Assembly: GCA_003612585.1 (NCBI GenBank)
Contig: RAZH01000001.1
Location: forward strand, 124,001 to 188,000
Direction: 5' to 3'
Origin: a bacterium 1XD42-54
Lineage (GTDB): Bacteria; Bacillota; Clostridia; Lachnospirales; Lachnospiraceae
Length of the DNA stretch: 64,000 nucleotides
Shown: positions 1 through 64,000 of the stretch, in pieces
How the letters are laid out: each line of letters opens with the position of its first letter
How positions within the stretch are numbered: position 1 is the first letter of the stretch
Program-made: the position numbers and the translations under genes
The notes under the pieces: model-generated
What the model was told of the DNA's origin: nothing
Databases searched by the model: none
Seen by the model: only the letters and a program-made list of their open reading frames with translations

Positions 1-106
1 TCATCTCAACTGCGTCAAGATACAGATCCTTCGTTCCATCCAGCCACTGCTTCAGGCGGTAAGATTTTGTCTTTTCATAGCGCTCGTCAGATATTCTTTT
101 ACTCAT
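1..106 (-). CDS. Partial Mrp/Mnh antiporter subunit, probably B-like
   Basis: Only the first 35 codons are inside the window; the gene runs off the left edge. The start ATG (106-104) overlaps the stop of the upstream MbhD-like gene by 8 nt and follows a GGAGG site, so the two are translationally coupled. The visible N-terminus is charged and soluble (MSKRISDERYEKTK...) with no membrane segment yet. In Mrp/Mbh-type operons the gene after an MbhD-like subunit is usually an MnhB-domain subunit, so that is the inference; the residues seen do not prove it. Confidence 0.5.
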   Translation of the reverse strand, partial: MSKRISDERYEKTKSYRLKQWLDGTKDLYLDAVEM

Positions 107-455
107 CGCATACCGCCTCCTTTCCCTGTCCTGGTTTGTATTCCATTCCTGCCTCCGTGTCTTTTTCGGATGCCGGAACCTGCTCCGTTTGTACCTTTTC
201 TTCCGGTTCTTCGTCTTCCTTCACCATGGCGTGAATCTTCTTCAGTGTCAGAAAAAACAGCACGCTTGTAATTCCGGCGCCGACTGCCGCCTCCGTAATC
301 GCAAGATCCGGGGACTCCAGCAAAATCCAGATCACAGACATTACAAGACTGTATGACATATAAATCAGGATTGAATTCATCAAATTTTTGGAAAGACTTA
401 CAGAAACAGCACAGACGACAAGAAAACCAAGTAAAATATATGTAAACACCTGCAT
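99..455 (-). CDS. MbhD-like (DUF4040) subunit of Mrp-type cation/H+ antiporter
   Basis: This 118-residue protein has three hydrophobic segments (about 5-22, 27-45 and 52-72) and a charged, Glu-rich tail from about residue 77. The middle stretch SPDLAITEAAVGAGITS is the signature of MbhD/DUF4040 subunits of multisubunit Na+/H+ antiporters and membrane hydrogenases. It sits one base after the G subunit, in the order E-F-G-D-(B), typical of clostridial Mrp-like operons. It would form part of the membrane ion-translocating complex. The acidic tail of about 40 residues is longer than the core domain needs. Confidence 0.85.
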   Translation of the reverse strand: MQVFTYILLGFLVVCAVSVSLSKNLMNSILIYMSYSLVMSVIWILLESPDLAITEAAVGAGITSVLFFLTLKKIHAMVKEDEEPEEKVQTEQVPASEKDTEAGMEYKPGQGKEAVCDE

Positions 456-456
456 G

Positions 457-840
457 CTATTCCTCCTTCCCTGCGACCTCTGCCTTTTCAGCCGCGTACG
501 CTTTTACATCCTGCATGGTCAGCTTCTGATAATGCTTTTCCGGTTCTTCATCCGTCGTCACCTCAAGACGTGCAATCAGATGCGAGGAAGTCGGCGAAGC
601 AAACCACAGAAAGACAATCACGAAAAACAGTTTCAAAGAGGTAAAATTCCATCCGTTCATCACAATCAGTCCGGCCAGCGAAAATCCTATGCCGAGCGTA
701 TCCCCCATTGCAGCCGCATGCATACGGTTCAGCACATATTTAAACCGGAAAACACCTACCATCTCAATAACAAAAATAACAAGTCCAAACAGAAGCAAAA
801 ATGCTCCGGCCAGAAACTGAATCCACTCAATGACCGCCAT
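457..840 (-). CDS. mnhG: Monovalent cation/H+ antiporter subunit G (MnhG/PhaG)
   Basis: This 127-residue membrane protein has three predicted membrane helices (about 8-28, 40-62 and 65-85). The segment MHAAAMGDTLGIGFSLAG is the diagnostic MnhG/PhaG motif. The charged tail (residues 90-127) is cytoplasmic. It is a small accessory subunit of the Mrp antiporter, which exchanges Na+ or K+ for protons. The ATG overlaps the end of the F-subunit gene by 14 nt, so the operon is tightly coupled. Confidence 0.92.
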   Translation of the reverse strand: MAVIEWIQFLAGAFLLLFGLVIFVIEMVGVFRFKYVLNRMHAAAMGDTLGIGFSLAGLIVMNGWNFTSLKLFFVIVFLWFASPTSSHLIARLEVTTDEEPEKHYQKLTMQDVKAYAAEKAEVAGKEE

Positions 841-1159
841 TTTTTTTCTCCTCCTTTTCCTTTCGTTCCAGGTATACGCCCATATATACTTTGGTTAATA
901 CAATGACAGCGAGAAAACTGATCATCGCATAAATCAGACAGATATCGGCCAGATATCCCTCCTGCAACATCAGCGCCAGAATGGCAATGATGACCATAAC
1001 CATGGTTCCCATCATATTGACTGCCACAATCCGGTCTGCAATCCGCGGACCGATAATCGCACGAATCAGACAGAGCATTAACATTAGAGCCAAAAATACC
1101 AGAACAACTGCAAAAAGTCCGTGATACGCCTGCGCAAGGCCCGGTATTCCATTTCCCAT
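827..1159 (-). CDS. mnhF: Monovalent cation/H+ antiporter subunit F (MnhF/MrpF)
   Basis: This 110-residue protein has three membrane helices. The motif RAIIGPRIADRIVAVNMMGT (residues 28-47) is highly characteristic of MnhF/MrpF/PhaF, where the GP..DR loop lies between helices 1 and 2. It is a structural subunit of the multi-subunit Na+(K+)/H+ antiporter. It lies between the E and G subunits, the classical order. The final residues are Lys/Glu-rich and overlap the start of the G subunit. Confidence 0.93.
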   Translation of the reverse strand: MGNGIPGLAQAYHGLFAVVLVFLALMLMLCLIRAIIGPRIADRIVAVNMMGTMVMVIIAILALMLQEGYLADICLIYAMISFLAVIVLTKVYMGVYLERKEKEEKKNGGH

Positions 1160-1173
1160 TTTTCTAACCTCCC

Positions 1174-1635
1174 TTACTTCTGTTCCAGCTTTGAAAGCAT
1201 TTCGACAAACACTGAATCGTCCATTCCCTCAGCCAGCCCCACATCCAGACAGTGCACCACATACTCAGATTCCTCTAAGGCCACTGTAATCGTACCGGGA
1301 GTCAGCGTAATTGCATTTGCCAGGAACGCCCGACCTGTCGGTGTTTTCATATCAGACTGAAAACTGACCAGCACGGGCTCCAGCTCTTCACGTTCTGAAA
1401 GAATCATATGCATAACAGCAAAATTCGCTTTCACAATTTCCAAGCCCAGAACAATCACATACTTTCCGAACCCGAGGCTCTTTCGGAGCACATTTTTTTC
1501 CTTTTCCAGACTGTAATCCATAAATTTGCAGGTAAATGCAAACATAAGCGCTGCAATCACAACCCCGAACAGACAGATTTCCAGAGTAATCTGTCCGTTA
1601 AAAATAACCCATAGCACAAAATACAACAGATACAT
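1174..1635 (-). CDS. mnhE: Monovalent cation/H+ antiporter subunit E (MnhE)
   Basis: This 153-residue protein has an N-terminal hydrophobic hairpin (about 1-35) and an MnhE domain. The C-terminal segment SDMKTPTGRAFLANAITLTP followed by GTITV is the family hallmark (usually LAN.ITLTPGT). The E subunit is needed for antiporter assembly or function. This is the first Mrp subunit in the operon as seen here, starting 11 nt after aspartokinase, so the antiporter may be cotranscribed with lysC. Confidence 0.93.
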   Translation of the reverse strand: MYLLYFVLWVIFNGQITLEICLFGVVIAALMFAFTCKFMDYSLEKEKNVLRKSLGFGKYVIVLGLEIVKANFAVMHMILSEREELEPVLVSFQSDMKTPTGRAFLANAITLTPGTITVALEESEYVVHCLDVGLAEGMDDSVFVEMLSKLEQK

Positions 1636-1646
1636 ACTTTTCCTCC

Positions 1647-2969
1647 CTATTCCACCAGTGCGTCATAAAGTGCCCGTATGGCTGTCTCAAAATCCTGATT
1701 GGAAACGCCGATCGTACAATTAATCTCATTTGACCCCATGTCAATCATTTTAATATTGACCCCTGCCATTCCAAGTGCAGTAAAAAACCGCGCCGCAATA
1801 CCACTTTGAGATCGCATCCCCTTTCCGACCACTGTGACAAGCGCCATGTCCTCATCCACAGTGATCTTATCCGGCTGCAACAGCCTTCTAAGGGAATCCA
1901 TAAGCGCTTCCTTCTTTCTATTATATTCCTCCCGCGAAAGAATCACACTGATCGTGTCAATCCCGGAAGGCATATGTTCAAAAGCAATTGCATTCTCCTC
2001 AAATGCCTCCAGCATCTTTCTGCAAAACCCCGGCTGTGCATTCATCCGGTTTTTGGCAATACTGATCGCCACAAAATTTTTCTTCCCTGCAATTCCCGTA
2101 ATTGTCTCCTCGTTCTCCGGCGAAGTCTCCCGGCAGATCAGCGTACCTGTACCGCCCGGATCATTGGTATTGCAGATACGGATCGAAATACCTTCCCGCC
2201 GCACCGGAAAGACAGCATCTTCATGAAGTACCGTCGCTCCCCTGTATGAAAGTTCCCGCAATTCCGCATACGTCATGGCATCAATTTTTTTCGGATGTCC
2301 CACAATCCCCGGATCTGTCAAAAGAAATCCCGGAACATCGGTCCAGTTCTCGTACAAATCTGCCTGCACAGCCCGCGCAACCAAAGCGCCTGTCACATCA
2401 GAACCGCCTCTTGAAAAGGTATGTATGCTTCCCGCATCATCTGCTCCGTAGAACCCCGGAATCACTGCTCTTTCTATTTCCATCAGCCGCTCTTTCAAAA
2501 AAACGTTCGTTCGCTCAGCTTCAAAACGTCCATCCTTATCAAAACAGATCACCTCTGCTGCATCCACAAACTCAAAACCAAGATATGCAGCCAGCAAAAT
2601 GCCATTCAGATATTCGCCGCGAGACGCCGCGTATTGTGCCCCAGCGCCATCGGCCAAAGCCTGTTCCATCACTGCAAACTCTTTTTCCAACGAAATCTCA
2701 AGTCCCAGACCAGCCGCAATCTCCTGATAGCGCATCCGAATTTTCATAAGATCAGCCGCATAATCCTCACCGGCGCCCGCTTTCTCACAGCACCGATACA
2801 GAAGATCTGTGACCTTTTCATCCGCACTGCCGCGCTTTCCCGGCGCAGACGGAACCACATACCGTCTTGCGGGGTCTGCGTCCAGAATCCCCTTTACTTT
2901 TCGAAACTGTCCGGTATCTGCCAGCGAGCTTCCCCCGAACTTCGCCACAACAATCTGACTTTTTTTCAT
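1647..2969 (-). CDS. lysC: Aspartate kinase
   Basis: This 440-residue enzyme phosphorylates aspartate, the first step to Lys/DAP, Thr and Met. The N-terminal kinase domain opens with VAKFGGSSLAD (the KFGGSS motif) and contains SRGGSDVTGAL near residue 200. Two C-terminal ACT domains cover roughly 300-440, including VGKGMRSQSGIAARFFTAL, and normally bind regulatory amino acids. An upstream in-frame GTG (3014) exists, but the ATG at 2969 has an AGGAG site 5 nt away and directly precedes the conserved Lys motif, so it is preferred. It lies between the HD hydrolase and the Mrp operon. Confidence 0.95.
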   Translation of the reverse strand: MKKSQIVVAKFGGSSLADTGQFRKVKGILDADPARRYVVPSAPGKRGSADEKVTDLLYRCCEKAGAGEDYAADLMKIRMRYQEIAAGLGLEISLEKEFAVMEQALADGAGAQYAASRGEYLNGILLAAYLGFEFVDAAEVICFDKDGRFEAERTNVFLKERLMEIERAVIPGFYGADDAGSIHTFSRGGSDVTGALVARAVQADLYENWTDVPGFLLTDPGIVGHPKKIDAMTYAELRELSYRGATVLHEDAVFPVRREGISIRICNTNDPGGTGTLICRETSPENEETITGIAGKKNFVAISIAKNRMNAQPGFCRKMLEAFEENAIAFEHMPSGIDTISVILSREEYNRKKEALMDSLRRLLQPDKITVDEDMALVTVVGKGMRSQSGIAARFFTALGMAGVNIKMIDMGSNEINCTIGVSNQDFETAIRALYDALVE

Positions 2970-3022
2970 ATTTTCTCCTGCTCTCCCATTCCTTCTGTCG
3001 CCGCATTCATCCACACCAGACG

Positions 3023-3586
3023 TTAGGGCCTCTGTAAGCTCTTATTTCGGGAATCCTCCCGGACCAGATCACGCAGCTCTTTTAAATAAGGAAAGTTCTC
3101 ACATTCCTTTGTCCCATACGTCATCTGAAGATCATATTCCAACGGCAGCCACGTAGACAAATCTGCCTCATTATGTTGAATTAACGCCTCCAATTTATCC
3201 AGTGCTTTATACAGCCTCGCTTCCGGGGTTTGCTGTGCGTGCATTTCTGCAAACAACGCGTTTACCTCGCCACGCTTTTTCTCCGGCAGACATGCAAGCA
3301 GACCTGCCACTGCGTCATCTTCCGCCGCTTCGTCCTGCTCCGTTTTCAGAAAGGCCGGAATGTCGCCCGTCACTGCCTCACCCATATCGTGCCACAGTGC
3401 CATGACAATCACACGTCCGATATCCACCCCCGGAAATTCATCCTTCAGCAGATATGCCATCATGGCCAGACGCCAGCTGTGCTCCGCCACACTCTCATGC
3501 CGTCCGCTGCTGGTCCACGAATGTCTCGTATTACATTTGAGCTTTTCCGCGACCGACAGAAAGTCAAGAAACTCTCTCTGTTCCAT
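3023..3586 (-). CDS. HD-domain phosphohydrolase, YfbR-like 5'-nucleotidase type
   Basis: This 187-residue all-helical HD protein carries the metal-binding pattern R.ES.AEHSW (His36), then LWHDMGEA (His66-Asp67) and a later Asp in ALDKLEAL. That spacing matches the YfbR/YGK1-like family, which removes phosphate from deoxynucleoside 5'-monophosphates. The start has a GGAGG site 8 nt upstream. It precedes aspartokinase by 53 nt on the same strand and may head the transcript. Substrate specificity is inferred from the family only. Confidence 0.85.
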   Translation of the reverse strand: MEQREFLDFLSVAEKLKCNTRHSWTSSGRHESVAEHSWRLAMMAYLLKDEFPGVDIGRVIVMALWHDMGEAVTGDIPAFLKTEQDEAAEDDAVAGLLACLPEKKRGEVNALFAEMHAQQTPEARLYKALDKLEALIQHNEADLSTWLPLEYDLQMTYGTKECENFPYLKELRDLVREDSRNKSLQRP

Positions 3587-3883
3587 ACTATTTTCCTCCG
3601 CCGCCTATCATAGCACTTCTGTTTAAAAAAATCTACTTTTTCTTTTTCTTGCAGAAATTACCAGATAATTCCCATTTTTTCACACTTTCTGTTGCTTTTA
3701 TGCCTGCGTGATACCTCATCGCTCCCTTTCGCACATTCTCTAATATCTACTTCTATATGCAGGCCCCAAAACAGTATTGCCACCCATTAAGGCACATGAT
3801 AAAATCATGCAGTAACCACTTACTTGATGATCGTAATATCCGCACAGCTACATAAAATTCAAATATAAGGAGAACTATATAAG
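3587..3883. other. AT-rich intergenic region, divergent promoters expected
   Basis: This 297-nt gap separates the minus-strand HD hydrolase from the plus-strand esterase remnant. The only clear element is the ribosome site AAGGAG before the ATG at 3884. No RNA gene or strong repeat was seen. Confidence 0.4.
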
Positions 3884-4484
3884 ATGAAATCTGTATTAAT
3901 GATTGGTCAGTCAAACATGGCCGGACGTGGATTTCTTAATGAAGTGCCCATGATTTGCAATGAAAGAATTCAAATGCTCCGCAACGGCAGATGGCAGATG
4001 ATGGCAGAGCCCATCAACTATGACAGGCCGGTCGCCGGAGTTGGCCCCGCAGGCTCTTTTGCCGCAATGTGGTGCCTGGAACATAAAGAAGATATGATTG
4101 GATTGATCCCCTGTGCAGAAGGTGGAAGTTCCCTGGATGACTGGGCTGTTGATCAAACACTTTTCAGGCATGCAGTCATCCAGACAAAATTTTCCATACA
4201 GGACAGCGAACTGATTGCAATTTTATGGCATCATGGAGAGAATGACAGTTATGGAAAAAACTATCAGACCTATTGTGAAAAACTGCTATTTCGTGACAGC
4301 AAGCGGACTGTCATCCAACCCGGATGGCATTCACATCAATGCTGCTTCTCAAAGAACGTTTGGTGTACGATACTATGAAGCCTTTTCAAAACAAGAAAAC
4401 CTTCTGGCTCCCATGGAAAACGAAACGGAACTGCTCAATCTCTGTATCAACAGGCCTTACACAAAAAATGAAAAAAATATCTAG
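3884..4484 (+). pseudogene. SASA-family carbohydrate acetylesterase, internally deleted and frameshifted
   Basis: The first frame (3884-4275) encodes MKSVLMIGQSNMAGRG..., the nucleophile block of the sialate-O-acetylesterase (SASA) SGNH family, and later LWHHGENDS, a second catalytic block. After YQTYCEKLL the reading frame becomes unrelated. In the +1 frame, CYFVTASGLSSNPDGIH and the usual C-terminal block RYYEAF follow at once. The central segment, perhaps 60-80 residues in relatives, is missing, and the junction falls around 4278-4290 at an aaaactgct stretch. The catalytic DGIH remains but out of frame. It was once a cytoplasmic deacetylase of plant or mucin glycans and is now almost certainly inactive. 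Confidence 0.85.
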
Positions 4485-4652
4485 AAATGACGAAATTTGC
4501 CTCAGGCCAAATAACCTATGAAGAATTTGTGAAAAATTTGTAAAGAGAACACCAGATCATACAATCTATTATAGACCAGTGTCAATGTATTTATATATCG
4601 ATCAATATAGATATATAAACTCCACCCCTTCCAAACGCTCTGTCATAGTCAG

Positions 4653-4723
4653 AACTCAGATAACAGGAACAGGCGGAGGTGACTTGTTTGCCAAAACCTC
4701 CGCCTGTTCCTGTTACCTGAGTT
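4653..4723. repeat. Long near-perfect inverted repeat (28-nt arms, 15-nt spacer)
   Basis: The arms 4653-4680 and 4696-4723 are complementary at 27 of 28 positions, making one long hairpin. Neither side has a run of T, so it is not a standard terminator, although it lies just downstream of the aldehyde dehydrogenase gene. The apical loop, TGACTTGTTTGCCAAAA between GGAGG and CCTCC, is nearly the same as that of the hairpin at 32608-32681. See the findings. Confidence 0.8.
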
Positions 4724-4740
4724 CGTCCCCATTTCTCTTC

Positions 4741-6111
4741 CTACCGCAAAAATACTTTCAACAACAAATCCTTCCACCCACAATAAGGCTGATAACGAAT
4801 CGGCAGATCCAGCCAGGTATATTTTTTTACTATGCTTCTGCGGTGGCTGAACAGCTCAAAGCTCTCACGGCCATGATAGCTTCCCATGCCACTTCCGCCC
4901 ACTCCGCCAAAGCCCATATTACTTGTTGCCAGGTGAATAATTGTATCGTTGATACATCCGCCGCCAAAGCTGCAAAACTTCAAAATCCGGCGCTCTGTTT
5001 TTTTACTCCCTGTAAACAGATAGAGCGCAAGCGGTTTTTCCCTCTTCGTCACATACGTGATAACCTCTGAAATCTCCCGGAACGTCAGAACTGGAAGCAA
5101 CGGACCGAAAATCTCTTCCTGCATAATGGCATCTGACGGGGCAATATCCGTCAGTACTGTCGGCGCAATCTGAAGTGTCTCCTCACAAAATGCCCCACCC
5201 GCATAAATCTGGGTACCCTTCATCAGTCCAAGCAGCCGTTCAAAATGTTTGTGATTAATGATTTTGCCATAATTGGGATTCTCCAGAGGCCGCTCCCCGA
5301 ACTGCTGATGAATACATTTTTTGATTTCCTTCAGCAGAGCTTCCTTTACCTCTTCATGAACAAACAAATAGTCCGGTGCCACGCACGTCTGGCCGAGATT
5401 CAGATATTTTCCAAACACAATTCGTTTTGCAGCCAGACGCAGATTTGCTGTGCGGTCCACAATACACGGACTCTTTCCTCCAAGCTCCAGGCAGACCGGC
5501 GTCAGATACCTAGAAGCCTTCTCCATGACAAGGCGTCCCACCCGGACGCTGCCCGTAAAAAATATAAAATCAAACCGTTGCTCCAGGAGCGCCGCATTCT
5601 CTGCACGCCCACCTTTTACAACTGCCACAAAATGCGAAGAAAAACAGTCCTCTATGATTTTTTCAATTACATCCGCAGTCGCCGGAGCATAAGCGCTTGG
5701 CTTTACAATCACACAGTTGCCAGCAGCAATCGCCCCGATCAGAGGTTCCATGGACAACATAAAAGGATAATTCCACGGGGACATCACAAGCGTCACACCG
5801 TACGGCTCGGGTGAAACAAAACTTCTGGCGCGAAACTGCGCCAAGGGCGTCCGCACCCGGCGCTCCCCCGCATAACGTCTCAGATGTCCAATCATATGTG
5901 TAAGCTCAGAAAGAACAAGTCCAGTCTCGCACATATAAGCTTCCGTAGCTGATTTCCCAAGATCTGCCTGAAGCGCATCCCCGATCTCTTTCTCATACCG
6001 CAAAATCGACCTTTTCAGCGTCTTCAAAGCGGCAATTCGCCACGGAACCTCCTTTGTTTTTCCCTTTTCAAAGTATGCCCTCTGTTTTTTTACCAGCATC
6101 TCAATTTCCAT
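4741..6111 (-). CDS. NAD(P)-dependent aldehyde dehydrogenase, class 3 type
   Basis: This 456-residue enzyme oxidises aldehydes to acids. It shows the substrate/cofactor block MSPWNYPF, the nucleotide-site FFTGSVRVGR, the general-base block LELGGKSP and the catalytic cysteine in LNLGQTCVAPDY. The length suits the short class 3 / YwdH-like group. An upstream GTG-initiated extension to 6144 is in frame, but the ATG at 6111 has GGAGGT 6 nt away. The start overlaps the end of the alcohol dehydrogenase gene by 11 nt. Together the pair could interconvert an alcohol, its aldehyde and the acid. Confidence 0.92.
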   Translation of the reverse strand: MEIEMLVKKQRAYFEKGKTKEVPWRIAALKTLKRSILRYEKEIGDALQADLGKSATEAYMCETGLVLSELTHMIGHLRRYAGERRVRTPLAQFRARSFVSPEPYGVTLVMSPWNYPFMLSMEPLIGAIAAGNCVIVKPSAYAPATADVIEKIIEDCFSSHFVAVVKGGRAENAALLEQRFDFIFFTGSVRVGRLVMEKASRYLTPVCLELGGKSPCIVDRTANLRLAAKRIVFGKYLNLGQTCVAPDYLFVHEEVKEALLKEIKKCIHQQFGERPLENPNYGKIINHKHFERLLGLMKGTQIYAGGAFCEETLQIAPTVLTDIAPSDAIMQEEIFGPLLPVLTFREISEVITYVTKREKPLALYLFTGSKKTERRILKFCSFGGGCINDTIIHLATSNMGFGGVGGSGMGSYHGRESFELFSHRRSIVKKYTWLDLPIRYQPYCGWKDLLLKVFLR

Positions 6112-7279
6112 AGCTGACCTCCAGAATCCGGATAACTGCGTCATACGTCACCTGCCGCGGATTAACAATCACTGCACCGTCATTCAACGCCGCTTTCGCC
6201 ACCTCCGGGAATTTGGCCGGGTCCACTCCCGCCTCCTTCAGCGTCACAGGCAACCCGGTCAAGCGATGCAGTTTCTCTCTCATTCGCAAAACCTCTTCGA
6301 TTGCTGCTCTCGCACGCTTTTGTTTCGGGGTCTTCCTATATAGTTCTGGACCAGCCAGGTGCAACAGCAGCTCTCCATAGTCATCCCTGCACTTTTTACA
6401 GTTAAACATCATCCCCGCCGGAAGCAGGATATTCATCGCGTCGCCATGCGGTACATGACAGACGCCCCCAAGCGCATGCCCGATTGCATGTACCACGCCT
6501 ACCATACTGTTACTGAACGCTGCTCCCGCCAGAAAGCTTGCGTTCGCCATTGCCCAACGTGCCTGCCTGGAGCTCCCAAAGCGCACCGCACGCAGAAGAT
6601 TGTCCCGGACAAGTCCAATTGCCGCTATGGCATATGCGTCGCTGACCGGATTCTTTTGCAGACAGCTGAATGCTTCTATCGCATGGCAAAGCGTATCCAT
6701 CCCGGTAGAGGCCGTAATACGCGGCGGAAGTGTTTCCGTCATCCGCGGATCAAGAATCGCCGTATCCGGCACAAGCTGCTGTGAAATATATTCCATCTTG
6801 ATACCTAGCCCCGGATTTTTGATCACAGCCACTGCTGTCGCCTCGCTTCCAGTGCCCGCCGTTGTCGGAATCGCCACAAACGGAACTGGCTTTCCCTTCG
6901 GAACGCACTCGCAACCCATCAGCTCCAGAAGGTCATCTACATCCTGACTGATCAGAAGCCGTACCCCCTTCGCAGTATCAAGCACGCTGCCTCCGCCGAG
7001 CGCTACAAGCGCATCACAGCCAAAATCCCGGTATTCCTTCGCAATCCTGTTTACTGTCTCAATACTGCTGTCCCGCGGAATATCCGTAAAAATACGGCCG
7101 ATCTGCATTTCTGAAAGTGCGTCTGTCACACCTTTCAGTGTTCCAATTTTTTCGAGCATTGCGTCACTTAGCACCATCGGATGACTGGCGCCTAGAATTT
7201 GAAGCTCATATGCCAGATTGTCAAGAGCTCCCTGCCCGGAGCACAGCTTTGTTGGATTTGTAAACTCAAAATAATTCAT
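6101..7279 (-). CDS. Iron-containing alcohol dehydrogenase
   Basis: This 392-residue group III alcohol dehydrogenase has the NAD-binding GGGSVLDTAKG block near residue 95 and the metal-binding histidine motifs DTLCHAIEAF and VVHAIGHALGG. It reversibly reduces an aldehyde to an alcohol with NAD(P)H. The start at 7279 was chosen over a non-ATG extension because GAGGTGATTGTT precedes it and MNYFEFTNPTKL is the typical N-terminus. Translational overlap with the aldehyde dehydrogenase indicates a joint pathway. Confidence 0.93.
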   Translation of the reverse strand: MNYFEFTNPTKLCSGQGALDNLAYELQILGASHPMVLSDAMLEKIGTLKGVTDALSEMQIGRIFTDIPRDSSIETVNRIAKEYRDFGCDALVALGGGSVLDTAKGVRLLISQDVDDLLELMGCECVPKGKPVPFVAIPTTAGTGSEATAVAVIKNPGLGIKMEYISQQLVPDTAILDPRMTETLPPRITASTGMDTLCHAIEAFSCLQKNPVSDAYAIAAIGLVRDNLLRAVRFGSSRQARWAMANASFLAGAAFSNSMVGVVHAIGHALGGVCHVPHGDAMNILLPAGMMFNCKKCRDDYGELLLHLAGPELYRKTPKQKRARAAIEEVLRMREKLHRLTGLPVTLKEAGVDPAKFPEVAKAALNDGAVIVNPRQVTYDAVIRILEVSYGN

Positions 7280-7374
7280 AACAATCACCTCAATTTTTAT
7301 CCTGCTCTTTTCCCTGAAACCAGCCTGCCCAAAGGCTCTAAAACTTCCTGGCAGGAGCGTCCCCAACCGGTCCG

Positions 7375-7860
7375 TTATCGTCCGTTTTCTAGCAGAGCAA
7401 GCGCATATACCTGGAGCGCACTCAGCTCTTTTTCCGGCACCTCTTTTAAAATCCGGTTACTCCAGAACCGTGGAAACAGATAGGCCTCCGCATATTCCAC
7501 ACAGCGCACAAAACTCATCGTCTGATAAATGTCACCCTCCAGCGTAAAAAAATGCGCCGCATACGCCTCCGATATACTCATCTGTCCCGTCAGAACACGG
7601 AATGCACCCTCCACAGATTTAAATCGCATCGTAATCGCCGTCCGCTGTGCCCGATGCAACTTTGCCACTCCCGTCCGCTCACTTTTTCGCAACGCCAGCA
7701 CTGCACCGCCCGGCCCACAGACCAGCTTCAAAGTCAGCCCGTCCTTCCACGCATCCATTTCCTTTCTGACACGCCCATCATGCTTATACAATACCCGGAA
7801 TCCCCGGAACAAAACCTGCAAAATCAGAGCATTTACCTGAGTCTGAAGCTCTCTTTTCAT
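7375..7860 (-). CDS. SCP2-like sterol/lipid-carrier domain protein (tentative)
   Basis: This 161-residue protein has no signal peptide or membrane helix. The segment around residues 75-115, with MRFKSVEGAFRVLTGQMS, a following EAYAAHFFTLEGD and a later YLFP, matches the SCP2 pattern (a Gly-x-hydrophobic repeat with ...GDI). SCP2 domains bind acyl chains or sterols in the cytoplasm. It starts the three-gene unit with the alcohol and aldehyde dehydrogenases (about 95 nt to the next ATG), which suggests a hydrophobic alcohol or aldehyde substrate. The family call rests on the motif alone. Confidence 0.6.
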   Translation of the reverse strand: MKRELQTQVNALILQVLFRGFRVLYKHDGRVRKEMDAWKDGLTLKLVCGPGGAVLALRKSERTGVAKLHRAQRTAITMRFKSVEGAFRVLTGQMSISEAYAAHFFTLEGDIYQTMSFVRCVEYAEAYLFPRFWSNRILKEVPEKELSALQVYALALLENGR

Positions 7861-7950
7861 CCTAACGCCCCTCCGTTAAATAGTTCATTTTGTTAACTAT
7901 TGACACTTCACATTATTTTACTGCACCCAAGAAAGACTGTCAAGCCGATA

Positions 7951-8011
7951 GAACAAAAGTGTGCTTCGCACACCTCGCGAGTCAATAAATTTCAGAGCAC
8001 AGCTTTTGTTC
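7951..8011. repeat. Structured intergenic hairpin upstream of the SCP2-like gene
   Basis: GAACAAAAGTGTGC at 7951 is the reverse complement of GCACAGCTTTTGTTC at 7997-8011 apart from a one-base bulge. Nested inside lies the perfect small hairpin GTGTG-CTTCG-CACAC (7959-7973). The element lies between the aldolase terminator and the SCP2-like gene. It could be a leader structure or an inert repeat; no family was recognised. Confidence 0.6.
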
Positions 8012-8077
8012 CGCGCGCGAAGCTGCGCATCCTGCCGGAGGCTTTTATCGTATGGGAGCCGAAGTTTCCTATACAAT

Positions 8078-8110
8078 AAAAAAGGGACAGTTGCAAAATG
8101 CAACTCCCCC
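8078..8110 (-). terminator. Intrinsic terminator of the aldolase-end sugar operon
   Basis: Read on the minus strand, GGGGGAGTTGCA and TGCAACTGTCCC form an 11-pair stem with a 3-nt loop, followed by TTTTTT. It lies about 35 nt after the stop of the 8144-8989 aldolase gene and fits the end of the long sugar operon. Confidence 0.85.
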
Positions 8111-8143
8111 TGTTCCTCAGTCATGATCGCTGTTCGTTTGTAG

Positions 8144-8989
8144 CTATCTTCTGAATTTGCTCAGAATGCTCAGTTTATGTAAAGCTACTTTTTCAACTGC
8201 TTCACGCGCTGCTCTCATGAGATCTGTAATTTCTGCATCTGTGCCGAATTCCTTCTGGAAATCGTAAATCGCCTGATTATAAGCTCTGAAGAAATCCGTA
8301 CCTACATTTAACTTTGCAATTCCCATACGGACCATTTCTTCCACCTCTTCATCCGGTGTGTTCGACCCGCCATGGACAACAATCGGACACGGAACCGTCT
8401 CAAGCAGCTCGCCAAGAAGCTCGAAATTAATCTTCGGCTGATACTTATAAATACCGTGTGCTGTACCAATCGAAACAGCCAGACAGTCAATACCAGTATC
8501 TGCAACAAAATCCCTTGCCACCTTCGGGTCCGTATAGCCCGCCGCAATTTCCTCCAGCGTCCGATCTGCATCTGAGATTGTTCCAAGTTCCGCTTCCACA
8601 GATATGCCTCTGGCATGTGCCAGCTCCACAACTCTGCGTGTTTCTCTTACATTATAATCATAGTCCTCTGAAGCCAAATCAATCATAACACCCGAATAGC
8701 GGTTATCAATACACAGCTTTGCCTGCTCAAAAGACCGACCGTGGTCCAATCCCATTGCCAGCTTCGTATTTAATCTTTTTGAAGCTGCATCTGCGATTGC
8801 CTGCATGTAATCAGCGCCTGCATAATCCACGTGTGCATGATAGGTCTGAATAATGAGCGGCACATTCATCTGATCTGCCGCCGAAGCCACTGCCTGCAAG
8901 GTCTCCATATTAACCGAGTTGAATGCTCCGATTGTCAGTCTGTGTTCCTTCGCATAGGAAAAAATTTCTTTATAATTTACTAAAGCCAT
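8144..8989 (-). CDS. Class II fructose/tagatose-bisphosphate-type aldolase
   Basis: This 281-residue zinc aldolase has GLDHG (zinc and catalytic region), the block SVEAELG, VSIGTAHGIY and the phosphate-binding VHGGSNTPDEE. It would cleave a phosphorylated ketose or hydroxy-acid into two smaller pieces, one usually DHAP. It is the last gene of the operon, after the GntR regulator, and has a good AGGAGG site. It is the second class II aldolase in the operon; the other, at 12494, has a clearly different sequence. The true substrate is unknown. Confidence 0.88.
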   Translation of the reverse strand: MALVNYKEIFSYAKEHRLTIGAFNSVNMETLQAVASAADQMNVPLIIQTYHAHVDYAGADYMQAIADAASKRLNTKLAMGLDHGRSFEQAKLCIDNRYSGVMIDLASEDYDYNVRETRRVVELAHARGISVEAELGTISDADRTLEEIAAGYTDPKVARDFVADTGIDCLAVSIGTAHGIYKYQPKINFELLGELLETVPCPIVVHGGSNTPDEEVEEMVRMGIAKLNVGTDFFRAYNQAIYDFQKEFGTDAEITDLMRAAREAVEKVALHKLSILSKFRR

Positions 8990-9195
8990 AACAAGCCCTC
9001 CTGCATAAGTTGTTTATTATTTCTTTCAAAATTTAAAAATTTAACATCGACAAGATTTTATTGCAGTCACCGTGGAAAAATCCCGAAAAAAGCGTACAAA
9101 AAATACACTATACATTCTTTTATGTATATTTTCTGATAATATTTTATTTTTATATATTTTATCAGACTATAATATGCAACCTTCCGGCAATAAGG

Positions 9196-9912
9196 CTATA
9201 CGGCAAGAACGCAGCGATCCGGTAAATGTAACATCTCTGAACGGTATACCCCCTGCCCCCTGCTGTTTTTCAGCACTCCGTGTACTTTAAGCAGCGGGGA
9301 TTTCTTTTCGATCTGAAGCAACTTTGCCTCTTCCTCATTTGCATAACCGATCGCAATTGTAAAATCCAGCTTTCGCGGATTACTCAGTCCGTATTTTTCC
9401 TGCAAAATTTTATGAACAGACTTTTCCAGATCCTCATAAATGATGTCCCTGTAGGCCTCCGCATAATAATTACGTTCCAGACGCACCGGAACGCCGTCAG
9501 CAAAACGAATACGTTCCATAAACGCTACCTGCCCCCCTGCGCTGATCCCAAGATCCCTCTCATCCAGCTTTGTCGCCCCTGTAAAACCAGTTCGAATCAA
9601 TTTACTGCTCGGCTCAAACCCAAGCTTTCGACACGTATCGCTGAAGCTGACTGCTGACAGATTCTCCTGAAAATGGATATCCTTCACAAAGGTTCCCTTC
9701 CCCTGCTTCCGGACAAGATATCCGTCTTCCATCAGCTCTGTATAGGCTTTTCTTACGGTCACCCGGCTGATTCCATACTGATTCTGTATTTCTGTTTCTG
9801 ACAGCATCTTACTTCCCGGCTGAAACTGTCCGTCCTCAATTCCCCGTTTTACACAATCTACAATCTGTGCATAAATCGGAATCTGACTGCTTTTGTCAAT
9901 GCTTAATTCCAT
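9196..9912 (-). CDS. GntR-family transcriptional regulator with UTRA effector domain
   Basis: This 238-residue regulator has an N-terminal winged HTH (residues about 5-75: PIYAQIVDCVKRGIEDGQF ... ISRVTVRKAYTELMEDGYL ... GKGTFV). A C-terminal UTRA/chorismate-lyase-like ligand domain follows (about 95-235), including FADGVPVRLERNYY. This HutC-type layout normally means a repressor released by a sugar phosphate or related ligand. It sits within the operon it probably controls. The best candidate target is the inverted repeat at 16568-16623. Confidence 0.93.
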   Translation of the reverse strand: MELSIDKSSQIPIYAQIVDCVKRGIEDGQFQPGSKMLSETEIQNQYGISRVTVRKAYTELMEDGYLVRKQGKGTFVKDIHFQENLSAVSFSDTCRKLGFEPSSKLIRTGFTGATKLDERDLGISAGGQVAFMERIRFADGVPVRLERNYYAEAYRDIIYEDLEKSVHKILQEKYGLSNPRKLDFTIAIGYANEEEAKLLQIEKKSPLLKVHGVLKNSRGQGVYRSEMLHLPDRCVLAV

Positions 9913-9935
9913 GCTTCTCTCTCCGCCTGTTCTGA

Positions 9936-11420
9936 TTAGTGTTTCATTCTGATGCAGGTGAACTGTTCTTTTCGTTCTGTATACTCCTGAAACTGTTCCG
10001 CATACTGGCTTTGCAGACGCTGATCCGGTTCATATACATTTGTCACCCTTATCATATGGGACGCGGCCTCCCTGGTATTGCTGTAAATGCCTGCTGCCAC
10101 AGCAGCAATCAATGCGGTTCCAAGCGAAGATACCTCATGATTCTGTACGCATTCCACGGTTACCCCCAACACATCTGCCCTTAGCTGATTCCATTTTTCC
10201 GCTCTGGCTGTGCCTCCGCCAATCCGTACCCTTCGAATATCCTGCCCGAAGCTTTCTGCACATTGATTGAATTTCATTTTTGACTCAAAGGTCAATGCTT
10301 CTATGGCTGCCTCAAATATCTCATTTTGGCCTGTATTTATCCCTATATTACTTATTATACAGTTATTTTCCATAATATGGGGGATAATTTTAATGCTATT
10401 TTTTCCGTTAAATTCAGCGTTTTTCCAATACTCTGTCATGTTGGCTCCATTTCGACCAAATAATCCTGTAATGATCCAGTCCACAAACAGTCCATACGCC
10501 GGAACGGCTCCCACAACTGCATATGCCTCGTCAAAACCCATCCGGTTCGCTACAAAGCCGCCGCCTTTATACTGAAAAAATCCTTTTTTTAATTCATCCA
10601 TCCCGCACAAATAACCAAAATGATCGTACGTTCCTGTCACATTTCCCAGTACATCCGGAGCGCTTCTGTTCATTCCGATTCCCACAAAGCCAGCCTCACA
10701 GTCATGCAGCCCCGGAAGAACCTTCACCGAACCTGGAAGCTTGACATCTCCATAGGAACTGATTTCTCCCAGCACCTCCATACAGGATACCGTTCTGCCC
10801 ATCATCTCCTCAGCCAGACCAAGTTCTTCCAGAAGCGTTCTGTCCCAGTTACCCTCCTCAAGGTCAAACAGTGCCTTTCTGCATGCCATTGTTTCATCAT
10901 TCACCGGCTCCAGCCCCAGACGACTCAGAACATACTGCTGGTTGCTGAACAGCGCATTTGTTTTCTGCAAAATTTCCGGATACTTTTTCCGAAAATATAG
11001 AAGCGTTGAAACAATCGAGGAACTGTCCGGGATTCCGCCGTTGCACTTCAGAAACTCTGTTTCCGTGCGAATACGCTGAAACTCTTCTGCTTCTTCTTTG
11101 CCCCTCTGGTCCATACACAGAACAATGTCAGACAAAGCTTCTTCGCTTCTGTCCACAAAAAGCAGATTGTCTCCAAACCAGGAAAAGGTCAGAATCTCAG
11201 GCACATAACTGCCCGCCTCCATAAATTCCGAAGCCTCTTTCATGCAGAGAACAGAGTTCATCCAGATCTCCTCTGCAGACAATTCCGCGCTACCTGCTCC
11301 GTCTGAAAATACCGGATAACGTTTGCTGGACGTGTACAGAATTTCCCCGTTCTCCGGCCTGATCAGATTCACCTTTACACTGGATGTTCCAAAATCCACA
11401 ACAATAATCAGACTTTTCAT
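9936..11420 (-). CDS. FGGY-family carbohydrate kinase
   Basis: This 494-residue two-domain kinase has an N-terminal phosphate-binding block VDFGTSSVKVN and the C-terminal adenosine block RIGGGTARAEKWNQLRADVL. FGGY kinases phosphorylate sugars, polyols or related small molecules such as xylulose, gluconate, glycerol or AI-2. The start is 2 nt after the stop of the dehydrogenase gene. Its neighbours (a 2-hydroxyacid dehydrogenase and two class II aldolases) suggest a kinase step before aldol cleavage of a sugar acid or keto-sugar; the substrate cannot be read from the sequence. Confidence 0.9.
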   Translation of the reverse strand: MKSLIIVVDFGTSSVKVNLIRPENGEILYTSSKRYPVFSDGAGSAELSAEEIWMNSVLCMKEASEFMEAGSYVPEILTFSWFGDNLLFVDRSEEALSDIVLCMDQRGKEEAEEFQRIRTETEFLKCNGGIPDSSSIVSTLLYFRKKYPEILQKTNALFSNQQYVLSRLGLEPVNDETMACRKALFDLEEGNWDRTLLEELGLAEEMMGRTVSCMEVLGEISSYGDVKLPGSVKVLPGLHDCEAGFVGIGMNRSAPDVLGNVTGTYDHFGYLCGMDELKKGFFQYKGGGFVANRMGFDEAYAVVGAVPAYGLFVDWIITGLFGRNGANMTEYWKNAEFNGKNSIKIIPHIMENNCIISNIGINTGQNEIFEAAIEALTFESKMKFNQCAESFGQDIRRVRIGGGTARAEKWNQLRADVLGVTVECVQNHEVSSLGTALIAAVAAGIYSNTREAASHMIRVTNVYEPDQRLQSQYAEQFQEYTERKEQFTCIRMKH

Positions 11421-11422
11421 AC

Positions 11423-12469
11423 TTATCCCTGCCGCATATTTACTACGTGACTCCAGGTTCCGCTTTCAAGATAAGACGTTATCGTATCCCGCATCATACG
11501 ATACGATACGTCAAAAATATCCGCGCTGGTGCCTGCCAGATGTGCCGTCAGCGTTACATTCTCCAAGGTATAGAACGGATGGCCTTCCGGGAGTGGTTCC
11601 TGATGAAATACATCGAGCGCCGCGCCGCCGATCTTCCTCTGCGTCAGCGCATCAATCAACGCCTGTTCCTCCACCAGCCCGGCACGCGCCGTATTGATCA
11701 AGCAGCACGTTGGTTTCATTTTTGCAAACTGCTCTGCTCCGATCATTCCCTTTGTCTCGTCCGTCAGACGGTAATGCACGGATATCACGTCGGAGCGTTC
11801 ACACAGTTCATCCAGTTCTACCGGCTCGCAGCCCATCTCCCGGATTTTTTCCGCCCCAAGGTACGGATCAAACACCAACACCTCTGCATCAAATGCCTTC
11901 AGTATTTTTGCAACCCTGCTTCCCACCAGGCCACAACCGATCAGGCCAACTGCTTTTCCGGCAAGGTTCCAGGAATACGAATTATTCACAAAATCCACTT
12001 CAAAATTGTGATTGCGTATCCGGTTGTGGGAACGTGCGATGTTTTTCATCTCTGCAATCATCATGCCGATTGTAAATTCTGAAACAGGCACAGCCAGACG
12101 TCCCGGAATATTTACAATTTTCACACCGCATTCATCTGCGGTTTTCAGATCCACATTTTCCACGCCGCTTCTCATAATACAAACGGCATCCAGATTTTTT
12201 GCCTGTCTCAGGGCCTTTGAGCTGACTGCGCTCAAATGCGATACAACGATATCAGCATCCTCCATGGCTTTTACCATGTCTTCATTTACCGGCAGACTGT
12301 CCGGGCCATGCTTTTCAAATTGCAGAAACATATTACTGAACGCATCGTGGTTCTGGATTTCCGGATGATCGTATACATACTCGATCTGAAATCCATATTT
12401 TTCAAATTCCTGAAACTGTCTCATTTTCTCACCGGCCACATAGTCGATGATCACTACCATTTTCTTCAT
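11423..12469 (-). CDS. D-isomer-specific 2-hydroxyacid dehydrogenase
   Basis: This 348-residue NAD-dependent dehydrogenase resembles phosphoglycerate dehydrogenase without a C-terminal ACT domain. The nucleotide fold has GLIGCGLVGSRVAKI near residue 175. The catalytic triad is present: Arg in INTARAGLVEE, a Glu in DVFHQEPLP and His in LTAHLAGTSAD. It interconverts a 2-hydroxy and a 2-oxo acid. It is translationally close to the FGGY kinase and 24 nt after the first aldolase, implying an acid intermediate in the pathway. Confidence 0.9.
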   Translation of the reverse strand: MKKMVVIIDYVAGEKMRQFQEFEKYGFQIEYVYDHPEIQNHDAFSNMFLQFEKHGPDSLPVNEDMVKAMEDADIVVSHLSAVSSKALRQAKNLDAVCIMRSGVENVDLKTADECGVKIVNIPGRLAVPVSEFTIGMMIAEMKNIARSHNRIRNHNFEVDFVNNSYSWNLAGKAVGLIGCGLVGSRVAKILKAFDAEVLVFDPYLGAEKIREMGCEPVELDELCERSDVISVHYRLTDETKGMIGAEQFAKMKPTCCLINTARAGLVEEQALIDALTQRKIGGAALDVFHQEPLPEGHPFYTLENVTLTAHLAGTSADIFDVSYRMMRDTITSYLESGTWSHVVNMRQG

Positions 12470-12493
12470 ATTATTCCTCCCTGCCTCATCCGA

Positions 12494-13363
12494 TTATGCA
12501 TCAAGCAGCGCAAACGTCGTCATCGCACGCTTCACATTTTCTTTCATCGCCTCGATCGCTTTAAGCGCAGCATCTGAATAAAACGGAACCTGTCCTTTTT
12601 CCAGGCTGTTTAAATATGCTACCATTGCATTTCCCGCAGCTTTGTCCATATACGTAAAGTAATTGATCTTGCGCACACCTGCTCTGACTGCTTTATGAAA
12701 ATCGCTGACGCTCACACCGGAACCTCCATGCATCACTACCGGAAGGTCGTCACACGCTTCGCGCACCTTTTCGACAACAGAGAAATCAAGCTTCGGCTCT
12801 GTAAGATAAAGACCATGTGTTGTCCCAAAGGAACAGGCCAGCGCGTCAATTCCCGTTTCTTCCATAAATTTCTTTGCCAGAACCGGGTCAGTATAGATTT
12901 TTGTCTCATCATTCACACCGGTTCCTTCTCCGCTTCCGTCCTCACGGCGTCCCATACTTCCAAGCTCTGCCTCAACGTAAGCGCCTGCTTTTCTTGCCAT
13001 TTCAACCGCTTTTTTCGTGTTTGCCACATTCTCTTCATACGGAAGCGTAGAGCCGTCATACATCACGCCAGTAAAACCAAGATCCAGCGCTTTCTGTAAA
13101 AATGCAAGATCCTCGCCATGGTCCAGATGCACACATACAGGAACGCGGGCATTTTTTGCATAAGTCACCATAACTGGTCCGATCTCTTCCAGGCGGATAT
13201 GCGTTTCATGTCCCTGTGCAAACTGAATAATAACCGGAAGATTAAGCTCCTCGGCTGCTGCAATTTCTGCCTGAATACTCTCGAGATTCGGAACATTAAA
13301 CGCCCCAACCGCAATCTTTCTTTCCTCCGCAATTGCAAGAATTTGTTTTAAAGTAACTAACAT
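12494..13363 (-). CDS. Class II fructose-bisphosphate-type aldolase
   Basis: This 289-residue zinc aldolase has VHLDHGEDL, AYVEAELGSMG, CSFGTTHGLY and MHGGSGVS, all standard class II positions. The insertion with REDGSGEGTG after the Glu block is longer than in the downstream paralogue. It follows the two permease genes, with GAGGAGGAGA before the ATG. Having two aldolases of the same fold in one operon suggests either two related substrates or two successive cleavages. Confidence 0.9.
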   Translation of the reverse strand: MLVTLKQILAIAEERKIAVGAFNVPNLESIQAEIAAAEELNLPVIIQFAQGHETHIRLEEIGPVMVTYAKNARVPVCVHLDHGEDLAFLQKALDLGFTGVMYDGSTLPYEENVANTKKAVEMARKAGAYVEAELGSMGRREDGSGEGTGVNDETKIYTDPVLAKKFMEETGIDALACSFGTTHGLYLTEPKLDFSVVEKVREACDDLPVVMHGGSGVSVSDFHKAVRAGVRKINYFTYMDKAAGNAMVAYLNSLEKGQVPFYSDAALKAIEAMKENVKRAMTTFALLDA

Positions 13364-13388
13364 TTCTCTCCTCCTCTGTCACTTGCTG

Positions 13389-14219
13389 TCATTTGACCGC
13401 TCCCATCGTAAGTCCGCTGACCAGGTGATCTCTGACCAGGACTCCCATAATAATAACAGGAAGCGCAACCATCATACCTGCTGCCGCAATCTCGCCCCAC
13501 CGGATTCCTTCAAATGAAATAAATCCGGTAATCGAAATGGGCGCTGTCTTGGTCCGGTATCCGCTCAAAATAAGCGCCATCAAAAACTCATTCCATACTG
13601 TAATAAAGCAAAGAATTCCTGTTGCAGCAATGCCGCCCTTCATGACCGGAACATCCACCTTAAAAAATGCTTTTAGCCTTGTCGCCCCGTCAATCCGTGC
13701 AGCCTCCTCAAGTTCAATCGGTACGCCTTCGACAAATCCTTTTGTCATCCAAACCGTAAAGGCAAGGTTGAACATCAGATATACAATGATTAATCCAAAA
13801 TGAGTATCCTGCAAATGCAGATTTTTATAAATCATATAATATGGGATCGCCACCAAAATCGGCGGAGCCATCTTTGTAGATAAAAGCCACATCATGATTC
13901 CCTTTTTCTTGGGTATTGGAAATCTTGCCAACGCATAGGCCATCGGTATTCCCAAAAACAGCGCTAAAAACACTGTTGAAAAAGAAATCAGCGCACTGTT
14001 CAGATAACTCCTCATAAATGACTCTGCGCCCAAAATCAGCTTAATATTTTCCAGAGTCGGCGTAAATATCCACTTTGGAGGGACTGCAAAAGCATCGACC
14101 CTCGTCTTAAAAGCCGTCGTTACCAGCCAATAGATCGGATACGCACAAATGACTGCACAAACCCAAATAAATACATTCGTAACAACAGACAATACCTGTT
14201 CTTTTCGTTTTTTTCCCAT
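13389..14219 (-). CDS. Carbohydrate ABC transporter permease (MalG type)
   Basis: This 276-residue inner-membrane permease has about six helices and the ATPase-contact EAA loop at IELEEAARIDGATRLKAFFK. It belongs to the CUT1 group of permeases paired with a family 1 binding protein. It follows its partner permease by 3 nt. No ATPase gene exists in the operon; CUT1 systems of Firmicutes often borrow a shared MsmK/UgpC-type ATPase encoded elsewhere. Confidence 0.93.
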   Translation of the reverse strand: MGKKRKEQVLSVVTNVFIWVCAVICAYPIYWLVTTAFKTRVDAFAVPPKWIFTPTLENIKLILGAESFMRSYLNSALISFSTVFLALFLGIPMAYALARFPIPKKKGIMMWLLSTKMAPPILVAIPYYMIYKNLHLQDTHFGLIIVYLMFNLAFTVWMTKGFVEGVPIELEEAARIDGATRLKAFFKVDVPVMKGGIAATGILCFITVWNEFLMALILSGYRTKTAPISITGFISFEGIRWGEIAAAGMMVALPVIIMGVLVRDHLVSGLTMGAVK

Positions 14220-14222
14220 GGT

Positions 14223-15131
14223 CTATTCTCCTTCCGGTTCCCGCAAAAGTATTTTTTTGCCGAATGTATTGCAGATTACCATAACAATCAGCAGCATCAC
14301 GATACACAGTGCGGATGCATAGCCCACATCCAGGAATTTAAAATTATTCATGTACGCATAATAGCTCAGTGTTTCGGTAGAAACTCCGGGGCCTCCCCCT
14401 GTCATTACATATACCGTATCCATCCATTTAAACAAATCCATAAATCGGAAAATCACGGCAATATTCACTGCGGAGCGCATAAGTGGGAAGGTGATATAAC
14501 GGAAGGTCTGCCACCGGCTTGCTCCGTCTACTCGCGCCGCCTCATACGGCTCCTGTGGAAGTGCCTGCAATCCAGACAAAAGAATCAGCGCAACATAAGG
14601 CGTCCATTCCCATATATCCACAATAATCATAGCCGGAAGCGCTGTGTTCCGGTACGAAAGCATATCCGGCACCGGAAGATTCAGCAGTGATAAGAAATAA
14701 GACAGATTCCCGAACTGAGGATCATAAAACATCTTCCAAAAGAGTGCCACTACAACCGGGGTAATAATCATCGGAAGTAAAATAGCAGTCTGCGCTACCC
14801 CTTTTAATTTTATTTTTTTTGAAAGACCCAGGGCAATCAGCATTCCCAAAATAAGCTCTGCCGCCAGGCTGATCAGTGCAAAACACAGTGTTACTTTCAG
14901 GGAATTCCAGAATCGCTCATCCTGGAACAGTTCTATGTAATTCTGAAGAAAAATAAATTTCTTGTCTCTTAACTTTCCCAGATTGTAATAATGCAGGCTC
15001 AGGTAAAGCGCGTACACCGTAGGAATAATGGTAATCAGCAAAAGTATGATTCTTCCCGGATAATACAAAAGTTTCCATGAATCAGGGCTTTCCAGAGTAA
15101 CAAATTTTATGAATTTTTTCTTTCGATCCAT
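14223..15131 (-). CDS. Sugar ABC transporter permease (MalF type)
   Basis: This 302-residue permease has about six membrane helices and the EAA loop PYEAARVDGASRWQTFRYI. It pairs with the next gene to form the channel of a CUT1 importer. A TTG extension to 15158 is in frame; the ATG at 15131 (MDRKKKFIKF) is preferred because it directly follows an AGAGG purine run, though the spacing is short. A stable intercistronic hairpin separates it from the binding-protein gene. Confidence 0.9.
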   Translation of the reverse strand: MDRKKKFIKFVTLESPDSWKLLYYPGRIILLLITIIPTVYALYLSLHYYNLGKLRDKKFIFLQNYIELFQDERFWNSLKVTLCFALISLAAELILGMLIALGLSKKIKLKGVAQTAILLPMIITPVVVALFWKMFYDPQFGNLSYFLSLLNLPVPDMLSYRNTALPAMIIVDIWEWTPYVALILLSGLQALPQEPYEAARVDGASRWQTFRYITFPLMRSAVNIAVIFRFMDLFKWMDTVYVMTGGGPGVSTETLSYYAYMNNFKFLDVGYASALCIVMLLIVMVICNTFGKKILLREPEGE

Positions 15132-15152
15132 TTCCTCTCGCCTTTCCTTCTG

Positions 15153-15193
15153 AAGCAAAGGCCCCGCAAATTTTCATTACGGAGCCTTTGCTT
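15153..15193 (-). other. Intercistronic hairpin after the binding-protein gene
   Basis: AAGCAAAGGCCCCG (from 15153) pairs with CGGAGCCTTTGCTT (15180-15193) with one mismatch and a 13-nt loop. There is no T-run long enough to terminate fully. Such hairpins commonly shield the 3' end of the binding-protein message and let it accumulate above the permease message. Confidence 0.7.
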
Positions 15194-15201
15194 TCCCGGT
15201 A

Positions 15202-16509
15202 TTATTTATTGAACATTTCGTAATCCGGATATTTCAGATCCTTGAAGTTCTCCTGTACCTTATCAAATTCTGCCTGCGCATCGTCACCCTGCATTACGTT
15301 GCTGAGTGCAGTTGCAATACCGTCTCCAAGCTCCAGCCATTCAACGATTCTCGGACGATAGTCTGCCGGACAGGTAGACAGCGCTTCGATTGTCGTTGCA
15401 ACCCACTGACCGTCTGCGTAGTTGTATTTCTCATTAAACTCGTCTGAATTCATAACACTGATTCTTGTCGGATCACAACGGTCGCCATTCAGACAGGAAG
15501 CAAGCTGACTGTCCTTGTTCAGTGCCCACTGGATAAACTCCCAGCCCGCATCTTTGTGCTGTGCCTCTGTCGGAATCGCAAAACCGCTTGCCACGGTCCA
15601 GCCAATCGCCATGCCGTCCGGAATGACGCTATATCCAACCTTTCCAACGATAGTAGATTTCTCCGGATTCTCCAGTCTGGAAGCGAAGTTTGTCGCATCA
15701 ATACACATTGCAACCTTGCCCTGCTGTATTGCCAGCTGACACTGGTCCCAGTTAAAGCTTTCCACGCCGCTTACACTGTGGTTCTTCAGAAGATCTGCAT
15801 AATATTCCGCTGCCTTTACTGCTGCCTCTGAATTTACTGCCAGATTTCCGTCCGCATCAAACCAGTCTCCGCCCATTTCCAGGAACATACCTGTCCACGG
15901 CATTACGTTCATTCCATGTCCTTTTGCACCTCTGTATACGATAGCCGGAATACCAGCCGCATCCAGTTTTGCCACTGCCTCATCGAACTCTTCCTTCGTC
16001 TTCGGAGCGCCCTCAATGCCTGCCTGCTCGAACATTTCCGTATTATACATCAACATGGAACTCTCTCCGTAGATCGGCATTCCATAAAGTTTTCCCTGAT
16101 AAGAAAGGCTGTTCAGATAACCCGGCATAAAATCATCAATATCATATCCCGTTTTCTCCACATACGGTCCAAGTTCCTCAATCCATCCGGCATCTGCAAA
16201 CTGCGCCGTATACATCAGGTCAAACATGATCACGTCATAATCGGAAGATCCTGCTGCCAGAGCAATCTGCGTCTTATCAAACATTTCTTCCTGCGGCATA
16301 ACCTCAAGCTCTACGTCAATACCCGTCATCTCCTCAAACTGCGGCAGAAGCTCCTGAATACTGTCTGTAGTTGTGTGAGCCTGCATAATCACACGAATGG
16401 TTTCTCCATCATACGGTTTTTCCTCACTGGCATACGCCGGAATTACAGTTCCCACAGCCATAGAACCAAGCAGCAAACCTGCAAGCGCCTTTTTCGTTGT
16501 TCTTCTCAT
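15202..16509 (-). CDS. Sugar ABC transporter substrate-binding protein (family 1)
   Basis: This 435-residue extracellular binding protein captures the sugar for the two permeases. An N-terminal signal (MRRTTKKALAGLLLGSMAVG, then AYA-SEEK) is followed by a CUT1 binding fold with QIALAAGSSDYDVIMFD near residue 90. There is no lipobox cysteine, so cleavage after AYA would free the mature protein. It is the first gene of the operon, with AGGAGG before the ATG and a promoter inside an inverted repeat about 65 nt upstream. Confidence 0.93.
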   Translation of the reverse strand: MRRTTKKALAGLLLGSMAVGTVIPAYASEEKPYDGETIRVIMQAHTTTDSIQELLPQFEEMTGIDVELEVMPQEEMFDKTQIALAAGSSDYDVIMFDLMYTAQFADAGWIEELGPYVEKTGYDIDDFMPGYLNSLSYQGKLYGMPIYGESSMLMYNTEMFEQAGIEGAPKTKEEFDEAVAKLDAAGIPAIVYRGAKGHGMNVMPWTGMFLEMGGDWFDADGNLAVNSEAAVKAAEYYADLLKNHSVSGVESFNWDQCQLAIQQGKVAMCIDATNFASRLENPEKSTIVGKVGYSVIPDGMAIGWTVASGFAIPTEAQHKDAGWEFIQWALNKDSQLASCLNGDRCDPTRISVMNSDEFNEKYNYADGQWVATTIEALSTCPADYRPRIVEWLELGDGIATALSNVMQGDDAQAEFDKVQENFKDLKYPDYEMFNK

Positions 16510-16550
16510 ATAAACCTCCTATACATTATGAATGATTGATTATCTCTGAT

Positions 16551-16623
16551 TAATATCGATATTAATTATAGTTGTATTGTAATGTATTGTTTTCTATATG
16601 TCAATACATTACAATACAACTAT
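16551..16623 (-). promoter_or_regulatory. Sugar-operon promoter inside a 22-bp perfect inverted repeat
   Basis: Arms 16568-16589 and 16602-16623 are perfect reverse complements around a 12-nt spacer. Each arm contains two TGTATTG copies exactly 10 bp apart (16573-16579 and 16583-16589; inverted copies at 16602-16608 and 16612-16618). On the minus strand TTGACA (16604-16599), a 17-nt spacer and TACAAT (16581-16576) form a good promoter overlapping both arms. A 14-bp palindrome TAATATCGATATTA lies at 16551-16564. The GntR/UTRA protein of the operon is the obvious candidate ligand. Confidence 0.8.
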
Positions 16624-16782
16624 GTCTATATTCTACACAATCAACAATTTTCTACATCTATTTTTATGCTATTTCAACACACCCCCAGCATTTATATGCC
16701 TCTGTCATTCACCAGTCAGCGCTGCAATTGAAGCACAGGCCAGAACCACCCCCTGTGAGGCCGCCGTCGAATAACAACCCTC

Positions 16783-16811
16783 TTGCAAATCCCCCCTGTT
16801 TCAGGTATACT
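16783..16811 (+). promoter_or_regulatory. Promoter of the ABC-F gene
   Basis: TTGCAA (16783-16788) and TATACT (16806-16811) are separated by 17 nt. The predicted leader is about 70 nt long and contains no obvious terminator or attenuator. The rest of the 16624-16782 gap shows nothing recognisable. Confidence 0.65.
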
Positions 16812-16890
16812 CTTGCTGTTTCCTGTATTTATGCGCAGCGTACAGATCAGCCGCCCGCGCAGTACAACTTTTTACCACGGAGAATTCATA

Positions 16891-18447
16891 ATGAGTATTT
16901 TAAATGTTGAAAACCTTTCTCACGGCTTTGGCGACAGAGCCATTTTTCATAATGTTTCCTTCCGCCTGCTCAAAGGCGAACACATTGGCCTGATCGGAGC
17001 AAACGGCGAAGGCAAATCTACATTCATGAATATCATCACCGGTAAACTGATGCCGGATGAAGGAAAGATTGAATGGGCCAAACATATCCGCGTCGGCTAT
17101 CTGGATCAGCATACTGTGCTCGAAAAAGGCATGACAATCCGCCAGGTTCTCACCTCCGCGTTTGATTTCCTGCTCGAAATGGAACAGAACATAAACGCAC
17201 TCTACGAAAAAATGGGGGAAGCAGACCCGGATACCTTACAAAATCTGATGGAAGAAGCCGGCACACTTCAGGATCTTCTGACCGTGCATGACTTTTATAT
17301 GATTGACGCCAAAGTAGAAGAAGTAGGCCGCGCACTCGGATTGTCTGAAATCGGACTGGACCGTGATGTCTCCGAGCTCTCCGGCGGACAGCGCACAAAA
17401 ACACTGCTCGGAAAACTGCTTCTGGAAAAACCGGACATCCTCCTTCTGGACGAGCCTACGAACTATCTTGACCAGGAACACATCGAATGGCTGAAACGTT
17501 ATCTGAATGATTACGAAAATGCTTTTATCCTGATTTCCCATGATATCCCGTTCCTGAACAGTGTCATCAATCTGATCTACCATATGGATCATCAGGAACT
17601 CAACCGCTACGTTGGGGATTATAACAAGTTCCAGGAAGTATATGCCATGAAACAGGCGCAGCTGGAGGCCGCGCACAACCGCCAGCAAAAGGAAATTGCG
17701 GACCTGAAGGATTTTGTTGCGCGCAACAAGGCCCGCGTCGCCACGCGAAACATGGCAATGGCCCGTCAGAAAAAGCTCGACAAAATGGATATCATCGAAC
17801 TTGCAGCTGAAAGACCAAAGCCGGAATTTCATTTTCTGGAAGCGCGCACGCCTGGCCGGTATCTTTTCCAGACGCGCGATCTCGTCATCGGATATGACGA
17901 ACCACTCTCCGCTCCTTTAAATCTGCAAATGGAGCGCGGCCAGAAAATCGTGCTTACCGGCTCCAACGGCATCGGAAAAACCACGCTGTTAAAAAGCCTC
18001 CTAGGTCTGACCGCCCCGCTCTCGGGCCTTGTTGAACAGGGCGATTACCTGGAAATCGGCTACTTCGAACAGGAAATGCCAAAGGACATCGCGACCACCT
18101 GTATCGAAGAAATCTGGCAGGAATTTCCTTCCTACACACAGTATCAGGTACGCTCGGCCCTTGCAAAATGCGGCCTGACAACGCAGCACATTGAAAGCCG
18201 TGTCAAGGTGCTTTCCGGAGGAGAGCAGGCGAAGGTACGTCTGTGCAAACTGATCAACCGGCCTTCGAACCTTTTAATCCTTGACGAGCCGACTAACCAT
18301 CTTGATGTCGACGCCAAGGCAGAACTGAAACGTGCACTGCTGGAATACAAAGGAAGTATTCTGATGGTCTGTCATGAACCCGAATTCTATGATGGACTTG
18401 CCACGGATGTCTGGGATGCCTCAAAATGGACCACCCGTGCTGTGTAA
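16891..18447 (+). CDS. ABC-F family ATPase (ribosome-associated type)
   Basis: This 518-residue soluble protein has two ABC modules. Module 1 has GANGEGKST and ELSGGQRTK with LLDEPTNYLD; module 2 has GSNGIGKTT and VLSGGEQAKV with LDEPTNHLD. The linker (about 240-310) is Lys/Arg/Gln-rich and helical. ABC-F proteins bind the ribosomal E site and act in translation or antibiotic protection. In-frame upstream ATGs exist, but the start at 16891 gives the usual MSILNVENL N-terminus and has a CGGAGA site. Housekeeping and resistance roles cannot be separated here. Confidence 0.9.
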   Translation: MSILNVENLSHGFGDRAIFHNVSFRLLKGEHIGLIGANGEGKSTFMNIITGKLMPDEGKIEWAKHIRVGYLDQHTVLEKGMTIRQVLTSAFDFLLEMEQNINALYEKMGEADPDTLQNLMEEAGTLQDLLTVHDFYMIDAKVEEVGRALGLSEIGLDRDVSELSGGQRTKTLLGKLLLEKPDILLLDEPTNYLDQEHIEWLKRYLNDYENAFILISHDIPFLNSVINLIYHMDHQELNRYVGDYNKFQEVYAMKQAQLEAAHNRQQKEIADLKDFVARNKARVATRNMAMARQKKLDKMDIIELAAERPKPEFHFLEARTPGRYLFQTRDLVIGYDEPLSAPLNLQMERGQKIVLTGSNGIGKTTLLKSLLGLTAPLSGLVEQGDYLEIGYFEQEMPKDIATTCIEEIWQEFPSYTQYQVRSALAKCGLTTQHIESRVKVLSGGEQAKVRLCKLINRPSNLLILDEPTNHLDVDAKAELKRALLEYKGSILMVCHEPEFYDGLATDVWDASKWTTRAV

Positions 18448-18495
18448 TTGCTGTGTTGTAACATCAAAACAATGTTTATTGCCGACTTCCGGCAC

Positions 18496-18532
18496 AAAAA
18501 ATGCCCGCCAGGTTCTTTCACCTGACGGGCAT
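18496..18532 (-). terminator. Terminator of the spoVAD-spoVAE unit
   Basis: ATGCCCGCCAGGT and ACCTGACGGGCAT (18501-18532) form a 13-nt stem with one mismatch. On the minus strand it is followed by TTTTTG. The plus-strand ABC-F gene converges on the same hairpin and may use it too, though no T-run follows on that side. Confidence 0.85.
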
Positions 18533-18554
18533 CTGAAATTTCTGCTTTTCCTCT

Positions 18555-18914
18555 TTATTCGTCTTTCATCTTCGGACTGAAAATCCAGCTTGCAAGATAT
18601 GAAAAAATCAAAGCAGCGCTGATTCCGATTGCTCCGGCTTTAAAGCCTCCCTGGAAAAGCCCCAGAAGACCGTTATCATCTACTGCCTCCTTTACGCCTT
18701 TCCACAGAGTATTTCCAAATCCAAGAAGCGGCACGGACGCACCGGCACCGGCAAAATCAAGGAACGGTTCATAAACTCCGACTGCGCCAAGCACTGCACC
18801 AAGGCAAACAAGGATTACCATCACACGTCCCGGCAGCAAGGTTGTCTTTTCCAATAAGATCTGAACCAGCGCACAAATCAAACCGCCGACCCAGAATGCA
18901 TTTACATAATCCAT
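18555..18914 (-). CDS. spoVAE: Stage V sporulation protein AE
   Basis: This 119-residue membrane protein has four hydrophobic segments. MDYVNAFWVGGLICALVQIL and GFGNTLWKGVKEAV are typical of SpoVAE (the SpoVAEb type). With SpoVAC and SpoVAD it forms the channel system that loads dipicolinic acid into the forespore and releases it at germination. It follows spoVAD by 87 nt, with GGAGG 9 nt before the ATG. Expression is expected from the forespore sigma G. Confidence 0.93.
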   Translation of the reverse strand: MDYVNAFWVGGLICALVQILLEKTTLLPGRVMVILVCLGAVLGAVGVYEPFLDFAGAGASVPLLGFGNTLWKGVKEAVDDNGLLGLFQGGFKAGAIGISAALIFSYLASWIFSPKMKDE

Positions 18915-19001
18915 CTTACATTTCCTCCAAACTTATAATTACAGATACTTCCGGAGAATCCGGCACGTATTTCTGCATCTGCCCCTCTCAAAGATACCGG
19001 C

Positions 19002-20018
19002 TCAGCAGTGCTCCAACACTACGCCGTGTGCAATTCCCGGAATTGTCTGCCCCTCATTGAAACTGACCTTTGAGAGCAGTGCGCCAGTCGGCACAAACAG
19101 TACCCGTTTCCAAATTCCCTTTCGGATTTTGGGCAGAATCATAGCTGCCAGGACAACCGCCGCGCAGCCGCAGCCGCTTCCGCCTGCATGTGTATCCTGC
19201 TTCTCACTGTCATAAACCTCAATTCCGCAGTCCATATGCTGCTGTGAGATATCAAATCCTCTTTCCTTCAGCAAATCAATTACGATTCTCTGGCCTACCG
19301 TTCCCAGATCGCCTGTTATGATTTTATCGTAATCTCCTGGCTGACGGTTAAAATCCATAAAGTTCTGATAGATCGTATCACTTGCCGCCGGCGCCATGCA
19401 CGCCCCCATATTCATGTTGTCCTTTACGCCCATATCGACAATCTTTCCGGGTGTCACGCCTGCAACCTTCACATGTCCGCCCTTGGGGGCAAGTACAAAG
19501 GCTCCGCTTCCGGTAACGGTCCAGGTAGCTGATAGGGGACGCTGATTCCCATACCCCTGGGGAAATCGGAACTCCTTTTCTGCACTCCCGAAATGGCTTG
19601 ACGTCAGAGCAGCCGCATAATCCGCATAGCCTGCAGCGACAGTCATTGCGGCAAGTGCCAGAGATTCCCCGCAGGTCGAACATGCGCCGTACAACCCAAA
19701 CAGCGGAATCTGTGCGTCTCCATTTCCAAATGAAGTGGCAATCAGCTGTGCGAGCAAATCCCCGCCAAACAGATAACGAACCTGCTGCGTCATAAGCTGC
19801 GCCTTCCCGATTGCCAGCTGCAAAGCCTCCTTTTGCAGAGTACTCTCAGCCTTTTCCCAGGTATCCTCGCCAAGCTGTGCATCTGGCGCCACCAGATCAA
19901 ACCATTCCCCTAAGGGACCTTCCCCCTCTTTCGGTCCTACTACCGAAGCACTGCTGATGATATGCGGGGCATTTTGAAATTCAATACTCTGTTGTCCGAT
20001 TGTTTGATCCACTGCCAT
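19002..20018 (-). CDS. spoVAD: Stage V sporulation protein AD
   Basis: This 338-residue thiolase-fold protein binds dipicolinic acid in the spore inner membrane. Family segments include LFGLYGACSTCGESLALAA, SSHFGSAEKEFRFP and HAGGSGCGCAAVV. The start at 20018 (MAVDQTIGQQSIEF) has AGGAGGG 5 nt upstream, so the 24-codon upstream extension is rejected. spoVAE follows, but spoVAC, which normally comes first, is not next to it. Confidence 0.94.
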   Translation of the reverse strand: MAVDQTIGQQSIEFQNAPHIISSASVVGPKEGEGPLGEWFDLVAPDAQLGEDTWEKAESTLQKEALQLAIGKAQLMTQQVRYLFGGDLLAQLIATSFGNGDAQIPLFGLYGACSTCGESLALAAMTVAAGYADYAAALTSSHFGSAEKEFRFPQGYGNQRPLSATWTVTGSGAFVLAPKGGHVKVAGVTPGKIVDMGVKDNMNMGACMAPAASDTIYQNFMDFNRQPGDYDKIITGDLGTVGQRIVIDLLKERGFDISQQHMDCGIEVYDSEKQDTHAGGSGCGCAAVVLAAMILPKIRKGIWKRVLFVPTGALLSKVSFNEGQTIPGIAHGVVLEHC

Positions 20019-20075
20019 AATTTCCCTCCTGCTACGTTTTCTGGCAATAGTATCCCCACTTTTTCTTCTTTTATA

Positions 20076-20123
20076 CAAAAACCACCGCAACCTGACGCTG
20101 CAAACGGTCAGCCTTACGGTGGT
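20076..20123 (-). terminator. Terminator after the acyltransferase gene
   Basis: ACCACCG...CGGTGGT encloses CTGAC...GTCAG (20081-20123). On the minus strand it is followed by TTTTTGTAT. It lies 14 nt after the acyltransferase stop and separates that unit from spoVAD. Confidence 0.8.
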
Positions 20124-20137
20124 CTGTCATTTTTGAT

Positions 20138-20857
20138 TTATTTTTCCGGACAAATTTCTGCGATCTTCGCCTCAATCCGCGCCTTTACGCATGCTGCCAG
20201 CTCTGTCGTCTTCATGTCCTGATACGCCTCGTACGGAATCGGTTCCAGGAAATGAACCTGTACCTTCTGTTTTTTAATCGAACCAGTATCAAACGCTTTA
20301 TACGAGTCAATCAGAGCAACCGGAACAACCGGACATTTTGCCTTCATCGCAGCCTTGAAACTTCCTCCCTTAAACTCCAACAGATGATTTCCTTCTCTGC
20401 TGCGGGTGCCCTCCGGAAAAATAATAAAATTCCGGCCCTTTTTGAGCTGCTCTGCCATTTCCAGAATCACCTTCATTCCCTGCCGTACGTCAGAACGGTC
20501 AATTTCCAACGCTCCAAGGCAGGCAAACACCTGTTTCAGAAAAGGAATCCCGGATAGCTCTTTTTTCGATACAATCGAAACCGGCCTTGTCATCAGCTGC
20601 AAAATAGCCAGTGCATCAAACATCCCCTGATGATTCGGACAGAGCAAAAATCCGTCCTCCCCGGGCAGATTTTCCATCCCATGACCATCAATCTCAACCC
20701 TGCCGCCCTTCACGGCCCGGTTATCAATCTGCTTGATCAGTGCAAAACGTTCTTCCAGTGTATACTGCTCCGGATGCGCGGAAACACGCAAAAGCCGAAA
20801 AATCCCATACGGCACATACCACAGGTTCATCAATACCATCCATATAATCCTTTTCAT
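20138..20857 (-). CDS. 1-acyl-sn-glycerol-3-phosphate acyltransferase (PlsC-like)
   Basis: This 239-residue membrane-associated enzyme makes phosphatidic acid from lysophosphatidic acid. It has the acyltransferase motif I LCPNHQGMFDAL (NHxxxxD), the glycerol-phosphate motif FPEGTRSREG and a hydrophobic N-terminus. It follows the HAD phosphatase by 18 nt and has AAGGAG upstream, so the two are cotranscribed. Confidence 0.93.
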   Translation of the reverse strand: MKRIIWMVLMNLWYVPYGIFRLLRVSAHPEQYTLEERFALIKQIDNRAVKGGRVEIDGHGMENLPGEDGFLLCPNHQGMFDALAILQLMTRPVSIVSKKELSGIPFLKQVFACLGALEIDRSDVRQGMKVILEMAEQLKKGRNFIIFPEGTRSREGNHLLEFKGGSFKAAMKAKCPVVPVALIDSYKAFDTGSIKKQKVQVHFLEPIPYEAYQDMKTTELAACVKARIEAKIAEICPEK

Positions 20858-20875
20858 CTGAACTCTTCTCCTTCA

Positions 20876-21517
20876 TTACAACTCAAATAATTTCAGAAGC
20901 CCGGAAAAACTGGGGATCACTTCTGCTGCACAATCTACTTTTCCATATCCGTAAGACGCATGGATAAACACAACTCCGGCCGCTTTCGCCGCATCACAGT
21001 CTCCCTGCGTATCTCCCACATAAACAGGCGCAAGAAAATGATTTCTCTGTACAAGCAGACTGATGTTTTCTCCCTTTTCCTTTTTCGTATTTCCATAGCA
21101 TTCCGTATCCATAATGTATGGCCCAAGCCCTGTCTTTTCTAAAAACAGCTCAATATACCCTGACTGACAGTTGCTCACAATACAGACAGGTAATCGCTCG
21201 GATAACGCCTGAATACAGGAAATAACACCGGGATAACAAATGGCACAAGTATCTTGTCTGAGCGCCTCATGCTCATATGCACAGCAACGCTCCATAAGCT
21301 CTGTCCGCTGTTGATCAGGAAGATCCGGAAACAACTCCTCTGCAATCACCTGCATCGTCTTTCCAAACAATTCCTTCAGCCGATCCGGCGTCACCACATA
21401 ATCAGAAAGACCGCTGTCAGAAACAGCCGCCTGCCAGGCACGCGCCACAATCGGAGTCGAATCCCACAAAGTTCCATCCACATCCAGGATCAGTGCATCC
21501 GTTTTTGCGTTAATCAT
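20876..21517 (-). CDS. HAD-family phosphatase (phosphoglycolate phosphatase-like)
   Basis: This 213-residue haloacid dehalogenase-fold hydrolase has motif I LDVDGTLWDST, motif II IVSNCQSG and motif III/IV YVGDTQGDCDAAKAAGV. The helical cap between motifs I and II resembles phosphoglycolate phosphatase and beta-phosphoglucomutase. The start at 21517 (MINAKTD) has AAAGGAG 5 nt upstream and is preferred over the longer in-frame start. The substrate is unknown; a small sugar or glycolate phosphate is likely. Confidence 0.85.
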   Translation of the reverse strand: MINAKTDALILDVDGTLWDSTPIVARAWQAAVSDSGLSDYVVTPDRLKELFGKTMQVIAEELFPDLPDQQRTELMERCCAYEHEALRQDTCAICYPGVISCIQALSERLPVCIVSNCQSGYIELFLEKTGLGPYIMDTECYGNTKKEKGENISLLVQRNHFLAPVYVGDTQGDCDAAKAAGVVFIHASYGYGKVDCAAEVIPSFSGLLKLFEL

Positions 21518-21542
21518 ACGTTCTCCTTTACACCAATGATAC

Positions 21543-21573
21543 AAAAAGGCCTCCCATCCTTTGATGAGAGACC
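21543..21573 (-). terminator. Terminator of the long SH3 lipoprotein gene
   Basis: On the minus strand GGTCTCTCATC pairs with GATGGGAGGCC through two G-U pairs around AAAG. TTTTT follows. It lies 27 nt after the stop codon at 21600. Confidence 0.8.
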
Positions 21574-21599
21574 CATCTGCTGTTTATTTGAGATTCCGA

Positions 21600-23129
21600 T
21601 CAGTGTCCGGACACCGATGTCGCATACAGATCTCCTGTAGGCGATGTGCCGGAATAATCCACCGTCGCCGTAATATAAAGTCCGCTGTACAGTCCGTTTG
21701 ACGTATTCAGAGAAGCATCCGTATAATTGATCGTATATGTATTCCCGTCATCGCCCTGAACCGTAATTGTGTTGGTCCCTGCTTCAACTACCGTACCGCT
21801 GATCGTTCCCGTACCGGATGTCTGACCGCCTCCGTTGCCATTTCCGCCGTTACCATCACCATTTCCGTTGCCATTTCCACCGCTGCTGCCTGGATCTGAA
21901 GCGCTGATATAGGCCTTGGAAATATACCCCGTCGAACCATTTACAGAAACTACAAACCAGTTGTCAGTCTCACCGATGACACTAACCTCAGTCCCGCCAT
22001 TCACAGTACTCACAACACCACTGCTCGTACCAGGCTGCACACGGAGATTTACATCCGTCGTCGTATAGTACGTATAACCGGCGCCATAATCCACGTAACT
22101 GTTCAACTCTGCGGTTATTTTGGTCGAATCAGAAACCTGACTGTCCGTCTGTGTCGTCTCCGATTGATCCGCCGGCGGATTATAAACAAGAAACGCTTTA
22201 TTAATATAACCGATATTGCCGTTTATATTTACCTTGAACCACTGGGAAGTCTCACCTACTACAGTTACCTTATCGCCCTTTTGCAGAGATCCGATTTTGT
22301 TTGCTTCCGTGCTCGGCTGCTGACGGATATTCACAAGTTCAGATGCATACAAATCCGTACCGGCGCCATACTCTGTCAGCGTCTTCAACTCGTTGTCCGC
22401 GCTGTTGCCGCTTTCTGACTGCGTCTGGCTTTCACTGTTTTTGTTTACCACTGTTCCCGGCAATGCACTGAACGTTCCGTTCCGAAGTACGGTGAAGCTT
22501 TCGACTGATTTCTGTACCGCATCCAGCAGAACTTTATTTGCCTCAAGCACGGTACCCGTAATCACGTATGCCTCATTCTTTCCCATAATACCGTAGGTAA
22601 CGGAATAAGCCCACATGCTCGTTGCATTGTACTTGACCACATATTCGTACGTATCAAGCGTAGCAGAACTGAGCTTTTCAAACTCTACGACCTCAAAAGC
22701 ATTTGCATCCGGATACTGTTTGGTAAGACTCTCCTTCAGCGCATTCTCTGAAGTTGCTACGGACAGCTTTTTCATCGCCGATGCATCCGCTGCATGAACG
22801 ATATTGATCATTGCCGCATTTCCGGAAGAAAACACACGCATCTCATCCACATCCTGCGTCACTTTCCAGGTACTGTCTGGCAGTGTAATACGGATGGTCT
22901 TATCCTGTGATGTGTATGCGACATTTGTCTTCATCTCCGTCTCTTTCTCGGTCTCTTTTTCAGTCGCTGGCTCTGGTACCTTCTCTGTCACCTTTTCCGA
23001 CTGCTTCTGCGTCTCAGTCTGCACAGGCGTTTCTTCCTGGCCGACCATACCACAGCCTGTAGAGAGGCCTCCTATCACCAGTGACACTGCCAGAGATAAT
23101 GCCGCAATCCTCACTCTTCTGTTCAACAT
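21600..23129 (-). CDS. Lipoprotein with two bacterial SH3 domains
   Basis: This 509-residue secreted lipoprotein has a signal with lipobox LSTGC (Cys26), then a Thr/Glu/Lys-rich stalk (about 32-66). A PsbP-like alpha/beta domain follows (about 70-215: TIRITLPDSTWKVT). Then come SH3b domain 1 (about 265-315, VNIRQQPSTEANKIGSLQKGD), SH3b domain 2 (about 355-405, VNLRVQPGTSSGVVSTVNGG) and a Gly/Asn-rich linker with a small C-terminal beta domain. SH3b domains bind peptidoglycan. A shorter relative lies at 29186. The exact role is unknown. Confidence 0.85.
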   Translation of the reverse strand: MLNRRVRIAALSLAVSLVIGGLSTGCGMVGQEETPVQTETQKQSEKVTEKVPEPATEKETEKETEMKTNVAYTSQDKTIRITLPDSTWKVTQDVDEMRVFSSGNAAMINIVHAADASAMKKLSVATSENALKESLTKQYPDANAFEVVEFEKLSSATLDTYEYVVKYNATSMWAYSVTYGIMGKNEAYVITGTVLEANKVLLDAVQKSVESFTVLRNGTFSALPGTVVNKNSESQTQSESGNSADNELKTLTEYGAGTDLYASELVNIRQQPSTEANKIGSLQKGDKVTVVGETSQWFKVNINGNIGYINKAFLVYNPPADQSETTQTDSQVSDSTKITAELNSYVDYGAGYTYYTTTDVNLRVQPGTSSGVVSTVNGGTEVSVIGETDNWFVVSVNGSTGYISKAYISASDPGSSGGNGNGNGDGNGGNGNGGGQTSGTGTISGTVVEAGTNTITVQGDDGNTYTINYTDASLNTSNGLYSGLYITATVDYSGTSPTGDLYATSVSGH

Positions 23130-23368
23130 GTCACACCCTCCATTTCATACTTGCTCCCACACCAAATACCTGCTGCCCGCCATCCGGTCTGGCAGATATT
23201 GCGTTTGTTCCTGCCCTCCCTTCCAGAACAGAAACACAAAAAACAGGTATTGCATCAATACCATATTTTCAATCATACCACGCATTTACGATTCCTGCAA
23301 GTCACACAATGATAATTCACATTTTAGATAAAGTAATGTCAAACTTTCGTAATACGTCAAATTTTTCT

Positions 23369-24787
23369 TTAAGCGATACCTCCAAGCTCCTGGTACAGAC
23401 GCTTTGCGTAGCTGTCTGTCATCCCGCAAACATAATCTGTTACCAGCATCAGACGCAGATACAGACGCTCTGCTTCGGATTTTCCACAAGCGCATGCGTG
23501 ATACGCCTGCTTGTAATTTTCAGAAATCAGAGACATAAACTTCTCCTCCACATCCCGCTGTGGCACCTGCGTATCATAGTACAGAGCAGCCGGAATAAAA
23601 TGATTCAGATGAAAATTCAAAACCGCATCTGCTGCAATCTCCAGCTTAAAAATCGGACTCGAAACAAACGCGTACCGATAGGCCACATCGCCCAGCCATT
23701 TCATAAGTCCCTTCGCGTGCGTAAATTCGAACAAATCATAGCGATACGTTCCCTCCATGATCGCCTGATAATGATTCAGAAAGCCATACGTTGCACACGC
23801 AATCAAAACTCCCTGAACGCGCACAAGGAAATTCTGAACAGCAAACTCCTCTTTATCTTGTATATGCCGTTTCTCTGCAGTTGTATACTTGTCCCGCAGA
23901 ATCTGCGCCGCATTAAAAAAGCTGAGCTCCTTTTCGGAAGCCTGCTGCTCATATTTTTCCAATTCCATCAAAAGCGCAGCATAGGATATGCAGCCTTTTT
24001 TAAATGCATCCTCAATATCAGCTGTCTTATACGCAATATCATCCGCCGCCTCCAGTATAAATGTCAGCGGATGGCGCTTACCTGTGGTCCCGCAGGCGCA
24101 GGAAATTTTTTCATAAAGCTCCTGCTCTGCAAAAAAATATCCCATTTTTTTATCCTTAATGTCACCACTGTGCGGATGAATGGCGGTCGAAGGCCCCGGA
24201 TATTTTACAATGGTATTGAGCAGCGCATACGTCAGATTCATCCCATTTTCATCGACCAGAAAATGCAGCTTAGACAGCAGACGCAGGGCCTGGGCATTTC
24301 CTTCAAAATTATAAAAATCTGCAAGCATCTGCTTCGACAAAAGTTTTGTCACCTGCTGCCCCTGAAAGGAAAGCTTCGGCAGATTCCACTTAAACCACTC
24401 TCGGATTGCAGACTCTCCGAAATGGCCAAACGGAGGATTCCCGATATCGTGAACCAGGCCTGCACACTGCAAAATATTGCAGACGTCCTCCTTCATATGC
24501 CAGTCAAACCTGTCATCACGGCCATTTTGCAGAATATCCTGACAAATATTCTGTCCCAGAGATTTCGCAATCGAAGATACCTCCAGCGAATGCGTGAGCC
24601 TTGTGCGGATAAAATCACTTTGGTCCAGCGGAAACACCTGTGTTTTATCCTGCAAACGCCGAAACGAGGCACTGACAATAATCCTGTGATAGTCTTTTTC
24701 AAATTCACTCCGCAAATCCCGTCCCCCTGACGAGCGCGACACAGTGGACCGCGCGCGCTGCGGACATAACAGTGTTTTCCAATCCAT
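23369..24787 (-). CDS. dgt: Deoxyguanosinetriphosphate triphosphohydrolase (dGTPase)
   Basis: This 472-residue HD enzyme cleaves dGTP or other dNTPs to the nucleoside and triphosphate. Its metal site is RLTHSLEVS (His66), then LVHDIGNPPFGHFGE (His113-Asp114) and a later Asp in ILEAADDIAYKTAD. The N-terminus contains SSGGRDLRSEFEKDYHRI, usual for Dgt. The start at 24787 has GGAGG upstream and is preferred over an extension of 14 residues. It lies 78 nt after the amidohydrolase gene on the same strand. Confidence 0.93.
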   Translation of the reverse strand: MDWKTLLCPQRARSTVSRSSGGRDLRSEFEKDYHRIIVSASFRRLQDKTQVFPLDQSDFIRTRLTHSLEVSSIAKSLGQNICQDILQNGRDDRFDWHMKEDVCNILQCAGLVHDIGNPPFGHFGESAIREWFKWNLPKLSFQGQQVTKLLSKQMLADFYNFEGNAQALRLLSKLHFLVDENGMNLTYALLNTIVKYPGPSTAIHPHSGDIKDKKMGYFFAEQELYEKISCACGTTGKRHPLTFILEAADDIAYKTADIEDAFKKGCISYAALLMELEKYEQQASEKELSFFNAAQILRDKYTTAEKRHIQDKEEFAVQNFLVRVQGVLIACATYGFLNHYQAIMEGTYRYDLFEFTHAKGLMKWLGDVAYRYAFVSSPIFKLEIAADAVLNFHLNHFIPAALYYDTQVPQRDVEEKFMSLISENYKQAYHACACGKSEAERLYLRLMLVTDYVCGMTDSYAKRLYQELGGIA

Positions 24788-24865
24788 TCTTTTGTTCCCT
24801 CCATGTATGCGCTGCCCCGCAAACCACACCTATTTCCCAATTCAGCGCAAAATCCCATTTTCTAA

Positions 24866-25738
24866 TTAACCTCTCCCGGAAAATCTCCGACGAATTTCAG
24901 CCTCAGCCTCCCGCAGTCTTCTGTCCAGCTCCCCGCCCGCTCCGAGCAGACGTTGAAACTCCCGGTATTCATCCCCCAATCCTCCACCGTGCAGAACCCT
25001 ATATGCACCGGCGTCACTTCCAAGCGCAATCCGGGCGCCAAGCGCATACCCGCGCCGGATATTTTCTCCCTGCTGCTCTTTCAAGCGCCCCAGCGAAGCA
25101 TCTTCAAATCTTCCACTGCCAATCAGGTTCGTGATCGTCACATAGGTCGGCACCCACACCGCCTGACTTTGAGCCAGCGCCTGCAGGCAATCGTCATCCA
25201 TGAAGTTCCCGTGCTCTACCGAATCCACACCTGCTTCCACTGCGTCAAGAACAGCTCTGGCACCGTTCACATGTGCCATCACTGCAAATCCTTCCTCATG
25301 TGCGATATGAATCATCTCACGAATTTCTTCCCGGCAAAGCGGCTCCTCTGTCAGCTCCCCTTCCCTGTCAAAATCCATGATTCCGGAAAACATTACTTTG
25401 ATAAAGTTCGCACCCTCCAGCGCTGCCTGCCTCACCAGCCTGGCATACGCTCTCATATCATCATACCCACGGCCCACAATTCTGCCATAATGACCGTTTT
25501 TATGAATGGCAAATACCGGTGATGCATATGTAATACCGTACTCCGGTGCAAGCTGCGCAGCCTTTTGGGAAACTCCCAGCACATCTCCGCCTTCTCTTAC
25601 AAACCGGATTCCAGCAGCCTGATACTGCTTCAGTTTTTCCCTGATATCCGCCTCCTGTACGCCATTTTGATGCAAAGCAACGGCTGCACGATAGTTTTTC
25701 CCATCCATAAAAAGGTGCGCATGGCACTCTCCAAACAC
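24866..25738 (-). CDS. Amidohydrolase-superfamily metal hydrolase
   Basis: This roughly 290-residue TIM-barrel hydrolase has the metal pair in ECHAHLFMDG, a likely carboxylate-Lys region (NFIKVMFSG), MAHVNGARAV, SVEHGNF and the catalytic Asp in ALGSDAGAYR. This resembles imidazolonepropionase/prolidase-type amidohydrolases. An AGGAGG site sits 1 nt before the ATG at 25744 but 7 nt before the in-frame GTG at 25738, so GTG is the better start; a TTG at 25792 has no site. The protein lacks the small N-terminal beta-sandwich of many relatives. The substrate is unknown. Confidence 0.8.
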   Translation of the reverse strand: MFGECHAHLFMDGKNYRAAVALHQNGVQEADIREKLKQYQAAGIRFVREGGDVLGVSQKAAQLAPEYGITYASPVFAIHKNGHYGRIVGRGYDDMRAYARLVRQAALEGANFIKVMFSGIMDFDREGELTEEPLCREEIREMIHIAHEEGFAVMAHVNGARAVLDAVEAGVDSVEHGNFMDDDCLQALAQSQAVWVPTYVTITNLIGSGRFEDASLGRLKEQQGENIRRGYALGARIALGSDAGAYRVLHGGGLGDEYREFQRLLGAGGELDRRLREAEAEIRRRFSGRG

Positions 25739-25834
25739 GATCATCCCTCCTGTACCAATATCATTTTCCCATGTTGCAACAGGCTTTTCCAAAACTGAAA
25801 AAGCATATTTTTTTGATTATATTACGAAAATCTC

Positions 25835-25889
25835 AAAAAAGCAAACAGTGAGGCTGCCACAAGCTTTGCACTGTGCGGCAGCCTCACTG
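25835..25889 (-). terminator. Terminator of the YtrA-type ABC operon
   Basis: CAGTGAGGCTGCC (25846-25858) and GGCAGCCTCACTG (25877-25889) form a perfect 13-bp stem. On the minus strand it is followed by TTTGCTTTTTTG. It lies 24 nt after the stop of the permease gene. Confidence 0.9.
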
Positions 25890-25913
25890 ATGAGAGCTTT
25901 CATAATTTTAATA

Positions 25914-27719
25914 TTACTGTTTTTCTGTTTTCTTCTGAATCTCACCCAGCACCTTCATTGTATTTTCAAACGTGCTGTTCAGCGGATACAAATCGGCCTG
26001 CCAGGAAACCTGGTCTGTTGTAAAACGCAGATAATTCTCAGACGCCCAGATATCTCGCCAGGATGCCTGCTTCAGATCTTTGCAATATGCCTGCACCACC
26101 CGCTCCTGATCACCTGCCGGCACATCAATATAGATATATTCGTCCGTTCCATAAAACGCACGTTCTATGATGTCGTCTGTATCTACCTCTTCTGTCAGAT
26201 ACAAACCTGCCTGCATCACAGTTCTTCTGATATCCTCCGCGTTCCAGGTGAGAATCGGAAAATACCGTTCCCGGAATTTCTGATCTTTGATCAATTCATC
26301 CATAACATCCAGATAAAGCTTTTCCTCCACCGGATACATGCGATACACTTCTTTTCCGCTTTTCGTGCGGTATTTCAAGCTGATGTATATGCTTTTATCA
26401 TGTATACCATTTTGTATGTTGGACACGCCGGATTCCGCCAGCCGGTACAGTCCTTCAAAGTCATCCATTTCCAGATAATCCAGGGCATCCTTTCTGGAAT
26501 CTCCGCTCGGGCGATATGTTCCTGTCACTTTCGGATAGTGGATATTCAGCCGCGTCTCTCGTACAGACATTGCTGCAAGCTCCTCTTTTGCCGGTAAATA
26601 TGTGTTATATCCCATCAGATCAAAACGCATGGAAAAAAACAAAATGGCGCCAATCACAAAGGTAGCTACAAGATATCCTTTTTTCTGTAAAACCATGCGG
26701 ATATCCCAGCGATAAATAAATTCTATGATTATGCAGGATAATCCCCCAAATAAAAGAAGGAAAACCGCCTCCCACACTACGGACTCAAACAGCTCATACG
26801 CAATCAGAGCCGCAAATATAGCTACCGGAACACAGAGCATCAGCTTGATTATCCCTTCCGTCTTCTGAAAAGCCAGTGCATTTCCTGCCGCCTCTGTCTT
26901 TCTGATACGGTACAACATAAGCGAAATCACGGTCAGTACAGCGGCAAGCGCCAGAAGCTGACACATCCATCCCAGACTCGGTATATACCCAGTAAGTCCC
27001 TCTCTTCCTTCTGAAAATTGAGACAAACTGAACGCCCACGGAGAAGAACATTTTAAAATTTCTGTTTCCACTACACTGTAGCTATCCAGTTTCGTTGTCA
27101 GAAAAACAGAGTTCAATCCCACGATCAACAGCCAAATCATTGGAACATAGCCGCCCAAGACCCCAACTGCAAAAATCGTAGTCAGCATTTTCCCTGTCAG
27201 CATAATCGAGATCAGTACTCCGGAATAACTGCAAAGAAAAACCAGAATCCCCTCCAGAGACGCCACCGCCATCTCAAACAGAAACTGCCAGGAGAAAACT
27301 CCATAAAAAACACCGATTAAAATCGCAAGCACCTGGCAAACCAGATATGCGATACCAAAAGTAAGGGCACTGCTCACATAACGAATCGCAAACAGACTCT
27401 CTCTTTTAAGTGCCAGGCTGTGATACAGATCCAGCTTCACCGCAGAGTGAAGATAAGAAAATGCACACAATGCACATACACCTCCTGCAACCAGGATAAA
27501 TAACAGATTTTCAAACCTTCCAAGCCCTACCTGTTTATTAAAAATATCCACGATATTAGAAGGTGATCCCTGGCTTACATTAGAGGAAGCCACTGACATC
27601 ACCATAAGCACACGAAACGGAATCAGCAGCCCGAACACCAGTCCCCAGATAGCTGTAAGCCACGTCAGCTGGCGCATTTCACTGCGAATCAATTTAGAAA
27701 ACGAGATTTTTGATGTCAT
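25914..27719 (-). CDS. ABC-2 type transporter membrane protein, large (DUF6449-like)
   Basis: This 601-residue protein has about six helices in residues 20-270, two or three more around 290-370, then an extracytoplasmic domain of about 220 residues (MSVRETRLNIHYPKVTGTYRP onward). This fits the large permeases encoded with YtrA-type regulators in Clostridia. The gene overlaps the ATPase gene by 26 nt. The start at 27719 has GGAGGT upstream. It probably exports or senses cell-envelope-active compounds; no substrate can be read. Confidence 0.75.
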   Translation of the reverse strand: MTSKISFSKLIRSEMRQLTWLTAIWGLVFGLLIPFRVLMVMSVASSNVSQGSPSNIVDIFNKQVGLGRFENLLFILVAGGVCALCAFSYLHSAVKLDLYHSLALKRESLFAIRYVSSALTFGIAYLVCQVLAILIGVFYGVFSWQFLFEMAVASLEGILVFLCSYSGVLISIMLTGKMLTTIFAVGVLGGYVPMIWLLIVGLNSVFLTTKLDSYSVVETEILKCSSPWAFSLSQFSEGREGLTGYIPSLGWMCQLLALAAVLTVISLMLYRIRKTEAAGNALAFQKTEGIIKLMLCVPVAIFAALIAYELFESVVWEAVFLLLFGGLSCIIIEFIYRWDIRMVLQKKGYLVATFVIGAILFFSMRFDLMGYNTYLPAKEELAAMSVRETRLNIHYPKVTGTYRPSGDSRKDALDYLEMDDFEGLYRLAESGVSNIQNGIHDKSIYISLKYRTKSGKEVYRMYPVEEKLYLDVMDELIKDQKFRERYFPILTWNAEDIRRTVMQAGLYLTEEVDTDDIIERAFYGTDEYIYIDVPAGDQERVVQAYCKDLKQASWRDIWASENYLRFTTDQVSWQADLYPLNSTFENTMKVLGEIQKKTEKQ

Positions 27720-28596
27720 ATCCAGCCACCTCCGTCTCACTGATAAAAATTTCTTCCAAGGTCAGCGGCAGTATTTCGGAAAAGAGTGGCTGCTTCTCCT
27801 GAATTTTCATAAGAATTTCTTTATAATCTCCCCGGACTACAATCGTCAGCAACGATCCTCTCTTTTCATGCTGCAATACCTTAAGCTCCGCGAGTAACTC
27901 ACTTTCCAGCTCTTCATCCGGAATCACACACTGAATCTTGTGAATTCCAAGCTTCATCTCATCGAGGTCCTTTGCAAACAGGATTCCGCCTTTGTGCAGA
28001 AGTCCTACGTGGTCACAGATATCCTCAATTTCCCGCAGGCTGTGAGATGCAATCACAGGTGTAAACTTACGGTTCAACAGCTCTGAAGCAAACAGACTTT
28101 TCACAGTCTGCCGCATAACCGGATCCAGACCGTCAAACGTCTCATCGCAAAACAGATACTCTGTATTTGCACAGATACCAAGCAGCACGGACACCTGCTT
28201 TTTCATTCCTTTCGAAAAGGTAGAGAGCTTCCGCCTCGGATCTAGTTCGAACTTGGAAATCAAGTCATCAAAACGTTTCACATCAAACTGCGGATATGCA
28301 ATGCAATAATAATCTCTCATTACATTTGCCGTCGCATTCGGAAAAAACCATGCGGTATCCGGAATAAAACAGATCTTCTCTTTTGCCTGCGGATTTTCCC
28401 ATACTGGCTTGTCATCCACCGTGACCTGCCCCTCATCTGCTTTCAGCACTCCGGAAACCACACGCAAAAGCGTACTCTTTCCGGCCCCGTTTGTGCCAAC
28501 CAGACCAAAAATGCTGTTTTCATGGATCTGAGCATTTACGCAGTCCAAAGCCAGCAAGCCGTCAAACTTTTTGGTCACATCTTCAATCTTTATCAT
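27694..28596 (-). CDS. ABC transporter ATP-binding protein (YtrB-like)
   Basis: This 300-residue ATPase has Walker A GTNGAGKST, the signature TFSKGMKKQVSVLL, Walker B YLFCDETFDGLDP and the switch His in ASHSLREIED. The Lys-Gly form of the signature (SKGM) is usual for YtrB/BcrA-type exporters. The start overlaps the regulator gene by 4 nt. It drives the large permease encoded downstream. Confidence 0.92.
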   Translation of the reverse strand: MIKIEDVTKKFDGLLALDCVNAQIHENSIFGLVGTNGAGKSTLLRVVSGVLKADEGQVTVDDKPVWENPQAKEKICFIPDTAWFFPNATANVMRDYYCIAYPQFDVKRFDDLISKFELDPRRKLSTFSKGMKKQVSVLLGICANTEYLFCDETFDGLDPVMRQTVKSLFASELLNRKFTPVIASHSLREIEDICDHVGLLHKGGILFAKDLDEMKLGIHKIQCVIPDEELESELLAELKVLQHEKRGSLLTIVVRGDYKEILMKIQEKQPLFSEILPLTLEEIFISETEVAGYDIKNLVF

Positions 28597-28973
28597 ACTT
28601 TTTGCTCTTCTCCCTCCTGATAAAATATTGTTGCCCGCTCTACAAACGCATTACACGGAATCTTCAGTTCCTTCCCTTTTGCGACCAGCTCTCTCAGAGA
28701 TACGAACACGCTATCCTGTTTTTTCTGCTTCAGTCCCTCATTTCCGGACACAAAGTTCCCCCGTCCCTTCACAGGATAGATATATCCCTCCTGCTCCAGA
28801 GCAGCATATGCTTTCTGGATCGTATTTGGATTGATAGACAGCTCCATGGCAAGCGCACGGACAGACGGCATCTGACTATCTGGCTCCAGCACACCGCTGA
28901 CAATCAAAGTCTCAAAACATTCTACGATCTGTTCATAGATTGGCTTTCGGTTTTGCAGATCAATTCCAATCAT
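28593..28973 (-). CDS. GntR-family regulator, YtrA subfamily
   Basis: This 126-residue regulator has the GntR winged HTH (PIYEQIVECFETLIVSGVL ... MPSVRALAMELSINPNTIQK) and only a short helical tail of about 50 residues, the YtrA architecture. Such proteins repress their own ABC operon and respond to cell-wall stress. The start at 28973 has AGGAGGG upstream. A 12-bp inverted repeat lies 33 nt upstream of it. Confidence 0.92.
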   Translation of the reverse strand: MIGIDLQNRKPIYEQIVECFETLIVSGVLEPDSQMPSVRALAMELSINPNTIQKAYAALEQEGYIYPVKGRGNFVSGNEGLKQKKQDSVFVSLRELVAKGKELKIPCNAFVERATIFYQEGEEQKV

Positions 28974-29005
28974 ATGCCCTCCTATTTTACATACGTACAC
29001 ACTAC

Positions 29006-29036
29006 TAAGTGTACTATGAGTCTTAGTACACTTAGT
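29006..29036 (-). promoter_or_regulatory. Operator for the YtrA-type regulator
   Basis: CTAAGTGTACTA (29006-29017) and TAGTACACTTAG (29025-29036) form a perfect inverted repeat with a 7-nt spacer. The position, just upstream of the regulator gene, and the GTAC-centred half-sites fit YtrA-type autoregulation. Confidence 0.8.
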
Positions 29037-29111
29037 TTATACTACAATCTTGTTTGCTTGTCAATTCTTTTCCTGCCAATATAACACAGATCCAGCACAT
29101 ATTTTCTGAAT

Positions 29112-29158
29112 ACAAAAAACAAAGACAGCTGCTCCGTCTCCGGCTTCAGCTGCCTCTG
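29112..29158 (-). terminator. Terminator of the short SH3 lipoprotein gene
   Basis: On the minus strand CAGAGGCAGCTG pairs with CAGCTGTCTTTG (two G-U pairs). A T-rich run follows at 29119-29112. It begins 28 nt after the stop at 29186. Confidence 0.8.
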
Positions 29159-29185
29159 AATTTCTGATCGAAATTTTCCTGTGTT

Positions 29186-30013
29186 TTATTCTGCTGTGAA
29201 AAGGTTTCTGTTTACGTATCCAACGGTTCCTTCATATTCAACCTTATACCAGCGGTCCGTATAGCCAATGGCTGTTACATTCGTTCCTGATGCAATCATA
29301 TTTATGATTTCACCGTTTTGCGTCGGTGCCTGACGCATATTGGCGCCCACGGTCGCCTGAATCGGGAAGGACTCTGCATAAACTTCTACACCGTACTCAG
29401 TATCAACTGCTGAAGTACCTGCTGTAGAAGGCGGAACAGAAGTACCGTTGTCTGCCGATGCAGTCGTATTTCCATCGTTGGCAGAGGACGGCGCCGTTCC
29501 ATTTGCGAGCTGTTCGCGCTCCTCCTCTGTCTTCGGAGCTACTTCTGTATCAGAAACGAACTGCTTGGACACGTAACCATTCTCCTCGTAATCATCCAGA
29601 TCAACGACATACCAGTTCGGCGTCTCACCGACAAGCCGGAGCGTCTCGCCCTGGTCAAAGCTGTCAAAGATATCTCCGTCTGATCCCGGTGCTGTACGGA
29701 CATTCACGTCATCTGACGCATATCCGGTACGGAATGTATCAAACTCTGTCTCCTGCGCTTTCTCCTCCTCGACAGTCAGCTCCTTGGGCTGTGTCTGAGG
29801 TTCCGTCTCCGTCACCTTCTCCGTAGGCGGCTCCGTCACCTTCTCTGTCGGAGGCTCTGTCACCTTTTCTGTAGGCGGCTCCGTCACTTTTTCGGTCTGG
29901 GTCTCAGACTCTGTCTCCGGTTCCTTTTTCAGTTTATCGCAGCCTGTCGCAAGTACCACTACGGAACAGCTCAGCAACAATGCCAATAACCATTTTTTAC
30001 TTTTATTTTTCAT
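29186..30013 (-). CDS. SH3-domain lipoprotein with TEKVTEPP repeats
   Basis: This 275-residue lipoprotein has the lipobox VLATGC (Cys25), a stalk with three TEKVTEPP copies and a fourth variant (residues 40-71), SH3b domain 1 (about 98-155, DVNVRTAPGSDGDIFDSF), a Ser/Thr/Asn-rich linker and SH3b domain 2 (about 215-275, ANMRQAPTQNGEIINMI). It is anchored outside the membrane and probably binds peptidoglycan. Its build is like that of the 21600 lipoprotein, so the two are likely paralogues. Confidence 0.85.
   Translation of the reverse strand: MKNKSKKWLLALLLSCSVVVLATGCDKLKKEPETESETQTEKVTEPPTEKVTEPPTEKVTEPPTEKVTETEPQTQPKELTVEEEKAQETEFDTFRTGYASDDVNVRTAPGSDGDIFDSFDQGETLRLVGETPNWYVVDLDDYEENGYVSKQFVSDTEVAPKTEEEREQLANGTAPSSANDGNTTASADNGTSVPPSTAGTSAVDTEYGVEVYAESFPIQATVGANMRQAPTQNGEIINMIASGTNVTAIGYTDRWYKVEYEGTVGYVNRNLFTAE
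29801..29896 (-). repeat. Coding 24-bp tandem repeat, four copies
   Basis: Four 24-bp units encode TEKVTEPP (three times) and TEKVTETE in the stalk of the lipoprotein. The units differ at several third-codon positions, so they are not fresh duplications. Copy number may vary between strains. Confidence 0.85.
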
Positions 30014-30159
30014 ATCATCTGCCCTCCAGTTACTTATATTTTTTACAATTACTCCCGAAATATACTCTTGGAGACATCATAACACGCAAATCCAGAAATT
30101 TCAATAGTTATAACAAAATTTTTAAAAGTTTTAAATTTATGTTAACTTTTTCTTTTTAA

Positions 30160-30345
30160 TCAAACAGTGGCTTTCTCGATTACATTCATCTGACACGCAT
30201 ACAAAAAAGAAAGGAGCTGCTTCCTAGCACCCCTTTAAGTATTACGGAAATCGCAGAACTGACAGGCTATGCCAGCTCTGCAACTTTACTGCGCGCCTTC
30301 AAGCGGTATGAAGGTGTCACCCCGGGATGGTTACCGGAAACATCA
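30160..30345 (+). pseudogene. Remnant of an AraC-family regulator (C-terminal HTH only)
   Basis: In one frame on the plus strand, without a start codon and directly after a stop at 30157, the sequence encodes FLDYIHLTRIQKRKELL, then a second helix with SITEIAELTGYASSATLL and RAFKRYEGVTPG. This is the classical double-HTH end of AraC/XylS regulators (YI..RI..AK.LL ... I.EIA...GY....F.R.FK...G.TP). The N-terminal domain and the first part of the HTH are absent. The rest of the 30014-30410 gap shows no other gene. Confidence 0.8.
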
Positions 30346-30410
30346 CACTTCATAAATGAGAATTACCTTATAAAAAGATCTTATGCCATATACAGAACAT
30401 CTTTGAACCG

Positions 30411-32543
30411 CTACATAGACTTGCGCTCTGCAATCTCTGCCATCTTGGCCGCGTTCAGACGTGTATCGCCATGTACACGGCTGTAGGAGAGATACCCGTT
30501 CATACGGTCAATCTTGGTCAGATTCTGGGAACCGCACTTTGGACACGTATCCATTTCCAGTTCCTGATGGCCGCAATCATCACAGTATGCCAGGGAAAGA
30601 TTGACGCCCTCATAGTATCCAAGGCTCATGGCACGCCGGATCAGGCTCTTGACTGCGTCGATATTATAATCAATCGGGTAGCGCACGTACTGGATCTTTC
30701 CTCCGTTGCACAGCTCCCAGAAACGTCCCTCCAGATCCTGCTTTTCAATCGGAGTGAGATCTTCTGTCACATGGCAATGGAAGCTGTTGCTCACATACGG
30801 CCGGTCTGAAACGTTCTCGATAATACCGAATTTTTTGCGGAACTGTTCTACCTGAAGCCCGCAAAGGCTCTCTGCCGGCGTGCCGTAAATTGCATACAGC
30901 CAGCCATCCTGCTCCTTAAATTCATTTACTTTATTATTAATATGCTTCAGAACATCAAGTGCAAACTGACCGTCTTCTGCGATGGATTTTCCGTTATAAA
31001 GCTCCTGCAGCTCATTGAGCGCGGTAATACCAAACGAAGAGGTCATGGGCTTTAACAGACGTTTGATCTTATCATGCGGCTGCAAATGACCGCCGTAAAA
31101 ACCGCCTTCACAGTAAGCAAGCGGGTTTGTGGAAGCACGCATCTCGCCAAGGTATTCGTAGGTACGGATATGCAGCCTGCGGATCATCTCCAGGTATCCA
31201 TCCAGCACCTCGTAAAAATCCCGGCTTTCTGCGCGTGACTTTGCCAAAATCATCGGAAGATGCAGACTCACGGCGCCGACATTAAACCGTCCGACAAATA
31301 CCGGCTCGTCCTTTTCATCCGCCGGATTCATACCGCCCCGCTCATACCACGGGCTTAAAAAGGCACGACAGCCCATCGGACTGATGACTTTGCCGTATTT
31401 CTTATACATGCTGGAAATATATCCTTCACCAGTCAGTGACAGCCAGTCCGGATACATGGTCTTTGCAGAACACGCAATGCCTGCCTCAAACACATCCTCA
31501 CACGCACCGCCCGGGCAGTGCAGGTTCTCATCATAGAGAAATACAATCTTCGGGAAAAGCACCGGCTTTTTGTTGCCCTTTTTGCCCTGCCCGCCTTTGT
31601 GCACTTCAAGCAGCGAAATCGAGATCATACGAGCAAATTCATCCGTGCCAAGTCCGAGCGTCACAGTCACAAAAGGATAATCTCCGCGGGAAGAACCGAC
31701 GGTATTGAGCTTGTACTCAATGCCCTGCCAGCCCTGGTCACAGTCACGGCGCACTTTTTCCTGCGCATACCGCAGCGCCCGCTCCTCCACACCTTCCCAG
31801 GAAGGATCTGCATATTCCTTAAATTCTTTCTGATATTTGAGAAAACTCTTCTTTGCATAGGGAGCAAGAATCTTATCTGCCTCCGGTACCGTAAAGCCGC
31901 CGTACTGCTGCGCAGCCGTGCTCAGAATAATATCGCCCATTACATCGAAAGCTGTATCGAGCGTCTTCGGTTCATTGTACCAGACATTGCCCATCTCAAA
32001 GCCGTCCTTCAACACAGAACCCACATCAAACAGACAGCAGTTCATCGTATCCAGACGCGCTGACTGATCATGAATATAAATATATCCGTCCTTGCAGGCC
32101 TGCAGCTCATCGCGCGTCATGAAAAATTTGCGGTAAAGCTCCTTGTTCAGCTCATTGAAAATAAGGCTCCTCTTTGTCGCAACTAGCGCGCTGTCTGTAT
32201 TCGCATTGCTCTTGTCACCGATATACCGGATCGACTGACTCTTGGTATAGACGTCGTCCATCATATGAATAAAGTCCAGTTTATAGTTGCGGTAATCACG
32301 GTAGCTCTTCGCAACAGCCGGATTTACTGCCTCCAACGCACCTTCTACAATATTGTGCATCTCCTGGATTGTGATACCCTGTTTTCCCAGAGATTCTGCT
32401 TTCTCTTTCGCAAAATCACATAAAAAATCCAACTCCTGGTCTGTAAACTTATACAAAATACGCGCTGCGGATTTATTCACCGCCACAATTATTTTCTGAA
32501 CATTAAACTCCTCGTGCGTTCCATCCTTTTTAATGACATACAT
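30411..32543 (-). CDS. nrdD: Anaerobic ribonucleoside-triphosphate reductase (class III)
   Basis: This 710-residue glycyl-radical enzyme reduces NTPs to dNTPs without oxygen. An ATP-cone lies at residues 1-90, then the catalytic barrel. The C-terminus has the zinc pairs CDDCG and CPKCG and the radical glycine in MNGYLSYSRV. The start at 32543 has AAGGAG upstream; a 54-residue upstream extension crosses a large hairpin and is rejected. The activase gene nrdG, often next to nrdD, is not present downstream. Two NrdR boxes lie upstream. Confidence 0.95.
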   Translation of the reverse strand: MYVIKKDGTHEEFNVQKIIVAVNKSAARILYKFTDQELDFLCDFAKEKAESLGKQGITIQEMHNIVEGALEAVNPAVAKSYRDYRNYKLDFIHMMDDVYTKSQSIRYIGDKSNANTDSALVATKRSLIFNELNKELYRKFFMTRDELQACKDGYIYIHDQSARLDTMNCCLFDVGSVLKDGFEMGNVWYNEPKTLDTAFDVMGDIILSTAAQQYGGFTVPEADKILAPYAKKSFLKYQKEFKEYADPSWEGVEERALRYAQEKVRRDCDQGWQGIEYKLNTVGSSRGDYPFVTVTLGLGTDEFARMISISLLEVHKGGQGKKGNKKPVLFPKIVFLYDENLHCPGGACEDVFEAGIACSAKTMYPDWLSLTGEGYISSMYKKYGKVISPMGCRAFLSPWYERGGMNPADEKDEPVFVGRFNVGAVSLHLPMILAKSRAESRDFYEVLDGYLEMIRRLHIRTYEYLGEMRASTNPLAYCEGGFYGGHLQPHDKIKRLLKPMTSSFGITALNELQELYNGKSIAEDGQFALDVLKHINNKVNEFKEQDGWLYAIYGTPAESLCGLQVEQFRKKFGIIENVSDRPYVSNSFHCHVTEDLTPIEKQDLEGRFWELCNGGKIQYVRYPIDYNIDAVKSLIRRAMSLGYYEGVNLSLAYCDDCGHQELEMDTCPKCGSQNLTKIDRMNGYLSYSRVHGDTRLNAAKMAEIAERKSM

Positions 32544-32583
32544 CGTATAATTGCTCCTTTTTCTCCAAAACTTGATTGGGTAA

Positions 32584-32705
32584 TTGCGAAACGGTTGGCA
32601 AAGGGACGCCCCCTGGAACAATAGAAAAAACGGGGTTCCGGAAAACAAGTCGCCCCTTATTTTTCTATTGTTCCAGGGGGCTGACTTTGTAAAAGAGTTT
32701 CGCAA
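32584..32705. repeat. Large hairpin in the nrdD leader (22-bp perfect stem)
   Basis: Arms 32608-32629 and 32660-32681 are perfect 22-bp reverse complements. Outside them CAAAG/CTTTG and TTGCGAAAC/GTTTCGCAA (32584-32592 and 32697-32705) extend the palindrome. On the minus strand the apex is GGGG, the loop CGACTTGTTTTCCGGAA, then CCCC and GTTTTTT. The whole element lies between the NrdR boxes and the nrdD start and could be an inserted miniature element or a leader attenuator. Confidence 0.8.
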
Positions 32706-32754
32706 CTGACTGCCAAGCTACTTTGTAATTGCAACAGAGTTTTGCAATTTGTCA

Positions 32755-32811
32755 AAACTATATATAGTATATTATTTTATATTTTATATCATTAAAAACT
32801 ATATATAGCCC
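32755..32811 (-). promoter_or_regulatory. Tandem NrdR boxes upstream of nrdD
   Basis: Two 16-bp sites (32755-32770 and 32796-32811) share the core ACTATATATAG, matching all conserved positions of the NrdR box (CwAtATaTwG). Their centres are 41 bp apart, close to four helical turns, as expected for cooperative NrdR binding. They predict that dATP/ATP-sensing NrdR represses nrdD. The rest of the 32544-32887 gap holds the leader hairpin. Confidence 0.9.
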
Positions 32812-32887
32812 CTCGAGTATACCTTATATTTTAGCGTTTGTAAAGTACCTGTTACAGAATCCGGCTATGTTGTTGTACAAAACCAAC

Positions 32888-34198
32888 TCATCTGGCGCTG
32901 TCCAAAATTCCGTTTACAGAGAAAAAGGTACTGAAATTGCCTGGGTAGTTTTCAAGCATATATCCGGTCACAGTTCTTCTCGTCTGTCTCAAATATGTGC
33001 TGTTTACTTCCAGATGATCTCCCTCCGGCCACAGGCCGATCAGGTAACAAAAGCCCTGGTGAATGACATATGCGCCCTTCTCAGATGTATAGTCTACTTC
33101 TGCCCCGTAGGGGTAAAACAGTATATCACATTCTCCAAGCACACTACCTGCCGTACTCTTCCACTTTGTAATATCATCCCGCAGCTCCTCATACGACATG
33201 GCGTTCATATACGCATAATCATAACCTGCACAGGCAAATCTCCAGCCATCCTCTGCCAGTTTCTGTGCAATCTGCCGTACGGTCTGTACATTGCCCTCGT
33301 AGTCAATGCTTTTTCCTTCTTCGATCTGGTATCCAAACACCCCTTCTACAGCAGAGACAGAAATAATCCCTCTTGCATCCTGGTAAGAGAAATCCGGATG
33401 CTCTGCAATAAACTGCTCTACCACAGGCACCACGTCGTATGCGCCGATCAGATCATGTCCCTCTGCGTCTGTGTACAATGCCCCTACGTTTCCCTCTTTG
33501 TCCAGAGCCAGGCGCGTTGCTACCCCGTCCCCGTTTCGGATGGAACTATAATTCAAGTTGTCGATTGACAGGACAAACGGCTTTTTCCCCTGCGGAATCA
33601 CCGGAAGCTTTTTGCTCATCGTCACGTCCCCTCCGGTTCCCTCCGTCTCTTCGGCAAGACTTTGAATATCGACCAGAATATAACCACTCTCATAGAGCGT
33701 TGTCAGAATATTGGTAAATTCCGTCAACGTAATCATATTCTGCTGGTATACCGGCGCATATTCATCCCCGTCAAATGCCCGTGACGGATCTGTCACCAGA
33801 TTTGTAAAACACAGGTGTACAATATCCCCGTCATACGAATACATGCCGTCAATCTGCTTCTGGTAATCGGCAACTGCCTCTGCTGCACGCTCGTCATCCT
33901 GCATCTCTTCCGAGTTTTGCAGCAGGGCAATCGCCTCTTCGTACCGATAGGAAAGCGCCAAAGAGGCCGCCTGTGCAAAAATCTGCTCTTTCTGCTCGTT
34001 CAAACTCGCCTCTGACTCCAGGCGCTCCCGTTCTGCTTTCATTTTCGGTGTTTCCACCGGCTCATTATTTTCATATTTATCAAGTGTCCCGATGCATTCC
34101 GCAATCTGGTAATTCAGAACACTTCTGGAACAGCCCCCTGCAAATACTGCTGCGGCTGCCATAAAAATGATCGCAAGCTTTGCTCTTTTTCCCCGCAT
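32888..34198 (-). CDS. Lipoprotein with degenerate polysaccharide-deacetylase-like fold
   Basis: This 436-residue lipoprotein has a signal with lipobox FAGGC, then a Glu/Lys-rich helical segment (about 40-120, coiled-coil-like). A globular part follows from about 130. HLCFTNLVTDPSRAF, FTNILTTLYESGYILVDI, GKKPFVLSIDNLNY and CDILFYPYGAEV resemble the order of NodB/polysaccharide deacetylase strands, but the usual HxxxH metal motif is not visible. It may be inactive or binding only. The start at 34198 has AGGGGAG upstream. Confidence 0.6.
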   Translation of the reverse strand: MRGKRAKLAIIFMAAAAVFAGGCSRSVLNYQIAECIGTLDKYENNEPVETPKMKAERERLESEASLNEQKEQIFAQAASLALSYRYEEAIALLQNSEEMQDDERAAEAVADYQKQIDGMYSYDGDIVHLCFTNLVTDPSRAFDGDEYAPVYQQNMITLTEFTNILTTLYESGYILVDIQSLAEETEGTGGDVTMSKKLPVIPQGKKPFVLSIDNLNYSSIRNGDGVATRLALDKEGNVGALYTDAEGHDLIGAYDVVPVVEQFIAEHPDFSYQDARGIISVSAVEGVFGYQIEEGKSIDYEGNVQTVRQIAQKLAEDGWRFACAGYDYAYMNAMSYEELRDDITKWKSTAGSVLGECDILFYPYGAEVDYTSEKGAYVIHQGFCYLIGLWPEGDHLEVNSTYLRQTRRTVTGYMLENYPGNFSTFFSVNGILDSAR

Positions 34199-34298
34199 CT
34201 GGCTCCCCTCTCTCAATCGCAAGGCTTTTTTTCTATAATAGCAGAGGACAAATAAATGCACAAGACAACTTTTTAGAAAACAGACACATTTCCTGCTT

Positions 34299-35729
34299 TT
34301 ACAACAGTTCACGCAGAAGCCGATTTACCATCCCCGGATCTGCCTTTCCTTTCATCTGCTTCATCGTCTGACCCACCAGATAACCAAGTGCTTTTTCTTT
34401 TCCTCCTCTGAAATCTGCAACTGACTGCGGATTCTCTGAAAGAACACTTTGTACCACCTCCCGAAGCGCCTTTTCATCCGAGATCGCTGTCAGTTCATGT
34501 GTCTTCACATACTGCTCCGGATCTGTATGATGATGAAAAATCTCCGCAAAAACTTCCTTCGCCGCCGTCTGATTGATGATGCCGCTCTCTGTAAGCTCAA
34601 TCAGCTTTGCCAGATGTGCCGGTGCGATGGTAAGTGTATCTGCTTCCCGGTTTTCTTCCTTTAAAAGACGCAATGCTTCCCCCATGAGCCAGTTAGAGAC
34701 CTTTTTCGGCTTTTTACAAAGGGCCGCCGTCTCCTCAAATATATCTGCCATACGTTTTGACTCCGTGAGAATCTGAGCATCGTAATCCGGAATATCAAAT
34801 TCCCTCTGATAGCGTTCCAGTTTCTGCGCACGAAGCTCCGGCTGACGCGCGCGCACAGCTTGCAGCCACTCATCGCTGATTACAATCGGCACCAGATCAG
34901 GGTCCGGAAAATAACGGTAATCATGCGCGTCCTCTTTTGAGCGCATTGGATAAGAATATTCCTTATTGTCATCCCAGCGGCGCGTTTCCTGAACCACTTC
35001 TTTTCCTTCCTCCAGAAGCTCGATCTGACGCGCCCGTTCTCCTTCGATGGCGCGGGCGATGGCTTTGAAGGAGTTCAGGTTTTTCATCTCTGTTCTTGTG
35101 CCAAACTCCTGCGTTCCTACTTCGCGGACTGAAAGATTGACGTCAGCGCGCATTGATCCTTCCTGCAATTTACAGTCAGAAGCGCCCAGGTAACGGATAA
35201 TCATCCGCAGCTTTTCCAGATACGCAAGCACCTCCGCGGCATCCCGCATATCCGGCTCAGATACGATCTCAATCAGCGGCACGCCGCTTCGGTTGTAATC
35301 CACAAGAGAGCAATCCTCCCACTCGTCATGTACGAGCTTTCCGGCGTCCTCCTCCATGTGAATTTCATGAATGCCAATCACCTTTTTACCTGACGCAGTC
35401 TCAATCTCAATGCCTCCGTCATGACAGATTGGAAGATACAGCTGTGAAATCTGATAATTCTGCGGATTGTCAGGATAAAAATAATTTTTCCGGTCAAAAC
35501 GGCAATACTGATTGATCGCACAATTCGTCGCAAGTCCTACTGCCATCGCATACTCCACCACCTGCCGATTCAGAACCGGAAGCGCCCCCGGCATTCCCAT
35601 GCAAACCGGACACGTATGCGTATTAGGTGCTCCCCCGAACGCAGTTGAACACCCGCAGAAAATTTTTGTCTTTGTCGCCAGCTCTACATGAACCTCAAGG
35701 CCGATCACCGTTTCATACTGTCTGTGCAT
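34299..35729 (-). CDS. gatB: Asp/Glu-tRNA amidotransferase subunit B
   Basis: This 476-residue subunit binds the mis-acylated tRNA and activates it with ATP. It opens with YETVIGLEVHVEL, has the zinc cysteines CGCS and CPVCMG, and DRKNYFYPDNPQNYQISQLY, all standard GatB blocks. The YqeY-like C-terminal domain covers the last 150 residues and ends in KGKADPGMVNRLLRELL. It starts one base after the gatA stop. Confidence 0.97.
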   Translation of the reverse strand: MHRQYETVIGLEVHVELATKTKIFCGCSTAFGGAPNTHTCPVCMGMPGALPVLNRQVVEYAMAVGLATNCAINQYCRFDRKNYFYPDNPQNYQISQLYLPICHDGGIEIETASGKKVIGIHEIHMEEDAGKLVHDEWEDCSLVDYNRSGVPLIEIVSEPDMRDAAEVLAYLEKLRMIIRYLGASDCKLQEGSMRADVNLSVREVGTQEFGTRTEMKNLNSFKAIARAIEGERARQIELLEEGKEVVQETRRWDDNKEYSYPMRSKEDAHDYRYFPDPDLVPIVISDEWLQAVRARQPELRAQKLERYQREFDIPDYDAQILTESKRMADIFEETAALCKKPKKVSNWLMGEALRLLKEENREADTLTIAPAHLAKLIELTESGIINQTAAKEVFAEIFHHHTDPEQYVKTHELTAISDEKALREVVQSVLSENPQSVADFRGGKEKALGYLVGQTMKQMKGKADPGMVNRLLRELL

Positions 35730-35730
35730 A

Positions 35731-37233
35731 TCAGTCCACCGCCTTTCCTAATTTTTCTGCCCCAGATACGATCTGCACATGCGGCGGCGCCTGCCACCTC
35801 CCCCGTGCCTGCTCAAACGTATACGCTGCGCGGATGATTTTTTTCTCCATAAAACAATTGCCGAGCATCTGGACACCGATCGGGAGTCCGTTTTTATCCA
35901 GACTGCATGGAACGGATATCCCCGGCAGCCCCGCCAGATTTGCAGAAATCGTATAAATATCGCCAAGATACATTTTCAGCGGGTCGCCAAGAGAGGCCCC
36001 CAGTCTCGGCGCCGTCCCTGGTGAGGCTGGCGCCAGAATCACGTCATATTTTTCAAAAGCCGCGTCAAATGCCCTTCGAATCAGAGCTTTGGTGCGCAGC
36101 GCTTTGAGATAGTACGCATCGTAATAACCGGAGCTTAAAACGAAAGACCCCAGCATGATACGGCGTTTTACTTCCTCGCCAAATCCTTCAGAGCGGCTCT
36201 TTTTATACATACCGTGCAGTCCGTCATACGCAGACGCCCGGTATCCGTATTTCACTCCGTCAAAACGTGCCAAGTTCGAGCTGGCCTCTGCTGACGCAAT
36301 CACATAATAGGCAGGAATTGCATAATCCACAAGGCTGAGCGGAAATTCCTCCACCACTGCCCCCTTTTGTCTGAGTACATCTGCTACCCGCAGGACCGCC
36401 TCCTTTACTTCCTCTTCCAGTCCTTCCCCGAAATAATCAGCTGGAATGCCAATGCGCATACCTTTTACATCGTCGGTCAGGGCTTCTGTAAAATCACAGT
36501 CTGCCCGCTTCACAGAGGTACTGTCCTTCGGGTCATGTGCTGCAAGCATCTCAAGAATTGCCGCACAGTCCGAAACATCTTTCGCAATCGGCCCGATCTG
36601 GTCCAGAGACGACCCATAGGCAATCAGTCCGTACCGTGACACCGTTCCATACGTTGGCTTCAGCCCAGTCACGCCGCAAAAAGAACTTGGCTGGCGAATC
36701 GATCCTCCCGTGTCCGAACCAAGTGCATACGGCGCCTCGCACGCTGCCACCGCGGCACAGGAACCGCCGGATGAACCGCCAGGAACGTGCTCTGTATTCC
36801 ACGGATTTCTTGTGGGCCCGAACGCTGAGGTTTCAGTCGTACTGCCCATCGCAAACTCATCCATGTTCGTCTTTCCAAGAATTACCGCCCCCTGTTTTTG
36901 CATCTGCAACACAGCCTGTGCGCTGTACGGCGGCACGAAATTATATAAAATCTTTGAACTGCACGTGGTTTTTATCCCTTCTGTACAGATATTATCCTTC
37001 ACCGCAGCCGGAACACCTGCCAGCGGCCCAAGACACGCTCCGCGATCAAGAGCCGCCTGAACCTCATCGGCGCGCTGCAATACGTGCTCCTCCTCTACTG
37101 TCACAAAGCTGTTCAGCACTTTGTCCATCTGTGCAATACGCGTCAGAAAAGCCTGTGCCGCTTCCCGTACCGACACTTTCTTCTTTTTTATCTCTCTGCC
37201 CAGTTCCAGGGCAGTCAGCTCCATAATCTCCAT
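35731..37233 (-). CDS. gatA: Asp/Glu-tRNA amidotransferase subunit A (amidase)
   Basis: This 500-residue amidase-signature protein releases ammonia from glutamine. It has the catalytic Lys in GVPAAVKDNI and the Ser-cisSer pair in GSSGGSCAAVAA and GSDTGGSIRQP. The start has AAGGAG 6 nt upstream. It lies between gatC and gatB in the usual C-A-B order. With the neighbouring archaeal-type AspRS it would convert Asp-tRNA(Asn) to Asn-tRNA(Asn). Confidence 0.97.
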   Translation of the reverse strand: MEIMELTALELGREIKKKKVSVREAAQAFLTRIAQMDKVLNSFVTVEEEHVLQRADEVQAALDRGACLGPLAGVPAAVKDNICTEGIKTTCSSKILYNFVPPYSAQAVLQMQKQGAVILGKTNMDEFAMGSTTETSAFGPTRNPWNTEHVPGGSSGGSCAAVAACEAPYALGSDTGGSIRQPSSFCGVTGLKPTYGTVSRYGLIAYGSSLDQIGPIAKDVSDCAAILEMLAAHDPKDSTSVKRADCDFTEALTDDVKGMRIGIPADYFGEGLEEEVKEAVLRVADVLRQKGAVVEEFPLSLVDYAIPAYYVIASAEASSNLARFDGVKYGYRASAYDGLHGMYKKSRSEGFGEEVKRRIMLGSFVLSSGYYDAYYLKALRTKALIRRAFDAAFEKYDVILAPASPGTAPRLGASLGDPLKMYLGDIYTISANLAGLPGISVPCSLDKNGLPIGVQMLGNCFMEKKIIRAAYTFEQARGRWQAPPHVQIVSGAEKLGKAVD

Positions 37234-37261
37234 GTCAGTCTCCTTTCCCGTTTATTTTCCG

Positions 37262-37555
37262 TTACTCTACCGTTTTGGGTACTTGAAAAGAACCTTCTTT
37301 CACTGCCGGCGCATTTTCCAGCAGTCGGGCTCTTTCCTCGCCATTCGTTACAAGATCCTCACGGAACACGTTATTCACCGGAAATACATGGGACAGCGGT
37401 TCAACGTCCGCCGTATCCAGTTCATTCAGCTTGTCAATATAATCGAGCATCTTTTCGATATCACTTTTTGCCTGTTCTTTTTCTATATCCGAAAGCTCCA
37501 GCTTTGCCAGAATTCCGACGTATGAAATCGTTTCATCACTGATTTTATTTGCCAT
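37262..37555 (-). CDS. gatC: Asp/Glu-tRNA amidotransferase subunit C
   Basis: This 97-residue small subunit wraps around GatA and stabilises GatAB. Family features are the N-terminal helix pair (ISYVGILAKLELSDIEKEQAKSD split over residues 9-31), the central LDTADVEPLSHVFPV and FREDLV. It is the first gat gene, 113 nt after aspS, so it is probably on the same T-box-controlled transcript. Confidence 0.95.
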   Translation of the reverse strand: MANKISDETISYVGILAKLELSDIEKEQAKSDIEKMLDYIDKLNELDTADVEPLSHVFPVNNVFREDLVTNGEERARLLENAPAVKEGSFQVPKTVE

Positions 37556-37668
37556 AATCTACTCCTTCTTCTCTCATAACCTGACATCCATTTTACAGCC
37601 ACATCTTCTGCATAGTTTCCGAATCAGCGCTTATCGCTCCCTAGCTACACAGAAACAAAACCAGCCTA

Positions 37669-39000
37669 TTATGGCTCCAGACGCGACAGATCACGCGGGA
37701 ATAATGTTGTTTCCCTGACGTTATCCTCTCCCACCAGTTTCATGGTCAAGCGTTCCAGACCGATTCCAAGCCCACCATGCGGAGGCATTCCACATTTAAA
37801 CGTATTCAGATAAAATTCCATGCCCTCCTCAGACATCCCACGGGCCGCGATCTTGTCACAAAGCTGTTGATAGTCATGAATGCGCTGCCCTCCGGTCGTG
37901 ATTTCCAGTCCGTGAAACAGCAGGTCAAAGCTTAAGGTAAATCTCGTATCTTCCGGATCATCCATCGCATAAAACGGCCGTTTTTTGGAGGGATAATGCG
38001 TGACGAACACAAAATCTGCGTTGTATTCCTCTTTAAAATACTGACCGATCAGCTGCTCTTCCTCCGGCTCCAGATCATATGGGTTTCGGATCTGACGACT
38101 GTATTTTTCAGCAACCAGTTCCTTCGCCCTGTCAAAGCGCACGGTCGGGATTCTTTTCGTATCTGGAAGCCTAATGCCAAGCAGCTCCAGCTCCTTTTTG
38201 TACTCTGTCTCCAAAAGTTTCATGGTAAACTGCAAAAATCCCGTTTCCATTTCCATCAGATCCGTAAAACTTCCGATATATCCCATCTCAAAATCCAGAC
38301 TTGTATATTCGTTCAGATGCCGTTTTGTGTTATGTTTCTCTGCCCGGAATACAGGAGCGGTCTCAAACACGCGATCAAAAACACCTACCATCATCTGTTT
38401 GTAAAACTGTGGGCTCTGTGCCAGCACCGCCGGGCGATGAAAGTAATCCAGCTTGAAAATATTGGAACCTCCCTCTGCACCCTTCGCACCAATCTTCGGC
38501 GTGTGAATCTCCGTGAACTGCTGGCTGTAAAGATAATCCCGGAATCCTCTTACAATTCCCTCCTGAATACGGAACTTTGCACGTTCCCTCAGATTACGCA
38601 GGGAAATGCTGCGATAATCAAGCTTTGCCTCCAGCGACGTATTCAGCTTCCATTTTCCAATCGGCAGAGGCAACGCCGCATACGGAGCAGAGAGAATCCT
38701 GCCGCCTGTCACGCGAATTTCAATGCCGTGCGGCGCCCGCTCATCCAACTCCAGACGTCCGGACAACTCCACGGTCTGTGATTCCCGCACCTGCTTTGCG
38801 GAAAGCTCCGAAACGCCCTCCTCAAACACGCACTGCAACAGCCCGCCGCGTTTGCGCAGCACGACAAATACAACGTCTCCCATCGCGCGGATTGCGTGGA
38901 CAAAGCCATTCACCTTTACCTTGCTTCCGGCTAATTCCGGTCTCACAAGCATATCGAGTTCCATCGTTTCTTTTGGTGTAATTCCTGTTAAAAATTCCAT
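37669..39000 (-). CDS. aspS: Aspartate-tRNA synthetase, archaeal-type (probably non-discriminating)
   Basis: This 443-residue class II synthetase has an N-terminal OB fold (KVKVNGFVHAIRAMG) and the class II motifs: EIHTPKIGAKGAEGGSN, FRAEKHNTKRHLNEYT and GLGIGLERLTMKL. It lacks the large insertion domain of bacterial AspRS, so it is the archaeal/eukaryal AspS2 type. Such enzymes often charge both tRNA(Asp) and tRNA(Asn), and the adjacent gatCAB supports that. Upstream lie a T-box and a second terminator. Confidence 0.93.
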   Translation of the reverse strand: MEFLTGITPKETMELDMLVRPELAGSKVKVNGFVHAIRAMGDVVFVVLRKRGGLLQCVFEEGVSELSAKQVRESQTVELSGRLELDERAPHGIEIRVTGGRILSAPYAALPLPIGKWKLNTSLEAKLDYRSISLRNLRERAKFRIQEGIVRGFRDYLYSQQFTEIHTPKIGAKGAEGGSNIFKLDYFHRPAVLAQSPQFYKQMMVGVFDRVFETAPVFRAEKHNTKRHLNEYTSLDFEMGYIGSFTDLMEMETGFLQFTMKLLETEYKKELELLGIRLPDTKRIPTVRFDRAKELVAEKYSRQIRNPYDLEPEEEQLIGQYFKEEYNADFVFVTHYPSKKRPFYAMDDPEDTRFTLSFDLLFHGLEITTGGQRIHDYQQLCDKIAARGMSEEGMEFYLNTFKCGMPPHGGLGIGLERLTMKLVGEDNVRETTLFPRDLSRLEP

Positions 39001-39081
39001 TTTGGTCTCCTTTCGGTTCCGGGATTTTACATGTTTACGAACATACGTTGTATTTTCACCTACTTTGCGTCTTTGTGAAAA

Positions 39082-39126
39082 TAAAAAATCCAGATGAAAT
39101 CAGATCCTGTATGATTTCATCTGGAT
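39082..39126 (-). terminator. Second terminator between the T-box and aspS
   Basis: ATCCAGATGAAATCA (39088-39102) and TGATTTCATCTGGAT (39112-39126) form a perfect 15-bp stem with a 9-nt loop. On the minus strand TTTTTTATTTTC follows. It sits after the T-box terminator and 88 nt before the aspS start codon, so transcripts reading through the T-box meet another strong terminator. Confidence 0.85.
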
Positions 39127-39157
39127 GCTTTCCAAGCTAATTTGTCCGATCTAAACA

Positions 39158-39421
39158 TAAAAATCCCGGAACATCATACTATGATATTCCGGGACGGATA
39201 ATCTTTACCCGCGGTACCACCCGCATTGCAGACACCTTTGTCTGCCTCTTTTTTAACACTTAACGCGTGCAACGTACTGTCCTACTGATCTTTCGATCTC
39301 ATTCAGACAGTCGGCTCCAGAGTGTTCCCTATTGTCTCCTTCCTCCCATCAGCACTCTCAGTCGGTGATGCCGAATTCCTGTCAGATTTCAGAAACAGAG
39401 TCTCCTTCACTGCTTTTTAAT
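39158..39421 (-). ncRNA. T-box riboswitch of the aspS-gatCAB unit
   Basis: On the minus strand the T-box core GGTGGTACCGCGGG lies around 39207-39221 and is followed by the terminator TCCCGGAA...TTCCGGGA with a T-run (39194-39158). A structured stem I region occupies about 39300-39415. T-boxes bind an uncharged tRNA and allow read-through when it is scarce; Asp or Asn is expected from the genes downstream. The specifier codon was not assigned with certainty; a GAC near the end of stem I is a candidate. Confidence 0.93.
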
Positions 39422-39427
39422 GTTGTT

Positions 39428-39456
39428 ATCCTAGCACACTTTTCTGTGTATGGCAA
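39428..39456 (-). promoter_or_regulatory. Promoter of the T-box transcript
   Basis: On the minus strand TTGCCA (39456-39451) and TAGGAT (39433-39428) are separated by 17 nt. Transcription would begin near 39421, giving the T-box leader its 5' end. The remainder of the 39001-39494 gap is covered by the T-box and the second terminator. Confidence 0.65.
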
Positions 39457-39494
39457 GCAGTAATTTTTGTTTCTTTTCACAAAATTTTTATCTT

Positions 39495-40271
39495 TTACTT
39501 TAATAACCGCTCATAATGAAAGCGTTTCACTGCCCGCCCAAGCAGAACCCAGGCCAGCACCACACTGACTACCCCGATCCCGAGAAGAATCCTTGCATTC
39601 ACAAGCATCATCCCGGTAAACTGTCCGACAATCAGCAGGACAATCGGCAGAACCAGAAATACAGCGCTTTGCTGTGATTCCTCCACGGTCTGCGCTTTTG
39701 CAGAGCCGCGCACAATCAGCGTCACTGCAATCAGGGAAATCGCCGGCCCTACCAGAAACAAAATAAGCACCCAGCTGACACTTGGCAGCAGCATACTGCC
39801 GGTCAGATATACAAGTTCTATTTCCAGCACTACGGCCATAGCCAAAAAGGAAATAAACGATACCAGTATACTCAGACTAAAAGATGCAAGTACTTTTGCA
39901 ATAAATATCTGACGCAGGGTCAGTGGACAGTAAAGCAGCGTTTCCAGTGTCCGTTTTTCTTTCTCTCCGACAAAAGAGGTGGCAGCCGTGATAGAAGACG
40001 TCATAACTGGAATCACAAGAAAAAATATCGGCATAATGTAATTCAGAAACAGACCATAGAGCGCCTGCTCCATGTCCGTCACCACAGGCAACAACTTCAA
40101 AAGCTGATTCAGATCTGTCTCCCCCGGCGCAAAATGAATTCCAAAAATAAAAATCGTAGGAACCACAAGCGTCAGGACGAGCGGAACAATCAACATCGTT
40201 ATGAAAAGCCTTTTATTCTCAATCACTCCATAAAAATCTTTTTTCATAATTGCCATCATCCCCCGATTCAT
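39495..40271 (-). CDS. ABC-2 family exporter permease (NatB-like)
   Basis: This 258-residue membrane protein has an N-terminal cytoplasmic start, one helix near 25-45 and five more from about 80 to 245. The segment SSITAATSFVGEKEKRTLETLLYCPL is the ABC-2 permease hallmark. It starts within the stop of the ATPase gene (ATGA overlap). Substrates of such two-gene systems range from Na+ to peptides; nothing here decides. Confidence 0.88.
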   Translation of the reverse strand: MNRGMMAIMKKDFYGVIENKRLFITMLIVPLVLTLVVPTIFIFGIHFAPGETDLNQLLKLLPVVTDMEQALYGLFLNYIMPIFFLVIPVMTSSITAATSFVGEKEKRTLETLLYCPLTLRQIFIAKVLASFSLSILVSFISFLAMAVVLEIELVYLTGSMLLPSVSWVLILFLVGPAISLIAVTLIVRGSAKAQTVEESQQSAVFLVLPIVLLIVGQFTGMMLVNARILLGIGVVSVVLAWVLLGRAVKRFHYERLLK

Positions 40272-41218
40272 GCAGATACCTCCCTTCCCTTTTCTGTCAA
40301 TGCAAAATAAATATCCTCAAGACTCTTTGTTTTCACAGCCACCTGGTAAAGATTGCTTCCCCCTTCAACAAGGGCGCGTACCAACTTCGGAATTTCTTCT
40401 TCCTGGCCAATCGAAAATTCAAATTGATCCGGCCCTGTTTTCAAGCAATCAAATCCCCAAACGGTATTTCTCTTTTCTGTCTGTGAAATCTCACCGGAAA
40501 TATTGGTCCCCCGCACGCACACGGTAAGTCCGGAAAACACCTGCCTTCTCAGCGTTTCCAGCGTCCCGTCCGCCAACAAGCGGCCATGTTCGAGAAGTCC
40601 AAACCGGCTGCAGATTCCTTCTGCATAGCGCAGCTGATGCGTACACAGAAAAACCGTAATCCCTTCGTCCCGCGCCAGAGACTGAATCATCCTGTTTACA
40701 TTCTGCGCACTTTCCGGATCCAGGCCTGAGGTCGGCTCATCCAAAAACAAAATTCCGGGCCGGTGTATCAGCGCCCTTGCCAGAGAAAGCCTCTGTCTCA
40801 TTCCTGTTGAATACGCGGATAATTTCCGATCTCCTGCCTCTGAAAGTTCCAGCTCTTCTAATAACTTTCTCGCACGTTTTTTATAATCATCTCTCGACAT
40901 ACCGAACGCTTCCCCGTAAAAAAACAGGTTCTGCAATCCCGTAAGATTACCATACATCTGCGCATGCTCCGTCACAACACCGCAGCTTGCATGTACCTTC
41001 TCCGGCTCCGATACCGGATTTCTGCCCAAAACTCTGCACTCCCCGCCCGAGGGCGCAAGCGTACCAGTCAGCATTTTGATCGTAGTCGTTTTTCCCGCTC
41101 CGTTCGGTCCCAAAAATCCAAACACCTCTCCCTTCTGCAAAGAAAGGTTCAAATCCTCCACTGCCTTCTTCCCTCCAGGATAAACTTTTGAAAGCTTTTC
41201 GATTGTCACTGCCTGCAT
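40268..41218 (-). CDS. ABC exporter ATP-binding protein (NatA-like)
   Basis: This 316-residue ATPase has Walker A GPNGAGKTTTIKML, the signature YSTGMRQRLSLARAL, Walker B ILFLDEPTSGLDP and the switch His in CTHQLRYAE. The C-terminal 90 residues form the extra domain common in exporters of this group. It begins with AGGAGG 6 nt from the ATG and is coupled to the permease downstream. Confidence 0.93.
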   Translation of the reverse strand: MQAVTIEKLSKVYPGGKKAVEDLNLSLQKGEVFGFLGPNGAGKTTTIKMLTGTLAPSGGECRVLGRNPVSEPEKVHASCGVVTEHAQMYGNLTGLQNLFFYGEAFGMSRDDYKKRARKLLEELELSEAGDRKLSAYSTGMRQRLSLARALIHRPGILFLDEPTSGLDPESAQNVNRMIQSLARDEGITVFLCTHQLRYAEGICSRFGLLEHGRLLADGTLETLRRQVFSGLTVCVRGTNISGEISQTEKRNTVWGFDCLKTGPDQFEFSIGQEEEIPKLVRALVEGGSNLYQVAVKTKSLEDIYFALTEKGREVSA

Positions 41219-41237
41219 CCTGTACCTCCTGCTTCCC

Positions 41238-41325
41238 CATTTTTGCTCGTTAGCATATCGCTGCTTGCGCAGCCTGGCCCTTCGCTTACGCGAATGGCCC
41301 GAAGTTCCTTCGGAACTTCTGATAT
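41238..41325. repeat. 88-bp perfect direct repeat, copy 1
   Basis: Identical to 41370-41457 over 88 bp. The unit is made of several small palindromes in a row: GCTGCTTGCGCAGC, TTCGCTTACGCGAA and GAAGTTCCTTCGGAACTTC. It lies just upstream of the NatA-like gene. Confidence 0.9.
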
Positions 41326-41369
41326 TATATTTTTATAAACCACTACGTAAACTCGCCAAAATGCTATCG

Positions 41370-41457
41370 CATTTTTGCTCGTTAGCATATCGCTGCTTGC
41401 GCAGCCTGGCCCTTCGCTTACGCGAATGGCCCGAAGTTCCTTCGGAACTTCTGATAT
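41370..41457. repeat. 88-bp perfect direct repeat, copy 2
   Basis: Second identical copy, 132 bp from the first, with a 44-bp AT-rich spacer. The remaining part of the 41219-41672 gap holds the asnA promoter; no gene is seen. Confidence 0.9.
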
Positions 41458-41608
41458 GCTACATTATACACATTATCTACTGGAACTCAAGGGAATGGTC
41501 GTCTACTTTTCAAGCTTAAAGTCAACCGGAGGGAAACCTGTGCAGATCATGCCTTTAAGATTACGCATCCCGATTCGGACGCTCTTTCAAATATTTTTTA
41601 ATTTTCGG

Positions 41609-41636
41609 TTGTATCTTCTCCCGGTTCTGCTATAAT
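41609..41636 (+). promoter_or_regulatory. Promoter of asnA
   Basis: TTGTAT (41609-41614) and TATAAT (41631-41636) are 16 nt apart. The asnA start codon follows about 30 nt after the predicted transcription start. Confidence 0.7.
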
Positions 41637-41672
41637 CAGGATGACAAAGAAAATATTTACCGGAGGAACACA

Positions 41673-42683
41673 ATGGATCATTTAATTATTCCGAAAGGGT
41701 ATGTTTCAGCCCTTTCTTTATACGACACACAGATAGCGATCAAAACGGTAAAAGACTTTTTTCAGCAGACGCTTGCCTCTCAGCTCAATCTGCTCCGTGT
41801 CTCTTCCCCGCTTTTCGTTGACCCGCTTTCTGGTCTGAACGACAATCTGAACGGAGTAGAACGCCCGGTTAAATTTGGCATCAAAGAACAAAATGAAGCG
41901 GAAGCCGAAATCGTACATTCTCTGGCCAAGTGGAAACGATATGCACTCAAAGAGTATGGTTTTGTACACGGCGAAGGGCTTTATACAGATATGAATGCCA
42001 TCCGCCGAGATGAAGAGACAGACAATATTCATTCCATCTATGTAGATCAGTGGGACTGGGAAAAGGTGCTCAATAAAAATGAACGAAATCTTGATACCTT
42101 AAAAAAGGTGGTACGATCTGTTTACAAGGCATTGAAAAAAACAGAAGTTTACATGTCGATTCAGTATGATTACATAGGCGAAATTCTGCCAAAGGACATT
42201 TTCTTCATTACCTCGCAGGAACTCGAAGACCTGTATCCTCAGGCCACCCCGAAGGAACGTGAATATGCGATCACAAAAGAAAAAGGGGCTGTCTGTGTTA
42301 TGCAGATCGGTGGAGTCCTTGCCTCTGGTCAGAGACATGATGGTCGTGCACCGGACTACGATGACTGGGAACTCAATGCCGATATTCTTGTTTATTATCC
42401 GGTACTTGACATTGCGCTTGAACTCTCTTCTATGGGTATCCGCGTTGATGAGGACTCGCTTCTTCGTCAGTTAAAGCTTGCCGGATGCGAAGAACGCGCC
42501 GAGCTCCCGTTCCAAAAAGCAATTCTCGAAAAGGAACTGCCCTACACGATTGGCGGCGGTATCGGTCAGTCACGCATCTGTATGTTTTATCTGCGCAAAG
42601 CGCACATTGGCGAGGTGCAGTGTTCCCTGTGGCCGGGAGACATCCACAAGGAAGCAGCGCAGCACGGTATTACGCTGCTGTAA
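41673..42683 (+). CDS. asnA: Aspartate-ammonia ligase (asparagine synthetase A)
   Basis: This 336-residue enzyme makes asparagine from aspartate, ammonia and ATP. Its class II synthetase-like fold has LRVSSPLFVDPLSGLNDNLN split over residues 40-59, VHGEGLYTDMNAIRRDE, DQWDWE and IGGGIGQSRICMF, all AsnA hallmarks. GGAGG precedes the ATG. Its presence next to AspRS/GatCAB shows that free asparagine and Asn-tRNA are made by separate routes. Confidence 0.97.
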   Translation: MDHLIIPKGYVSALSLYDTQIAIKTVKDFFQQTLASQLNLLRVSSPLFVDPLSGLNDNLNGVERPVKFGIKEQNEAEAEIVHSLAKWKRYALKEYGFVHGEGLYTDMNAIRRDEETDNIHSIYVDQWDWEKVLNKNERNLDTLKKVVRSVYKALKKTEVYMSIQYDYIGEILPKDIFFITSQELEDLYPQATPKEREYAITKEKGAVCVMQIGGVLASGQRHDGRAPDYDDWELNADILVYYPVLDIALELSSMGIRVDEDSLLRQLKLAGCEERAELPFQKAILEKELPYTIGGGIGQSRICMFYLRKAHIGEVQCSLWPGDIHKEAAQHGITLL

Positions 42684-42730
42684 CGCTACATAAAAGAGTC
42701 TGATACAGAACACCTGATAATTGTAAAAAG

Positions 42731-42767
42731 AAAGTCCCGCACGCTGCTTCAGCCAATGCGGGACTTT
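42731..42767. terminator. Bidirectional terminator between asnA and dapL
   Basis: AAAGTCCCGCA (42731-42741) and TGCGGGACTTT (42757-42767) are perfect complements with a 15-nt loop. T-rich sequence follows on both strands (ACTTTTCC on plus, ACTTTCTTTTTAC on minus). It serves the convergent asnA and dapL genes. Confidence 0.9.
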
Positions 42768-42801
42768 TCCTGTTTTATCCGATTCCTGTTGTCTCATGTC
42801 T

Positions 42802-44016
42802 TTACATATGTTTGATGCGTTCCACTGCCGCCACGGTGCTTTCCCGTGTGCCAAAAGCAGTCAGACGCAGGTAGCCTTCTCCGCTCGGTCCGAACCCTGA
42901 GCCCGGTGTTCCCACTACGTTTGCACGTTCCAGCAGATAATCGAAAAATTCCCAGGAAGTCATATTGTGTGGGGTCTTAAGCCAGATATATGGAGCATTG
43001 ACGCCGCCGGACACCTCATAACCGGCGCCTTCCAGCCCGTCTTTGATAATTCTTGCATTTTCCATATAATAGTTCACCTGCGCTGCAAGCTGTATCTTTC
43101 CTTCTGCAGAATAAACAGCCTCCCCTGCCTTCTGCACAATATAGGGCGCTCCATTGTATTTCGTTCCGTGCCTCCTCGCCCAAAGAGAATGAAGCGTCAC
43201 ACCTTTACACTTCAATTCTTTCGGAATTACCGTAAACCCAAGTCGTACACCCGTAAATCCCGCGTTTTTTGAGAATGAGCGAAGCTCCATCGCACACGTA
43301 CGCGCACCTTCGCATGCAAAGATGGTATGCGGTACATCTGCTTCTGAAATATATGCTTCATAAGCAGCGTCATAGATTATCACAGCCCCTGTCCGGTTCG
43401 CATAATCCACCCATTCCTGCAGTTGCGCTTTCGTGATGGTCGCTCCTGTCGGATTATTTGGAAAGCACAGATATATGATATCCGGCGTCTCCTGTGGAAG
43501 CTCCGGCGCAAAATTGTTGCCTGCATGGCATGGCATATAAATCACATCGCTCCAGGTTCCATGCGTTACATCATACGTGCCTGTCCTTCCCGCCATAACG
43601 TTCGTATCAATGTACACCGGATAGACCGGATCACACACAGCAATCTTGTTATCCACGCTAAAAATCTCCTGGATATTTCCCGAATCGCATTTAGCTCCGT
43701 CTGACACAAAAATTTCATCCGGCGCAATGTGGCAGCCAAGCGCCTGGTAATCATTTTGGGCAATGGCATTTCTTAAAAATTCATATCCTAAATCCGGCGC
43801 GTATCCTCTGAACGTCTCCGGATTCCCCATCTCATCGACTGCACGGTGCAGCGCCTCTACGATCGCCGGAGCGAGCGGCTGGGTCACATCGCCGATGCTG
43901 AGGCGAATCACGGGCTTGTCCGGATTTGCGGCCTCAAATGCACGCTGTTTTTTCGCAACCGTTGAAAACAGGTAGCTTCCAGGAAGTTTTAAATAATTAT
44001 CATTTACTTTAAACAT
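42802..44016 (-). CDS. dapL: LL-diaminopimelate aminotransferase
   Basis: This 404-residue PLP enzyme converts tetrahydrodipicolinate directly to LL-diaminopimelate for lysine and peptidoglycan. Evidence: the N-terminus NDNYLKLPGSYLF, PVIRLSIGDVTQPLAP, IYLCFPNNPTGATIT and the PLP-lysine block RSFSKNAGFTGVRLGF. It follows dapF by 12 nt, so the last two steps to meso-DAP are encoded together. Confidence 0.97.
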   Translation of the reverse strand: MFKVNDNYLKLPGSYLFSTVAKKQRAFEAANPDKPVIRLSIGDVTQPLAPAIVEALHRAVDEMGNPETFRGYAPDLGYEFLRNAIAQNDYQALGCHIAPDEIFVSDGAKCDSGNIQEIFSVDNKIAVCDPVYPVYIDTNVMAGRTGTYDVTHGTWSDVIYMPCHAGNNFAPELPQETPDIIYLCFPNNPTGATITKAQLQEWVDYANRTGAVIIYDAAYEAYISEADVPHTIFACEGARTCAMELRSFSKNAGFTGVRLGFTVIPKELKCKGVTLHSLWARRHGTKYNGAPYIVQKAGEAVYSAEGKIQLAAQVNYYMENARIIKDGLEGAGYEVSGGVNAPYIWLKTPHNMTSWEFFDYLLERANVVGTPGSGFGPSGEGYLRLTAFGTRESTVAAVERIKHM

Positions 44017-44028
44017 ACGTTTTCTCCT

Positions 44029-44880
44029 CTACAGAAATAGCTCGCCATCAAACACAACCGTCGCCGGTCCTGTCATAAACACAGTATCATTCTCCCGATC
44101 CCAGAAGATCTGCAAATCGCCGCCGCGCAGTTTCACTGTAACCTGTTCGTCTGTCCATCCGTTTAAGATGCAGGCTACGGCCACCGCACAGGCGCCAGTC
44201 CCACACGCCCAGGTCTCCCCGGAACCGCGTTCCCATACACGCATCTGTACTGTCTGTCTGTCCAGGACCCGGATAAACTCTGTATTTACACGATCCGGAA
44301 ACGCTTCATGCCGCTCAAAATAAGGCCCGATCTCTTCGATCGCCAATCCGTCCACATCCTCTGTGCAAACAATACAATGCGGATTCCCCATAGACACACA
44401 GGTCACTGTATAACTGTTTCCTTTTACACAAAGCGTCCTGCCAATCACACCTGTGGCCTTCTCCGCTTCGAACTTCGATACATCAACCGGAATTTTTTCC
44501 GCCTCCAGCACCGGAGCTCCCATATCTACACGTACAAGCGCCACCTTCCCGTTTTCTACTGTTAAATCCAGATATTTGACGCCGCTTCCAGTTGCTACGC
44601 TAATCTTCGTCTGATCGGTCAGACCATAATCATACACATATTTAGCCACGCAGCGAATCCCGTTCCCACACATCGCTCCGCGGCTGCCATCCGCATTGTA
44701 CATCTCCATCTCAAAATCCGCACAATCCGAAGGCTTGATCAGAATGAGTCCGTCCGAACCAACTCCGAAATGCCGATCGCTGACCAGGCGGGCCAGCTCC
44801 TCCGGCTGTTCCACATGCTCCTGAAAGCAGTTCACATACACATAATCATTTCCTATTCCATGCATCTTCGTAAATTTCAT
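44029..44880 (-). CDS. dapF: Diaminopimelate epimerase
   Basis: This 283-residue cofactor-free racemase turns LL-DAP into meso-DAP. It has the N-terminal MHGIGNDYVYVN and the two catalytic cysteines in RGAMCGNGIRCVAKY and TWACGTGACAVA. It lies directly before dapL. The gap to the ANTAR gene upstream is 78 nt. Confidence 0.97.
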   Translation of the reverse strand: MKFTKMHGIGNDYVYVNCFQEHVEQPEELARLVSDRHFGVGSDGLILIKPSDCADFEMEMYNADGSRGAMCGNGIRCVAKYVYDYGLTDQTKISVATGSGVKYLDLTVENGKVALVRVDMGAPVLEAEKIPVDVSKFEAEKATGVIGRTLCVKGNSYTVTCVSMGNPHCIVCTEDVDGLAIEEIGPYFERHEAFPDRVNTEFIRVLDRQTVQMRVWERGSGETWACGTGACAVAVACILNGWTDEQVTVKLRGGDLQIFWDRENDTVFMTGPATVVFDGELFL

Positions 44881-44958
44881 CTCATTTCCTCTTTCTTTCC
44901 TTTTTACAGATGTCCTGTCCCTGTAACCCTGGACACATTCGTTTGATCTATATGTTTT

Positions 44959-45507
44959 CTAAATTCTCATCAGCATAAATATCATTTCCGCTGTCTCTAC
45001 AAGACTTGTCCCGTTGTCCATACTTGTTTTCTGAAGATAGCGGTGCGCCTCTTCTTCTGTCATATGGTTTCGTTCCATCAAAAGAGCCTTTGCTTCCGTA
45101 ATCAGCTTCTTTTCTTTCTCATCCCGCTGTGTCGGCATCATCCGTCGCTTCTTTTTGCGCCATTCCAGATGCCCTGCCACCATTTCCAAAGAATTAACCA
45201 GCTCATGCACACGCAGCGGCATTGTCACAGAAACGACGCCCTCCTGCACACCTTCCTGTGTCAGCCGCGCAGACGCTACAAGTAACATCTCAAAATGAGG
45301 GGGCAGATTCCCATACAGCTCATCGTACAACATATCCGGAAACCTGTACCCGCAGACAACAACGCCAAGGCCAAGCCGGTCCGCCGCTTCCAGCGCCTGC
45401 GCGCCTGTCACACACACTGCCTTCACTTCATACCCGTTGCGCATCAGCAGGCTCCGAATCGCTTTCGCATCTTCAATTTTCGGAAAAACCACTACCACAT
45501 TTACCAT
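44959..45507 (-). CDS. ANTAR-domain antiterminator protein
   Basis: This 182-residue protein has an N-terminal receiver-like half (about 1-110) without a clear phosphoacceptor pattern, followed by a coiled-coil and a C-terminal ANTAR domain (about 125-180: EKKLITEAKALLMERNHMTE, then EAHRYLQKTSMDN). ANTAR proteins bind pairs of hexaloop hairpins in mRNA leaders and stop terminator formation. It lies immediately after glnA, and the glnA leader carries such a hairpin, so it probably controls glnA in response to nitrogen. Confidence 0.9.
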   Translation of the reverse strand: MVNVVVVFPKIEDAKAIRSLLMRNGYEVKAVCVTGAQALEAADRLGLGVVVCGYRFPDMLYDELYGNLPPHFEMLLVASARLTQEGVQEGVVSVTMPLRVHELVNSLEMVAGHLEWRKKKRRMMPTQRDEKEKKLITEAKALLMERNHMTEEEAHRYLQKTSMDNGTSLVETAEMIFMLMRI

Positions 45508-45566
45508 ACCGGCCCCCCTGTTCCGTCTGCATTAAAATTGACTGCGCGGATCTCCCGGGCCGTTCG

Positions 45567-46898
45567 TCAAATCCTGGACAGATAATGCTCAAGTTCCCAG
45601 CTGCTTACGCTGGCACGGTAATCGTCCCATTCTCTTTTCTTTGCTTCCAGAAAGCCTTTTGCCGCATGTTCTCCCAGCACTTCGCAGATATAATTATCAG
45701 ATTCAAGCGCAGTGATTGCTTCTCTTAGGCTACCCGGAAGGCATGCAATGCCTTTTGCCATCCGCTCTTCCTCAGACATTGCAAAGATGTTCTCATCCAC
45801 ACGGTCCGGCGGTGAAATCTGATTCCGAATGCCATCCAGCCCGGCAGCGATACAAACAGCCAACGCCAGATATGGATTCGCTGCGGAATCCGGGCTGCGC
45901 AGCTCCACCCGCTGCCCCGCGTCGCTCGCAGAGGGAATACGAATCAAAGGACTGCGGTTCGTCGCCGACCACGCAATATAAACCGGGGCTTCATAGCCCG
46001 GCACCAGACGTTTATAGGAATTCACAAGCGGATTTGTCACTGCCGTAATTGCCCGGATATGCTTCATAATCCCCCCGATAAACCAATAACCCTCCTGGCT
46101 GAAATGAATCGGACTTTTCTCATCATGGAACAGATTGAAGCCGTCTTTTTCCACGGATAAATTAATATGCATACCAGAACCATTCACACCACTCTTCGGT
46201 TTCGGCATAAAAGACGCATGCAACCCGTGTCTTTTCGCAATCGTCTTGACTGCAAGACGAGCTGTCATAATGCCGTCTGCCGTCCGCATCGCTTCATCAT
46301 AACGGAAATCAATCTCATGCTGTGCCGGAGCGTTCTCATGATGAGACGCCTCAACCACATACCCCATCTCCTCCAGCGTCAATATCATATCTCTGCGCGC
46401 ATTTTCCCCGAGATCGAGCGGAGCAATATCAAAATATCCGGCGCTCTCATGCGTCAGAGTCGTCGGTCTACCCTCATCATCGGTATGGAAAAGGAAAAAC
46501 TCACATTCCGGGCCAGCCAACAGGCGGTATCCCATCTCTTCTGCCCCGGCGAGAACCCGCTTCAAAATAAAACGCGGGTCTCCGGCAAACGGCGCTCCGT
46601 CTGCATCATATACATCACAGATGAAACGCGCTACCTTTCCATGCTGCGGCCTCCACGGAAAAATACAGAATGTGTCCAGATCCGGATACAGATACAAATC
46701 GGACTTTTCAACTCCGACAAACCCTTCAATCGAAGCCCCGTCAAAAGAAATTTTATGATCCAATACCCGCTCCAGCTGACTTGTCGTCACCGCGATATTT
46801 TTGAGCGTTCCAAATAAATCCGTGAACTGAAGGCGGATAAATTCCACATCCTCTTCCTCAATCAATCTGTATATGTCTTCCCTTGTATATCTGCTCAT
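45567..46898 (-). CDS. glnA: Glutamine synthetase, type I
   Basis: This 443-residue enzyme makes glutamine from glutamate, ammonia and ATP. Blocks: RLQFTDLFGTLKNIAV, GASIEGFVGVEKSDL, the ATP/glutamate region NGSGMHINLS and RIPSASDAGQRVELRSPDS. The length and lack of an adenylation loop suggest the GSI-alpha type, regulated by feedback rather than adenylylation. The start at 46898 (MSRYTREDIY) has AAGGAG upstream. Confidence 0.97.
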   Translation of the reverse strand: MSRYTREDIYRLIEEEDVEFIRLQFTDLFGTLKNIAVTTSQLERVLDHKISFDGASIEGFVGVEKSDLYLYPDLDTFCIFPWRPQHGKVARFICDVYDADGAPFAGDPRFILKRVLAGAEEMGYRLLAGPECEFFLFHTDDEGRPTTLTHESAGYFDIAPLDLGENARRDMILTLEEMGYVVEASHHENAPAQHEIDFRYDEAMRTADGIMTARLAVKTIAKRHGLHASFMPKPKSGVNGSGMHINLSVEKDGFNLFHDEKSPIHFSQEGYWFIGGIMKHIRAITAVTNPLVNSYKRLVPGYEAPVYIAWSATNRSPLIRIPSASDAGQRVELRSPDSAANPYLALAVCIAAGLDGIRNQISPPDRVDENIFAMSEEERMAKGIACLPGSLREAITALESDNYICEVLGEHAAKGFLEAKKREWDDYRASVSSWELEHYLSRI

Positions 46899-46946
46899 TT
46901 CATGCTCTCCTTCTTTGAAAATCATTGAATAATCACAGGTCTGCGC

Positions 46947-46991
46947 ATAAAAAAGGGCATTCTTCCCCTTCGGTCAGAACCCCCTTGTTCT
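46947..46991 (-). promoter_or_regulatory. glnA leader: ANTAR hexaloop hairpin overlapping a terminator
   Basis: On the minus strand AGAAC-AAGGGG-GTTCT (46991-46976) is a 5-bp stem with a six-base loop carrying A at position 1 and G at position 4, the ANTAR signature. The same AAGGGGGTTCT can instead pair with AGAATGCCCTT (46963-46953; 10 of 11 pairs), which is followed by a T-run: an intrinsic terminator. The two folds exclude each other. A first hexaloop was not confidently found; the 8-bp CATAAAAT/ATTTTATG hairpin upstream has a six-base loop but no G4. Confidence 0.75.
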
Positions 46992-47102
46992 TCGTTTTCT
47001 GGATCATCCACGCATAAAATCTTTTTATTTTATGAACCGTTCCAGCTTATCTTATTAGCATGATAACAGCCGCTCTTTTTTTTGTCAACCATTATCCGCA
47101 AG

Positions 47103-49412
47103 TTATTCTTCCGTCTGTGTTTCACTCTCCTCTTCTATCTCCGCCGGCAGCACTCTCGTATAATAATACGTATTCGAACTCCGGAAAATGGTATCGGAAG
47201 ACCCCATCTGGTTCACCACAAGCTTATGATACCCTTCCGGCAGACTTTCTTTGTCAATCCGCAGGAGCTTTGACGAAATATAGCCGGTGCTCACTTTACT
47301 GTCATCCACAAAAGCCTTGCTCCATTTCGTAAAATTCTCTCCGCTGATGTAGAAATATTCCTCCGTCTCCCTCACACTTTTCACAACAACATCCTGCGTT
47401 CCCATCACAAGATCGGAAGCCGGATACGGATTGCCGCCGTCATAAACGTAATGCTCACCGTAGAGAATATCATACTGTAAAAGTTCCATGTCCCTCTGAT
47501 ATTCTTCTTTGTCTGCATACTGATCCCGGTTCTGATGCAACGTAAACATCGTGCCGTTTTCGATGCCAAGCCGTTTCATAATATCCGCCAGAAGCTGATA
47601 GGATGTAATGTCCGCATCCTGCTTCTCAAGACCAAAATTGTCCCACGTAATGTACTGCGTTTTGAACAGGCTTCCGGTCTTCATATCTTCTTCCGTGAGC
47701 CCCATAGTCGGCAGATGATCTCCAAACATTACCACGATCGTTTTCTCGTCCCGCTTTTCCAGCATCGCAATCAGATCTCCGATAAACTCATCCACCTCAT
47801 GAAGCTGGTTCACATAATACTCCCACGCATAGCTCCAGCCCTCATCCTCCAGACCTGTCACCACGATGTCCGGATTCTCCAGCACCTGCTCATGCGGGTA
47901 ATCCCCGTGTGCCTCCACTGTAATCGTATAGACAAAATCCGGCTGATCCGGCGTATAGTCCAGAGACTTTTCCACTTCACCCACAAGGATATCATCCGTT
48001 GGCCAGGTGCCAAGCGGCGTATAATCGCGGATATCCATCATTTCCTTGCTCGTAAAAGTATCAAAGCCCATCATGGAAAACGCATTCCTTCGGCTGTAAA
48101 AATTACCGCCGTTGTTGTGTACCACATGTGCGCCATAGCCGATTGTCTTCAGATCCGAAGCGATACTCTCGCAGTTCGTCTTTTTCAGAATCGTTTTATA
48201 TGGATACTCTCCCAGTCCGAAAAACTGCATCCCCATCCCTGTAAGAATTTCAAACTCTGTGTTTGCCGTCCCTGCGCCCACAACCGGAACATCCAGATAG
48301 CCGGAAGAATAATTCTCATACAGCGCACGGAAATTCGGAATCGGGTCCTCGCTCATTTCAAGAAAACGAATGAGCTGCGGATCAACAAAAGATTCCAGAA
48401 GAACACAGATAATATTCGGATATTCAAAATCCGCTCCTGCTGATTCTTCTGGAATCTCTTTGCTCTTGCTTTGTGCAGTTCGTATCTTCGAAGAATCCTC
48501 CTGCTGATCTCCGGTTCCCGGAGAGGTTGTCTTAATGCTATCCTGCTTCTGTAAGGATGCCGCCGCACCTGCTTCCTCAACTGCACTGTTCCTTTTTTCC
48601 TGCTCCTTTGAAGACACCGGCAGGCTCTCGTTTGTATTGTCTGCCTCCAGCGTTCCGCTGCCCTGCATCTTACTGAGTATCGCAGACACGGACTCTTCAG
48701 AATAATCTTTCGGAGCACTCATTCCGCGGTCCAGCACACTTGCGGAAAAGCTGTACACAAAACCATAATCTTTATAGCCCTGCGCCAGGTTTTCAAAATA
48801 AGACGTCAGAATATTATTGCTGACAGCTGCATTCGTCACATTCGGAAGCATCAGTATCACGCCAAAAATCATTGCCACACTGGCAAGTCTGTGCGGATGT
48901 CCCGTAAACTTTGGTCCCTTAATCCAGAGAATGACCAGAAAAATCATGAAAACCGTAACTGCTGCAATCACTACCGCAGCCTCAAAAGCGGTAAAGTAAT
49001 TGCTCTGCATCGTAAACAGGTCTCCCACCATCTTCAGATCTGTAAAGCTGAACGGAGACACCCTTTTGGCTAGAATACAGCCATTGATCGTTCCCAGAAA
49101 TACCCAGAATGCACAGATGGTCGTACGCAAAACTGCTCTTCTTCTTACTATGTACACCAGCGTCAGCGACGAAAATACAATCAGCGAATTATACAGGAAC
49201 ACAAGATTCCGGTCTACCACAAAATAACACGCTTCCACAAAAGAATGTCTCGAAATCCACTCGATCAAAAAGCAGACGCTGCAAGCCAGCAATGCGTGGA
49301 AAATCAGTGAATATTTGTTCAGCACCGCAATCAATTTTTGCAGTCTTACATTTTCTGAACGTTCTCTTTTTTTCTTCATTGGATTTATCTTTCTCGTCTG
49401 AGTCTGTTTCAT
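47103..49412 (-). CDS. LTA synthase family sulfatase-fold membrane protein
   Basis: This 769-residue protein has five N-terminal helices (about 33-210), a low-complexity Ser/Glu/Lys linker (about 235-330) and an extracellular alkaline-phosphatase/sulfatase domain from about 335 (YPNIICVLLESF). The linkage GTANTEFEILTGMG carries the likely nucleophile Thr, and MFGDHLPTMG the metal-binding Asp-His. LtaS-like enzymes transfer glycerol-phosphate groups to build teichoic-type polymers. The C-terminal extension of about 100 residues (after TLHQNRDQYADKEE) is beta-rich. The glnA leader lies downstream. Confidence 0.88.
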   Translation of the reverse strand: MKQTQTRKINPMKKKRERSENVRLQKLIAVLNKYSLIFHALLACSVCFLIEWISRHSFVEACYFVVDRNLVFLYNSLIVFSSLTLVYIVRRRAVLRTTICAFWVFLGTINGCILAKRVSPFSFTDLKMVGDLFTMQSNYFTAFEAAVVIAAVTVFMIFLVILWIKGPKFTGHPHRLASVAMIFGVILMLPNVTNAAVSNNILTSYFENLAQGYKDYGFVYSFSASVLDRGMSAPKDYSEESVSAILSKMQGSGTLEADNTNESLPVSSKEQEKRNSAVEEAGAAASLQKQDSIKTTSPGTGDQQEDSSKIRTAQSKSKEIPEESAGADFEYPNIICVLLESFVDPQLIRFLEMSEDPIPNFRALYENYSSGYLDVPVVGAGTANTEFEILTGMGMQFFGLGEYPYKTILKKTNCESIASDLKTIGYGAHVVHNNGGNFYSRRNAFSMMGFDTFTSKEMMDIRDYTPLGTWPTDDILVGEVEKSLDYTPDQPDFVYTITVEAHGDYPHEQVLENPDIVVTGLEDEGWSYAWEYYVNQLHEVDEFIGDLIAMLEKRDEKTIVVMFGDHLPTMGLTEEDMKTGSLFKTQYITWDNFGLEKQDADITSYQLLADIMKRLGIENGTMFTLHQNRDQYADKEEYQRDMELLQYDILYGEHYVYDGGNPYPASDLVMGTQDVVVKSVRETEEYFYISGENFTKWSKAFVDDSKVSTGYISSKLLRIDKESLPEGYHKLVVNQMGSSDTIFRSSNTYYYTRVLPAEIEEESETQTEE

Positions 49413-49653
49413 ATTACTCTCCTGTTTCTTTTTAACCTTAAAAGCAACTTTAAAAATCCTTTTGAAAGATTAATCTAATTCCCTGGAAAAGTCAACTCTG
49501 TTCAAAAAAAATTAAGGTTTATTTCACAGAACTTTCCATTTTTCCACGCCTTCTCCGCTGAACTTTTCTGAAAAGTAACCGAAATACCCCTGGATTCTTT
49601 TTTCATAATATGATAATTTATAAATAGATAGAAGAGAAAAGGAATATTGCTGT

Positions 49654-50190
49654 ATGAAAAGATTACTATATATGATTCTATTTTCGCTGCTGCTTTTGAC
49701 AGGATGCGAAAAACAAACAACCGATTATGCACCGGCTGCCCTTTTTCAGATGAACGGTGAAACAACTGCGGCCGGCATTGCTCCCGGCGACGGAAAGGAT
49801 GCTTTTATCAAGGCATATCAGGACTACACCATCCAGGTGGCCTACAGTGACCCGGAATCCCAGTATCTTGTTATGTCCATCAAGGAAATTCCATACCAGG
49901 ATTCCATATCCACGATGATTGCCAACTTTTTTATAAACGGAAAACCAGTATCTGAAGAGACGCTCTGCGAGGACAACAAGATACCACCTTCCGACCTCCA
50001 CACGCTGCTGAGCTCCCCGGAATATCTCCGGAAACATGAAGTAATTTACCGCTATCTGCGTTTCAGCTGGGAAAACGGCACCATTGACAAGATCGAATCC
50101 GAAGAACTGAATTACAACGAAACCTTTGAGACCCCCTGTATGGAAACACAGGGGGCCTCTCTTTTGGTTGCACATAGATTCCACATCTGA
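49654..50190 (+). CDS. Small lipoprotein of unknown function
   Basis: This 178-residue protein has a signal with lipobox LLLTGC (Cys18), so it is anchored outside the cell. No family was recognised. The mature part is mixed alpha/beta with a repeat of acidic residues. The last 22 codons run through and beyond an intrinsic terminator (50128-50166), so the annotated C-terminus may be the result of a mutated stop or frameshift. The AAAGGAA site is 11 nt before the ATG. Confidence 0.7.
   Translation: MKRLLYMILFSLLLLTGCEKQTTDYAPAALFQMNGETTAAGIAPGDGKDAFIKAYQDYTIQVAYSDPESQYLVMSIKEIPYQDSISTMIANFFINGKPVSEETLCEDNKIPPSDLHTLLSSPEYLRKHEVIYRYLRFSWENGTIDKIESEELNYNETFETPCMETQGASLLVAHRFHI
50128..50166 (+). 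terminator. Terminator located inside the 3' end of the lipoprotein ORF
   Basis: GAGACCCCCTGT and ACAGGGGGCCTC form a 12-nt stem with one mismatch and a short loop, followed by TCTTTT on the plus strand. On the minus strand no T-run follows, so it acts for the plus-strand gene. The ORF stop codon is 24 nt beyond it. Confidence 0.8.
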
Positions 50191-50219
50191 CACATGAAAC
50201 TTCTGTCATTCTCTTTCTT

Positions 50220-51188
50220 TCACATAAGTACACAGGTTTGTCCCAAAAACAGTCTGGCTGCGCCACAAATTCCGGCGTCATTGCCAAGCCTTGCCAGGCG
50301 AAATTCTGTATTCTCACACGGTAAAAATGCATATTGGCGATAATATTTCTGAATCGGTTCCAGCAGAACACTTCCGGCCTTCGACACGCCGCCTCCAAGC
50401 ACAATCACCTCCGGATCTACCACACAGGCACACATGGCAAGCGCCTTGCCAAGATAAAGCCCAAACTCCTCCGTAACCTGAAGCCCCAGCGCTTCGCCTT
50501 TTCCGGCTGCCTCAAAAATACGCTTCGCCGATAGCGCAGCGTCGTTGCGTCCGGCTGCCTGCTGTGCATCTGCATCCTCTTGCAAAATACGCCGCGCAAT
50601 CCCCACAATGCCGCGTGCAGACGATAGCTGTTCCAGACAGCCGTATTTTCCACAGCTGCACGGTTCCTGTATCCGATCATCCACATGAATATGTCCAATC
50701 TCGCCTGCTGCCTGATGCGCTCCGGTAAGAATTTTGCCATCCACAATAATCCCGCAACCAACTCCGGTACCCAGTGTCACGAGCATCATGCTCCGGCAGC
50801 CCTTTCCGCTTCCCATTGAGTATTCCCCGAGTGCGGCCAGATTTGCATCATTTTCAGCTTTTACCGGAAGTCCTGTCTTCTCCTTCACATGCTGTACGAG
50901 AGGCACATCTCTCCACCCAAGATTTTCCGCCAGCACAACATTGCCGCATTCGTCCACCTGGCCGGGCACACCGATTCCAATTCCGCCCACTGCCCGTGTA
51001 TTCAAACGCCGTTCGTTTATTTTTCCCTTTACACCATTAACAAGATCCGGTAAAATAAGCGCTCCGTTTTCTTCAAGCCTTGTCTGTATTTCCCACTTTT
51101 CCAGAAGGCTCCCCTGTGAGTCAAAAAGCCCGAATTTTATAAAACTTCCGCCAATATCAATTCCAAAATAATATTTTTCCATTCCCAT
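50220..51188 (-). CDS. ROK-family sugar kinase (glucokinase type)
   Basis: This 322-residue kinase has the ATP site FGIDIGGSFIKFGL, the glucose site EIGHIHVD and the zinc motif CSCGKYGCLEQLSS, diagnostic of ROK kinases. It phosphorylates glucose or a close analogue. No N-terminal HTH is present, so it is an enzyme and not a repressor. It is the last gene of the 50.2-56.9 kb sugar operon, 18 nt after the TIM-barrel isomerase gene. Confidence 0.92.
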   Translation of the reverse strand: MGMEKYYFGIDIGGSFIKFGLFDSQGSLLEKWEIQTRLEENGALILPDLVNGVKGKINERRLNTRAVGGIGIGVPGQVDECGNVVLAENLGWRDVPLVQHVKEKTGLPVKAENDANLAALGEYSMGSGKGCRSMMLVTLGTGVGCGIIVDGKILTGAHQAAGEIGHIHVDDRIQEPCSCGKYGCLEQLSSARGIVGIARRILQEDADAQQAAGRNDAALSAKRIFEAAGKGEALGLQVTEEFGLYLGKALAMCACVVDPEVIVLGGGVSKAGSVLLEPIQKYYRQYAFLPCENTEFRLARLGNDAGICGAARLFLGQTCVLM

Positions 51189-51206
51189 CCGTCTGCCAGT
51201 TTCCCT

Positions 51207-52121
51207 CTACATCAGGGTATGCAGATAACGGTATGCCACCTCAATTCCATGTTTGATATCTTCCGGTGTCCCTTCAAACGACCGGTCCTCACATTCCAGA
51301 CAGGCAGAACCGCTGTAACCAATTTCGTTTAATTTTGTAATCAGTTTCGGGAAATCGACGTCGCCATGGCCGGGCAGTTTCGGCGTATGCCACAGCCCCG
51401 GATACGTGAATCGCCCGTATTCCTCCACCTTATCCTGATCAATCTGAAGATCCTTAAAGTGAATGTGAAACATACGCTCCGCAAACGCTTCCACCGGTTT
51501 CCACACGTTCATCCCCAGCAGAACCATATGAGACGGATCAAAACAAAGTCCGATGTTTGGCCCCATTGCAAACATCCGACGCCAGATCTCCGGCGTCGTT
51601 GCCAGATTGTTGCCGCCCGGCCATTCGTCTCCCGTAAAATACATCGGGCAGTTTTCAATCGCAATGCGTACCCCCCGTTCCGCAGCATAGCTCAGAATCG
51701 GCGGCCAGATTTCCTCCATCATTTCCAAATTTTCCTCTACCGTCTTCCTCTTATCCCGTCCGATAAAGGTCGTCACAAGCCTTACATCCATCAATTTTGC
51801 CGCATCAATTACCTTATATAAATGCTTCCGTGATTTCTCTGCCACTTCCGGCTCGTCTGACATCGGATTTGGAAAATAGGCCAACGCTGCTATTTTAATT
51901 CCGCGCCTCTTTGCATAGGCAAGATATGCCTCTGCCTTCTCTTCTGTCAACCCATCTACATCTATATGCGTCACACCGGCATATCTTCTGGTTGCCGGTT
52001 CCTGCGGCCAACAGCAAACCTCCAGGCTTTCAAACCCCGTCTCCGCAGCATAATCCACGACCTGCTCGAAGGAATATCCTTCCAGAATCGCCGTGTGCAA
52101 ACCAAGTTTCATCATCGTCAT
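51207..52121 (-). CDS. Xylose-isomerase-like TIM-barrel isomerase/epimerase/lyase
   Basis: This 304-residue TIM barrel has the four metal ligands of the family: Glu156 (IAIENCPM), Asp195 (CFDPSHM), His221 (HIHFKD) and Glu in LECED near 276. The stretch ENCPMYFTGDEWPGG is shared with the subgroup often found next to Gfo/Idh/MocA oxidoreductases, some of which cleave 3-keto-sugars. It follows the oxidoreductase gene by 22 nt. The reaction is not known; isomerase, epimerase or beta-eliminating lyase are all possible. Confidence 0.8.
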   Translation of the reverse strand: MTMMKLGLHTAILEGYSFEQVVDYAAETGFESLEVCCWPQEPATRRYAGVTHIDVDGLTEEKAEAYLAYAKRRGIKIAALAYFPNPMSDEPEVAEKSRKHLYKVIDAAKLMDVRLVTTFIGRDKRKTVEENLEMMEEIWPPILSYAAERGVRIAIENCPMYFTGDEWPGGNNLATTPEIWRRMFAMGPNIGLCFDPSHMVLLGMNVWKPVEAFAERMFHIHFKDLQIDQDKVEEYGRFTYPGLWHTPKLPGHGDVDFPKLITKLNEIGYSGSACLECEDRSFEGTPEDIKHGIEVAYRYLHTLM

Positions 52122-52143
52122 TTCCCCCTCCCTTATACTTTTC

Positions 52144-53283
52144 CTATATTTTCACCCACGCACGCTTCTGCGCGGACTCATATACCTTTTCACAAAGCAC
52201 CATTTCCCGCAGACCGTCCTCAAAATTTGCAAAATCCCTCTGCGCGGTATCTCCTTCCAACACCGCCTGATAAAACTTTTCAAACTGTGCTTTGAATGTA
52301 TCCGGGAATCCTTCCACATGGCCGCCCGGATATCCAATCACAGCCTTTGCCTTATCTGAAAGCACAGACGGGTCCTTCGGCGCCTTCTGGTTGAACATTT
52401 CCCGCCTTCCGACCCAAAGCTCCTGGGAATCCTCACTATCCCAATGAAGCGCGCATTTGCTGCCGCTGATCGAGATAATCTGCTGATTCTTTCGCCCCGC
52501 CGTCACCTGACTCACGTTCATGTTTCCGATCGCCCCGTTTTCAAACCGGAACAAAATGCTGCACCAGTCCTCCGTTTTCACCGGCGTGTCCGCATAATCC
52601 TCCGGCCGAAGCGCCATTCCAGAAAATGTCTCGACGGATTTCAGCGGTTTTTTCCTCGTTTTATGCAGCAGACCAAATTCTGCAAGCACCTCGACTGCCC
52701 GCAGTCCTGTAATGTCTTCCACCATATCAATCCAGTGCGTTCCGATATCCGAAAATGCCCTTGTATTCCCCGAAATCTCCGGGTCTAACCGCCAGCTCCA
52801 GTCACTCTCCAGAAACAGCCAGTCCTGAAGATACCCGCCTGTCACTGCAAATACCTCTCCGATCTCTCCACTTTGCACCATTGCTTTCATCTGCTGTACC
52901 TGCGGATTCATCCGAAGCGAGTGATTCACCCCTGTCACAATCTGATGCTCTTTTGCATACGCACACAGCGTTTTTGCTTCCTCCACAGTCATGGTAAAAG
53001 GCTTTTCCAGCATCACGCTCAGCCCCTTCTCCATCGCGTACATTGCCATCTCAAAATGTAGATTATTCGGCGTACAGATATGTACCGCATCCAATTCCTC
53101 CCGGTCAATCATATCCCTGTAGTCATCATATCCCTTGGGTACAAACTGTTCCCCCGCCTTCTTCTCTCCTCCGCTCTTATGCGCCACTGCCACAACATCC
53201 ACATATCCCAGACGGCGCAGCGCCTCAATATGCGCTGCCCCGATAAATCCAATCCCAATCACACCCACTCTCATCCTTCTCAT
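52144..53283 (-). CDS. Gfo/Idh/MocA-family NAD(P)-dependent oxidoreductase
   Basis: This 379-residue enzyme has an N-terminal Rossmann fold (GVIGIGFIGAAH, residues 7-18), the catalytic Lys in EKPF (93-96) and the Asp-His block DIGTHWID (179-186). GYLQDWLFLESDWSWRL (150-166) shapes the sugar pocket. It oxidises a hydroxyl of a sugar or glycoside, often at C3. It is coupled to the TIM-barrel gene and preceded by the ABC transporter. No signal peptide is present. Confidence 0.9.
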   Translation of the reverse strand: MRRMRVGVIGIGFIGAAHIEALRRLGYVDVVAVAHKSGGEKKAGEQFVPKGYDDYRDMIDREELDAVHICTPNNLHFEMAMYAMEKGLSVMLEKPFTMTVEEAKTLCAYAKEHQIVTGVNHSLRMNPQVQQMKAMVQSGEIGEVFAVTGGYLQDWLFLESDWSWRLDPEISGNTRAFSDIGTHWIDMVEDITGLRAVEVLAEFGLLHKTRKKPLKSVETFSGMALRPEDYADTPVKTEDWCSILFRFENGAIGNMNVSQVTAGRKNQQIISISGSKCALHWDSEDSQELWVGRREMFNQKAPKDPSVLSDKAKAVIGYPGGHVEGFPDTFKAQFEKFYQAVLEGDTAQRDFANFEDGLREMVLCEKVYESAQKRAWVKI

Positions 53284-53337
53284 ACGTTCTCCTTTCTACT
53301 GAAATGCTCTTTCGGGCGTCCTCTCAAAAACATTACA

Positions 53338-54294
53338 TTATTTACGCAACATCTTAAAGCGCAGCGCACTGATCCCAAGCGACAGAATGATAATCACACC
53401 TGACGCAATCTCCTGCAAATACGGATTTACCCCCAGAATATTCAGTACATTCGAAATCAGTCCCAAAAGCAGCACGCCAAAAAACGTGCCAACTGCACTT
53501 CCCTGTCCGCCGCTGATCGGCGCTCCTCCGATCACGACCGCCCCGATTGCCGTCATTTCCAGTCCGGCTCCGGAAGACGGAAGCGCGGAACCGACGCGGG
53601 AGAGCAAAAGCACGGACGCAATACCGACAAAAAACCCGTTCAGCATAAAGAAAAGCAGTTTATTCTCTGTAATCCTCACGCCGGAAAGAAACGCCGATTT
53701 TTCATTGGAACCAATTGCATAAATTCTTCTTCCGATCTGTGTGTAGTTTAAAATAATAAATACAACAACAAAGCCCAGCAAACTAATCACAAAAGACAGT
53801 GGAATCACTCCTCCGATCTTTGTAAACGCGAGCATATCAAACTTCCCATAGACCGTCTGGATGACACCTTTAGTCGCAAACAATCCGATTCCTTTGTAAA
53901 CACTCGTCGTCGCCAGAGTTATGATAAAAGACGGAGCCTTAAAGAGAATGGCAAGCGCTCCGTTCAAAAGCCCGCACAGCATACAAACTGCAACCGCCGC
54001 CACAGAGGCCACGAATCCGTTCACCCCCTGATTGATCAGAAGCGCGTTCGTGCAGCACGCCAGTCCGATAATCGCCCCCACGGAAATATCAAAATTACCG
54101 GATATAATCAGAATAGTCGCTCCTGCTGCCACCAGTCCTGATACCGCAATCTGCTCAAAAATATTCATGATATTGTTGATGGCCAGAAATTTCGGGTTTG
54201 CAATCGCCGTAAACACAGAAATAAGGATCGTAATCAGCAAAAGCATCAGCCACTGTGATTGAAACAGTCTCTGTTTCAGATTTTTATTCTTCAT
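53338..54294 (-). CDS. Sugar ABC transporter permease (RbsC type)
   Basis: This 318-residue permease has about eight helices. VSGLVAAGATILIISGNFDI and SVGAIIGLA are typical of the BPD/RbsC family, and the C-terminal GGAPISGGQGSAVGTFFG is the conserved loop that contacts the ATPase. It is the membrane component for the binding protein at 55880 and the ATPase at 54323. Confidence 0.93.
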   Translation of the reverse strand: MKNKNLKQRLFQSQWLMLLLITILISVFTAIANPKFLAINNIMNIFEQIAVSGLVAAGATILIISGNFDISVGAIIGLACCTNALLINQGVNGFVASVAAVAVCMLCGLLNGALAILFKAPSFIITLATTSVYKGIGLFATKGVIQTVYGKFDMLAFTKIGGVIPLSFVISLLGFVVVFIILNYTQIGRRIYAIGSNEKSAFLSGVRITENKLLFFMLNGFFVGIASVLLLSRVGSALPSSGAGLEMTAIGAVVIGGAPISGGQGSAVGTFFGVLLLGLISNVLNILGVNPYLQEIASGVIIILSLGISALRFKMLRK

Positions 54295-54322
54295 TCTTTT
54301 TCCCTTTATCCTTAAAAACTTC

Positions 54323-55801
54323 TTATTTTATGCCCATGTACCATTTCAGCAGCTCATCTTCCTGCGCCTCATCGGCAGGAATCACTGCGCTGAGTGCACC
54401 ATCTTTCATAACAGCAATGCGGTCACTCATGGAAATCAGCTCCGGCATCGTAGACGAAACCATAATTACTATTTTTTTCCGTTTTACAAGTTCCTCTATC
54501 AGCCGGTAAATCTCTTCTCTGGCGCCAACGTCCACGCCCTTTGACGGCTCATCAAAAATATAAATTTCACCGTCCATGGCCAGCCACCGTGAAATTACAA
54601 CCTTCTGCTGATTGCCTCCGCTTAACTTGCCTGCATCATGTTCCCGGTTGAACACTTTGATCGAGAGCTGCTCAATGCTGTGATCTACCAGTTCTTTTTC
54701 TTTTGCCAGGTTCAGAAAAAACCTGCTCTCGTTTTTCGCAATCGAAATATTTTCCTTTACTGAGCGGTCCAGAAAAAGTGCTTCCCCTTTCCGGTCCTCT
54801 GACACAAAACAGATGCCCTTTTTTATCGCATCTTTGGGGTCCTTCGGGGTAATTTCTTTCCCATTTAGGAACATCTGGCCGCTCTCCTTTGGATCTGCAC
54901 CAAACAGCATGCGGACCAGCTCCGTCCGGCCTGCTCCGACCAACCCTCCAAGTCCCAGCACTTCGCCGTGTGAAACCGTAAAGCTGACATTTTTTACAAG
55001 ATTTCCCCTTGTATACCCGCGTATCTCCAATGCCTGATCTCCGGTTGAAAAATTTCCCTTCCTATAATAATTAGAAGCATCTCTTCCCACCATTTCACGA
55101 ATCAAGGTTTCCTGTGTGACCTCCCCGATCTGTCTTTCACTGACCGAGTAACCGTCTTTTAACACATTGACGCGGTCCCCCACACGGAAAATCTCGTCCA
55201 TATAGTGTGAAATATAAATAATCCCGATCCCGTCATGCTTCAGCCGGTCAATCAATTCCATGAGCGCTTTCGTCTCATCCTCACCGAGCGATGCAGTCGG
55301 TTCATCCATAATCAGGATTTTCGCTTTTTTGTGAAGCGCTTTCGCTATCTGAAGATTCTGTTTCTGCCCAGGCGACAGCGTTTCCACCAGCACATCCGGA
55401 CGGATCGTCATATTCAGCGCACGCAGAATCTCACCTGCTTTTTCTTCCTGTTTCCTGCGATCAATAAAAATTCCGTTTTTTCTAATTTCGGCTCCCTGAA
55501 AAATGTTGTCCGCAACGCTCAAAGTATCGACCAAATCCACATCCTGATAAATCGTTGCAACTCCAAGCTCCATAGCCTGGGAAGGCTGAAGCGAGGACCA
55601 GGTACGGCCAAACAGTGTGATACTTCCACTGTCCGGCTTTTCGGCGCCGGACAAAATTTTAATCAGGGTGGACTTGCCTGCCCCGTTTTCTCCGACGAGG
55701 CAGACCGTCTCTCCCGCATGAAGGGTGAGATTTACATTGTGAAGAACCTGAATCCCCGCAAAACTCTTATTGATATCTTTCAGCTCAAGTATCTGTTCCA
55801 C
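54323..55801 (-). CDS. Sugar ABC transporter ATP-binding protein (RbsA type)
   Basis: This 492-residue double ATPase has an N-terminal module with GENGAGKST, TLSPGQKQNLQIAKAL and ILIMDEPTAS. The C-terminal module has a degenerate A site (LGGLVGAGRTELVR) and LSGGNQQKVVISRWL. The best start is a GTG at 55801: AGGAG lies 7 nt before it, whereas the longer TTG start has none. It powers the RbsC-type permease. Confidence 0.92.
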   Translation of the reverse strand: MEQILELKDINKSFAGIQVLHNVNLTLHAGETVCLVGENGAGKSTLIKILSGAEKPDSGSITLFGRTWSSLQPSQAMELGVATIYQDVDLVDTLSVADNIFQGAEIRKNGIFIDRRKQEEKAGEILRALNMTIRPDVLVETLSPGQKQNLQIAKALHKKAKILIMDEPTASLGEDETKALMELIDRLKHDGIGIIYISHYMDEIFRVGDRVNVLKDGYSVSERQIGEVTQETLIREMVGRDASNYYRKGNFSTGDQALEIRGYTRGNLVKNVSFTVSHGEVLGLGGLVGAGRTELVRMLFGADPKESGQMFLNGKEITPKDPKDAIKKGICFVSEDRKGEALFLDRSVKENISIAKNESRFFLNLAKEKELVDHSIEQLSIKVFNREHDAGKLSGGNQQKVVISRWLAMDGEIYIFDEPSKGVDVGAREEIYRLIEELVKRKKIVIMVSSTMPELISMSDRIAVMKDGALSAVIPADEAQEDELLKWYMGIK

Positions 55802-55879
55802 ACATACTCTCCTTCCGTTTTTCAAATATTACGTTTCCACTGAAATCTCTTTTCAAGCTTATTCCGGTTCTCACTCCCT

Positions 55880-56899
55880 TTATTCAGCGAGAAGCTCCGG
55901 GAAATACTCCTGTGTCAGCTCCCAGAAAATATCATTTACTTCCCACGGAACCACCTTGCTCTCATCGTCGATATTTTCCTGATCTACCGGCATGATCGGA
56001 AGCATAATGGACTGCTCGATTTCTGTACTCTTCCCTTCCACATAGTTCGCCAGCGCCAGATAAGAAACAAGTCCTTCCCAACCCGGTGAAGAAGAAATAG
56101 TATAAGAAAGCGAACCTTCTTTTACGAGCGGAAGCCCTGCCGGAGAACCGTTCTGTGCTATCACCGTATAGTCATCCAGTAGATTACTTGCCTTCAGCAT
56201 CTGAATAACTGCCGCTGCCATATCTTCATCCATCACAAAGATAATGGAAAATTCTTTTCCGGAGGAAATCAGGTCCTGCGCCACATTCACGGCCTCGCTC
56301 GGATTGTATTTTCCTTCCCGAAGCTCTACCAGCTCGTTCTGTCCAAGTTCCTCTGCTCTGGCCGTCATCGCCTCATTCACTCTCTGACACGGAACGGATT
56401 CAAAATTTCCCGTGATAATCACAAACTTCTCGCCCGGATGATTTTCAGCCATCCAGTCCGCATAATTGATGCCCATCTCCGTCCAGTCGAAATCAATTGC
56501 TGCCACTATATCAGCCTCTGCGTCGAGCGCCGTTCCGCACGTATCGGTCGCTACCACCGGAATACCGGCCTGCGCACACTTCTCTGCCGCAATCTTCGCG
56601 CCTGTCTCATTAAACGGGAAAATACAAAGTCCGTCCACACCCTGATTGATCAGAGAATCAATATTGGAAATCTCCTTGTCCGCATCATAATCTGAGTTCA
56701 GAACAACAACCTTATTCCCGTCTTTTTCCGCGCCCATTGTAAATCCGTCAACATCTCTCTGGTACCAGGTGTCCGGACCCGGAGTAATATATCCGTATAC
56801 TTTTCCGCCTTCTCCTGCCATCACCCCCATCGGCATTGCAGTAAGCATCGTTCCCACCATAACAACAGCTGTCATTCTCTTCATCTTTTTACCGTTCAT
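55880..56899 (-). CDS. Sugar-binding protein of ribose-type ABC transporter
   Basis: This 339-residue periplasmic-binding-protein-1 fold protein has a signal peptide (MKRMTAVVMVGTMLTAM, then MAGEGG) without lipobox cysteine. It has NSDYDADKEISNIDSLINQG, GLCIFPFNETG and ATDTCGTAL, typical of ribose/galactose-type binders. The start at 56899 has AAGGAGG upstream. It is the first gene of the operon; an operator-like palindrome lies about 85 nt upstream. Confidence 0.92.
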   Translation of the reverse strand: MNGKKMKRMTAVVMVGTMLTAMPMGVMAGEGGKVYGYITPGPDTWYQRDVDGFTMGAEKDGNKVVVLNSDYDADKEISNIDSLINQGVDGLCIFPFNETGAKIAAEKCAQAGIPVVATDTCGTALDAEADIVAAIDFDWTEMGINYADWMAENHPGEKFVIITGNFESVPCQRVNEAMTARAEELGQNELVELREGKYNPSEAVNVAQDLISSGKEFSIIFVMDEDMAAAVIQMLKASNLLDDYTVIAQNGSPAGLPLVKEGSLSYTISSSPGWEGLVSYLALANYVEGKSTEIEQSIMLPIMPVDQENIDDESKVVPWEVNDIFWELTQEYFPELLAE

Positions 56900-56983
56900 T
56901 TTGTATCCTCCTTCTCCATGTTTGTTCTTCTTCCGTTCTGCCGAAGAGCGTAAATGTATGGTTTTATTCTTTACACTCTTTCC

Positions 56984-56995
56984 TGTAAATTTACA
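56984..56995. promoter_or_regulatory. Palindrome TGTAAATTTACA upstream of the sugar-binding gene
   Basis: A perfect 12-bp palindrome sits 85 nt upstream of the binding-protein start in the 355-nt gap between the operon and the divergent LacI-type gene. An identical copy precedes the isomerase gene at 59338. This is the likely operator of the LacI protein. Confidence 0.75.
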
Positions 56996-57136
56996 ATTAT
57001 AGGCTATCATGTTCTTGTCATTTTTTCAATATTTTTTTCAAAATCCACGCTATTTTCATGGTTTTTCATGATTTTATTATCATTTCTTTGTATATTATGC
57101 CATTTTTCTTTTCATTTTTACATTTGTATTTACATT

Positions 57137-57159
57137 TTTACATTTTAAGTTTATTATAT
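57137..57159 (+). promoter_or_regulatory. Half-operator upstream of the LacI gene
   Basis: This stretch begins TTTACATTTTAAG and agrees in 20 of 23 positions with the flank of the operator at 59344-59366. Additional TTTACA half-sites lie just before it (57128-57142). It suggests autoregulation of the LacI-type gene. Confidence 0.5.
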
Positions 57160-57254
57160 TATTTAATCAGAAGCTGCAAAATAGCAGCTTCCTACGTGAT
57201 CAGACCCAATTTCTTCACGTATATAAAAGAAAAAGTTTCATGGGAGGATTTTTA

Positions 57255-58286
57255 ATGAAAAGGAAACGCATTACGATAGAAGAACTGGCAGAAAAAGCGA
57301 ATGTATCCATCGCAACAGTTTCCAGAGTGCTCAATAATAAAGGAAATGTCAAAAAAGAAACAAGAAATCATGTCATTGAAATCATGCAGAAATACGATTT
57401 TCATCCACAGAATCCCCATGCGCTCTCCAATCCGGAAAGCAATCTTCTTCTGACCTGCGTCCCGGATTTCTGTAACCCATTTTACAGCCCTGTCATTGAC
57501 GGAATCCAGAAAGCCGCGCACGAAAATAATTATGACGTCATCTTCCTTCAGTCAAGAGATTATTACACTGAGATTTCTGATTTTGCCAATATTCTTAAAG
57601 AAAAATCAATTGCAGGCATTCTGATCCTCTCTTCAGTTCCAAATACAGAGCTGATACGTGAACTGAACTTCAAGTGTCCGGTTATTATGTGCTGCGAATA
57701 TCCAGAGGATTATGACGTCTCCTATGTAACCATCAATGATGTGGCATCAACCGTCACAGCGATCAATTATCTGGTACTCACGGGATGCAAAAAAATCGGC
57801 CTGATGAACAGTTCCCTGAAATTCAAATACGCGAGACACCGGGAAAAAGGGTTCACACAGGCGCTTGAGGAGCACGGCCTTGAGATCAACCCGGAATGGG
57901 TGGCACACATCTCCTCCATCAACTACAACCTTGCATATTCCGAAGCCCTGCATATCCTGCAGCTTCCCGATCGTCCCCAGGCCATGTTTGCCTGCTCGGA
58001 TGTCTACGGAATCGCCATTATCAATGCAGCTAAAAATCTTGGTCTTCGCGTACCGGAGGATTTATCTGTGATAGCCTTTGACAACACGGAAATATCCATC
58101 ATGTCAGACCCTCCGCTCACCACAGTCGATCAGCCGAAAAAACAGATCGGCTATCAGTCCTGTGAAATGCTGATTGATCAGATCAAATCCCCCGGCTCTG
58201 CAAACAAACAGGTGGTTCTGAGCACGCAACTGATCATCCGCGGCTCCACGCTTCTGCCAACCCAGAGTCCGGCACTTCACGTTTAA
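57255..58286 (+). CDS. LacI-family transcriptional regulator
   Basis: This 343-residue repressor has the LacI HTH and hinge (ITIEELAEKANVSIATVSRV, LNNKGNVKKET) and a sugar-binding domain (VPDFCNPFYSPVIDGIQ ... VIAFDNTEISIMSDPPLTTV). The start at 57255 has GGGAGG upstream. It is divergent from the ABC/oxidoreductase operon and convergent with the isomerase gene; both carry the same palindrome, so it should control both. Confidence 0.95.
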   Translation: MKRKRITIEELAEKANVSIATVSRVLNNKGNVKKETRNHVIEIMQKYDFHPQNPHALSNPESNLLLTCVPDFCNPFYSPVIDGIQKAAHENNYDVIFLQSRDYYTEISDFANILKEKSIAGILILSSVPNTELIRELNFKCPVIMCCEYPEDYDVSYVTINDVASTVTAINYLVLTGCKKIGLMNSSLKFKYARHREKGFTQALEEHGLEINPEWVAHISSINYNLAYSEALHILQLPDRPQAMFACSDVYGIAIINAAKNLGLRVPEDLSVIAFDNTEISIMSDPPLTTVDQPKKQIGYQSCEMLIDQIKSPGSANKQVVLSTQLIIRGSTLLPTQSPALHV

Positions 58287-58321
58287 GAAAAAACTCCGCT
58301 TTATAAAAAACAAAGAAAAAC

Positions 58322-58365
58322 GGCAGCCATATGAAGATACTACTGTTACACTTCATATAGCTGCC
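58322..58365. terminator. Bidirectional terminator between LacI and isomerase genes
   Basis: GGCAGCCATATGAAG (58322-58336) and CTTCATATAGCTGCC (58351-58365) pair with one mismatch. ATTTTGTT follows on plus; GTTTTTCTTTG follows on minus. It ends both converging genes. Confidence 0.9.
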
Positions 58366-58421
58366 ATTTTGTTACGCTTCTGTTCTGGTTTCGTATCTCA
58401 GTCAGAACGTTACTATCACCT

Positions 58422-59309
58422 TCAGACTCCCAATTCTCTGTGCAGGTAGTCCATCGTCTGTTTCATTCTGGCATATACCTGGTCATCGTCATCCTCAATC
58501 GCTGTGCACACCTCGAGATACTGCGTGATCTCATCCAGCCCCGCGTCCTTGGTTGCTTTTTTAATCAGCTCAGGCGTCACAATTCCCTCTTTTGTAAAAT
58601 CCCAATGCCTGTCCCATTCACCGTCTGTCTGCTGAAGATGGATCGCCCCAATATATGGGCCGCAAGTACGGAACCAAAGCGCAATATCCGCCTCATCCCC
58701 AAGCAGAGGCCGGTAAAGCGCATGTCCCCAGTCAATCAGAAGCCGGACCGGAATCTCCGTCCCTTTCAGATCTTCCATCATTTGTACAGACACAGACGGG
58801 CTGTGCGGAATCTCCGTAAACAGCGGTGTGGCTTCGATATGTATTTCCTTAAGTCCCCGTTCCTTTCCATGCGCTGCAATCATCCTGATATTTTTCAGCA
58901 TATCCTGATACAGGAACTCTCTGCGCTGCGGATTCCTCGCATCATCATAGGATAATGCACCGATCGCGGTTCCCATTACTTCTGCACCAAGCTCAGCTGT
59001 CATATCAACCGCCCGTTTAAAAAACTGCAGCGCAATCCCACGCTGCAATTCATCCGGCGCAAGCAGCTGCGGATAAGAATAGGCCGCAAGCCCGCTGAAC
59101 GTAGAATCAATCACCACACCTGCCCGCTCAAACGCCTCCCGAAAACGTCGTGCATACGCACCCCTTTGCTCCGCCGGCCACCACGGGTCAATCAGATCCC
59201 ACGTAACCTGTACATGGTCCGTTGCAAAATCATGTTTCACCAGCGCTGCCAGACGCTCCGGCTCTACCCACCGCTTCACCGCAAAAGACAAATTCAATCC
59301 CAGTTTCAT
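58422..59309 (-). CDS. TIM-barrel sugar isomerase/epimerase (second paralogue)
   Basis: This 295-residue barrel has putative metal ligands Glu159 (HIEATP), Asp193 with His196 (LIDWGH) and His224 (IHLQQTDG). The motif IHLQQTDGEWDRHWDFT and the N-terminal segment TFSGLAAYSYPQLL recur in isomerases acting on short ketose phosphates such as erythrulose phosphates, but the substrate here is open. It lies alone behind its own operator, yet shares that operator with the 50-57 kb operon. Confidence 0.8.
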   Translation of the reverse strand: MKLGLNLSFAVKRWVEPERLAALVKHDFATDHVQVTWDLIDPWWPAEQRGAYARRFREAFERAGVVIDSTFSGLAAYSYPQLLAPDELQRGIALQFFKRAVDMTAELGAEVMGTAIGALSYDDARNPQRREFLYQDMLKNIRMIAAHGKERGLKEIHIEATPLFTEIPHSPSVSVQMMEDLKGTEIPVRLLIDWGHALYRPLLGDEADIALWFRTCGPYIGAIHLQQTDGEWDRHWDFTKEGIVTPELIKKATKDAGLDEITQYLEVCTAIEDDDDQVYARMKQTMDYLHRELGV

Positions 59310-59337
59310 ACCGCATCCCCCTTTTTTACATTTTTTC

Positions 59338-59349
59338 TGTAAATTTACA
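59338..59349. promoter_or_regulatory. Palindrome TGTAAATTTACA upstream of the isomerase gene
   Basis: The same perfect 12-bp palindrome as at 56984, here 29 nt upstream of the isomerase start. The flank continues with TTTTAAACTTATCATAT, similar to the LacI upstream site. Confidence 0.75.
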
Positions 59350-59513
59350 TTTTAAACTTATCATATCCCAATATTTTTTTCAATAACTATTTGTACAAAA
59401 CCTTTCCAGAATGATAGGGACACGGCGTTGCCTCCTTATTAGCGTCCGGAGGGGATAATGCGATAACAATTTGATTTTATCTTTTTTGAATGGAGCTATA
59501 AAGCAGAGCGGTT

Positions 59514-60023
59514 TTATTCTTTCTTCTGCGTCAAGATAATACCAACGATTGCACCAATAAGAATAATCGGTGCTACTCTGACAAGCAACCATTCAAATGA
59601 GTGAAATACCACTCCGAGAACGGCGGTTTCAGGATCACTATAATCCCAAGCCAAGTAAGGACTTTCTACTTCCAATAAAATTGAAAAAATTGCTACCACA
59701 ACTACGCACAATGAGATCAAAAGCCAATGTACAATTCTTTTTCTTGTGGTTTTTCTCTGTGCAAGTTGCAAGTTTATCACCTCCAGTTTTGCGGAAATCG
59801 CCTTTAAGTCGTCAATTTCTGACTCAATGACGTTTTCTCCAAGCAATGTACTCACGGATGTTTCAAACACTTCTGATAGGGAAACCAACATATCAGAATC
59901 CGGAACCGACAATCCTTGCTCCCATTTAGAAATTGTTTGTCGCACCACGTTCAGCTTGACAGCAAGCTCTTGTTGCGAAAGTCCTTTTGATTTTCTGATC
60001 GCTTTAATATTTTTGCTGAGCAT
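59514..60023 (-). CDS. XRE-family regulator with C-terminal membrane helices
   Basis: This 169-residue protein has an N-terminal HTH (residues 1-60: SKNIKAIRKSKGLSQQELAV ... RQTISKWEQGLSVPD), a helical linker (about 68-92) and two membrane helices (about 97-117 and 145-163). It is a membrane-tethered or dimerising XRE regulator of the small Firmicute type. The start at 60023 has AAGGAGG upstream. It lies next to a sugar transport operon but the operon terminator separates them, so a link is unproven. Confidence 0.88.
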   Translation of the reverse strand: MLSKNIKAIRKSKGLSQQELAVKLNVVRQTISKWEQGLSVPDSDMLVSLSEVFETSVSTLLGENVIESEIDDLKAISAKLEVINLQLAQRKTTRKRIVHWLLISLCVVVVAIFSILLEVESPYLAWDYSDPETAVLGVVFHSFEWLLVRVAPIILIGAIVGIILTQKKE

Positions 60024-60150
60024 TCGGGATAACCTCCTTCCTTTCATTGTTACCACTATTGTAGACGTATCTGCCCGTTACCACAAGCAACGAATTTTAA
60101 CATTCAAGTAAAATAACAAATTTCTTTGATTTTCAGAAAACTCTACAACC

Positions 60151-60231
60151 AAATAAAAAGAGCTGCCACTTGGAAAACAATTCATGCACAGACACGTCTG
60201 TCTGCGACTAAATGTTTTCCTGTAACAGCCC
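60151..60231 (-). terminator. Terminator of the third sugar transporter operon
   Basis: On the minus strand GGGCTGTTACAGGAAAACA pairs imperfectly with TGTTTTCCAAGTGGCAGCTC, enclosing another small hairpin. TTTTTATTT follows. It is about 60 nt after the stop at 60289. Confidence 0.75.
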
Positions 60232-60288
60232 ATTTAATAAGGGGTACAATGAAAAGAAATTTTTCTTGCTTTTATTACAAATTACAAT

Positions 60289-61311
60289 CTATTTTTTATT
60301 TTTCTCTTTCGCCGCAGCAAAGACACTCTGAAGTACAATGAAGAAGCAGAGCATTGCTGCGATTGTGATTCGTGTCCACCAGGAAGACAGTGTGCCCTGG
60401 AAGGTGATAAATGCTTCGATCGTACCTTTAATCAATACGCCGAACAGACTGCCGATTACATTTCCGACTCCACCAGTCAGAAGGGTTCCTCCAATGACAG
60501 AGGAAGCAATAGCATCCATCTCAAGTCCTTTTGCCTGCTCCACAAAACCAGAACACGTATTCAGACAGAACAGAAAACCGCCCAGACTTGCCAGGAAGCC
60601 TTCCAGCATATAAGCTTTGAGCTTTGTGCGCTTGACATTCAGTCCCATCATCAATGCGGACTGTTCGTTTCCTCCGATTGCATAAATGCTTCGTCCAAAT
60701 TTTGTGTATTTCAGGACAAGAAAAACTGCAATCAGAATGAAAATGGCAATGATTACACTCGGATATATATACGGTTTGATCAGCATTCCCTTTTTATTTA
60801 TGTATCCGCCAAACGGCAGATAAATTTTGCACTGCGCCCAGGAAAGAAACATCTCATTTTTAATACTGATCATCTCTTTGCTGATCACTGCCGTCATACC
60901 TCTCGCGAAAAACATGCCTGCAAGAGTCACAATAAATGGCTGAATCTTCAAGTATGCAACAAGCCATCCCTGTACAAATCCAAATACCAGACCAATCGCC
61001 AGCACAAAAACGGTCGACCAGATTGCGCCCCAACCGGCCATCTCCATGGTCCAAGCCAGAATCATACATACCATAGCTACGACAGAACCTACTGAAATAT
61101 CAATACCGCCTGTAATCATGACGATCGTCATGCCGACTGCAATGACAATCAGACCTGCATTTGAAATAAAAAGATTCAGGAAATTCTGTGTTTTCGCAAA
61201 ACCCTGTGTCTTAAAAAGAATACAGCCTACGACATACATCACAAGGAACAATGCAATGGTAATCACGAGAAGGAAAGAATTACCATCCAGTTTACGTCTT
61301 TCTTTTTTCAT
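60289..61311 (-). CDS. Sugar ABC transporter permease (YjfF type)
   Basis: This 340-residue permease has about nine helices. MTIVMITGGIDISVGSVVAM and GGVGNVIGSLFGVL are typical of the BPD-type sugar permeases. The start overlaps the upstream permease by 4 nt (ATGA). It is the second permease of a two-permease importer like the galactofuranose system YtfQRT-YjfF. Confidence 0.92.
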   Translation of the reverse strand: MKKERRKLDGNSFLLVITIALFLVMYVVGCILFKTQGFAKTQNFLNLFISNAGLIVIAVGMTIVMITGGIDISVGSVVAMVCMILAWTMEMAGWGAIWSTVFVLAIGLVFGFVQGWLVAYLKIQPFIVTLAGMFFARGMTAVISKEMISIKNEMFLSWAQCKIYLPFGGYINKKGMLIKPYIYPSVIIAIFILIAVFLVLKYTKFGRSIYAIGGNEQSALMMGLNVKRTKLKAYMLEGFLASLGGFLFCLNTCSGFVEQAKGLEMDAIASSVIGGTLLTGGVGNVIGSLFGVLIKGTIEAFITFQGTLSSWWTRITIAAMLCFFIVLQSVFAAAKEKNKK

Positions 61312-62360
61312 GATACCGCTCCTTTCCCTGCCCCTGCAGAAAATTTTGCTTTCAGACGACGCATCAGCTTTCCAAGCTCCGGTGACTGCAAAGATACAAT
61401 AATCACAACCACAATCGCCTTGTATACCGGAATCTGATCAGAACTTACGGAACCTGCATACAGAGTTGTCGTCAGCGTCTGAATCGTATATGCGCCAATC
61501 ACAGAACCAAGCAGAGAAAACTTACCGCCTGCCAGAGAATTGCCGCCAAGAGCAACTGCCAGAATCGCATCCAGCTCCAGGTTCAGTCCGATATTGTTTG
61601 CATCCGCAGAATAAATACGGGATGAGTTGATCAGTCCTGCAATACTTGCGCAGAAACCGCTGAACGCATACACGAGAAAGATAATCATCGTAGATTTTAG
61701 TCCCACAAGTCTTGCCGCTTTGGAGTTAATTCCGACCGCCTCTATGTACATTCCCATTGCCGTTTTTTTCAGCAGCAACATGGTCAGCACCACCATCAGA
61801 ACAGTAACAAATATTGAGGTCGGAACCGGAACACCCGGAATGCTGGAACCAAGCATTTTATAGCTGTCCACACGCACGTAGGTGATCTGTCCATTCGTCA
61901 GAAGCTGTGCGATTCCACGGCCTGCCGTGAACAGAATCAGCGTAGCAACCATTGGCTGAATCTTCAGCTTTGCTACCAGGAAACCATTGAAGCAACCGCA
62001 GAGAATACCAACCAGGATTGCCAGCAGTGCGCCCAGCAACGGATTACGAATATACTCATTTACACTCTGCTGTCCGCCTGCGGTAAACGCACAGGCAACG
62101 GCCGCTACAACGGCCATAACAGCACCTACAGAAATATCGGTACCAGCCGAAGCAGATACGACAAGCGTCATGCCAACTGCAAGAATCACAACCTCACTGC
62201 CTCGGTTTATCACATCAATAATACGTCCATACAATACGCCGTTTTGTATACCAATTTTAAAGAAATCAGGACTGGCAATCACTGCCGCGATCAGCATAAC
62301 AGCCAGACAGAAAAGCGGCATAAACAACCTTTTGGATGTCAGCTTTTTGATATTTTCCAT
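61308..62360 (-). CDS. Sugar ABC transporter permease (YtfT type)
   Basis: This 350-residue permease has about nine helices with VVILAVGMTLVVSASAGTDI and SVGAVMAVVAAVAC, close to YtfT. It starts one base inside the ATPase stop (TGATG). It pairs with the YjfF-like permease to form a heterodimeric channel. Confidence 0.92.
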   Translation of the reverse strand: MENIKKLTSKRLFMPLFCLAVMLIAAVIASPDFFKIGIQNGVLYGRIIDVINRGSEVVILAVGMTLVVSASAGTDISVGAVMAVVAAVACAFTAGGQQSVNEYIRNPLLGALLAILVGILCGCFNGFLVAKLKIQPMVATLILFTAGRGIAQLLTNGQITYVRVDSYKMLGSSIPGVPVPTSIFVTVLMVVLTMLLLKKTAMGMYIEAVGINSKAARLVGLKSTMIIFLVYAFSGFCASIAGLINSSRIYSADANNIGLNLELDAILAVALGGNSLAGGKFSLLGSVIGAYTIQTLTTTLYAGSVSSDQIPVYKAIVVVIIVSLQSPELGKLMRRLKAKFSAGAGKGAVS

Positions 62361-63874
62361 CAGTTTCCTCCTCCTGCGATTGCTTTCATGATTGAGTTCT
62401 GATGAAGCTCAGATTCTTCCAGCTCGCCAACCTTCGCACCGTCGCGAAGTACGGCCATTCTGCTGCAGGTACGAATCATTTCCTCAATCTCAGATGAAAT
62501 GAACATAACTGCCATGCCCTGCTCGGCAAGCTGCAACACAAGCTTCTGAATCTCTGTCTTTGTTCCGATATCAATACCTCTGGTCGGCTCATCCAGAATC
62601 AGGAAATCCGGATTGGTCAAAAGCCATCTGCCAAGGATTACTTTTTGCTGGTTTCCACCGGAAAGCTGTCGAATCGGCGTCTCCCGGTCTGCCGTTTTAA
62701 TCTGCAAAACGTCGATGTATTTATCGGTAAATTCTTCCTGTTCTTTGCGGCTCAACAAGTGAAACAGTCCTCGTTTTGCCTGAAGCGCGATGATAATGTT
62801 CTCACGCACCGACAGATCAGAAATAATCCCCTCTTCCTTTCGGTTCTCAGGCAGATAAGCCATACCTGCCATCATGGCATCGAGCGGAGCACCTACAAGA
62901 AGTTTCTTTCCTTTTACAAACAGTTCTCCCATATCCGGCTTATCCGCGCCATAGATACTTCTGGCAAGCTCTGAACGGCCAGAGCCAAGCAATCCGGTTA
63001 AACCAATCACTTCACCTTTATGGATATCCAAATCGAACGGACGAATCGTCCCCTTATGACCAAGCTTCTTTGCGCTGATCGCCACCTCGCCTTTTATGCG
63101 GTTCTGCATGCCTTCTTTTTTAATGGCAGCAAGATCATCAAAGTCTTTTCCCATCATTTTGGCAACCAGCTGTACTCTCGGCAACTCCTCTACCTTGAAT
63201 TCTCCGACCAGCGCGCCGTTCCGAAGCACCGTAATGCGGTCACAGACTGCATATACCTGCTCCAGGAAATGTGTTACAAAAATAATACCTACGCCCTGAT
63301 CACGCAGCCTGCGCATCAGACCGAATAATTTTTCCACCTCTCCGTCATCCAGAGATGAAGTCGGCTCATCCAAAATGAGCACCTTCGCCGACATATCTAC
63401 CGCACGCGCAATTGCCAGCATCTGCTGGATTGCAATCGAATAATTTTCTACTGCTACTGAAACATCAATATGTATATCCAGTCCCTCGAGTAACTCTCTG
63501 GACTTCTTTTTCATAGTTCTCCAGTCAATCATACCCGCCCGCTTCGGTTCACGCCCGATAAACAGGTTTTCTGCCACTGAAAGATTCGGACAGAGGTTTA
63601 CCTCCTGGTAAACGGTACTGATCCCGTTCGCCTGCGCCTCCTGTGGGGAACGGTTGATAATCGCCGTATCAGCTCCCTCAATCTGGATTTCGCCGGATTC
63701 AAATTCTTCCACACCGGTGAGCACTTTAATCAAAGTAGACTTCCCGGCTCCATTTTCTCCCATAAGCGCATGGATTTCTCCTTTGCGCAGAGTAAAATCG
63801 ACATTCTGCAGTGCTTTTACTCCCGGAAAATTCTTACTGATGTCTCGCATGGTAAGTACAACATCCTGCTCCAT
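62360..63874 (-). CDS. Sugar ABC transporter ATP-binding protein (YtfR type)
   Basis: This 504-residue double ATPase has GENGAGKST, an ATP signature VENYSIAIQQMLAIARAV, VLILDEPTSSLD and the C-terminal LSGGNQQKVILGRWL with FLILDEPTRGID. The ATG at 63874 is preceded by AGAGGTGCTTT and gives the normal N-terminus, so the longer extension is rejected. The binding-protein gene expected upstream is beyond the right edge; 63875-64000 contains only a GC-rich segment with GGAGGC repeats. Confidence 0.93.
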   Translation of the reverse strand: MEQDVVLTMRDISKNFPGVKALQNVDFTLRKGEIHALMGENGAGKSTLIKVLTGVEEFESGEIQIEGADTAIINRSPQEAQANGISTVYQEVNLCPNLSVAENLFIGREPKRAGMIDWRTMKKKSRELLEGLDIHIDVSVAVENYSIAIQQMLAIARAVDMSAKVLILDEPTSSLDDGEVEKLFGLMRRLRDQGVGIIFVTHFLEQVYAVCDRITVLRNGALVGEFKVEELPRVQLVAKMMGKDFDDLAAIKKEGMQNRIKGEVAISAKKLGHKGTIRPFDLDIHKGEVIGLTGLLGSGRSELARSIYGADKPDMGELFVKGKKLLVGAPLDAMMAGMAYLPENRKEEGIISDLSVRENIIIALQAKRGLFHLLSRKEQEEFTDKYIDVLQIKTADRETPIRQLSGGNQQKVILGRWLLTNPDFLILDEPTRGIDIGTKTEIQKLVLQLAEQGMAVMFISSEIEEMIRTCSRMAVLRDGAKVGELEESELHQNSIMKAIAGGGN

Positions 63875-64000
63875 AAAGCACCTCTCTTTCCATATTTCTG
63901 TGAAAATCTGGCCATTCGCACAGCAGATTTTTTTGTTTATTTTTGATGGTACAAAAGGTATGGAGGCGAAAGCCTTACGGCCTCCGGCCTCCACACCCGA

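Follow-up and report, generated by a model that had tools for sequence, protein, structure and literature searches.

The question raised by this locus is which part of a 3-keto sugar pathway may be encoded by a sugar regulon in the gut bacterium 1XD42-54 (Lachnospiraceae). In the initial annotation of the 64,000-nt window (the whole stretch of DNA that was analysed) the genes had been read as a possible oxidise-then-cleave route, in which a small glycoside or anhydro-sugar is imported, oxidised at C3 by a Gfo/Idh/MocA enzyme and cleaved by a TIM-barrel protein, and the released glucose is phosphorylated.

Genes and putative operator of the regulon

All eight gene calls were confirmed at 50220..59349. 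The importer, a ribose-type ABC system with a single permease, is encoded on the minus strand by genes for a sugar-binding protein (55880..56899; PF13407), a sugar ABC ATPase with two ABC domains (54323..55825; AraG/AlsA/RbsA models, all below their cut-offs; start codon TTG or later) and a ribose-type permease (53338..54294; PRK09512 at 177 bits, below the cut-off of 398). The binding-protein ORF is open to 57010, and a start at 56899 is likelier, with GGAGG ahead of the ATG. On the same strand lie a Gfo/Idh/MocA oxidoreductase predicted to be of LgdC type (52144..53283; PF01408, PF22725, PF02894), a xylose-isomerase-like TIM barrel of a putative hydratase-side family (TIM1; 51207..52121; PF01261 at 145 bits) and, as the last operon gene, a ROK-family kinase (50220..51188; PF00480), which by its score with the ROK glucokinase model TIGR00744 (292 bits, cut-off 260) is predicted to be of glucokinase type, in line with a kinase for released glucose. 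A LacI-family regulator (57255..58286, plus strand; PF00356/PF13377; CytR model at 236 bits, below the cut-off of 436) is divergent from the importer operon, and is followed by a second, 3QXB/EryC-like TIM barrel (TIM2; 58422..59309, minus strand; PF01261 at 63 bits; 3QXB, 4K3Z). As had been described, the set contains neither an aldolase nor a glycoside hydrolase. All eight genes recur in the closest relative (L002), with identities of 96% for TIM2, 97% for LacI, 84% for the binding protein, 97% for the ATPase, 98% for the permease, 94% for the Gfo, 93% for TIM1 and 68% for the ROK protein.

An operator common to TIM2 and the importer operon had been claimed, and the exact palindrome TGTAAATTTACA was found upstream of both, at 56984..56995 (no strand; about 85 bp ahead of the binding-protein start) and at 59338..59349 (no strand; 29 bp ahead of the TIM2 start), each with a further TTTACA at 13–14 bp. 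It occurs at 5 places in the 3.7 Mb genome (reversed control pattern, 0); for the other three (L140, L141, L142), the distance to the nearest ORF is 47, 145 and 112 bp. When up to 2 mismatches were allowed in the window, 5 matches were obtained, which is chance level (5 were reached in 12 of 100 shuffles), so the argument for an operator is the exactness of two copies and where they lie. L002 has both as well, at 1956 and 4425, but this adds little because the whole region is similar there. Promoter and terminator scans gave results near shuffle level. The palindrome looks like a putative operator with LacI as candidate binder, and the eight-gene set appears to be co-regulated.

Placement of the oxidoreductase and of TIM1

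The Gfo had been assigned the part of C3 oxidase, a role that its placement does not favour. It is 43.5% identical to the LgdC of the lgd locus L103 and 28% identical to the LgdA of that locus; this LgdC was identified from its position, its length and the residues E95 and H185, not from the sequence of the published protein. E95 and H185 are the residue numbers given for LG01 LgdC in the excerpted text of PMC10066097, and the window Gfo carries E93-K94-P95 and H183. In a quick tree (SH-aLRT, without bootstrap) it fell in one group with LgdC and with the second Gfo seen at lgd loci (98), and ten LgdA rows stood apart (100). With the LgdA equivalog NF052479 it scored 165 bits against a cut-off of 650 (proteins above the cut-off score 713–758), and by this score and the tree LgdA was ruled out. 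By sequence the Gfo is of LgdC type, on the 3-keto-glucose reductase / glucose 3-dehydrogenase side, with its activity predicted; being LgdC-like, it fits the reduction at the end of the pathway better than it fits an enzyme dedicated to oxidation at C3. The Gfo–TIM1 gene order equals the LgdC–LgdB2 order in L103. A Gfo adjoins TIM1 in 21 of 26 loci, and in 15 of these 21 it is not of LgdC type.

TIM1 was compared with known barrels by HHalign, which gave E-values of 4.5e-40 for LgdB2 (27% over 282 columns), 6.9e-32 for LgdB3/AtHYD, 2e-13 for LgdB1, 5e-13 for CGD alpha and 4e-14 for IolE. The value for YcjR was 2e-5, in a comparison where YcjR, FrlC, Hyi and UlaE were handicapped as single sequences. 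The LgdB3 of an Agrobacterium tumefaciens lgd locus matches 8RO4 over its full length (609 bits), and 8RO4 is AtHYD, a 2-hydroxy-3-keto-glucal hydratase. Excerpts of PMC10628242 give preliminary evidence for ketoglucal hydration by AtHYD and for reduction of 3-keto-glucose by its Gfo. In a tree with 19 of the 36 TIM1 rows, TIM1, LgdB2 and LgdB3 were joined (96), apart from LgdB1 with IolE (96) and from CGD alpha (99); TIM1 formed a clade of its own (99), outside the LgdB2 and LgdB3 clades. In a Foldseek search with the structure model of TIM1 (pLDDT 92.6), chains of 8RO4 ranked fifth and seventh, below the unassigned 2ZDS and the isomerase Art22, and many epimerases followed close behind. Judged by these alignments TIM1 groups with the hydratase side (LgdB2/AtHYD clan) and not with the beta-eliminases LgdB1 and CGD alpha, so that the eliminase role once proposed for a TIM barrel is not borne out here.

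The E-x-H motif of the hydratases, with His two residues past the strand-5 metal ligand, is absent from TIM1, which reads E156-N-C158; Cys158 stands where LgdB2, 8RO4 and CGD alpha have the catalytic His, and Cys replaces His in every aligned TIM1 (33 rows, 32 distinct; 36 rows, 35 distinct). The reaction of TIM1 may therefore differ. From invariant columns, its metal site likely consists of E156 (ENCP), D195 (DPSH), H221 (HIHFKD) and E276/E278 (LECED), as putative ligands. To our knowledge no member of the family has an assayed activity, and no prior description of it was found among the open-access matches listed.

Genomic neighbourhoods and TIM2

Among 397 family genomes searched, LgdA was above cut-off in 3 Lachnospiraceae, and TIM1 stood beside it in all three; these loci contain LgdB1 and no LgdB2 or LgdB3/AtHYD-type gene scoring above TIM1 itself. 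TIM1 thus seems to stand in place of LgdB2/AtHYD in Lachnospiraceae LgdA loci. A CGD beta subunit was present within 5 kb at 11 of 40 TIM1 places, and the family occurs in C-glycoside deglycosidase operons (L009, L085, L090, L091 and Enterococcus raffinosus L147), of which L009, L091 and L147 also contain a ROK gene. The placement of the Gfo–TIM1 pair in the 3-keto-glucoside world is upheld by these neighbours. Possible orthology of TIM1 and the Gfo to DfgC/DfgD, with TIM1 as DfgD, was considered by way of a related dfg-like cluster (L190); this cluster has an alpha subunit with 518 bits to EuCGD and a different barrel, and no TIM1. At L084 a ketohexokinase lies between Gfo and TIM1, suggesting a ketose product there. 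The relatives L003, L004 and L005 have an extra E-x-H barrel, some 270 residues long (54–65% alike), and in L003 and L004 a second Gfo stands beside TIM1, so a fuller enzyme set exists in kin. A YcjR-like barrel (28–29%) accompanies TIM1 in L006 (which covers the same stretch of genome as L092), in L010 and in L011. The neighbours of TIM1 would look alike were it another accessory enzyme.

The front half of the pathway was sought in the own 3.7 Mb genome. No LgdA and no CGD beta subunit (PF19906; one present in 33 of 397 family genomes) was found there, and a C-glycoside substrate was rejected for want of the latter. At the 8 PF01261 places beyond TIM1 nothing exceeded 28 bits with the profiles tried (LgdB1, CGD alpha, LgdB2, LgdB3, TIM1 and the 270-residue barrel; AtOGE-type and Bacteroides-type lyases lie outside this set). 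The genome thus has no recognised ketoglucal maker, unless elimination is spontaneous or the supply external.

TIM2 gave 274 bits with 3QXB over its length and a remote 68 bits with 4K3Z, which we take to be EryC. EryC is a tetrulose-4-phosphate racemase according to an excerpt of PMC5992420. TIM2 orthologues were seen at seven places outside the own genome. At six of them the next genes encode an HxlB-like SIS isomerase and a dihydroxyacetone kinase, with an ABC importer as well; at the seventh (L076) they encode a GlpK-like kinase, an alcohol dehydrogenase and a transketolase half. TIM2 probably belongs to a tetrulose/pentose isomerase-like group. Where eliminases have His it reads E-A-T (by motif position, not by alignment), and profile, motif position and context gave no support for an eliminase. 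Apiose isomerase, considered from excerpted literature without a reference sequence, was also set aside. Clustering of both barrels with pentose or tetrulose isomerases had been named as evidence against the original reading, and for TIM2 this placement was indeed obtained.

Proposed function, alternatives and known systems

With these placements of Gfo, TIM1 and TIM2, hydration, reduction and phosphorylation fit better than import, oxidation and cleavage; the 3-keto-glucoside setting and the glucokinase of the earlier proposal are retained, and its enzyme roles are not. From gene content, the two exact operator copies, family placement and repeated occurrence beside LgdA/LgdB1 and CGD genes, we infer all reactions, the substrate and the role of TIM2 as follows. 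The locus would be a LacI-controlled import regulon with the back half of a non-hydrolytic 3-keto-glucoside pathway, a reading that we hold the likeliest and to which we give an even chance. A small hexose derivative would be taken up by the importer, a 2-hydroxy-3-keto-glucal-type intermediate hydrated to a 3-keto-hexose by a metal-dependent TIM1, C3 reduced with NAD(P)H by the LgdC-type Gfo to yield glucose, and glucose converted to glucose 6-phosphate by the ROK kinase. The ketoglucal might be external, leaked by other gut bacteria, or might arise from an imported O-glycoside, oxidised at C3 by the same Gfo with 3-keto-glucose as acceptor and then eliminated spontaneously; TIM2 might have an accessory role, as an aldose/ketose isomerase acting on a different portion of the substrate. 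Tentatively, and with more doubt than belief, TIM1 may represent a third family of 2-hydroxy-3-keto-glucal hydratases, one with E-N-C and no His, supplying the hydration step that the levoglucosan loci of Lachnospiraceae and the C-glycoside operons of gut bacteria otherwise lack; here it would belong to a stand-alone regulon for scavenging 3-keto sugars or ketoglucal leaked by neighbouring gut bacteria.

Remodelling of a rare sugar is unlikely; Gfo and TIM1 would oxidise, epimerise and reduce a hexose with the glycosidic bond intact, as annotated for gulosides in YcjQ-YcjR-YcjS. The missing catalytic His, the pairing with YcjR-like barrels and the ketohexokinase of L084 would suit it, but TIM1 is near the hydratases and far from YcjR (an argument weakened by the single YcjR sequence) and occurs in LgdA/LgdB1 and CGD loci. 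The full route, in which the Gfo oxidises an imported glycoside or anhydro-sugar at C3 and one barrel eliminates the aglycone, we hold to be decidedly unlikely: the fuller set in kin argues for it, as do a DgpA-type Gfo that runs in both directions with 3-oxo-glucose (excerpt of PMC11239390) and the partly bifunctional LgdB2 (excerpt of PMC7676230), whereas the window has no 270-residue E-x-H barrel, neither of its barrels groups with LgdB1 or CGD alpha or has the eliminase His (TIM2 judged by motif position), and its Gfo is LgdC-like.

A tetrose or branched-pentose pathway (tetritol or apiose-like), in which TIM2 takes the lead and Gfo and TIM1 play side roles, would explain the orthologues' neighbours and the match to 4K3Z, but is very unlikely, since the eight genes include no tetrulose kinase or transketolase, the kinase is glucokinase-type and Gfo and TIM1 point to hexoses. 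Least of all would we expect inositol or rhizopine catabolism through an IolG-like Gfo and an IolE-like barrel, which is extremely improbable: both NCBIfam models did match, yet far below their cut-offs (IolE, 57 bits against 290; IolG, 104 against 355), and IolE groups with LgdB1, not TIM1. A search of the own genome for IolE at E 1e-70 found none, and the route was rejected.

Excerpts of PMC10066097 report, among 265 LgdA neighbourhoods, 126 organisms with LgdB1 but neither LgdB2 nor LgdB3, so that the hydration step lacks an assigned enzyme there. As a concrete candidate, TIM1 could fill part of this gap, gut C-glycoside operons included, and the window suggests that the hydratase–reductase half can exist without the oxidase–eliminase half. 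Were TIM1 a hydratase in a scavenging regulon, the bacterium would occupy a niche of cross-feeding on an uncommon metabolite.

Among known systems, the EryC/3QXB barrels resemble TIM2 by score, but no erythritol genes lie beside it in the window. YcjQ-YcjR-YcjS of E. coli likewise comprises Gfo and TIM-barrel proteins annotated for 3-keto sugars, to which TIM1 and the Gfo are only remotely alike; the window has one Gfo and no phosphorylase. Gut C-glycoside deglycosidation (DgpABC, DfgABCDE) shares the recurring TIM1 family, in some operons with ROK, and differs in its CGD beta subunit. The AtOGE-AtHYD-Gfo operon of A. tumefaciens (excerpt of PMC10628242; 8RO4) also has a hydratase-like barrel and a Gfo reductase, and the Gfo beside an AtHYD-type barrel in L150 falls on the LgdC side of the tree; the TIM1 clade is separate from AtHYD, and no eliminase was recognised in the window. 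From the levoglucosan pathway of Bacillus smithii, LgdA-LgdB1-LgdB2-LgdC in the excerpted PMC7676230, the window differs in having no LgdA or LgdB1, in TIM1 not being LgdB2 and in the added ROK and TIM2, and it shares with it LacI, a ribose-type importer and an LgdC-type Gfo followed by a hydratase-side barrel, in the order seen in L103.

Gene content and probable shared regulation

All eight genes of the initial annotation were recovered by ORF calls and domain models, and their types were right. The binding protein, ATPase, single permease, Gfo oxidoreductase, first TIM barrel (TIM1) and ROK kinase are encoded on the minus strand, the LacI regulator is divergent from this operon on the plus strand, and the second TIM barrel (TIM2) is a separate minus-strand gene on the far side of LacI. 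Exact copies of the palindrome TGTAAATTTACA precede the binding-protein gene (56984) and TIM2 (59338). The whole genome holds five such places, with none for the reversed control; because two of the five fall within 2.4 kb, both at promoter positions, TGTAAATTTACA is credible as a putative operator common to the importer operon and TIM2. A second sugar importer adjoins the set at 60289-64000 (a YjfF-like permease, another permease and an ATPase, the last two typed by reading), and an XRE-type regulator lies near it at 59514. The regulon was also found in one further species of the genus (genome G745, MAG contig L002). With TIM1 alone as query, 6 of 47 genus genomes gave a match at E 1e-60 or better, and a close copy (93%) was present only in the window's own genome and G745; such a patchy distribution suggests that the regulon is accessory.

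Family placement of Gfo and TIM1

The Gfo oxidoreductase had been proposed as the C3 oxidase, which was not borne out: its top NCBIfam model was levoglucosan dehydrogenase, but at 165 bits versus a cut-off of 650. LgdA over the cut-off was found in one of 299 phylum genomes (G515, 758 bits), where the protein scores 660 bits against the LGDH entry 6A3F. In G515 a second Gfo (392 residues, E95 and H185) precedes an LgdB2-type barrel; it was named LgdC because these residues match the catalytic numbers stated for LgdC in PMC10066097 and because of its gene position, not by comparison with the published LgdC sequence. With this protein the Gfo of the window shares 43.5% identity, versus 28% with LgdA, and in a quick tree without bootstrap it fell inside the LgdC group (SH-aLRT 98), the ten LgdA rows forming their own group (100).

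TIM1, likewise proposed as the beta-eliminase, groups on the hydratase side with LgdB2 and LgdB3 and not with LgdB1 or CGD alpha (C-glycoside deglycosidase). Profile comparison gave LgdB2 (4.5e-40), a sister group (3.8e-36) and LgdB3 (6.9e-32) as best matches, with IolE (4e-14), LgdB1 (2e-13), CGD alpha (5e-13) and FrlC (8e-11) far weaker and UlaE, TIM2 and YcjR also far below LgdB2 and LgdB3; the low rank of the four E. coli references counts for less because each entered as a single sequence. A tree with 19 of 36 TIM1 rows joined TIM1, LgdB2 and LgdB3 (96) and set apart two other groups, LgdB1 with IolE (96) and CGD alpha (99). Searching with the AlphaFold model (pLDDT 92.6) returned 2ZDS, Art22 and 8RO4 within the first seven rows; many epimerases rank close behind 8RO4, so the fold alone is not decisive. 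The 8RO4 entry is titled 2-hydroxy-3-keto-glucal hydratase (protein AtHYD), and preliminary evidence in PMC10628242 has AtHYD hydrating ketoglucal and its Gfo reducing 3-keto-glucose. LgdB3 genes were assigned by position and phylum in three lgd loci (L150:12023-13075, L145:11847-12905, L151:12076-13137). That of L150, an Agrobacterium tumefaciens plasmid, encodes full-length kin of 8RO4 (609 bits), which would answer the LgdB3 question left open in PMC10066097.

E156-N-C-P is present in every aligned TIM1 protein (33 and 36 rows; 32 and 35 distinct), where LgdB2, 8RO4 and CGD alpha have E-x-H. The His of this motif is called catalytic for elimination in PMC10628242; because Cys replaces it, TIM1 may use other residues or carry out a different reaction. 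Also at odds with a hydratase role, a prokaryotic ketohexokinase (PF25270; L084:9604-10728) lies inside the L084 operon between an LgdC-type Gfo and TIM1; the window has a ROK glucokinase instead.

Genomic contexts of TIM1 and TIM2

TIM1 occupies 40 places, some partial, in 32 of 250 family genomes; a listed Gfo lies within 2.5 kb in eight of the 40 and CGD beta within 5 kb in 11. In loci of named genomes a Gfo adjoins TIM1 in 21 of 26, six of the 21 being of LgdC type. LgdA over the cut-off was found in three of 397 family genomes (G077, G179, G633); in each, TIM1 and LgdA are immediate neighbours in the same orientation, 11-17 bp apart, LgdB1 begins within 0.5 kb on the opposite strand, and neither LgdB2 nor LgdB3 was seen in the stretches examined. 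In a fourth genome, G638, an LgdA-like gene stays below the cut-off at 529 bits; LgdB1 is present too, and a TIM1 gene lies about 7 kb off. Among nine examined loci whose LgdA exceeds the cut-off, TIM1 fills the hydratase place in three, LgdB2 in one (L103), LgdB3 in three (L145, L150, L151) and another barrel in L144, with nothing recognised in L146. The gene order in Enterococcus raffinosus is Gfo, CGD alpha, CGD beta (annotated DUF6379), Gfo, TIM1, ROK. The known pathways in these TIM1 contexts all yield 2-hydroxy-3-keto-glucal, which must be hydrated (PMC7676230).

Other genes were noted in these loci. A second LgdA-like gene (608-623 bits, cut-off 650) stands at the far end of each of the three Lachnospiraceae lgd loci (L093:13955-15130, L193:13819-15000, L206:9414-10589). 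Near TIM1/CGD operons, AraC-type regulators carry a fused GH39 domain (L009:7144-9654, L090:11568-14087, L091:15455-17857) and may be sugar sensors derived from a glycosidase; L147 and L148 have upstream HTH proteins about 810-820 residues long. Transport genes of ABC-2/ABC_transp_aux/DUF4340 type lie near TIM1 (L005:7840-9987, L082:817-4390).

TIM2 scores 274 bits against 3QXB and has a remote match of 68 bits to 4K3Z (EryC). It was found in seven of 250 family genomes, the own included. In six of seven places outside the own genome, genes for an HxlB-like SIS protein and a DHA kinase come after TIM2 and an importer precedes them; at the seventh (L076) the neighbours are a GlpK-like kinase, an alcohol dehydrogenase and a transketolase half, and none of the seven has TIM1 in the same stretch. 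These matches and neighbours favour an aldose/ketose isomerase over an eliminase as the role of TIM2. As TIM2 is probably regulated together with the operon, the imported compound may contain a second part other than glucose, or the sugar handled may not be glucose. A gene for glycine/sarcosine/betaine reductase component B (L077:12421-13746) lies near one TIM2/DHA-kinase operon.

A possible hydratase-reductase operon

The best reading, to which we give about an even chance, is a hydratase-reductase operon in which TIM1 would hydrate, Gfo would reduce C3 and the ROK kinase would phosphorylate. The missing front half could then come from other bacteria, or from the same Gfo run in reverse. Whole-genome searches found no CGD beta, IolE or LgdA in the window's genome; among its PF01261/PF01408 places the window pair scored 521 bits (barrel profiles) and 611 bits (LgdC profile), and no other exceeded 28 and 112 bits, respectively. 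In four relatives' loci (L003, L004, L005, L007) there is a barrel of 270 residues with an E-x-H motif, a candidate eliminase; no such barrel occurs in the window. For the reverse direction, PMC11239390 describes a DgpA-type Gfo that oxidises glycosides with 3-oxo-glucose as acceptor, and 3-oxo-O-glucosides that break down without an enzyme; were Gfo to run in reverse with such spontaneous breakdown, Gfo and TIM1 would make a complete minimal O-glucosidase.

Among the matches listed, in open-access literature available in part, no prior description was found of the TIM1 family in the hydratase place or of an isolated back half. The pathway itself is already known: under the hydratase-reductase reading, the operon would supply the third and fourth of its four steps and add a kinase.
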